In this document: piece by piece, positions 1 through 38,321 of the stretch
Position numbering within the stretch: position 1 is the stretch's first letter
Layout: each line of letters opens with the position of its first letter
DNA from: Verrucomicrobiota bacterium
Lineage (GTDB): Bacteria > Verrucomicrobiota > Verrucomicrobiia > Limisphaerales > UBA11358
Direction: 5' to 3'
DNA: 38,321 nt
NCBI GenBank assembly: GCA_021324235.1
Contig: JAJPJM010000144.1
Span: forward strand, 1 to 38,321
Program-made: the position numbers and the translations under genes
The notes under the pieces: generated by a model
What the model saw: only the letters and a program-made list of their open reading frames with translations
Told to the model about the DNA's origin: nothing
Databases searched by the model: none

Positions 1-1331
1 CGCGAACGCGCCGGCCAGGAACAGGTCGCCGCGCTCACCACGGAACTGGAAAATTTGCGCTCGCAACGCGACGCGGCCCATGCCGCGCTTACGGAAAGCA
101 AGGTGTCGCTGGCGGCGGAAGAACAACTGCTGGCCTCGTTCCGCCAGCAACAGCAGTCCCTGGAGCAGCGCATCCGGGAGCTGGGTCAGGTCATTGAACA
201 GCGTCGCTCCGAATGCTCGGCGTTCGTCACGCGCAAGGAACAGGCGGAATCGGAAATCCAGGATTCACGCAGCCAGATTGAGCGTCTGACGCATGAGCGT
301 GAGCAGGTCAACACGCAACTGGCGGAACTGGTCGGCCGGAAGGATTCCCAGGAAAGCGACATCACCGCACGCGAGGAAAACCTGCGCGGGCAGCGCAGCC
401 GATTGACGGAACTGCAGAATCAACGCGGCGCCGTGGACGTGGAACTGGCCCAGAAAAACATGGCCGTGCAGAATTTGCGCGAGCGGATCCAGCAGAAATA
501 CCACGTCAACCTCGACGATGTGCGCAGCGAATGCATCACCATCACCTATGCCGATGAAGGGCCCGCGAAGGTCCAGACGCTCACGCCGGAGGAAATGGCG
601 GCCAGCGGCGCGGCGACGGATTGGGACGCGGTCGCGCAACAGATCGAGGCGCTGCAAAAACGGCTCGACGAAATCGGCCCGGTGAACCTGGTGGCGATCG
701 AGGAATACGGGAAACCGAGCAGCGTTATCAATTCCTGACCAAGCAGCACGACGACCTGGTTTCGGCCAAGGCGCAGTTGCTGGAAATCATCAATCGCATC
801 AACGTGCAGACGCGGCAGATGTTCGTCGAGACGTTCGAGAAGGTGCGCGACAATTTCCGCGCGATGTTCGTCGAGGTGTTCGGCGGCGGCAAGGCGGACC
901 TGATCCTGGTGGACGAGAACGACGTGCTGGAGAGCGGCATTGACATCGTGGCGCGGCCACCGGGCAAACAGTTGCAAAGCATCACGCTGCTGTCCGGCGG
1001 CGAGCAGACCATGGTGGCGGTGGCATTGCTGTTTTCAATCTATCAGGTCAAGCCCAGCCCGTTCTGCGTGCTGGACGAGCTGGACGCGGCGCTGGATGAA
1101 GCGAACATCAACCGGTTCGTCAAGTTGTTGCAGCGGTTCATTTCCCACTCGCAATTCATCATCATCACGCACAACAAGCGCACCATCGGCATGGCCGACG
1201 TACTGTACGGCGTGACGATGCAGGAACACGGCGTGAGCAAGATCGTCAGCGTGAAATTCCACAAGACCGAAGGGCCGGAAGCCGCGGCTCCCGCATCCGA
1301 AGGCACCGCGGACGTGGTGATGGCAAAATAG
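1..1331 (+). CDS. smc: Chromosome segregation protein SMC, C-terminal part (5' end outside window; apparent 1-nt frameshift near 705-715)
   Basis: Frame 1 from base 1 encodes a long coiled coil ending ..IGPVNLVAIEEY; a second frame continues EQRYQFLTKQHDDL..LSGGEQTMVAVALLF..FCVLDELDAALDEANINRF..FIIITHNKRTI (signature and Walker B motifs of the SMC head). Confidence 0.93.
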
Positions 1332-1413
1332 TTGGCAGGGCTGGCAGCCTGCTCGCGATTCATCGAAGTCCTTGGCCGACCGCGAAATCGATTATTTCCC
1401 CTTTAAGACGAAC

Positions 1414-1434
1414 GGCGCGCACTGAGTGCGCGCC
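1414..1434. repeat. Perfect 21-nt palindrome GGCGCGCACT-G-AGTGCGCGCC between convergent genes
   Basis: Direct reading; 10-bp arms in the intergenic space between smc (+) and the glucosidase gene (-). Confidence 0.8.
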
Positions 1435-1462
1435 CAACCTGCCCCATTGAACACCGTACCCG

Positions 1463-4129
<2,667 letters not shown>

Positions 4130-4136
4130 GCTCGTT

Positions 4137-5066
4137 TCAACCGCCGGTTTCGAACCCGGGATACAGCGTCATGCCGCCATCCACAAAAATGCTCGCGCCG
4201 TGGATGTAATCCGAATAATCCGACGCCAGCCAGATGGCGGTGTGCCCGATGTCGCTCGGTTCGCCAATACGTTTGTAGGGGACCAGTTTCATCAGCTTGC
4301 GATAAGCCTCGGGCGTACTCCAGGCCTGCGTGTTGATGGGTGTGCGAATGGCACCGGGACAGATGGAGTTCACGCGAATGCGCCAGGGCGCGACCTCCTG
4401 GGCGATGCTCTTCATCAGCATCATGATGCCGCCCTTGCTGGCCGCGTAGTTCACGTGGCCGGCCCAGGGAATGACCTCGTGCACCGAACTCATGCAGATG
4501 ATTTTGCCGGCGGCGCAGGAAATTTCCGGGCGGATGCCGCGGCGTTTGAATTCCCGGATGGCCTCGCGCGCACACAGGAATTGCCCGGTCAGATTCACGT
4601 CAATCACCAGTTGCCAGTCGGCCAGCGTCATGTCCTCGATGGGCGAATCCTTTTGCAACCCGGCGTTGTTGACCAGGATGTCAATGGTGCCGAATTCCTG
4701 GATCATTTTCTGAAACATGGCCTGCACCTGGTCTTCGCGGTGCACGTCGGCTTGATGCGCATACGCTTTTATGCCGAACCCGGCAGCTTTCTGCACGACC
4801 GCCTCCGCAGCTTCGGGATGCGTCACGTAATTGATGACGACGTCAGCGCCCGCCTCGGCCAGCGCCAGTGCGACGGCCTCGCCGATGCCGGAATTGGCGC
4901 CGGTAATGAGCGCCTTCTGGCCTTTCAAAACCTTGTTGACGGGACATGACGGCATGACCGCCTGCGGCAGGTTCTCCTCCTGCAAATGCTGGCGCATCAG
5001 TTGTTCGTGCAGCGGCATGGCCGGGGACGGCCCGGTCGGCACCTTGGTATCAGACGTTGGGTTCAT
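4137..5066 (-). CDS. SDR family oxidoreductase (glucose 1-dehydrogenase-like), 309 aa
   Basis: Rossmann motif [29 protein letters not shown] motif and YAASKGG catalytic motif. Confidence 0.9.
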
Positions 5067-5253
5067 GGCTTCAATTCGTTCGCGTTGAAATATCCCGCTT
5101 CCGCAAAATTGCGGTTGTCCTTGTTTGCATCCCGTGGCAGGACGGGATTATGACACGAAATTGACGGACGACGTTCAATTGTCAACCGTTTGCCGGCGGA
5201 GAAAATTTCAAGCGAGCCACCGGGCAACCAACTTGATAATGCACGTTCCCACT

Positions 5254-5338
5254 TTCGGTGGGGCGAGGCTACTGACGAGCCGGACCGGCGCAGTCAGGCT
5301 TAACGATGATGGCTCGCGAGTACGCTCGCCCCACCGAA
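5254..5338. repeat. 85-nt imperfect inverted repeat element (two 28-nt arms, 24/28 matching, 29-nt spacer)
   Basis: Left arm TTCGGTGGGGCGAGGCTACTGACGAGCC (5254-5281); right arm GGCTCGCGAGTACGCTCGCCCCACCGAA (5311-5338). Confidence 0.8.
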
Positions 5339-5399
5339 TAATTCCAAAATGTGCCACCACTACGGCCGATGGAAATTTCAAATTGACCGCGTTCGAACA

Positions 5400-6110
5400 T
5401 CAGGGTGACAATTTCTTCTTCGCGTCGTCCGGCACGGTCACCTTGGTTGCACCGACGTCCTTGATTTCCACAGTGGTATCGCGGTCAACGTCAAAGTCGT
5501 TGCCGTTGAAGCTCATGGTACCCTTCACTTTGAATTCGTATTTGGTCAGGGCACCATCGGTGAGCCAGAACTTCACGGAACCGGAAGGATTGGTGATTGT
5601 GGGGCCGCCGGCGCGTCCCCGGCCGAACGTCATCATCGCCTTGGCGCCGTCTTCAGTGAGGTCGCTGGAATAAACGTCGCCGTCTTTTTTAAGTTCCTTG
5701 GCGCCTGCGACCAACTGGCCGGCCTGTGCGTCCGGCGTCTTGAAGTTCCTGACCATGCCGACCATGAATCGTCCCGGACCTTCGCTGTCATTTTCCAGAT
5801 TGGTGAGCGACTGCCAGTTGCCGTCGGGATCGGTAACCGCCGCGTCTTCACCCTTTTTCACGAATTCGGTGGTGTTGTCACCGAACGAAAGCTTGACGTC
5901 AGTGAAACCACCCTTTTCGGTCTGACCGTCCGTCGGGCCGGGCTTGAATTGGGCGTCTTCCGGAACCACCACGGTGGTGTGCCAGGTGTAATTGGCGCTG
6001 TCACCGAGTTTTTTGGCCGCGTTGGTAACATCATCCTTGGGGCTGGAGTCCGCCGCGAACAGGGAACCCGCCAGCAAAGCCAGCAGGCCGGATAATAGAC
6101 ATTTTTTCAT
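5400..6110 (-). CDS. Secreted hypothetical protein, 236 aa
   Basis: ORF with N-terminal signal peptide MKKCLLSGLLALLAGSLFAADSS; no family recognised. Confidence 0.75.
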   Translation of the reverse strand: MKKCLLSGLLALLAGSLFAADSSPKDDVTNAAKKLGDSANYTWHTTVVVPEDAQFKPGPTDGQTEKGGFTDVKLSFGDNTTEFVKKGEDAAVTDPDGNWQSLTNLENDSEGPGRFMVGMVRNFKTPDAQAGQLVAGAKELKKDGDVYSSDLTEDGAKAMMTFGRGRAGGPTITNPSGSVKFWLTDGALTKYEFKVKGTMSFNGNDFDVDRDTTVEIKDVGATKVTVPDDAKKKLSP

Positions 6111-6204
6111 AGGAGGTTCTGGTTGATGGTTTCGCCCATGTTCAACGGCTCGAGCGGCTTGTCAAGCAGAAGAAAAACTTTTTGCTTTCAACGGAAAAGC
6201 TGAT

Positions 6205-7644
6205 TCACCACGAATAATGCACGGTGTAGGTGACGACCTTTTCCTCGTCCGGCTTGACCGGCACCCGAAACTCGATGGTCTGTGCATCCTGCTTTGTGAA
6301 ATCGTCCGACTTCTGCGTGATTTCCCAGTTGTTCCAACGATAGAGATGTTCCACCACACGGATTACCACCGGCTCCGTTTTGCGGTTGCGCAATTTGATC
6401 TCAAACGACTCGTCCATCCACTTGTCGCCGGTGTCCACGTGGAAATTCGTCTGCTTGCGTTCGCCCACCAGGTCGAAGGCATTGCCGGTCGTCAGCCGGA
6501 TCGTCTCGTTCCGCGGCGTGTGATCAATCTGGTTTTCGCCCACAAACTGCAACTGGCCGTCGGTGTCGCGGCGATAAAACCGCAGCTTGCCCGCCGGCAA
6601 TGCGATGCCGAGGTGATTGGTCTCCGCGTTCACAAACTCGCGCATCACCTGCACCTTTTCATTGCCCTCCGCGCCGTAACCCTGCTCGTAGTTGAGCCCG
6701 CCATAGAAACGATAGCTCGGGGCGCCGTCATAGACGTAAATCGTCGGCGCCACCACCTTCTCGGCGTGAACAAATTCAACCTGCTTGGTCTCGCGGTCGC
6801 GTAACGTTGTCGGCCGCGCAATGCTGTAGAGATGAAACTCGTCAAAGGCTTTTTCCGTGACGGCGGGGGCATTTTCAGCCAGCGCCATCCTGTAAGCTCC
6901 CCCAATACCGGCAGTAAATGTTGGCGGCTGAACCCGGTTTACGTCCCCGGCCATCAATTTGATACTGGCGTCGCGAAAGGTCTTGCCGCTCTGGTTGTTC
7001 ATCGTGATCCAGCCGACCACATCCACGATGTCGCCCTTCTCGGGCGAGACCAGGTTGTAACTCGCGCTCCAACTGAAGCCACCGGTGATATAACCGACTT
7101 CGGCGCCGAATTTGCCCGGCTTGTCCGATTGCAGCAGCCAGTTCAACGTCGGCTTGAGCACGGTGTCGTCGCCCAGATCGGGAAACAACGGTTCTCCCGG
7201 CAGGCTGAATTGCAGCTTGCCGTTCACTTCGATGATGGGTTGCTCCGCGTTGCCACCCGGCACGTACCCGCTGCGGATGATTTTGCCGGGAACGATTTCG
7301 CGGACCTGCGTGTTGTCCTTCAGGCGCAGGGTTTCAAAATCGATCGTCTTCCCTTCAAACATCGACAACAGCAATTCCTGCGTGACCGGGTCGTTGCGAT
7401 AATTCTGTTCCAGAATCTGGAGCGAATGTTTGCCGGTCGGATCGCGCAGAATCACCGAATCCGGCTCCACCTGCGCGGTGGCGTCGGCGTAACGCACATC
7501 GTTGACGCCGGACTGGAGGTCGAGCGGCACGGTATCACGGACGACGGCGAAGTTCTGGTTATAAATGGTGAGGGCGGGCTGGGCGGACGCGACCGCACAA
7601 AACAACGCGCCGGCAACGAGTGGAATGAAAGCAAAATTCTTCAT
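6205..7644 (-). CDS. DUF4139-like secreted protein, 479 aa
   Basis: Signal peptide; DUF4139-like motifs GGFSWSASYNLVSPEKGDIVDVVGWITMNNQSGKTFRDASIKLMAGDVN and EIKLRNRKTEPVVIRVVEHLYRWNNWEI. Confidence 0.85.
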   Translation of the reverse strand: MKNFAFIPLVAGALFCAVASAQPALTIYNQNFAVVRDTVPLDLQSGVNDVRYADATAQVEPDSVILRDPTGKHSLQILEQNYRNDPVTQELLLSMFEGKTIDFETLRLKDNTQVREIVPGKIIRSGYVPGGNAEQPIIEVNGKLQFSLPGEPLFPDLGDDTVLKPTLNWLLQSDKPGKFGAEVGYITGGFSWSASYNLVSPEKGDIVDVVGWITMNNQSGKTFRDASIKLMAGDVNRVQPPTFTAGIGGAYRMALAENAPAVTEKAFDEFHLYSIARPTTLRDRETKQVEFVHAEKVVAPTIYVYDGAPSYRFYGGLNYEQGYGAEGNEKVQVMREFVNAETNHLGIALPAGKLRFYRRDTDGQLQFVGENQIDHTPRNETIRLTTGNAFDLVGERKQTNFHVDTGDKWMDESFEIKLRNRKTEPVVIRVVEHLYRWNNWEITQKSDDFTKQDAQTIEFRVPVKPDEEKVVTYTVHYSW

Positions 7645-7908
7645 ATTGGCTTTTGGATTATAAATAATTCAGGACATCTCTCATTCAGACGGGATTAAAC
7701 GGGAAATACTCCGCCGGTGAGGTAATGACAAGGAGTTTTGAGGGTAAGCCCAGTTGCGTTCAACGGTGAAACGAAGCATGTATATTCGGTTAAAAGGGAC
7801 AATATCGTCATGGCTTAAATCTTCCGGTTACGCCCGTTCACCGTTTCGCCAAAAAGATCGCGCGGCGATTTAACTGGTTTAATCGGAAGTTAAAAGGCAC
7901 CATCCATC

Positions 7909-8127
7909 ATGATAAAAATTAAGTTGCCGGGCCGCATCCGCCAACAACCTCTGGAGGCCGGTCAACTCTGGAGCATGGCGCATGCAAACCTTCAAGTGGC
8001 CATGGTCGGCAAGCTGCTGGTGCATTACAAATTGGGCAAGCCAAACGCCGCCCGCGTCCCCAATTCGTGCAATGGCATAAAAACCATTGAGAAATATCTG
8101 AAAGCAAACAACGCCGTCCTGGTTTAA
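7909..8127 (+). CDS. Small hypothetical protein, 72 aa
   Basis: Short ORF in otherwise non-coding space; protein-like composition (MIKIKLPGRIRQQPLEAGQLWSMAHANLQVAMVGKLLVHYKLGK..). Competes with opposite-strand ORFs. Confidence 0.55.
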   Translation: MIKIKLPGRIRQQPLEAGQLWSMAHANLQVAMVGKLLVHYKLGKPNAARVPNSCNGIKTIEKYLKANNAVLV

Positions 8128-8140
8128 GCGAAGGAAGATA

Positions 8141-8380
8141 GCCCGTCTTTGTTCCACTTCGACGCGGCAGCCTCGAATGTTTTGTTGCCCGTGAAATTGG
8201 GCTGGCTCGCCGAGGCGAAGACTGGCCTGCCGAGCCGTAGCCCGCATTCACGTTGTCGGATAAGCCCGTCTTCGCGCTGGTGCGCTACGACGCGGCAGCC
8301 TTCACCCTTGCCTTGCAGCGGGTTGAATTTGGCTGGCTTACCGAGGCGAAGCTCGTCGCGGAGCGACGAGCGAAGACTGG
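8141..8380. repeat. Two degenerate tandem copies of a repeat (core GCCCGTCTT..CGACGCGGCAGCCT..GGCTGGCTYRCCGAGGCGAAG) with a perfect 9-bp hairpin at 8351-8371
   Basis: Direct reading of both copies; hairpin GCTCGTCGC-GGA-GCGACGAGC. Ends against the tRNA-Leu 3' end. Confidence 0.7.
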
Positions 8381-8465
8381 TGCCGGTGGTGGGACTCGAA
8401 CCCACACGACTTTTTACGGTCCCAGGATTTTAAGTCCTGTGCGTCTGCCATTTCGCCACACCGGC
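8378..8465 (-). tRNA. tRNA-Leu (TAA anticodon), CCA encoded
   Basis: Reverse complement GCCGGTGTGGCGAAATGGCAGACGCACAGGACTTAAAATCCTG...GGTTCGAGTCCCACCACCGGCACCA; 7-bp acceptor GCCGGTG/CACCGGC, anticodon loop CTTAAAA, T loop TTCGAGT. Confidence 0.96.
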
Positions 8466-8529
8466 TTCCACGGGAAAACGCTAATCGCGAAATGCCCCAA
8501 AAGGAAGCGCGAACTTGCACCCGGATTTT

Positions 8530-8745
8530 TTTAACTGCCGAGAACACCAAGGACGCAAAGTTCTGACCGCAAAGCAGAACCGGACGGCAAAAACATGGTC
8601 GCGTTTCCACCGCTGGATCTGATAAACCAAAATCGCAGCCACGTTGGGCCAGAGGAAAAGGGATTGCCGCAAAGAGGCTCAAAAGTCACAAAATTAAAAA
8701 TCGGTTTCGCGCTTTCTGCGCATTTTTGCGGCTATGGTTTCATTG
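8530..8745. repeat. Degenerate intergenic repeat-like sequence (ACCAAGGACGCAAAG / CCGCAAAG motifs)
   Basis: Repeated GCAAAG motifs and no convincing ORF; resembles dispersed intergenic repeats of Verrucomicrobia-type genomes from memory. Confidence 0.35.
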
Positions 8746-8753
8746 ACCTCGCT

Positions 8754-8996
8754 CTAGCCGGTCGAGGGATTCGGCGATCGAGACTGGAGCAGCGCCCGGC
8801 CTTTTGGACTTAGGGATACGATGCGGTCGCCGGCTGGATCGTAGTGGATAAGGCCATTGATACAGGCGTCCTCCCAGATTGAAAGGCGGGGACAGGTGGT
8901 GCGCCAGGCTTCAAGAACTTCGGCGTAAGTCCGGGGTTTGTCAGCAATCCACTCCAGCAATTGCCGGGTGAGGGCACTGGTCGGGTCAATCATCAC
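8754..8996 (-). CDS. Small hypothetical protein, 80 aa, possibly winged-helix-like
   Basis: ORF directly follows the NodT gene (2-nt spacing); sequence ALTRQLLEWIADKPRTYAEVLEAWRTTCPRLSIWEDA..GLIHYD..IVSLSPKGRALLQ resembles small winged-helix-like proteins. Confidence 0.65.
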   Translation of the reverse strand: MMIDPTSALTRQLLEWIADKPRTYAEVLEAWRTTCPRLSIWEDACINGLIHYDPAGDRIVSLSPKGRALLQSRSPNPSTG

Positions 8997-8998
8997 GC

Positions 8999-10450
8999 TT
9001 ATCGGTTGCTTGTTTCAAGTGATGTCGTGGCTAATCCGGAATCCTTTTCCCAGCCGCCGCCGAGCGCCTTGTAAAGCTGCACGAGATTGAGCGAGACCGC
9101 CTGATCGCTTTGCACCAACGCGTCCTGCGCCGCGTACAATGAGCGTTCGGAATCCAGCACGTGCAGGAAATCCGCCAGGCCACTTTTGTAAAGCTGGGTG
9201 GACAGGTCCAACGCCTGCTGGTTCGCCTGCACGGATTGCGTCAGCGATTCGCGCCGGACTTGTTCCCGGGCATAAGCGGTGAGTGCGTTCTCGGTATCCT
9301 CCAGCGCAGTCAGCACGGTCTGCTGGTACTCATCCAAAGCCTGTTCCTGGCGCGCGTTCTGGACCCGGACATTGGCCCGGATGCGGCCGGCCTCAAACAG
9401 TTCCCATTGCACGGTCGGCCCGGCGGACCAATACCGGCTCGCATAATCAAACCAGTTGTTCGCGGATATGCTTTGCAGGCCGGCAATGCCCGTCAGCGAA
9501 AATTTCGGGAACAAATCCGCTTTGGCCACGCCGATGCGCGCCGTGGCGGCGGCCAGTTCGCGTTCCGCACGCTGCACGTCGGGCCGGCGTTGCAGCAAAT
9601 CCGACGGCAATCCCACCGGCACGGCCGGCGGCGTCAGCGGAATGGGTTGTTCCACGGACAGGGCGTCCAGCAACGCGCCCGGCGGCCGGCCGAGCAGCAC
9701 GGCCAGGTGCCGGACGGATTCATCGAAACCGGTTTCCAGCGAAGGCACCTGCGCCTCGGTGGCGGTCAGCAGGGCCGTGGCCTGTTGCACGTCGAGGTCG
9801 CTGCTGAGTCCGTTTTGATAGCGGTTGCTGGTCAGGTCGAGAATTTCCTGCTGCACCCGGATATTGTCGCGCGTGATGGCGAGGCGCTGCTGGTAACTGC
9901 GCGCCCCGATGTAATTCCGCGCAACCTCCGCCAATAACGAGACCAGCACGTCGCGCTGACCGTATTCCGCGGCGCCCATTTCCGCATTGGCGGCCTCCAC
10001 GGCGCGGCGGGCGCCGCCGAAAATATCGATCTCCCAGGCGGCATCGAAACCGGTGTTGTAAAGATTGTAATCCAGCGCCGTGCCGGGTGGCAGCGGCGGG
10101 AAGGCGTTTTGTCCAAAACGGTTCCGGGAGTAGGCGGCCGAACTGCCAATCGAAGGCCATAAACCACCGGCGGCCACGTCCCGTTCAGCCCGGGCTTCGC
10201 GCACCCGGGCCTCGGCGATGCGAAGCGTGAAATTGGACTGGACCGCCATGGTCATGAACGAATCCAGGTTGGTGTCGTTAAAATTCCGCCACCACGCGGC
10301 GAGATCGGCCGGGCCGTTCGTTTCGCCGCCGGCCAAGGGCGAGGTCCATGACGTCGGCGTGTTTGCCTGAGGCGGATGGTAATTGGGCCCCACAGCGCAA
10401 CCCGCTAGGAGCGCCAGACACAGTACCGCCATGACCGTGAGCCATCTCAT
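8999..10450 (-). CDS. Outer-membrane efflux lipoprotein, NodT/OprM family, 483 aa
   Basis: Lipobox LLAGCAVGPNYHPPQ; PLTPPAVPVGLPSDLLQRRPDVQRAERELAAATARIGVAKADLFPKFSLTG. Confidence 0.95.
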   Translation of the reverse strand: MRWLTVMAVLCLALLAGCAVGPNYHPPQANTPTSWTSPLAGGETNGPADLAAWWRNFNDTNLDSFMTMAVQSNFTLRIAEARVREARAERDVAAGGLWPSIGSSAAYSRNRFGQNAFPPLPPGTALDYNLYNTGFDAAWEIDIFGGARRAVEAANAEMGAAEYGQRDVLVSLLAEVARNYIGARSYQQRLAITRDNIRVQQEILDLTSNRYQNGLSSDLDVQQATALLTATEAQVPSLETGFDESVRHLAVLLGRPPGALLDALSVEQPIPLTPPAVPVGLPSDLLQRRPDVQRAERELAAATARIGVAKADLFPKFSLTGIAGLQSISANNWFDYASRYWSAGPTVQWELFEAGRIRANVRVQNARQEQALDEYQQTVLTALEDTENALTAYAREQVRRESLTQSVQANQQALDLSTQLYKSGLADFLHVLDSERSLYAAQDALVQSDQAVSLNLVQLYKALGGGWEKDSGLATTSLETSNR

Positions 10451-11088
10451 TTTTTTTTGGCTGCCTCCCCGTTGCGATTGGCGGCGTCCAGCAGGTGCAG
10501 GATGGCTTCGACGGTGTCATCGACGCCGACGCCGGTGTTGAGCATGGCCTGGAATAGCTGGCGATTGGGCCATTCGTGGCCGAAGTAATGTTTCACGAAC
10601 TTCCGGCGGTCCTCGTCCATGGTATCCACCAGTTTGGCGGCCTCCGCCTCGTTGCCCACGCGCTTGAGCACCCGTCGGAATTTGAGTTCGCGCGAAGCGT
10701 ACAGAAAAACCGAAAAGGTGTCGGTGCGGTCGCGAAGAAAATACGGCGCGCCGCGGCCTACAATGATGCAGGGTTTCTTTTCGGCGGCCTGTTCGATGAC
10801 TTTTTGGACGATGGAAACCAGGCGGTCAGTGTCCAGGATGGCCAGGTCCGGCGACGGCAGGTTCCGGTCAAAACTTCCGCGCCAGATAAGGTTGATCAAC
10901 CGTTGCAGCAAGGGGTCCTTGCGTTCCTCGCGCCGCCGGCAGTCTTCCACCGGGATCTTTGCGAGCCGGGCGATTTCCTGGGTCAACGCGTCATCGAACA
11001 GTTTCCAGTCCAGGCGGGCGGCAAGTTTCTCGCTGATGTGGCTGCAACCAGCGCCAAATTCACGGTCGATGAGAAGGATTTGTTTCAT
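10447..11088 (-). CDS. Cytidylate kinase-like family protein (Cytidylate_kin2 type), 213 aa
   Basis: CIIVGRGAPYFLRDRTDTFSVFLYASRELKFRRV and KHYFGHEWPNRQLFQAMLNTG resemble Cytidylate_kin2-type proteins. Confidence 0.8.
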   Translation of the reverse strand: MKQILLIDREFGAGCSHISEKLAARLDWKLFDDALTQEIARLAKIPVEDCRRREERKDPLLQRLINLIWRGSFDRNLPSPDLAILDTDRLVSIVQKVIEQAAEKKPCIIVGRGAPYFLRDRTDTFSVFLYASRELKFRRVLKRVGNEAEAAKLVDTMDEDRRKFVKHYFGHEWPNRQLFQAMLNTGVGVDDTVEAILHLLDAANRNGEAAKKK

Positions 11089-11102
11089 AACGTCAGGGTC
11101 CC

Positions 11103-12680
11103 CTATTCCGCCAGCGATACCGCGTGGACCTGCCGAGGCCTTTCAAAAAACAATACGCACAGAACGCACACTGCGCAAAGGCAGGCCACCACGTAAAACA
11201 AGTTCATGAATGACCAGTAATTGGCCTGTTGCAACAGGGTATGATACAGGAAATCGCGCGCCCGGGCCAGGGCATCGACGGGATTGAAGTGTTGCCCGAA
11301 AACCTGTTGCAGCACGCCGGATTTGTGCTGGTACTGGGGGTTCAAGGGAGACAATTGCCCGACCATCATGGCCTGGTGCGCCTGCGCGTAGCGTTCCAGC
11401 ATGGTGGAAACGAAGGAAAGGCCGAAGCTGCCGCCGATATTACGGACCAGATTCTGGATGCCGGTGGCGTTGCCGATCTGTTCGTTGCGCAGGGTGCCGA
11501 TCGCCAGGGTTGTCAACGGCACGAAAATGAAGCTCGTGCCGAGACCCGCAATGACATTGGCGGTGATGATGTTGCCCATGGCCATTTGCAGGCTTAACCG
11601 GCACAGCATAAAACTGGAAAGCCCCAACATGGCGAAGCCGAATCCGACCAGGAGCTTGGGATTGACCCGGCTGACCAGCGCGCCCACACAAAACAACGCG
11701 ACCAACGACCCGATGCCGCGCGGGGTGACGGAAAGGCCCGCGTCAAAGGCCGTGTAACCCAGCAGCGACTGGAGAAACAAAGGTTGCAGCGTAATCAGCG
11801 CATAAAGAATCATGCCGAACAGTCCAAACAAGGCGCTGCTCACGGCGAAGTTGCGGTTTTTGAAAACGCGCAAATCCACGATGGGATGATCGGTCCGCAG
11901 TTCGCGCACAATAAAGCCGATCAGGGACAAGACGGAGATGACGGCGAACCAGCGCAGCCAGACGGCGTCAAACCAGTCCGCGTCCTGGCCTTTGTCGAGC
12001 AGGATTTGCAAGGTCCCCAGAAACAGTCCCATCAGGGCAAAGCCAATGCCATCAATCCGGCCCGGCCGGCCGGCGCGAATATAGGGCGGGTCCTCGACCA
12101 CCAGAAGCATCAGGAAAACCGCGAGGATGCCCACGGGAAAATTGATGTAAAAAGTCCAGCGCCAGGAAAACTGGTCGGTGAGCCAGCCGCCCAACGTGGG
12201 ACCGATGATGGGGGCGACCACGATGCCGAGGCCGAACAAGGCCGTGGCCGTGCCGCGCTGGGTGGGCGGAAAACTTTCCAGCAGGATGGCCTGGGAAAGC
12301 GGTTGCATGGCGCCGCCGCCCAGGCCCTGCAGGACCCGGGCGGCCACCAATATCGGCATGCTGGTCGCGATACCGCAACAGACCGAAGCTAAAGTGAAGA
12401 CAATGGTGCAGCCGACCAGAAAACGTTTGCGCCCGAAGAAACTGGCGAACCAGGCGCTGGCCGGCAGGATGACGGCGTTGGCCACCAGATAGCTGGTCAA
12501 CACCCAGGTGGATTCGTCCTGGGTGGCGCCGAGATTTCCCGCAATGTATGGCAACGCCACCACCACGATGGAGGTGTCCAGGATGACCATGAACGTCGCC
12601 AGCATCACCGGCAGCGCAATCAACCACGGATTGGCGCGCGGCCGCCAGGCGACCGCCGAAATGGACGACGGGTCGCTCAT
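11103..12680 (-). CDS. DHA2-family MFS multidrug transporter (EmrB/QacA type), 525 aa
   Basis: VMLATFMVILDTSIVVVALPYIAGNLGATQDESTWVLTSYLVANAVILPASAW motif; multiple TM segments. Confidence 0.95.
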   Translation of the reverse strand: MSDPSSISAVAWRPRANPWLIALPVMLATFMVILDTSIVVVALPYIAGNLGATQDESTWVLTSYLVANAVILPASAWFASFFGRKRFLVGCTIVFTLASVCCGIATSMPILVAARVLQGLGGGAMQPLSQAILLESFPPTQRGTATALFGLGIVVAPIIGPTLGGWLTDQFSWRWTFYINFPVGILAVFLMLLVVEDPPYIRAGRPGRIDGIGFALMGLFLGTLQILLDKGQDADWFDAVWLRWFAVISVLSLIGFIVRELRTDHPIVDLRVFKNRNFAVSSALFGLFGMILYALITLQPLFLQSLLGYTAFDAGLSVTPRGIGSLVALFCVGALVSRVNPKLLVGFGFAMLGLSSFMLCRLSLQMAMGNIITANVIAGLGTSFIFVPLTTLAIGTLRNEQIGNATGIQNLVRNIGGSFGLSFVSTMLERYAQAHQAMMVGQLSPLNPQYQHKSGVLQQVFGQHFNPVDALARARDFLYHTLLQQANYWSFMNLFYVVACLCAVCVLCVLFFERPRQVHAVSLAE

Positions 12681-13768
12681 CTGACTTTGACCTCGGGCAC
12701 GACGGACATGCCCGGCGCCAGGTCCAGGTTGGTGGGCAGCGATTCATCGAAGACAATCTTGACCGGCACACGCTGGACCACCTTGACGTAATTGCCCACC
12801 GCATTTTCCGGCGGCAAGAGGCTGAACCGCGCGCCGGTGCCCGCCTGCAGGCTGTCCACGCGGCCCTTGAATTTCCGGTTCGGATAAGCGTCCATGCGCA
12901 GTTCCACCGGTTGTCCCGCGCGCATGTAGGTCAATTGCGTTTCCTTGAAATTGGCGGTCACCCAGACGTCCTTCGGCACCAGCGCCAGCAAGGCCTGGCC
13001 GGGTAGCACATAATTTCCCGGTTGCACCGAGCGGGCCGTGACGCGCGCATCCATGGGAGCGATAATTTTGGTGTAGGAAAAATTCAGTTCCGCCTGCTGG
13101 AGTCTGGCCTCGGCCTGCTGCACGGCAGCCGCGGCGGTCTCCACCGCCACCTCGCTCAAGGCCACTTCCGCCTGGGCCGCCTGGGCCTGGCTGCGCGCGG
13201 CCTCCACCTCGGCGTTGGCGGACCGCGCCTGGGCCCGGGCCGAATCAAATGCGCTTTGGGACACCGCCCGGCTTTCCACGGATTGATAACGCTTGAGATC
13301 GTCGTTCGCCCGTTGGGCTTCCGCTTCGGCGGCCGTCACCGCCGCCTGCGCGCGCGCGACCCCGGCTTCGCCGACCTTCACCTGCGCCCGGGACTGGTCC
13401 GACTGGCTGTGGGCCACGGCCAGATCCGCGCGGGCCTGGGCCAGGCTGGCCGCGTAATCGCGCGGATCGATTTCCACCAGCACATCGCCGGCCTTGACCT
13501 CCTGATTGTCCACCACCTGAAGCTTTTCGACCTGTCCCGGCACGCGGGAACTCACCAGGGTGACATAACCGTCAATGAAGGCATCATCGGTGGATTCGTA
13601 GGGCGCGACGAAACGGCAATAATAGAAAATCACCGTGGCGAGGACCACCAGCCCCGCCAGACCAATGAGAAGAATTTTCTGCTGGCGTCCCCGTTTACGC
13701 GGCGGGGGCGGCATGACTTCCTTTTCCGAACCACCTGTCGCTTCCACTTTGGCGTTTTCCTGCTCCAT
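12677..13768 (-). CDS. HlyD/EmrA-family periplasmic adaptor, 363 aa
   Basis: Single N-terminal TM, STDDAFIDGYVTLVSSRVPGQVEKLQVVDNQEVKAGDVLVEIDPRDY, TKIIAPMDARVTARSVQPGNYV. Confidence 0.95.
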   Translation of the reverse strand: MEQENAKVEATGGSEKEVMPPPPRKRGRQQKILLIGLAGLVVLATVIFYYCRFVAPYESTDDAFIDGYVTLVSSRVPGQVEKLQVVDNQEVKAGDVLVEIDPRDYAASLAQARADLAVAHSQSDQSRAQVKVGEAGVARAQAAVTAAEAEAQRANDDLKRYQSVESRAVSQSAFDSARAQARSANAEVEAARSQAQAAQAEVALSEVAVETAAAAVQQAEARLQQAELNFSYTKIIAPMDARVTARSVQPGNYVLPGQALLALVPKDVWVTANFKETQLTYMRAGQPVELRMDAYPNRKFKGRVDSLQAGTGARFSLLPPENAVGNYVKVVQRVPVKIVFDESLPTNLDLAPGMSVVPEVKVR

Positions 13769-14073
13769 AACTTTTCGAGACGTTCCTTTTCAACAACCAC
13801 CCCATGGCAACCGGGAAACCACACCTTATCCGGTAACGAGCACGACCGGGTATCCCGCCGGGCCACCCCGTTTGCGTTGCCTGGTTTCGACAACGCATTT
13901 CAATCAGAACCCTTTACCATCCCATCGTCGTTCCCGCAAGTTCTTCGAATGCGCAGCAGTAGCACGCCTTGCTCCGGTCGGGGACGGGGAAGCCGCAATT
14001 TTGTCACGGTTCCGATGGATTTTGGTCACGCCAGGGAAAAACCAACAGCGGTTTTTGTTCCGTACTGAAATCG

Positions 14074-15201
14074 TCAACCCGCACAACCGCAGACACGCTG
14101 GTAAAGCGCTTCATAGCGAGGCACGATGGCCTCCGCGGAAAAGTGCCCGCGGGCACGGCGCTGCGCCGCCTCACCCATCGCCATCCGGCGACCGGGTTCC
14201 CGAATCAAACCTTCAACGGCCTGTGCCAGGGCGTCCGGATCGGCGGACGCCACCAGCAACCCGCTCACGCCGTCTGCCACCACTTCCGGAATTCCGCCTG
14301 CCCGCCGGGCCACGCTCGGACAGCCAAAACTCATGGCCTCCAGGATGCTCAAACAAAAGCTCTCCGTCTCGGAGGTAAACAGTCCCAAATCCGCCGCCTG
14401 CAGGTAGTCTTCGATTTCATTTACGTTCTCACGCACGATGACGCGGTCTTTGAGTCCCAGCCGCTGCACGTCTTTGAGGTATGGCTCAAAGCTTCCCCCC
14501 GCCATAACCACGAGTTTGAAAGTTTCGCGCGGGCGGACGCGGGCCACGGTTTCGAGCAGGAGCTCAATGCGTTTTACCGGCCGGAGATTGGAGGAATGGA
14601 GAATCATTGCCTCATTGTCCGCGACGCCCAGCTCGCGGCGCACTTCCGCGCGCGAACGGCGCGGCGGACGGGGCGCAAAGAAATTGTAAATCACCTCCAG
14701 CGGTCCATTGAAGCCGAGCACACGCTGGGTTTCCTGTTTCAGAAATTCAGACACGACGGTAACCGCGTCCGAACAGGTGAGCGCGTGATGGATGGCCGGG
14801 CCGTAACCCGGATCGCTGCCCAGCAACGTGGTGTCGGTGCCATGCAAGGTGGTGACGACGCGCGGTTGTTGGGCCGGTGGCAGCATCGAACGCGCGAGAA
14901 TCGCCGCCGTCGCGTGCGGCACCGCGTAATGAACGTGCAATACGTCCAGATGATGGTCACGGCTGACCGCGGCCATTCTCACCGAGAGCGGCAGGGTGTA
15001 GTCGGGATACTTGAACAGTTGATATTCATTGATGACGACCGGATGAAAATGAAGTCGCGGTGCATGCTCCGGCAGGCGAAACGGACGTTCGTAGCTGAAG
15101 AAATGGACTTCGTGTCCGCGCCGCGCCAGTTCCTCGCCCAGGGCGGTGGCGAGGATGCCGCTGCCGCCAACGCTGGGATAACAGGCGATGCCGATTTTCA
15201 T
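14074..15201 (-). CDS. bshA: N-acetyl-alpha-D-glucosaminyl L-malate synthase BshA, 375 aa
   Basis: GT4 glycosyltransferase with BshA-like N-terminus MKIGIACYPSVGGSGILATALGEELARRGHEVHFFSYERPFRL and HVHYAVPHATAAILARSM. Confidence 0.9.
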   Translation of the reverse strand: MKIGIACYPSVGGSGILATALGEELARRGHEVHFFSYERPFRLPEHAPRLHFHPVVINEYQLFKYPDYTLPLSVRMAAVSRDHHLDVLHVHYAVPHATAAILARSMLPPAQQPRVVTTLHGTDTTLLGSDPGYGPAIHHALTCSDAVTVVSEFLKQETQRVLGFNGPLEVIYNFFAPRPPRRSRAEVRRELGVADNEAMILHSSNLRPVKRIELLLETVARVRPRETFKLVVMAGGSFEPYLKDVQRLGLKDRVIVRENVNEIEDYLQAADLGLFTSETESFCLSILEAMSFGCPSVARRAGGIPEVVADGVSGLLVASADPDALAQAVEGLIREPGRRMAMGEAAQRRARGHFSAEAIVPRYEALYQRVCGCAG

Positions 15202-15210
15202 GCAATGAAA

Positions 15211-15303
15211 TGTGACAAGCGACAGGTGACAGGTGGCAGGATCGGGAAATGTATTCGTCGCGCTGCTGTTTTCATGTCACTTGTCACTCGTCACTCGTCA
15301 CGT
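15211..15303. repeat. Inverted repeat with internal ~9-nt periodicity (GTGACRAG units) between bshB and bshA
   Basis: Left GTGACAAGCGACAGGTGACAGGTGGCA; reverse complement of the right arm GTGACGAGTGACGAGTGACAAGTGACA; most positions match. Confidence 0.7.
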
Positions 15304-15305
15304 GC

Positions 15306-16043
15306 CTAAAACCGCCTGGCGCTGCGGCCGACTTGTGCGAGCGAGTCCAACACGAGCGGGTCGTTGGGGAACAGCGCGATGGCATGACCGACGCCGGCGC
15401 GCAGTCCGCGCAGCCGCGCCTGGGCAAGCTGCAATTCCACGTAGTTGCGTGCGGCGGCCTGCGTCGCATGCGCCTCCATCGCCGCCGTCCAGGCGGCGAG
15501 GGTTTCCGGCGCCGAAACATCCATCAGCACCGGCGTGAGATTGGTCGGTTCGGCTTCCGGCGTGACCGCGTAGTAAAACAGTTGTTCAATCGCGTGAGCC
15601 GGGGCGCGGCGCAGTTCCTTGACGCCGCCGAAACGGGCGAGCCGGCAGGCGTCGCGGACCAGTTGCCCCAGCCGGGAATGGTCGGGATGCTGGTTTTCGA
15701 CCAGGCTCGGCGCGAGCACAACGCCCGGTCGCACACGGCGGATGACACCCGCCAGTTTGATGGCATGAGCCGCACGAACTTCAAAATGTGCGTCGCCGTC
15801 GAGTTCAATGAATTCAACCGTCGCGCCCAGCGCCGCGGCGGATTTTTTTGCCTCCGCCACGCGCTGCGCCGGCGTGCCGTGTGACGCCGATTCTCCGCGC
15901 GAGCAAACGACAAAGCCGGCCGCGCGACCAGCACGGGTTTCTTTCGCGATGACGCCGCCGCAGCCAAATTCGATGTCGTCGGGATGCGCGCCGAAGGCCA
16001 GCAACGACGGGAGTTCAGGTCGGAATTTCGGTGCAGGCTTCAT
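15306..16043 (-). CDS. bshB1: PIG-L/LmbE-family deacetylase, BshB1-like
   Basis: LLAFGAHPDDIEFGCGGVIAKETRAGRAAGFVVCSRGESASHGTPAQRVAEAKKSAAALGA..VLAPSLVENQHPDHSRLGQLVRDACRLARFGG. Start placed at MKPAPKF; the longer tracked ORF runs into the upstream gene. Confidence 0.88.
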   Translation of the reverse strand: MKPAPKFRPELPSLLAFGAHPDDIEFGCGGVIAKETRAGRAAGFVVCSRGESASHGTPAQRVAEAKKSAAALGATVEFIELDGDAHFEVRAAHAIKLAGVIRRVRPGVVLAPSLVENQHPDHSRLGQLVRDACRLARFGGVKELRRAPAHAIEQLFYYAVTPEAEPTNLTPVLMDVSAPETLAAWTAAMEAHATQAAARNYVELQLAQARLRGLRAGVGHAIALFPNDPLVLDSLAQVGRSARRF

Positions 16044-16791
16044 CGGCACGCTCAATGGCATCGCGGTTGACAAACGTGATCTCCGGTGTTTCTTCCCGGC
16101 GAAGATAGGCCATCTCCCCGGCCCCGGCAATGTAATGCGTGCAATGCACGACCGATTGCATCCAGCGCAACCGGGTATCGCGCGTCGGGCTGATTTGCTC
16201 CCTAGCAAAGGCGGTCGGAGGCAACGTGACAAAGGAATCGCCGCCTTCGTGGAGTTGAAACGCATCTTTCGAGAAACGGGCGCGGACGGTTTCACCTTCA
16301 AACGGAACATCCACAAAGAATTCCGGCACGTCGCAGGCTGCGCGGCGAATGGCGGGATCGCTGGAACGCACCACCCGGATACCTTCGAGCAGACCCATGC
16401 CGCGATACATTTCCAGGCAAAAATCGGCGGTGTTGAGGGCGGAAATTTTTTTGAAAACGGTGATCAGGGGATGCCCGACGTAATTTGGCAACTGCAGCGC
16501 GGTTTTGTCCTGCCAGCCGGCGGCAATCTGTTTGAGGTATTGCGGCGAAAATTTCCGTTGAATCCGGTTTTTGAAGGTGAAATTGAGCCGGGCCGGTTCA
16601 TGGGTTTTGCGATGGCGCAGGATGGTCTGCGTCTCGCGCGGGTCATGGTCACTGTCGTGGCAGAAGTAAATAATTTCGCCACCGGTTTCGGACTGGAGCC
16701 GGCGGGCCGTCCGGATTTTGGCAAACAGGAAGCGCCGCGGGAAAAAACCGCACGGTTGCTGGCCGAAACAGATGACCGGAGCGGAACTCAT
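16015..16791 (-). CDS. Compact BshC-like protein (putative bacillithiol cysteine-adding enzyme, about half the usual length), 258 aa
   Basis: FGQQPCGFFPRRFLFAKIRTA / IIYFCHDSDHDPRET / VVRSSDPAIRRA / YIAGAGEMAYLRR match in order the BshC landmarks GGQQ..GP..T..K, GEDHDxDE, NSxDPxIKK and AYIAGPGEINYW as recalled; adjacent to bshB and bshA. Confidence 0.6.
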   Translation of the reverse strand: MSSAPVICFGQQPCGFFPRRFLFAKIRTARRLQSETGGEIIYFCHDSDHDPRETQTILRHRKTHEPARLNFTFKNRIQRKFSPQYLKQIAAGWQDKTALQLPNYVGHPLITVFKKISALNTADFCLEMYRGMGLLEGIRVVRSSDPAIRRAACDVPEFFVDVPFEGETVRARFSKDAFQLHEGGDSFVTLPPTAFAREQISPTRDTRLRWMQSVVHCTHYIAGAGEMAYLRREETPEITFVNRDAIERADEACTEIPT

Positions 16792-18515
16792 GACGCAGGC
16801 GATGCCGGCGCGGGTTTGTCGGTGGCGCCGAGGGCGGCCTGAATCATCAGGCTCAACAACACGCAGGCGGCGCAGCCGATGAAATTATACCAGAGGTAGG
16901 AAAAATCGAGTTTCGGAACCCGGTAATGCAGGAAGTACAGGGCGAGGACCAGTACCTGGGACGACAACGCGCCCCAGAACATGGCGGTGCCGCCGATGCG
17001 TTTGATGAAAAAGGCCACGAGGAACAGGGCGAGCACGATGGGGTAGAAAACCGAGCCAACGATGTTGACCGCCTGGATCAAATTCTCCACCAGGTTCGCA
17101 AACAACGCGAAGGCAAGCGCCACCAGGCCCCAGAACAACGTGAACCATTTGGTGGCCGCGACGTAATGCGCGTCGCTGGCTTCGCGTTTGAGCAGGTGCC
17201 GGTAGAAATCCACCGTGGTGACCGAGCCGAGCGCGTTGAGTTCGGCGGCCTTCGATTGGAGCGCGGCGGCGAAAAACGCCGCCATCAGCAGTCCAATCAA
17301 ACCGTGCGGCAAATGGCCGAGGATGAACGTGACAAAGACGTAATCGGCGTCGTTGCTTTGCACGCCCGGATCGTCCTTTTGCATCACGCTCCTGGCCTCG
17401 GCCTGCACGGTGTCGCTGTGATCCAACGCCGCCAGGGCCTGCGTCCGCGCCACGGCCTCAGCCTTGCCGTCCCCGGCATGTTTGGCCTCGAGCCATTGGT
17501 GAATCAATTGCTCCTTTTGCGCGTAAGCCGCGGCGAATTCCTGTTGCAGCGCCTGGAGTTTGTCGCCGGGGTCATGCCTGACGGCTTCGTGCCAGGCGGA
17601 TTGATTGAAAAAAATCGGCGGCTGCTCAAATTGGTAGAAGACAAACACCATCACGCCGAGCAGCAGGATGAAAAATTGCATGGGAATCTTCAGCACGGCA
17701 TTGAACATCAGCCCCAGCCGGCTTTCGCGCAGGGAGGACCCTGAAAGGTAACGCTGCACCTGCGACTGGTCGGTGCCGAAGTAGGACAGCGACAGAAAAA
17801 ATCCGCCGAGCATCCCGGTCCAGAACGTATAACGCCGGTGGAGATCGACTGAGAAGCTCACCGCGTCCAGCTTTTGGAAGCCGCCCGCCACGGTGAAGGC
17901 GTCGCCAAGGCTGGTTGGCAGTTTCAGCAACAGGATGACAAACGCCGCCACCATGCCGCCGAAGATGACGGCCATTTGCCACTTTTGGGTAAGCGTCACC
18001 GCCCGGCTGCCGCCGGCGACGGTATAAATGATCACCAGTAGTCCGCTCAGGATGATGGTCAGGTCCAACCGCCAGCCCAGCACGGTAGACAGGATGATGG
18101 CCGGTGCATAAATCGTGATGCCCGCCGCCAGCCCACGCGACACAAGAAACAAGGCAGCGCCCAGCAAACGGGTCCTGGCATCGAAACGATGACCCAGATA
18201 TTCATAGGCCGTATAAACATTCAAGCGCCGGTATATCGGCAGGAAGACCGCGGCAATGAGAATCAGCGCCAGCGGCATGCCGAAATAATTCTGCACGAAA
18301 TCCAGCCCGCTCTCGTATCCCTGGCCCGGCGTGGAGATGAACGTGATGGCGCTCGCCTGGGTGGCGGCGACCGAAATACCGATGGTCAGCCAGCCGACGG
18401 TTTCGTCGCCCCGCAGATAGTGGTTCAGGCTCCGATGCCGGCGCGTATGCCAGGCGCCGTAGGCGGCGATGGCCACCATGCTGCCAATCAGGACGACGAA
18501 ATCGAGAAGGTTCAT
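16788..18515 (-). CDS. Sodium:solute symporter (SSS family)
   Basis: VGWLTIGISVAATQASAITFISTPGQGYESGLDFVQNYFGMPLALIL, LSYFGTDQSQVQRYLSGSSLRESRLGL. Start placed at MNLLDFVVL, overlapping the upstream stop as ATGA. Confidence 0.93.
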   Translation of the reverse strand: MNLLDFVVLIGSMVAIAAYGAWHTRRHRSLNHYLRGDETVGWLTIGISVAATQASAITFISTPGQGYESGLDFVQNYFGMPLALILIAAVFLPIYRRLNVYTAYEYLGHRFDARTRLLGAALFLVSRGLAAGITIYAPAIILSTVLGWRLDLTIILSGLLVIIYTVAGGSRAVTLTQKWQMAVIFGGMVAAFVILLLKLPTSLGDAFTVAGGFQKLDAVSFSVDLHRRYTFWTGMLGGFFLSLSYFGTDQSQVQRYLSGSSLRESRLGLMFNAVLKIPMQFFILLLGVMVFVFYQFEQPPIFFNQSAWHEAVRHDPGDKLQALQQEFAAAYAQKEQLIHQWLEAKHAGDGKAEAVARTQALAALDHSDTVQAEARSVMQKDDPGVQSNDADYVFVTFILGHLPHGLIGLLMAAFFAAALQSKAAELNALGSVTTVDFYRHLLKREASDAHYVAATKWFTLFWGLVALAFALFANLVENLIQAVNIVGSVFYPIVLALFLVAFFIKRIGGTAMFWGALSSQVLVLALYFLHYRVPKLDFSYLWYNFIGCAACVLLSLMIQAALGATDKPAPASPAS

Positions 18516-18682
18516 GAATAGCTCATCGTCAGCGCGAGCAACAACAGCACCCACAAAACGAAACAGCCGAAGACAAAAAGGTAAACGCCGCGCCAGGTGC
18601 GCAGCCACGGCAGGCTGGTCAATTCGTCCCTGTTTTCCGGAGGCGTATTAACGGATACGGGGCTGGCCTCCGGAGATCTCAT
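18512..18682 (-). CDS. Small single-TM protein, 56 aa, between PIG-L and symporter genes
   Basis: MRSPEASPVSVNTPPENRDELTSLPWLRTWRGVYLFVFGCFVLWVLLLLALTMSYS; start and stop each share an ATGA overlap with the neighbouring genes. Confidence 0.75.
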   Translation of the reverse strand: MRSPEASPVSVNTPPENRDELTSLPWLRTWRGVYLFVFGCFVLWVLLLLALTMSYS

Positions 18683-21213
18683 TTTCCGAGCGAAACCAGA
18701 TTGGCAAACAACCGGTAAGCGCCAGGGACGCCGGCCGGCAGTTGCCGGAAAAACACCAGGCCGGTATAAACAAAATGGCCCTTGCCATAGGAGGCGACGA
18801 GCAGTCCCCCTTTGAGCGGCGCTTCGCCGGGATCGTTGCACGCGAGAATCGGCGTGAAATGGTCATCCCATTGGTCGGGATAATAAATCCCGCGCTCCTG
18901 AATCCAACCGTCAAAATCGGCGCTGGTGATTTTGTTCGGCGTGTTGAGCACCGGATGGTCGGGCGCGAGGAACGTCACCGGCGCGGTTTCATCCGTCACG
19001 CGGTCGTTGGAAAGTTGCAGGTGATAGGGCGTGAGCTGGTCGGTCTTCAAATCGCGTCCCGGCCGGTTGTATTGTTCGATGACATTGCCGCCAGCTTCAA
19101 CATAAGCGAACAAGGCCGGCAAATGGGAGACGAGATCGGTGCGAACATTAAATGCGCGGACGCCAATGACCACGGCATCGAATGCCTTCAGACGATTTGC
19201 AGTCAGGTCATCGCCGGTCAGGGTGGTAACCTGGTAACCCATGTCTGCAAGGCATTGGGCCACATCATCGCCGGCACCCGGGAGATAACCGACCTTATGG
19301 CCGCGGATGGCGAGGTTGAGGCAGACGGCCTTGAGCCGGGCGGGCGGCTGCAACAACAGCAGCGGAATGTGCGGGTAGTCGATCACGATGCGCTCGTTGT
19401 CGTAACTCTTGCCGCCGACTTCAGCCTCGGCGGTGAGGTTGGCGACCATTGGTTCCGGCGGCGCGGTCACCTTGAACGTAAACCGGGCCTTGTCTCCGGC
19501 GGCTTTCAAATGGAACGCTTGCGTCGCGGGAACGGCCTTCCAACCCGCCGGCGCGTCCAGTCGCAAAGTGCCGGCCGTGTCGGGCCGCGCCGCCGTCACC
19601 TCCACCGTCACCGGTCGCCTGGCCTTGGGCGCGAACAAGCTGACATCGGATGCCAGCTTGAGTGACACCGGCGAAATCACATCCAAGTTTCGGGTCGCAC
19701 CTTCCACCCGGTTGGCCGTGACCTGCACCGGCTCGTCAGGAACAATTAAAGTCTGGCCGCCCACGTCAAAAATCTGTTCCAGCGCAAAGACCGGAGGATT
19801 TTCCGGACGCCCGATGAGTTTCGGATCATCCACGCGGAACATGCCGGCGGTATGGTCTTCGCGCAACCAATATGGCTGGCTCAACGGCGTATCGGCCGGA
19901 AGTGTTTCCATCGCATCGCGGCTGACCGCTTGATGGGTTGAAAGGTCCGTGCCCACGGCGAATTCGGTCCCGATGGCCGGACACCGCGCCGCCACCCAGC
20001 GAACGGGAACCACGTCCGAACGGATTGCGGCCGTCAGATGCAGATCCAACGTCTCGCCGGGCACAACTTCGGCCTGTGGAACCGTCGTCGCCACGGTCAG
20101 ACCAAGACATTCCTGAATGAGCTGGTCCAATTGCCGGCGCTTTTCATTCACCACCGGGTCGTCCGGGGCCAAACCGGCCAGATTTTTTTTGATTGTCAAC
20201 AACGCGGGCACGCTGGCCGCCGGGTTTTGGGGATCAAATTTTGTGATGACGTCATCAGCCATCTTGCCGATTTCCGCGCCGCCGGGCACGCGCGACCAGG
20301 TCGTGTCCACGCCATCCATGATGTCATGGGTCGCCGGTTCGCCGTCGAGGAGTTCGAATGATTCCGACCTCGGCCCGTTGCCGCCGCCGAAGCCGGCAAA
20401 ATTTCCAAAGCCCTGGGTCTTGTGCATCGAGCGGCTGTGCGCGGCAATTTCGGCGAAGGACTCACCGGATACGGAATCCTTGCCGCCGACATCCATCCGG
20501 ATCAGGTTGGTGGCGTTCCCGCTGCTCTGAAAGCCGCCCACATTCCAGAGCAAGCGTTTGGGTTGCCACGGCGTGAGGCCTTCCTGGAGCTGGTCGGGAA
20601 ACGCCTTCGGGTCACCGCACAGCTTGAACGCCTCGATGGCCAGTACCGTCGAGGCCGTGTGATGTCCATGCGTGCCGCCCGGCACCGATGAAAAGCGCGT
20701 GATGACCACGTCGGGCCGGAACTCGCGGATGACGCGCACCATGTCGGACAGCACTTCCGGTTTGTCCCAAATTCTCAGCGTCTCGCGATAATCCTTGGAA
20801 AAACCAAAATCGACTGCCCGCGAAAAAAACTGCCGTCCGCCATCCACGCGCCGGGCGGCGAGCAGTTCTTCCGTGCGGATGACGCCCAGCTCGTCGCCAA
20901 ATTGCGGACCCAGCACATTCTGACCGCCATCGCCGCGCGTAAGCGAAAGATAGGCGGTGCGGTAACGCCGGCCGCGTGCCAGATAGGCAATCAATTGGGT
21001 GTTCTCATCATCAGGATGTGCGGCGACGTAAAGCACGCTACCCATCCCGTCGAAGCCGTACAGGTCCTGCAGCATCGCTGACGAGGAGGTCGGCCCGGCG
21101 CCGGCCAACAGCGGCACGCTTAGCACCGCGATGCCGCAGGCCAATCCGAACACAAAACGCCACGCCGGGCGTGAGCGCCGGGCGGGCGCGGCCATGGACG
21201 CAATTGACGTCAT
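18679..21213 (-). CDS. Large secreted PIG-L family deacetylase, 844 aa
   Basis: Signal/TM N-terminus, then VLYVAAHPDDENTQLIAYLARGRRYRTAYLSLTRGDGGQNVLGPQFGDELGVIRTEELLAARRVDGG..HGHHTAS; C-terminal ThuA/GATase-like region. Confidence 0.92.
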   Translation of the reverse strand: MTSIASMAAPARRSRPAWRFVFGLACGIAVLSVPLLAGAGPTSSSAMLQDLYGFDGMGSVLYVAAHPDDENTQLIAYLARGRRYRTAYLSLTRGDGGQNVLGPQFGDELGVIRTEELLAARRVDGGRQFFSRAVDFGFSKDYRETLRIWDKPEVLSDMVRVIREFRPDVVITRFSSVPGGTHGHHTASTVLAIEAFKLCGDPKAFPDQLQEGLTPWQPKRLLWNVGGFQSSGNATNLIRMDVGGKDSVSGESFAEIAAHSRSMHKTQGFGNFAGFGGGNGPRSESFELLDGEPATHDIMDGVDTTWSRVPGGAEIGKMADDVITKFDPQNPAASVPALLTIKKNLAGLAPDDPVVNEKRRQLDQLIQECLGLTVATTVPQAEVVPGETLDLHLTAAIRSDVVPVRWVAARCPAIGTEFAVGTDLSTHQAVSRDAMETLPADTPLSQPYWLREDHTAGMFRVDDPKLIGRPENPPVFALEQIFDVGGQTLIVPDEPVQVTANRVEGATRNLDVISPVSLKLASDVSLFAPKARRPVTVEVTAARPDTAGTLRLDAPAGWKAVPATQAFHLKAAGDKARFTFKVTAPPEPMVANLTAEAEVGGKSYDNERIVIDYPHIPLLLLQPPARLKAVCLNLAIRGHKVGYLPGAGDDVAQCLADMGYQVTTLTGDDLTANRLKAFDAVVIGVRAFNVRTDLVSHLPALFAYVEAGGNVIEQYNRPGRDLKTDQLTPYHLQLSNDRVTDETAPVTFLAPDHPVLNTPNKITSADFDGWIQERGIYYPDQWDDHFTPILACNDPGEAPLKGGLLVASYGKGHFVYTGLVFFRQLPAGVPGAYRLFANLVSLGK

Positions 21214-22091
21214 TCCTGCAGGCTGGAGATGAGGTCCTGATTCATTTTGGGGAATGAACTGCCGGGGCCTTCGGCCTTCAGCGCCAATTCGGTGGATTGT
21301 TTGGCCGCCGCGATCGCGCCTGGCTTGTCTCCCTGCTTCGCCAGAATCTCGGCCTTCAGGTGGAACATTTCAAAGGCAATCCGGGGATTGTCCGCCAGTC
21401 CGGTGTTGACCCAGTCGAGGGCCTGCTTCAGGTCCAGGTTATGATCGTAATAGAACGTGGCGGCTTGAAAATAGAAGCTGTCCGATTTTTTGCCCGGCGC
21501 CGCCAGGGCCGACTTAATTTGCGGGACGAGCTTGTCGGCCACATTTACCTCCAGCCGGATCGGGACCACGGTCTGGTCCCAAACCAAATTGAGCACCGCC
21601 GACTCATCCCGGATGTGGTTGAATTCGATGGTGAAAGTCTCAATGCGGGTGTCCGCCAATGCCACCGGCGTCACCTTGAATCGCACGACATCATCCTTCT
21701 CGTGGTATTGAAAGGCGCCCCACTGGTTGGCGTTCTGATTGATGATGATCGTCCACCCGTTCTCGCCGGGGATGGTGAAAAGGGCATAAGTGCCGGCGGG
21801 GATTTCATGCCCCTCCAGTTTGACCGGCGTGCTGAAGGTGAGTTTGGTGGCCTGATTGGCGCCGGTGCGCCAGACCTGGCCGTAGGGAACGATGCCGCCG
21901 AAGATGGTGCGGTCTTTGACCCCCGGCCGTGAATAATCCACTTGAATATCCGTGAGGCCGACGCGCTGTTTCAGCGTGCAGGCGGGGCTGGCGGCAGGGA
22001 ATTCAACTCCCGGCGTCTGCGCCGACAAACCGGTCCCGAAGGCCAGCCCGCAAACGAAGGCCAGCGAACAAAGCAACGGTTTTGCGTTCAT
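21210..22091 (-). CDS. DUF2911-domain secreted protein with C-terminal helical/TPR-like region
   Basis: RVGLTDIQVDYSRPGVKDRTIFGGIVPYGQVWRTGANQATKLTFSTPVKLEGHEIPAGTYALFTIPGENGWTIIIN; start placed at MNAKPLLCSLAFVCGLAFG. Confidence 0.88.
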   Translation of the reverse strand: MNAKPLLCSLAFVCGLAFGTGLSAQTPGVEFPAASPACTLKQRVGLTDIQVDYSRPGVKDRTIFGGIVPYGQVWRTGANQATKLTFSTPVKLEGHEIPAGTYALFTIPGENGWTIIINQNANQWGAFQYHEKDDVVRFKVTPVALADTRIETFTIEFNHIRDESAVLNLVWDQTVVPIRLEVNVADKLVPQIKSALAAPGKKSDSFYFQAATFYYDHNLDLKQALDWVNTGLADNPRIAFEMFHLKAEILAKQGDKPGAIAAAKQSTELALKAEGPGSSFPKMNQDLISSLQE

Positions 22092-22117
22092 GGGTCCGAT
22101 GGTTGGATTTGGTCGAA

Positions 22118-22669
22118 TTACTTTGCAACGGTGAAAGGTACGGAAAACCCGGTGTTCTCCCACATCATCTTCAAGACGCCACCCCCGCCAGGGGACCGGG
22201 CGACCGCCATGGTGAATTGGTCCACCGGCTTGTCCAAGGTTTCTTTTTTCAAGTCGACGCGCGCCAGGTCGTGTGAGGTATCCACAGGGATTCCCCAGCC
22301 GCCGAGGCGTGTGCTGATGGCCAGTTGGGACGCGCCGTTTTCGTCCGGCAGCATGTAAAGGGTGTAAGCGCCGGCGGGAACCGTCTTGCCCCCCAGTTCA
22401 ATGGGCTTCTGGGTAATGAGGGTCGTCGCCTCGTCCGCCCCCATGCGCCAGGGTTCCCCATAGGGTACCAGTCCGCCCCAAATTTTGCGGACCTCGGATG
22501 TCCCGGGTTTGGTGGTGTAGGGCCGACCGTAAGTAAGGGTGACCCGGTTGCCGTCGATCACGCCGCTGATGGTTTCATGCGGGCTCATCCGGGCGCGTTG
22601 GGCCATCGCCGGCCAGGCACTCAGCATGGCCACGGCGACGATTGCGAGAAGGGATAGATGTTTGTTCAT
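22118..22669 (-). CDS. DUF2911-domain secreted protein, 183 aa (second copy)
   Basis: VTLTYGRPYTTKPGTSEVRKIWGGLVPYGEPWRMGADEATTLITQKPIELGGKTVPAGAYTLYMLPDENG; signal peptide. Confidence 0.88.
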   Translation of the reverse strand: MNKHLSLLAIVAVAMLSAWPAMAQRARMSPHETISGVIDGNRVTLTYGRPYTTKPGTSEVRKIWGGLVPYGEPWRMGADEATTLITQKPIELGGKTVPAGAYTLYMLPDENGASQLAISTRLGGWGIPVDTSHDLARVDLKKETLDKPVDQFTMAVARSPGGGGVLKMMWENTGFSVPFTVAK

Positions 22670-23370
22670 GATGACTCCTGGGGCTGGGATGGTTTGCGTT
22701 CAGGTTGTGGTTAATTTGAGTCCATCTTTGGTTGAGTAACAGACGAGGCCGGCGAAATCGGGGTTACAAATGAATCGGGCCGGGAACTGCGGATAAACCG
22801 CCCGGGGCCGGGCATGGTTGAAAAGGCATGCTTCCAGGTTCATCGGGCCGGAGATTATCGCAACCCCCTTCGAAGGGAAGAGGAAAGTGACGCAAAGACG
22901 TCCGTACCCGCGGCAAACGATTCGGCGCGGAAGTTTTTGGTCACTTTGAAAAGAAAACAACAGCAATTTGCGCGGTCCACCAGATCAGATTCACCAAATA
23001 CAATGGATTTTCGCAAAGTTACCACGAATTTCACCGACGGCACGCACAGTGCTAAGGGAAAGACGTTGGTGGAAAGCGGTTGTCACCCTGTGACGTATTT
23101 TGGGGTGGGGAGCCCGGTGGCGACCGCAGGGTTGATATGAGTTGTTTGGTGTTTGAGAGACTGGGTTAAGGGCCGTGTGTGTATGTGTGTTGGCGGAGGA
23201 ACGTGACGCACGCGCCTGTCGGGCCTGCCCGCAAACCAACCTGCTAAAGAGGAGGTGGTGTTTGGTTGCGGCTGGGCCGGGCAGTGCGCGTGCGGCGGGC
23301 CAACAACGGAGATCCCCAAATTTCTGCTTACCGTCGTGACAGTTTGCGCCTTTCGAATTAATTTTGGCGG

Positions 23371-24222
23371 ATGCAACAAGCGACGCTGACGTTGGGTCAT
23401 TCACCTGATCCCGACGACGCCTTCATGTTTTACGCGCTGGCGAAGGATTTGATTCCGACGCATGGCTTCCGTTTTGAACATATTTTGCAGGACATCCAGA
23501 CGCTGAATGAACGCGCGACACGCGGGGAGCTGGATATCTCCGCCATCAGCCTCCATGCCTACGCCTATGTCAGCGACCAATACGCGTTGCTGCCCAGCGG
23601 CGCGAGCATGGGCGATGGTTACGGTCCGATGCTCGTGGCCGGACAGAAATTTTCCCGGGCGGAGGTCGCCCGCAAAACCATCGCCGTGCCGGGAACCATG
23701 ACCAGCGCGTTTCTGGCGCTGCAGCTCTGGCTCGGCAAAAGCTCGAAGGAATTCGATCATATCGTCGTGCCTTTCGACCAGATTTTCAAAACCGTCCGGT
23801 CCGGCAAAGCCGACGTGGGGCTGATCATCCACGAAGGCCAGTTGACGTATCAAAATGAGGGGCTGGTGGTTTGCGAAGACCTCGGCGTCTGGTGGGGGAA
23901 GGAAAACGGCGGCCTGCCGCTGCCGCTGGGCGGCAATGTCATTCACAAGCGATTTTCACCGGCCGATCGCAAAACCGTGGCCGGGGTTCTGGCCGCGAGC
24001 ATTCAATTCAGTCTCGACCATCGCCCCGAGGCGGTGCAACACGCGCTGCCATACGCGCGGGACATGGGACGCGACCTCGCCGACCGATTCGTCGGCATGT
24101 ATGTGAATCATTGGACCCTCGACTATGGCGAGCGGGGCCGGGAATCCATCCGCCGGTTCTTGGGGCAGGCTTTCGAACGCGGGCTCATTCCGCATCGACA
24201 GGAATTGGAATTCGTCGCTTAA
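23371..24222 (+). CDS. mqnD: 1,4-dihydroxy-6-naphthoate synthase MqnD (futalosine menaquinone pathway)
   Basis: LTLGHSPDPDDAFMFYALAKDLI..ELDISAISLHAYAYVSDQYALLPSGASMGDGYGPMLV..LPLGGNVIHK. Confidence 0.92.
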   Translation: MQQATLTLGHSPDPDDAFMFYALAKDLIPTHGFRFEHILQDIQTLNERATRGELDISAISLHAYAYVSDQYALLPSGASMGDGYGPMLVAGQKFSRAEVARKTIAVPGTMTSAFLALQLWLGKSSKEFDHIVVPFDQIFKTVRSGKADVGLIIHEGQLTYQNEGLVVCEDLGVWWGKENGGLPLPLGGNVIHKRFSPADRKTVAGVLAASIQFSLDHRPEAVQHALPYARDMGRDLADRFVGMYVNHWTLDYGERGRESIRRFLGQAFERGLIPHRQELEFVA

Positions 24223-24286
24223 GGCGGCCGGGCCACGGCTGAGAGGCGGGTCCCCACGTCGCCGGGGTCCGGTTCCGCGCGGAATC

Positions 24287-24838
24287 TCAACCCTCACTGA
24301 GGACATTTTTGTAATCGCGCTTGAGGCAATCGGGACAGAGGCTGTGGCTGAACATGGCTTCCGAACGGTTCGAGACATAGATCTCCACTGGTTGCCAGTT
24401 GCCACGCTCGTCCCGGATTTTCTTGCACAGGCTGCAAATGGGGAGAATGCCCTCCAATAAATTCACCCTTCGGGCCAACTCGCGCGTCTGGCGGGCGGTC
24501 CGGCTGACCAGGTAGGCAAATAGCACCAAAACAACGATGCGAATGGCGGTATTGATGATCGCGTCGGCACTGCTCCAGGGTACCTGCCAGTTGAAGGAAA
24601 AGCTGAGGCGGACCAGAGGCTGGACGATCGCCAGGAGATAGGCGTAGTGCGGACGGCAGAACCAACCGGCAATCACCACGGGAATGATATAGGTGATCGG
24701 GAAAGCAATGTACGGCCCCAACAAAAAATCCAGGGCCAGACAGAGAACCGCGAGGCCGATGGAAGTAAATGGCTGCCGCAAAGCGCGCAGATACCAGGCC
24801 CTCGAAAAGGCCAGGGTGTCGGGGAGGTTCATGTTCAT
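24287..24838 (-). CDS. Multi-TM (DUF4118-like) membrane protein with C-terminal CxxC..CxxC domain, 183 aa
   Basis: Hydrophobic N-terminal segments, then LLEGILPICSLCKKIRDERGNWQPVEIYVSNRSEAMFSHSLCPDCLKRDY, a tail resembling those on some signalling proteins. Confidence 0.75.
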   Translation of the reverse strand: MNMNLPDTLAFSRAWYLRALRQPFTSIGLAVLCLALDFLLGPYIAFPITYIIPVVIAGWFCRPHYAYLLAIVQPLVRLSFSFNWQVPWSSADAIINTAIRIVVLVLFAYLVSRTARQTRELARRVNLLEGILPICSLCKKIRDERGNWQPVEIYVSNRSEAMFSHSLCPDCLKRDYKNVLSEG

Positions 24839-25203
24839 GCTATCTCGGATCGGTTATTAGGCCGCATCGTCCAGCCTGTCGTTATCTTAATCCGACGTTA
24901 TTTGACCCTTTTTAATTTGTCGAGAACAATTCCAGCCATTCACACATGATACGTTCATATTTACTTATTAATCTATACATATAGAATTAACATTTCTATC
25001 ATTCTGGAAAACAAAAAAAGTAAAGCCTTTGGCAAGAGGCGGCGAGCGATTACCGGACTTTGACCTAGGATGGTTATTGTGAAAGAAAGAAGCCGACCGA
25101 AGCTTGTCGAAGGGGCTGCCCGGTTCACCGGATCACAAAGCCCGGTTCGCGGCTTTTATGAGATGGTTCCAGCCAGGGTTGCTGCTTCCCGGAGGGCGAC
25201 ACG

Positions 25204-26307
25204 ATGAAAATTTTTGTCGCCGGCTTGAGTTACAAGACCACGCCCGTCGAGGTGCGCGAGCGACTGGCCGTGCAGCGTTCACGGCTGCCGTGCAGCGGTT
25301 GCCGGCTGAAACTGCGGGGCAACCTTTCCGAAGTCGTGTTGCTGTCCACCTGCAACCGCGTGGAGATTTACGGCGTGACCCCCCGGGTGACCGGAAATGT
25401 AAACGAGCTTTTTCAGCAGTTGAGTGGCAGCGACTTCGATTTTTCACCCCACCTCTATTTCAAGGAGGACGAAGAGGCCGTGAGTCATTTGTTTTCGGTG
25501 GCGAGCGGGTTGGATTCGATGGTACTGGGCGAAACGGAAATCACCGGCCAGGTCAAACATGCCTATCTGGCGGCGCAGACGTCAAAACTGACCGGCAAGA
25601 TTCTGAACCGTATTTTTCAAGCGGCCCTGCAAACAGCCAAGGAAATCCGGACGCGCACCGCCATCGGCCGTGGCGCCACCTCCGTGGGCAGCGTGGCCGT
25701 GGAGCTGGCGGAACGGATTTTTGACCGGGACCTGAGCGAAAAGGTCGTGATGATTATTGGCGCCGGCAAGATGGGTGAAGCCTGCGTCCGTCATCTGGCC
25801 AAGCGCGGCGCGCGCACGGTGCTGGTGTCCAACCGGTCCCTGGAACGCGCGCAACAGCTGGCAACGGAATTTGGCGGCCGCGCGGTGAGCTTCGACGAAT
25901 GCCGGCAGGCGCTGGCCATCGCGGACATCGTGGTCAGTTCGACCGGTTCGCCGCACACCATTTTGCATCGTGAGGACGTGGCATCTGTTCTTTCAGCGCG
26001 GCGCAACCGCCCGCTGATTCTCGTGGACATTGCCGTGCCGCGGGACATCGACCCGGCCGTGCAGGAATTAAACAACGTGTTCCTCTACGACATCGACGAC
26101 CTGGAAACCATCGTCCGCGAGAACACGCGGCACCGCGAATCGGAATTGGCGCAATGCCAGGCCATCATCGTCGAACGGACGGCCGCCGTGATGGCCAAAA
26201 TCAAGCCGGTTTCCGAAAAAGTCCATGAAGCCGCAGTGCGCTCAATTTACCACGTGGAAGCCGTCCTGAACCCGGCCGGTTTCCCGTCGCAAACCCAGTT
26301 CGCGTGA
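25204..26307 (+). CDS. hemA: Glutamyl-tRNA reductase HemA, short form, 367 aa
   Basis: LLSTCNRVEIYG, GLDSMVLGETEITGQVKHAY, GRGATSVGSVAVELAERIF, IGAGKMGEACVRHL, STGSPHTIL, VDIAVPRDIDP. Confidence 0.94.
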   Translation: MKIFVAGLSYKTTPVEVRERLAVQRSRLPCSGCRLKLRGNLSEVVLLSTCNRVEIYGVTPRVTGNVNELFQQLSGSDFDFSPHLYFKEDEEAVSHLFSVASGLDSMVLGETEITGQVKHAYLAAQTSKLTGKILNRIFQAALQTAKEIRTRTAIGRGATSVGSVAVELAERIFDRDLSEKVVMIIGAGKMGEACVRHLAKRGARTVLVSNRSLERAQQLATEFGGRAVSFDECRQALAIADIVVSSTGSPHTILHREDVASVLSARRNRPLILVDIAVPRDIDPAVQELNNVFLYDIDDLETIVRENTRHRESELAQCQAIIVERTAAVMAKIKPVSEKVHEAAVRSIYHVEAVLNPAGFPSQTQFA

Positions 26308-26345
26308 TGCCTGACGGAGCAACTTTAAAAACCCAGATAAAAAAT

Positions 26346-28571
26346 ATGAATGCGAGACCTTTCATCAAAACCTGTCTGCTGGCGGTGGTGTTGACGGCCA
26401 TGGTTGCCGCGAACACCGCGAAGGCCCAATCAAACCTTCAGGCCCAGGTTGTTCTGCGCCCCCTGACTGCGGTGGACATTTCGACCTACGGACTTCCCGC
26501 CAACAGCGATTACTCGGGCGGCCTGTCCACGGTGGGCATCGGCACGCCGGTGTATCTGGAGGCCGAGGTGAGCACCAACTTTGCCGCGTCCAATATTTTA
26601 AGTGTGGTCTGGGCGGTCACCAACAAGCCCGGCGGGTCCGCCGCGACGACGAACGCCAGCCCATTGGGAACCAATGTGCCCATCTATGAACCATCGGACC
26701 GTCTGGTTTATTACGTGGCAGGACGCACGGTCCTCCGTCCGGACATCGCGGGGCAATACACCGTGAAGGTCACGATCACCACCACGAGCGGGGCCACCAA
26801 CCTGACCCAGATGATTACCGCCGGCACCTATATGGGGCTTTACACCTGTGAACTCTGCCACAGCGGCGGCCAGATCGCCCAGGACAAGTGGCATCCGTGG
26901 ACTCAAACCGCCCACTCGCACATTTTCTCCGACGAAATGGACGGCCTGCTGGGGACCACGCTCAAAACGTCGTGTCTCCAGTGCCACACGGTTGGTTACG
27001 ATACCAATGCGCTGGCACTCGACGGCGGATTTGATGACGTGGCGGCCCAGCTCGGGTGGACGATTCCCACGGTGTTGACCAATGGCAACTGGGCAAGAAT
27101 GCAAACGAATTATCCCAGCCTGGCCAACCTGGCCAATGTTCAGTGCGAAAGCTGCCATGGTCCCGGCAGTCAGCATGCCGGCTTGTTTGGCGTAACCAAC
27201 AGCCCCACCTGGCCCAGCATTTCGGTCAATCTGACTTCCGGCGATTGCAACCAATGCCATGACGACGCGACCCACCATCCCTATGGCACCGAATGGCTCA
27301 ACTCCATGCATGCCATCACCACGCGTGACCCGGCCGGCAACGCCACCTGCGTGGGTTGTCATACCGCCACTGGTTTTATTGGCCGGATCGAAGGCGACAC
27401 GACGACGAACACGGCCTACGCGCCCATCAACTGCCAGACCTGTCACGAGCCGCATGGTGAAACCCTTCCGGGCACCAATTCACCCAATCCTTATCTGATC
27501 CGCACCCTGGCCGCCGTGACGCTGATGGATGGCACCGTCATCACGAATGCCGGTGAAGGACTCTTGTGCATGCAATGCCATCATAGCCGTCAGAATGCGG
27601 CGGTTTATGCCGCCACCTCAAAAGGCAGCGCTTACTTTGGACCGCACGAGGGGCCGCAAGCCGACATGTTGGAAGGCGCCAATGGTTTCACCTACGGGCA
27701 AATCATTCCCAGTTCGGCTCATGCCAATGCGGTGACAAATACTTGTATCACCTGCCACATGCAGAACATCGGCACCAACGATCTGGCGTTCACCCACGCC
27801 GGCGGCCACACCTTTAACATGGCATACAATGCCGAAGATCTGGTTGCCGCCTGCCAACAATGCCATGGCCCGGCGGTCAGCGGCTTCGACTTCCCGTTGC
27901 AGGATTACAACGGCGACGGCGTCATCCAGGGCGTCCAAACCGAAGTGCAGAGCCTGCTGAACAAGTTGTCCACGTATCTGCCGCCGGACAACTCGATCAA
28001 ATCGTCCCTGACCATTACTTCGACCTGGACCCAGCCGCAACTGGAAGCGGCTTACAATTGGCTGTTCGTGGAGAAAGACGGCAGCCTGGGCATCCATAAC
28101 ACGGCCTATGCGGTGGGTCTGCTCAAGGCGTCCATCGCCAACCTGACCGGCGACGCCAACAACGACGGGTTGCCGGATGCGTGGCAGACCAATTACTTCG
28201 GTTCCTTGAGCAATCCGAACGCCGCGCCCAACGCCATCAACAACACCAACGGTGTGCCCAACTGGATGATGTATGCCCTGGGTCTGGACCCGACGCAGTC
28301 CGGCCTCACCGTTCCGGGCGGCGTGGTGTGGATGGACGGCAAGACCCTCGTTAATTCGGGAGTCACCAACACCATTGCCATCTATACGGCCGCCGAGATC
28401 GCCTTTAACACGCAAGTGGGCAGCTCGTACCAGATTCAGGCCATCTCCTCGCTCAGCGGGGGCTGGCAAAATGTCGGCAATCCCCTCCCCGGCACGGGCA
28501 ACTCAATCAGTTATTTGACGCCCACGCGAAACAACGTGCAAATGTTCTTCCGCGTTCTCCACAATCCGTAG
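26346..28571 (+). CDS. Secreted multiheme cytochrome c, 9 CxxCH motifs, with C-terminal GDANNDGLPDAW-type region
   Basis: CxxCH at CELCH, CLQCH, CESCH, CNQCH, CVGCH, CQTCH, CMQCH, CITCH, CQQCH; signal peptide MNARPFIKTCLLAVVLTAMVAANTAKAQ. Confidence 0.92.
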   Translation: MNARPFIKTCLLAVVLTAMVAANTAKAQSNLQAQVVLRPLTAVDISTYGLPANSDYSGGLSTVGIGTPVYLEAEVSTNFAASNILSVVWAVTNKPGGSAATTNASPLGTNVPIYEPSDRLVYYVAGRTVLRPDIAGQYTVKVTITTTSGATNLTQMITAGTYMGLYTCELCHSGGQIAQDKWHPWTQTAHSHIFSDEMDGLLGTTLKTSCLQCHTVGYDTNALALDGGFDDVAAQLGWTIPTVLTNGNWARMQTNYPSLANLANVQCESCHGPGSQHAGLFGVTNSPTWPSISVNLTSGDCNQCHDDATHHPYGTEWLNSMHAITTRDPAGNATCVGCHTATGFIGRIEGDTTTNTAYAPINCQTCHEPHGETLPGTNSPNPYLIRTLAAVTLMDGTVITNAGEGLLCMQCHHSRQNAAVYAATSKGSAYFGPHEGPQADMLEGANGFTYGQIIPSSAHANAVTNTCITCHMQNIGTNDLAFTHAGGHTFNMAYNAEDLVAACQQCHGPAVSGFDFPLQDYNGDGVIQGVQTEVQSLLNKLSTYLPPDNSIKSSLTITSTWTQPQLEAAYNWLFVEKDGSLGIHNTAYAVGLLKASIANLTGDANNDGLPDAWQTNYFGSLSNPNAAPNAINNTNGVPNWMMYALGLDPTQSGLTVPGGVVWMDGKTLVNSGVTNTIAIYTAAEIAFNTQVGSSYQIQAISSLSGGWQNVGNPLPGTGNSISYLTPTRNNVQMFFRVLHNP

Positions 28572-28602
28572 CCGCCAGGACCGGCCATTCTTAAGACTCA
28601 CA

Positions 28603-28634
28603 CCCCTCCCCACGTCGGGGAGGGGTTTTTATTT
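28603..28634 (+). terminator. Rho-independent terminator
   Basis: CCCCTCCCC-ACGTC-GGGGAGGGG followed by TTTTTATTTT, just after the cytochrome stop codon. Confidence 0.9.
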
Positions 28635-28708
28635 TAACCTTTCGACCATTGAAGAGAAATGCGTGGTACCGGTATTCGGTCGCCAATCGGGAATCGCCAA
28701 TTGCCGGT

Positions 28709-29305
28709 TTACGGCGTCACCCTCTTGAGTTGCTCTAACGCTGCGATTTGTGCCTGAAGTTGGGCCGCAATCTCCTGGAGTTTTTCCGTCTGTTCCGCCT
28801 GGACTTGCTGCAGGTGTTTCATCGCTGCCGGTTGCCCGGCGGCAGATTGGCCGTTTTCGGCTTGAACGAGTTGTTCCTGGGCCTGCTTGACCTGCGCGTC
28901 CATTTCCTGTGCCGCCGCCGCGAACTGCTTCAGCGCCGCCGCGCGGAGCAGCTGGGTCCCGTCCTCCAAGGACATGGAAGCATAATTGGGAACCGCCTGT
29001 TTGACGGCTTCAATCGTGGCAGCGTCCACCGGTGGATGACTCGGGACAAATGGCCGGGCCGGCGGGTTCGCATTAACGACCGGTTCGGCAGATGGCTCAA
29101 CGGATGGCTCGCCGCTGGATGGGGAACTAAAATTTTCCGCGTGGCGGTTGGCGGCGAAGTGAAACCAGGAGGCCGTTGCGGCGACGCCCAACAAAAAGGA
29201 AACCAATACGAGCAGGACGGTTCGAACCTGGGCTCGCTCTCCCAGCCATGTTTTTCTTGCGGAAACAACTTTGTTGGTCGGCGCCGATTGCATAGTGTGT
29301 CCCAT
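28709..29305 (-). CDS. Hypothetical single-TM protein with coiled-coil C-terminus, 198 aa
   Basis: TM segment VRTVLLVLVSFLLGVAATASWFHFAANRH, then proline/serine-rich linker and Gln/Ala-rich coiled coil. Confidence 0.65.
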   Translation of the reverse strand: MGHTMQSAPTNKVVSARKTWLGERAQVRTVLLVLVSFLLGVAATASWFHFAANRHAENFSSPSSGEPSVEPSAEPVVNANPPARPFVPSHPPVDAATIEAVKQAVPNYASMSLEDGTQLLRAAALKQFAAAAQEMDAQVKQAQEQLVQAENGQSAAGQPAAMKHLQQVQAEQTEKLQEIAAQLQAQIAALEQLKRVTP

Positions 29306-29612
29306 CCGGACGTTTCAACCTGCCGGGGTTTGCCGGGCCGCGCGAGCAAAATCGGTTCTCCCGGCAAGCCGACCTCCATTTTTTTGGCAAGCACGGAACA
29401 ATTTAAGGCAAACAAACGGCAATATTGGAATAGCCTCAAATCCATCTCCATGGAAGGCTGTCATGGCGCAAATGAATGCCCGATTTCAATCTGCAACTCG
29501 CTCGGAATCAGCAGGCTGGCTGGCCGGTGCTTGCCCGATTTTCACCGGGATCCCGATGGCAGCCACTGGTTCCAACATGCGCGAATTGTCAACACAGCGG
29601 CATTTGCAGCCC

Positions 29613-31331
29613 ATGAATTCTGTTCAAACCTCGTTGATCAAGTGGTCCGCCGTTTTGATCCTCGCGGCGGCCGGTTTCCTCCTGAGTGGTTTGCCCACCA
29701 CGGCACAGGGCGTCCAGCATCTGAGCATCACGCAACCCGGCGGCATACCGGGAATACCCGTGATGACCGGCATCCAACAAACCACCAACGGCATCGCGCT
29801 GACGTGGGACGGTCCGTCAGGTTATTACCAGGTGTGGCACAAATTCCACCTGACGGATGCAAGCTGGCTGGCGGTCGGACCTCAAACCAACCTGAGCCGG
29901 ACTGCCACCCTCACAAACATCCAGGGCAACGACTTCTTCCGCGTGTTCGGCCCATCGCCGAGTTACGCCGGGGCCATGGCCTGCGCGCCGTGTCACGGAA
30001 ACATTTATCCGACCGTGACGAACACCCCCCACGCCGGCGCGTTCTCCGATCCGGTGTTCATGATGGTCGGTGGCCAGACGAACAGTTCGTGCCTGGCCTG
30101 CCACACCGCCGGGTACGGCTTGCCGACGGGCTTCGTCAGCGCCTCCCGTACGCCGTTGCTGGCGGGGGTTCAATGCGAAAACTGCCACGGCCCGGCCGGC
30201 AATCACACCGGCAATACGGTCAACCCGACGATTGTCCCCCAAGTGGAACTGGCCGCGCAGGTTTGCGGCGGCTGCCACAGTGTCCGGCTCGCCCCGGCCG
30301 AAGTGGTCGCTCATCATCCGATGTCTTTTTCGTTTGAGGACTGGAGCGCATCGCCGCATGGCGCCGTGGTGCCGGACGTGTTGCAGTCCATGGCGGCGTC
30401 CGCGGCCAATATCAGCAGTTGCGGCCGGTGCCATTCCGGTTCGGCCCGGCTCGCCCTGCTGGAAGGCCAAAATCCCGCCACCCTGCTCACCAACGATTAC
30501 AATGTCGCCATCACCTGCGCCGTTTGCCACGATCCGCATTCGACTTCGGTTTGGACGAACGTGCTGGCTGGGGTGATCACGTTTACCAATCAACTGACCG
30601 GGAATGTTGCCTACATCACCAATAATGCGCTGGGGCCGATTTACACCAACCAGCTCCGTTGCGCCCTTTCCTCGACCAACGATTTCGTCCTGACGACCGC
30701 GGACGTGTTCTCGAACAAATACAATCCCGCCATCAACGTTTGCGCCCAGTGCCATAACGACCGCGGGGCGGCCTGGACCGACACCAGCCGTTCGCCCCAT
30801 CACTCGCCCCAGTACAACATGCTGCTGGGCACCGTGGGTGAGCTGGCGACCGGCACCACCCCCGGACTGCCCTCCACCCATTCGCGGCTCGAAATGCAAT
30901 GCGCCGAATGCCACATGCAGAACGCCACGAATAATGCGAGCGGCCACACCTTCGAAGTGGCTTCGGATCAAATTTGTTTTAACTGTCACTCCGATCCCGC
31001 CGGCTTGATCCAGTTGGTAACCAATAATATTGCGGGTCAAATCCAGCTGACCACGACCTTGCTAAATCTATGGGCCACCAATGCGGCGCCGGCGGCACTG
31101 CTGACCAACGGGACGGTGGCCTGGGAATACACGACGGCCGGCGATTTGTCCCCCGGCGGCTCCGGGCCGAACGCGGCCGGGCAGGTGTTGATTCCCGACG
31201 ACATCAAGAAGGCGCGGTTCGACTTGTACCTGGTGTTCTACGACGGCAGTTACGGTGTTCACAACGCGCCCTATGACATCGAGCTTTTGCAAAGTGCCCA
31301 AAACTGGATTGATGGCCAGTTATACCAATGA
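29613..31331 (+). CDS. Secreted multiheme cytochrome c, 9 CxxCH motifs
   Basis: CAPCH, CLACH, CENCH, CGGCH, CGRCH, CAVCH, CAQCH, CAECH, CFNCH; start placed at MNSVQTSLIKWSAVLILAAAGFLLSG (signal peptide); upstream in-frame starts at 29464 and 29271 are possible. Confidence 0.88.
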   Translation: MNSVQTSLIKWSAVLILAAAGFLLSGLPTTAQGVQHLSITQPGGIPGIPVMTGIQQTTNGIALTWDGPSGYYQVWHKFHLTDASWLAVGPQTNLSRTATLTNIQGNDFFRVFGPSPSYAGAMACAPCHGNIYPTVTNTPHAGAFSDPVFMMVGGQTNSSCLACHTAGYGLPTGFVSASRTPLLAGVQCENCHGPAGNHTGNTVNPTIVPQVELAAQVCGGCHSVRLAPAEVVAHHPMSFSFEDWSASPHGAVVPDVLQSMAASAANISSCGRCHSGSARLALLEGQNPATLLTNDYNVAITCAVCHDPHSTSVWTNVLAGVITFTNQLTGNVAYITNNALGPIYTNQLRCALSSTNDFVLTTADVFSNKYNPAINVCAQCHNDRGAAWTDTSRSPHHSPQYNMLLGTVGELATGTTPGLPSTHSRLEMQCAECHMQNATNNASGHTFEVASDQICFNCHSDPAGLIQLVTNNIAGQIQLTTTLLNLWATNAAPAALLTNGTVAWEYTTAGDLSPGGSGPNAAGQVLIPDDIKKARFDLYLVFYDGSYGVHNAPYDIELLQSAQNWIDGQLYQ

Positions 31332-32209
31332 AGTCACCCGTAAAAATCAGATGGCAACGTACCCGGAAGATCGTCAACCGACTCCCTGGCCGATGCGGCA
31401 GATGGCTGGCGTTGATGGGTGGGGTTGTGGTCCCGCTGCTGGTGGTGATTTCCTGCAGCACCGTCAGCCGCTCCGTGGTGCAGCTTCCGAACGTCCCCGG
31501 CGCCACTTACATCGGCTCCGAGCAGTGCGACACGTGCCACGACAATATTTACAAGGATTTCGTCACCGCCGATCACGCGCGCCTGATGGTCCGGGGCACC
31601 AACGCGCTGGACGCCGGATGCGAATCCTGCCATGGCCCATGCAGCACACACGCGGAATCCGGTGGCGACACGAAGCCTCCTTATATTTTCACCTCCGGAC
31701 GTTCTGAGACGGGCAGTTACGGTGCGCGTCTCGCGGTTACACCGGCGCGTTCGGAAGAAACGGTCTGTTACCAATGCCACGCCGACGTGCGGGCGCAGTT
31801 CCAATTGCCCGACCATCATCCGGTGCCCGAGGGCCGGATGGCCTGCTCCGATTGTCATGATCCGCACAAAGGGTCCATTTATCTCGGGGGCGGCACTTCG
31901 GCATTGTCGGAAAATGAAATGTGCCTGCGTTGCCATCCCGCCGAGCGCGGTCCGTACGTGTTTGAACATGAGGCGATGCGGGAAGGTTGCACCACCTGTC
32001 ACAACCCCCACGGTTCCGTCAATGCCAAGCTGTTGAACGTCCGGGACGCCAATCTTTGTTTGCGCTGCCATTTCCAGCAGTTAAACGGCGGCCGCATTTA
32101 CATCGGCGGCGTGGACCATTCCGCCAGTTTGCAGGAAGGCACCTGCTGGACGGCGGGTTGTCATGAAGCGGTGCATGGCTCCCAGGTCAGCCCGTCGCTG
32201 CGGTTCTAA
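31328..32209 (+). CDS. DmsE/MtrA-like multiheme cytochrome c, 7 CxxCH plus one CX4CH
   Basis: CDTCH, CESCH, CYQCH, CSDCH, CLRCH, CTTCH, CLRCH and CWTAGCH; ATGA overlap with the previous gene; N-terminal hydrophobic/lipobox-like VVPLLVVISCS. Confidence 0.9.
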   Translation: MKSPVKIRWQRTRKIVNRLPGRCGRWLALMGGVVVPLLVVISCSTVSRSVVQLPNVPGATYIGSEQCDTCHDNIYKDFVTADHARLMVRGTNALDAGCESCHGPCSTHAESGGDTKPPYIFTSGRSETGSYGARLAVTPARSEETVCYQCHADVRAQFQLPDHHPVPEGRMACSDCHDPHKGSIYLGGGTSALSENEMCLRCHPAERGPYVFEHEAMREGCTTCHNPHGSVNAKLLNVRDANLCLRCHFQQLNGGRIYIGGVDHSASLQEGTCWTAGCHEAVHGSQVSPSLRF

Positions 32210-32223
32210 CGACCCGAACACCG

Positions 32224-34338
32224 ATGAAAATCAAAAGAACAATTAAAGACCGGATGCGGTGGTGTGGAATCGCTTTGCTCGGTCTTTGCGGGGGCCTGCC
32301 CGCGGCCCGGGCGGTGGATACGAACGCGCCGGCGGCGACGCCGCCGCCGCTGACTCCGGACCAGATGTTCGAGGGCGGGACCAACACCTACAACAATTGG
32401 ATCGAACCGGCCGTCGGCGGATTTATCACGTCGGGCAACAAGGCCCAGGCGGAACAGAATAACCAGGGTCGAAACGGGGCGTTTGGCGGCATCCAGGATT
32501 TCCATTTCGGAACCGGTCTCGGCAAAAACACCACCTTGTCGGCGGACGGACACGCCCTGTTCGACAATCGCGATTACAAGTTAAGCCTCGATCTCGAACA
32601 ACAGAACATCGGTTTTGTGCGTTTTAACTATGATCAGTTCCGGACGTGGGAAAATGGCGATGGCGGTTTTTACCCGCCCTCCGGCATGTGGTATCCGCTG
32701 TCGGATGACGCGCTGGCGCTGGATAAGGGAACGATTTCCGTGGAAGGCGGGTTGCGGCTGCAGAATCTGCCGAACGTGCCGAACGTCACGTTCAAATATA
32801 CGCACACCTACCGGAACGGGGACGAAGGGTCCACCAGTTGGGGGTACACACAGCCGGCGCCCAATGTGGATCGCGGGCTAAACCCCTCCTTTTATGCCAT
32901 TGACGAGCACAGTGACACCTTCCAACTCGATGCGACCCAGCAAATCAAGGCCACCGATCTGGGCGCGGGGGTCCGATATGAGACCGGCAGGCTGAATGAT
33001 TCCCTGAACAGTGTTCAATATCCCGGGCTCAGCTTCAGCCAGGCGATGGCCGATCAGTCGAGTGTCTCGTACGATCTGTTCAATGCGCATGCGTTCAGCG
33101 AGACCTGGTTGAAGGACAACCTGATGTTCTCCACGGCTTACTCGTACTCGGACCTGCACAATGATTTCACCGGGAGCTACACCTATCAACCCGATTTCGG
33201 CAACGAATTCGATTATAACAACCTGAACGGGAGTTCCTGGGAACGGGACCACGTGGTCAACCTGAACCTTTATGCGCAGCCCACGAAGAATTTTTCAATT
33301 GTTCCTTCCGTGCGCATTCAAAAGGAAGATGCGAACGTGAGTGCCAGTGAGATCGAGACCTCCCTGGGAACGCCGGGCACGAGTCAGGGCGACCAAAGCG
33401 ATCTGGAGGTGAGCGAGCGTCTGGACCTGAACTATACCGGAGTGACGAACTGGGTCTATTATGCGCGCGGAGAATGGACGGAGGGAAGCGGAAACCTGAA
33501 CGAGTACGGGGGATTGATCCCGATCAATGCCAATACCGCGGTCCAGTCCGTTCAAAGCCAGATCAACAACAACCGGCTCTTCCAAAAATACAGCCTGGGT
33601 CTCCGATGGTATCCCACTTATCGCGTCACGCTGGACGTCGGAGGTTACTACGAAAATCACGATTACAACTACAGTTTCCCGCTGGACAGCACGACCAACA
33701 ACAGCAGCTTCACCTATCCGGGCTATCTGGTGATGCAAAATTTTGAGACCTACGACGGGAACGCGCGATTGACCTGGAGACCGCTGCAAAATGTGTCCCT
33801 GGTCGGCCGCTACGAGTATCAATGGTCCACCGTCCACACGCAGCCGGATCCGATTTCGGGCTACGGCGACACGGAATCCTCCCGGATGATAAGCCATATC
33901 ATCGCGGCCAACGCCAGCTGGTCGCCGTGGTCCCGGTTGTCGCTGACCGGCGGTTTCAACTACGTTTTCAGTGAAACAAAAACGCCGGCGTCGAATTATG
34001 TTCCGTCCGGTCTGACCGCCGCGCCGATTCTCGCCGCGCAGAACAATTACTGGACGGTGAACTTCGGCTCGGATTTCGTCGTGGACGACAAGACCGACCT
34101 GAACCTGAGCTATTACTATTACCGGGCGGACAATTACGACAACAACGCCACGGTGGGGGTGCCGTACGGCACGGGTGCGGAGGAACACGGTGTCACTGCG
34201 GAAATCGTGAGGCGGCTCACCGAGAACCTCCGCTTAAGCCTGAAATACGGTTTTTACCGCTACACCGACGAAGCGTCCGGCGGAAACAACGATTTTGAAT
34301 CCCACCTGATCCTCGCCACGATGCAATACCGGTTTTAA
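32224..34338 (+). CDS. MtrB/PioB-like outer-membrane beta-barrel protein, 704 aa
   Basis: Signal peptide, alternating aromatic/polar beta-strand pattern throughout, C-terminal ..HLILATMQYRF; directly downstream of a DmsE-like cytochrome. Confidence 0.8.
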   Translation: MKIKRTIKDRMRWCGIALLGLCGGLPAARAVDTNAPAATPPPLTPDQMFEGGTNTYNNWIEPAVGGFITSGNKAQAEQNNQGRNGAFGGIQDFHFGTGLGKNTTLSADGHALFDNRDYKLSLDLEQQNIGFVRFNYDQFRTWENGDGGFYPPSGMWYPLSDDALALDKGTISVEGGLRLQNLPNVPNVTFKYTHTYRNGDEGSTSWGYTQPAPNVDRGLNPSFYAIDEHSDTFQLDATQQIKATDLGAGVRYETGRLNDSLNSVQYPGLSFSQAMADQSSVSYDLFNAHAFSETWLKDNLMFSTAYSYSDLHNDFTGSYTYQPDFGNEFDYNNLNGSSWERDHVVNLNLYAQPTKNFSIVPSVRIQKEDANVSASEIETSLGTPGTSQGDQSDLEVSERLDLNYTGVTNWVYYARGEWTEGSGNLNEYGGLIPINANTAVQSVQSQINNNRLFQKYSLGLRWYPTYRVTLDVGGYYENHDYNYSFPLDSTTNNSSFTYPGYLVMQNFETYDGNARLTWRPLQNVSLVGRYEYQWSTVHTQPDPISGYGDTESSRMISHIIAANASWSPWSRLSLTGGFNYVFSETKTPASNYVPSGLTAAPILAAQNNYWTVNFGSDFVVDDKTDLNLSYYYYRADNYDNNATVGVPYGTGAEEHGVTAEIVRRLTENLRLSLKYGFYRYTDEASGGNNDFESHLILATMQYRF

Positions 34339-34361
34339 ACCGGTGGGCGATTCCAGCTTCA

Positions 34362-34850
34362 TCAGCGAACGCTTTTGTAAACCAGTACTACGGAGGTCTC
34401 GATTTGCCGTTGGGGAATCTGCCAATACGTGGCGAGTAATCGGTTTTTCTCCGCTTCGCCGGCCAGTTGAAATCCGTGTTTCTCATAAAACCGGACCGCC
34501 CAATCGGCAGCCTGCCAGGTTCCGACAAGAATTTTGCCATGGATCCGTTCCAACAAATGGTTGAGCAGTTTCCCGCCGACGCCGCGATTTCGCCGTTCGG
34601 TTTTGACGTAGGCATGCCGGATCAACGTGACATCCTTGACCGGTTGCATCCCCATGACGCCGATGAGTTGCCCGTTCTCTTCGCAACCCCAGAATTCAAC
34701 GCCGCGCTCCATTTCTTCCTTCAATGCTTCCAACGGCATATACGGCTCGTGCCAGCGGTCGGGCGGGATCACGTCCCGGTAAGCCCGGGAAGCATCGTTG
34801 ACGATGGTAAAAATATCCGGGACATCGGAATCGGTGCAAGGCCGGATCAT
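34362..34850 (-). CDS. GNAT family N-acetyltransferase, 162 aa
   Basis: MIRPCTDSDVPDIFTIVNDASRAY, YVKTERRNRGVGGKLLNHLLERI, FYEKHGFQLAG. Confidence 0.9.
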   Translation of the reverse strand: MIRPCTDSDVPDIFTIVNDASRAYRDVIPPDRWHEPYMPLEALKEEMERGVEFWGCEENGQLIGVMGMQPVKDVTLIRHAYVKTERRNRGVGGKLLNHLLERIHGKILVGTWQAADWAVRFYEKHGFQLAGEAEKNRLLATYWQIPQRQIETSVVLVYKSVR

Positions 34851-35608
34851 TTTTGAAGTTTAACCCGGATGGCGCCGTCGGGTTCCAATCTGGCCACCAG
34901 CGGGAAAATGTCCCGTTGCAGACAGAACGGCACGTCATCGCGCAGTTCCGGAATCGCCAGCAACCGCCGGGCATTTTCCGAACGGCCAACCGCGGCGGCC
35001 AGATTGGCTTTCGCCTGTTCATGGGTGGCCCGCGCCATTTCCGCCGAATCCGAAATTTCGTCCATGCCGGTGCCGGCCAACAACATTTCGCATAACGCAC
35101 CCGCGGCCAGCACGTCTTCCAGGGCCGTATTTTCGCGTGTGCCGGCGCAGACGGGCACGACGTGCGTCGGACGGAGTTTTTTTATAAATTCCACCGTGGC
35201 GGTCAGATTCAGGAACGCCGCGGCCAGAACCGTTTGCGCGCCCGCACAGGCGCGCAAGGCGCGCGTGCCGTTGGTGGTGGTGGAAACAATGGTTCTGCCG
35301 CGGACCTTTTCCGCGGTGTATTCGCGCGGGGAATTCCCCAGGTCAAAATCAACGCCGCCGCCAAGCGGGCCGCGAATTTTCACGCCGTCACGTTCGCCGC
35401 CCAGCAATACGTCCGGTTGCTTTTGCCGCCGGGCCAGCGCCTCGGCAATTTCACTGACGGGCACCACGGCCCGGGCCCCGTTCTGCAGCGCGGTCACGAA
35501 CGTGCTGGTCGCGCGCAGTACGTCAAACACCACGCACACGGCGTTGCGCAAATCGCGTTGTTTCAGGGCCGGCAATTCCGCCGGCGTCAGGATGACTTCG
35601 ATTTTCAT
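34847..35608 (-). CDS. comB: 2-phosphosulfolactate phosphatase (ComB family), 253 aa
   Basis: VVFDVLRATSTFVTALQNGARAVVPV, LLGGERDGVKIRGPLGGGVDFDLGNSPREYTAEKVRGRTIVSTTTNGTRAL. Confidence 0.9.
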   Translation of the reverse strand: MKIEVILTPAELPALKQRDLRNAVCVVFDVLRATSTFVTALQNGARAVVPVSEIAEALARRQKQPDVLLGGERDGVKIRGPLGGGVDFDLGNSPREYTAEKVRGRTIVSTTTNGTRALRACAGAQTVLAAAFLNLTATVEFIKKLRPTHVVPVCAGTRENTALEDVLAAGALCEMLLAGTGMDEISDSAEMARATHEQAKANLAAAVGRSENARRLLAIPELRDDVPFCLQRDIFPLVARLEPDGAIRVKLQK

Positions 35609-35623
35609 TTTTCGTGTGCGATT

Positions 35624-36538
35624 TTAGTCCAACTTCGTCCGCATGTAATGAAAAAGATATTGCTGCGCGTGGCCCGCGTGCGGTCCGAAATGCGTTGCCG
35701 CAAAGTGGTGCAGACGCTTGGCCGCCACCCGCCGGCGCGGAAAGTAAAGCTGGCGCAAGGCGCGCTCCACCCAGACGTCCACCGGAAATGCCCCGTCAAA
35801 CCCATAGGCAAACAACAGGACGCAATCGGCGATCTTGCCGCCCACGCCGCGCAGTTTCATCAGTTCGGCGCGCGCCTCGGCCAGCGGCAAATGGCGCGGA
35901 CGGTCCAAATCCAATTTGCCATCGGCGATGTGCCGGGCGGCGGCGAGCAGGTGCGGCGCGCGAAACCCCATCTTGCACGCGCGCAAGTCGGTTTCGGTTG
36001 TGGCGGCAATTCGCTTCGTCGTTGGAAATGAATAGCACAGGTGATTTTCATTCAGGTTGGACACGTCCATCGCCCCCGCCCTCTCCCCGCCTCGCGGGGA
36101 GAGGGTGGCCGGAGGCTGGGTGAGGGGTTCACCAAATCGCTCGCAGAGCAGCGAAACAATCTGCCGGATCTGGACGATTTGTTTGGTGGAAGACAGGATA
36201 AACGATGCGAGACATTCCCACGGGTCCTGACGCAACACCCGCAGCCCATGACAGGCAGCGACCGCCGCGCGCATGGGCGCATCATCGGGAAAAGTTTTGA
36301 GCACGGCGGCCCAATCAATTTCTGTCTGGAGAAATTCACGGAGCCAGTCCCAATCCCTGACCGGCGCGGCGGTTTCGGCGCGGATGCCATCGCGGGTTTG
36401 CGTCAGCCGCATCGGATGCTTTCCGACCACCCCGATCCAGGAACCGTTTTGTTCCCGCCAGCGGAAGACCTGGCCGGAATCCAGCGTGGCGGCCAGATCA
36501 TAATCGCGGACGCGCAGGAGAATTTCCGTTTCGGCCAT
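35624..36538 (-). CDS. 8-oxoguanine DNA glycosylase-like (OGG/HhH-GPD), with internal repeat-derived insertion
   Basis: DPWECLASFILSSTKQIVQIRQIVSLLCERFGEPL..YSFPTTKRIAATTETDLRACKMGFRA..LRGVGGKIADCVLLFAYGFDGAFPVDVWVERAL; start placed at MAETEILLRVRD. Confidence 0.9.
   Translation of the reverse strand: MAETEILLRVRDYDLAATLDSGQVFRWREQNGSWIGVVGKHPMRLTQTRDGIRAETAAPVRDWDWLREFLQTEIDWAAVLKTFPDDAPMRAAVAACHGLRVLRQDPWECLASFILSSTKQIVQIRQIVSLLCERFGEPLTQPPATLSPRGGERAGAMDVSNLNENHLCYSFPTTKRIAATTETDLRACKMGFRAPHLLAAARHIADGKLDLDRPRHLPLAEARAELMKLRGVGGKIADCVLLFAYGFDGAFPVDVWVERALRQLYFPRRRVAAKRLHHFAATHFGPHAGHAQQYLFHYMRTKLD
36071..36125. repeat. Palindromic repeat inside the DNA glycosylase gene (12-bp perfect stem, 3-nt loop)
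   Basis: CCCTCTCCCCGC (36079-36090)-CTC-GCGGGGAGAGGG (36094-36105), flanked by TGGCCGGAGGCTGGGTGAGGGG. Confidence 0.85.
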
Positions 36539-36539
36539 T

Positions 36540-38321
36540 CTACTTGAGATGATAGCACGCCCAGAGATGCACGCGATGAAACACGCGGCCGTCGAGTTCG
36601 ATGTCGTGTTCACCCAGGTCGGTGACGGAGGCAAACTGTTGCATCAATTTCTCCGGTGCGGGCGCGGGTGGCGGAATTGTGCCGTACGCGATCGGCTGGT
36701 GGTTCAGCCATTTCCAAAACCAGCCGTTTTCCAGCGGATACGGGTCCACTTCGCTGACGAAGACGGCGTTCTGCCCCTGACGATGTTGGACGTAGTTATA
36801 TTGCGGCCAGAAATAAAATTGATTGTGCGGCGTGTCGGAGTCCATGGCATAGACCAGCGGTGCGTCCGAATTAATTGCGGCTTTCGCCTCGGGCAGGTAG
36901 AACGAATACAACCCGGTGATGCCATAGTGGCTGCAAATGATGAAGGCGGACTGGCCGGCCGGCTGCATTTTTTCGCGTTCGGCCTCAACGAACGCGGCTT
37001 CCTGTTTCCAGGCCTGCAACCGGCGGGTCGGGTCTTTCGAGGGCGGCAACTCATCGCCGGTGATTTTACCCACCAGCTTGCTCTGGTGCAGGGCGGCGAA
37101 GGTGAAAAATCCCAGTACCAACCCGACGGTTAAAAAGGGTCTGGCCACGCGCCGGCGCTCATTCCAATAAGCGACCATCAGGCAAAACATCGGCACGACG
37201 GCGACCGCGATCCAGTTGGGCAGAACGCGCGAGTGAAACGAGTAAAGCCAGTAGCCCAGAAAGACCGGCGCGCCCATGCAGAAAAGAAACAACCATAATG
37301 GCCGTTCGCGCCGCCATTTCCAAAGGCCGAACAGCGCCCAAAGCGCGCCGATGAAAAAAATCGGGTTCAACAACAACGCTTCCGAAAACAAAAAATCCCA
37401 GAAATACCGCAGGGTCGGCCGCCAGCGCGAATGCAATCCCGCGTCTCCGCCCACGTCGTTAAGCGTGCTCCAGCCGTGCTGGCAGTTCCAGATCACCACC
37501 GGCAACGTGCAGAGCGAAAAAATCAATAGTGCCAGCCAGGGACCGGGCCGGCGCAAATGAACACGCGCCTTCGGCGACAACGCGAAAAAGACGGCCCAGC
37601 AGATAATTTGAAACGCGGCGGTGTATTTGCAGAGAAAGCCAAGTCCCATGGCCAGGCCGACGATGAGCCAATGGCGGGTTTGTCCGTCCGGTTGGGCCGC
37701 GCGCCAGCCGGCGATCATCGCCCACGTCCAGCAGAGCACCAGCGGCGGATCAATCGTCATCAGAATCGTACCGATGCCGAGCAACGGCGTGGCGATGACG
37801 ATGAGTAACAGCCAAAAGGCCGGCCGGGCGCCGACTTCGCGCGCCAGAAAACGCAACACCATCACGCTTAGAATCGCCGCGAACAGGGGCGCAAAAAAAC
37901 GGACGCCGAATTCGTTGTCACCGAACAGCGAGGTGCCGGCAAATTGGATCAGCGCGATGCCCGGCGGCTTGCTGTAATACGACAGCGCCAGGTGTTTCGA
38001 CCAGACCCATTGGTAGGCTTCGTCCTGGCTGAGCTGGATGATGCCACTCGCGAGGTACCCCCAGCTCGCCGTCAGCATGATAAGAATCAGAATATAGCCG
38101 AGGCGGAGCCACTGAATTTCCGATTTCCGATTTCCGATTTCCGATTTAGCCGGGTCTGGTTCCAAATTTTGGATTTCCGGCTTTGGACTTTGGTCCGGGT
38201 TGAGCAGGAATGGCATGCGGGTGTGCCAGAGCGGAAACCACTTTTTTCCCGCCCAACTCCAGATGGATTGCAACGCCACCACTCCGGCAGCGGCGTAACC
38301 CGCGCCCAAAATCATGCCGGC
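36540..38321 (-). CDS. GT39/ArnT-like membrane glycosyltransferase (N-terminus may extend beyond window edge)
   Basis: LSQDEAYQWVWSKHLALSYYSKPPGIALIQFAGTSLFGDNEFGVRFFAPLFAAILSVMVLRFL and multiple TM helices. Confidence 0.88.
   Translation of the reverse strand, partial: AGMILGAGYAAAGVVALQSIWSWAGKKWFPLWHTRMPFLLNPDQSPKPEIQNLEPDPAKSEIGNRKSEIQWLRLGYILILIMLTASWGYLASGIIQLSQDEAYQWVWSKHLALSYYSKPPGIALIQFAGTSLFGDNEFGVRFFAPLFAAILSVMVLRFLAREVGARPAFWLLLIVIATPLLGIGTILMTIDPPLVLCWTWAMIAGWRAAQPDGQTRHWLIVGLAMGLGFLCKYTAAFQIICWAVFFALSPKARVHLRRPGPWLALLIFSLCTLPVVIWNCQHGWSTLNDVGGDAGLHSRWRPTLRYFWDFLFSEALLLNPIFFIGALWALFGLWKWRRERPLWLFLFCMGAPVFLGYWLYSFHSRVLPNWIAVAVVPMFCLMVAYWNERRRVARPFLTVGLVLGFFTFAALHQSKLVGKITGDELPPSKDPTRRLQAWKQEAAFVEAEREKMQPAGQSAFIICSHYGITGLYSFYLPEAKAAINSDAPLVYAMDSDTPHNQFYFWPQYNYVQHRQGQNAVFVSEVDPYPLENGWFWKWLNHQPIAYGTIPPPAPAPEKLMQQFASVTDLGEHDIELDGRVFHRVHLWACYHLK
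38116..38147. repeat. Heptanucleotide tandem repeat (ATTTCCG)x4 plus partial unit, inside the glycosyltransferase ORF
   Basis: Direct reading: ATTTCCGATTTCCGATTTCCGATTTCCGATTT. Confidence 0.95.

Follow-up and report, generated by a model that had tools for sequence, protein, structure and literature searches.

X258, a half-size BshC-like protein of Verrucomicrobiota bshB-bshA operons and a likely cysteine ligase

A gene for a 258-residue protein, here called X258, lies directly ahead of bshB-like and bshA genes in the DNA of a Verrucomicrobiota bacterium (the window, a contig stretch of 38,321 nucleotides). We consider it highly likely that X258 is a minimal single-domain analogue of BshC which joins cysteine to GlcN-malate and so makes bacillithiol, a glutathione-like antioxidant, or one of its close derivatives; the catalysis, the cysteine and the product are inferred. 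The observations behind this reading are the gene itself and its conservation, the similarity of its predicted fold to BshC, the collinearity of its motifs with those of BshC, its operon slot and its mutual exclusion with BshC. A 2018 survey counted Verrucomicrobia among the major lineages without a documented or predicted low-molecular-weight thiol and urged the study of genomes with partial pathways (PMC6282198). Verrucomicrobia with bshA and bshB but without a known BshC probably make a bacillithiol-like thiol, with X258 in the place of BshC.

The gene, its family and its cassette

Six genes on the same strand make up the operon and its upstream neighbours:

14074..15201 (-): bshA, N-acetylglucosaminyl malate synthase (TIGR03999, E 1e-118, 396.6 bits against a cut-off of 273.7)
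15306..16043 (-): bshB-like PIG-L deacetylase, 245 aa, ATG at 16043 (PF02585, E 3e-21)
16015..16791 (-): X258, 258-aa BshC-like putative minimal ligase, with a predicted class-I Rossmann core and GQQ, HDSDHD..E, SSDP..R, R..R..WMQ and GxGE motifs
16788..18608 (-): sodium:solute symporter family protein, cassette member (PF00474; start codon uncertain)
18679..21213 (-): large PIG-L family protein, 844 aa, hydrophobic N terminus, cassette member (PF02585, E 1e-15)
21210..22163 (-): DUF2911 protein, the upstream end of the conserved cassette (PF11138, E 1e-56)

The first-pass annotation had proposed a BshC-like open reading frame at 16015-16791 (-) that would escape routine annotation, and this frame proved real. 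It begins with ATG, encodes 258 aa and remained without a Pfam or NCBIfam match at E<1. Searches of PDB sequences with phmmer and hmmsearch gave only chance matches. The symporter stop codon and the X258 start overlap as ATGA at 16791-16788. As had also been claimed, the 3′ end of X258 overlaps the bshB-like gene (by 29 nt), and bshA follows at 15201-14074.

For the bshB-like protein, the best NCBIfam match was BshB1 (TIGR04001, E 3.5e-38, 131.6 bits, under the 182.5 cut-off); its PIG-L domain is clear, and its nearest PDB chains are BshB1 (6p2t) and an LMBE-related protein (2ixd). The nearest PDB chains of the bshA product are solved BshA enzymes. The large PIG-L protein is weakly Mca/MshB-like, with 50 bits against TIGR03446 (Mca), under the cut-off. 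It is not confined to this pathway, with relatives on Aminobacter and Rhizobium plasmids. Downstream of bshA, past an MFS/HlyD efflux pair and outside the conserved cassette, a cytidylate-kinase-like protein (PF13189) is encoded at 10447-11088 (-).

Searches of GTDB r220 species genomes gave 294 loci with close relatives of X258. The 80 best of these are 63-86% identical to the window protein. Most hosts are Verrucomicrobiota (Limisphaerales/Pedosphaerales-type and Opitutaceae), together with an Obscuribacterales/Melainabacteria clade; record titles that name other phyla are the submitters' MAG labels and were not relied on. The gene is taken as real because this identity holds over 80 loci that span several classes and reach into a second phylum, and because its neighbourhood is fixed. 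All members have 250-290 aa, near-uniformly about 255, and end about 30 aa past GxGE. A reading of X258 as a pseudogene, a BshC cut short or in decay, was ruled out by this near-uniform length and by the 63-86% identity over 80 loci in two phyla. No plasmid or viral homologues of X258 were found when these were searched for. At six loci (L023, L024, L025, L033, L034 and L048) X258 carries an insertion of about 24-30 residues after position 174-177, in a beta-hairpin region.

The gene order DUF2911, large PIG-L, symporter, X258, bshB, bshA recurs, with every gene on one strand. Among loci whose flanks are long enough to judge, X258 is accompanied by the symporter in 74/75, the large PIG-L protein in 65/68, DUF2911 in 60/65, bshB in 71/74 and bshA in 65/66. 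The partners encoded at 16788-22163 (-) are kept with X258-bshB-bshA across Verrucomicrobiota and Obscuribacterales. At four loci (L051, L073, L075 and L093) bshA comes directly after X258 with no detectable bshB between them; in the stretches of L051, L073 and L093 no PIG-L frame other than the large one was seen.

In a midpoint-rooted tree, the Obscuribacterales/Melainabacteria X258 clade is nested within Verrucomicrobiota with support of 99/92. Cassette copies in this clade are L066, L068, L098, L047, L091, L092, L093 and L107. The nested branching suggests that the cassette moved between phyla; the direction was not determined.

Predicted fold and motifs in common with BshC

We modelled X258 by AlphaFold2 from 35 natural homologues without templates (pLDDT 89.0, pTM 0.87) and compared the model with all PDB chains by Foldseek. 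The sole match at E<1e-3 was B. subtilis BshC, 4WBD (E 5.5e-10, prob 1.00, TMq 0.60); the runner-up was a tyrosyl-tRNA synthetase at E 5.8e-3. When another member (54% identity to the window protein) was modelled from a different alignment, 4WBD was again the only match at E<1e-3 (E 6.2e-10, TMq 0.64). Thus the comparison with BshC structures, which the first-pass annotation had named as a check, was clearly passed by two separate models. Over the structural match the models showed an rmsd of 6.8-6.9 Å and about 14-17% sequence identity to 4WBD. With TM-scores of 0.60-0.64, this means that X258 and BshC share the core only, and the X258 folds are predicted ones. Lower matches were class-I aminoacyl-tRNA synthetases (TyrRS, LysRS-I and GluRS; E ~3e-3 to 1e-1), which is consistent with a class-I Rossmann core in the modelled protein.

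On the sequence level the relation is fainter. A profile search with a single-sequence HMM, proposed earlier as a refuting test, did not find BshC similarity in X258. No NCBIfam match was obtained at E<1, so that the BshC equivalog TIGR03998 (cut-off 265.8 bits) was not met. The BshC Rossmann-like domain PF10079 was not found in the window protein and appeared in only 1/35 relatives, at E 0.1. The four BshC landmark motifs claimed at first reading are nevertheless all present in order, and are conserved well beyond chance.

Profile-profile alignment by hhalign runs through all four motifs, as the claimed collinearity requires. With X258 against six BshC sequences, FGQQ...HDSDHDPRE paired with GGQQ...GEDHDLDE. 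With 97 X258 against 8 BshC sequences, residues 5-230 of X258 paired unguided with 85-357 of BshC over all four motifs, including RSSDPAIRR with NSGDPGIKK and WMQ...YIAGAGEMAYL with LMQ...FIAGPGEINYW. The B. subtilis BshC sequence used is an exact match to 4WBD over 539 residues. The score of 32.8 beat all of 200 column shuffles (mean 16.4, SD 2.9, max 27.5), and a reversed control scored 13.4. The hhalign probability was low, at 16-27%, and the fold evidence carries more weight than the profile alignment.

Two further residues are invariant in both sets: a Lys 15 residues past the G of GQQ (K25 in X258, K105 in BshC) and a Glu 3 residues past DHD (E53 and E139). About 96 columns are conserved at 95% or more in 81 X258 sequences. 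Never varying in 97 sequences are Q11, Q12, R20, K25, H45, D46, D48, H49, R52, E53, N70, Q78, K87, C125, R149, R170, R172, R204, R207, Q212, C217, H219, E226 and R243. Invariant or nearly so in 81-97 members are GQQ, K25, HDSDHD, RET, F124-C125-L126, S143, R149, R204, R207, WMQ, C217-T-H219-Y and G223..E226..Y229. Of these, C125, C217 and H219 align with BshC positions that are neither Cys nor His, and judging from the sequences alone, substrate handling may differ. A zinc site formed by C14, C125, C217 and H219 was considered but is not claimed; strand polarity does not obviously unite these residues.

X258 lacks more than half of BshC. The predicted early end after the last motif, without a C-terminal coiled coil, was borne out: this motif ends at 230 of 258 in X258 and at 357 of 539 in BshC. 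The connecting region falls about 40 residues short of that in BshC, in line with the shortened insertions proposed. Beyond those proposals, the roughly 80 residues ahead of GQQ in BshC are also missing, and GQQ stands at residue 10 in X258 and at about 90 in B. subtilis BshC. X258 is thus without the first ~80 and the last ~165 residues of BshC, dimerisation domain included; the C-terminal part of BshC contains an alpha-helical coiled coil for dimerisation (PMC4360819).

Co-occurrence with BshA and exclusion of classical BshC

We searched 241 genomes of the phylum and found BshA above cut-off in 16. X258 is present in 14 of these 16 and classical BshC in the other two; none of the 16 has both and none has neither. 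The chance that all 14 X258 genes land among the 16 BshA genomes is about 7e-21, a figure that ignores phylogeny and is indicative only. In 97 closer relatives, X258 occurs in 27, BshA in 26 of the same 27 and BshC in 0. One of the 26 (G020) was counted on a partial BshA match that runs to the contig end. In the single X258 genome where BshA was not found (G022), the operon is cut off by the end of a 34,922-base contig (L031). Taking the 337 genomes together, BshA comes with X258 or with classical BshC, never with both and never with neither. X258 is patchy within one genus, yet tracks BshA exactly.

The two genomes with classical BshC (G142 and G222) have the gene order bshC-bshB-bshA, compared with X258-bshB-bshA elsewhere, and X258 therefore occupies the bshC slot. 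TIGR03998 gave no match in any X258-bearing genome tested. A full-length BshC hidden elsewhere in the window's own genome, which is 91% complete, was also ruled out by the TIGR03998 search. Complementarity with BshC and operon position together support the role first suggested for X258, the missing cysteine-adding step; that X258 catalyses it, and which thiol results, remain inferences.

Proposed function and comparison with known systems

X258 very probably works like BshC, an activity that is inferred. In the proposed pathway, BshA would couple GlcNAc and L-malate, BshB would strip the acetyl group to give GlcN-malate with a free amine, and X258 would couple L-cysteine to that amine, giving bacillithiol or a close derivative. 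Substrate binding and activation would rest on the class-I aminoacyl-tRNA-synthetase-like Rossmann core common to X258 and BshC, with the GQQ loop, the following Lys, the DHD..E loop and the R..Q and GxGE motifs as its elements. In the X258 lineage the enzyme would do without two parts of classical BshC, its N-terminal extension and its coiled-coil dimerisation domain. Substrate activation is an inference, and so are the addition of cysteine and the formation of bacillithiol. For BshC itself, in vitro activity had never been shown and the mechanism of cysteine ligation was unknown as of a 2015 review (PMC4360819).

The YpdA/Bdr reductase (TIGR04018) and bacilliredoxin (PF06491) were each found in 0/97 relatives, though 26-27 of these carry bshA and X258. 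The Firmicutes-type disulfide-recycling system is absent or replaced in these organisms, which may therefore make a different thiol from Firmicutes or recycle it differently. This absence is also one point for a different reading, in which X258, a ligase with the BshC fold, attaches a non-cysteine amino acid or an acyl group to GlcN-malate, and the linked symporter perhaps carries the product out of or into the cell. The nearly constant company of the symporter and of another, large PIG-L protein would suit such a product, and the Cys and His positions peculiar to X258 could mean a different pocket. We regard it as unlikely, since the BshC-aligned motifs (GQQ, K, DHD..E, Q, GxGE) are kept almost without exception, and X258 and BshC share one operon slot and exclude each other.

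Still less credit is due to the idea that X258 is a BshC-derived accessory or regulatory protein, with an unrecognised ligase elsewhere performing the step. X258 has not been shown to be active, and the parts of BshC that it has lost, coiled coil included, are large. Against this stand the invariance of its charged motif residues in 97/97 sequences, as expected of an enzyme, and its presence, tight in the operon, in every BshA-positive genome without BshC. Finally, the likeness to BshC could be convergent, X258 being another class-I-type Rossmann enzyme with no thiol role and linked to bshA and bshB by chance or transfer. The low identity to BshC over the structural match (~14-17%) and the aminoacyl-tRNA synthetases as next Foldseek matches (E ~3e-3 to 1e-2) leave room for this. 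We can give it almost no weight: the 4WBD E-value is at least 6 orders of magnitude better than that of any aminoacyl-tRNA synthetase, the motifs follow one another in the same order, and both linkage and phyletic pattern are almost free of exceptions.

With the BshC-like cysteine ligase retained as the preferred reading, a wider and speculative picture can be drawn, which we hold to be possible but do not favour. X258 may represent an ancient, separate lineage of half-size thiol ligases in Verrucomicrobiota and Obscuribacterales, perhaps monomeric and perhaps with a Cys/His site not present in BshC, which makes a bacillithiol-type or new low-molecular-weight thiol. One cassette would then combine it with a dedicated symporter and an extra PIG-L enzyme, which would take up, recycle or exchange this thiol or conjugates of it.

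We found no description of X258 in the open-access literature; subscription journals were mostly outside the search, and novelty is not proven. One survey demanded similar query and subject length (PMC6282198) and another coverage >80% (PMC12719100), and X258 would therefore have been missed by both. From this family, hundreds of species are predicted to make a thiol. As a natural enzyme that does without both the N-terminal part and the coiled coil of BshC, X258 would show what catalysis requires and what it can spare, and it offers a small target for biochemistry.

Compared with class-I aminoacyl-tRNA synthetases, X258 has the Rossmann core in common, but the match is far weaker than that to BshC, no aminoacyl-tRNA-synthetase Pfam domain was detected, and X258 is too short for a typical tRNA-binding domain. 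MshC, the CysRS-like cysteine ligase of mycothiol synthesis, puts cysteine onto an aminosugar amine and has the same broad class-I fold. The same type of reaction is expected of X258. MshC/CysRS is not its nearest fold, MshC being absent among the 50 best Foldseek matches.

BshC/YllA (TIGR03998, PF10079; 4WBD) is the closest known system. As it does not satisfy the curated BshC models and has no coiled-coil domain, X258 should not be filed as a TIGR03998 BshC. BshC has about 540 aa as opposed to 258, and only BshC has the N-terminal ~80 aa, the coiled-coil dimerisation domain and the longer connecting region. Conversely, X258 is missed by both BshC models and has Cys and His residues that are invariant in its family and absent from BshC. 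By fold, motif and context, X258 should be placed in the BshC superfamily as a new half-size family: its predicted Rossmann core is of the BshC type (Foldseek E ~6e-10), GQQ, K(+15), DHD..E(+3), S-D-P..R-K, R..MQ and GxGE are collinear, and like BshC it sits ahead of bshB-bshA, co-occurs with both genes and is complementary to BshC in phyletic pattern.
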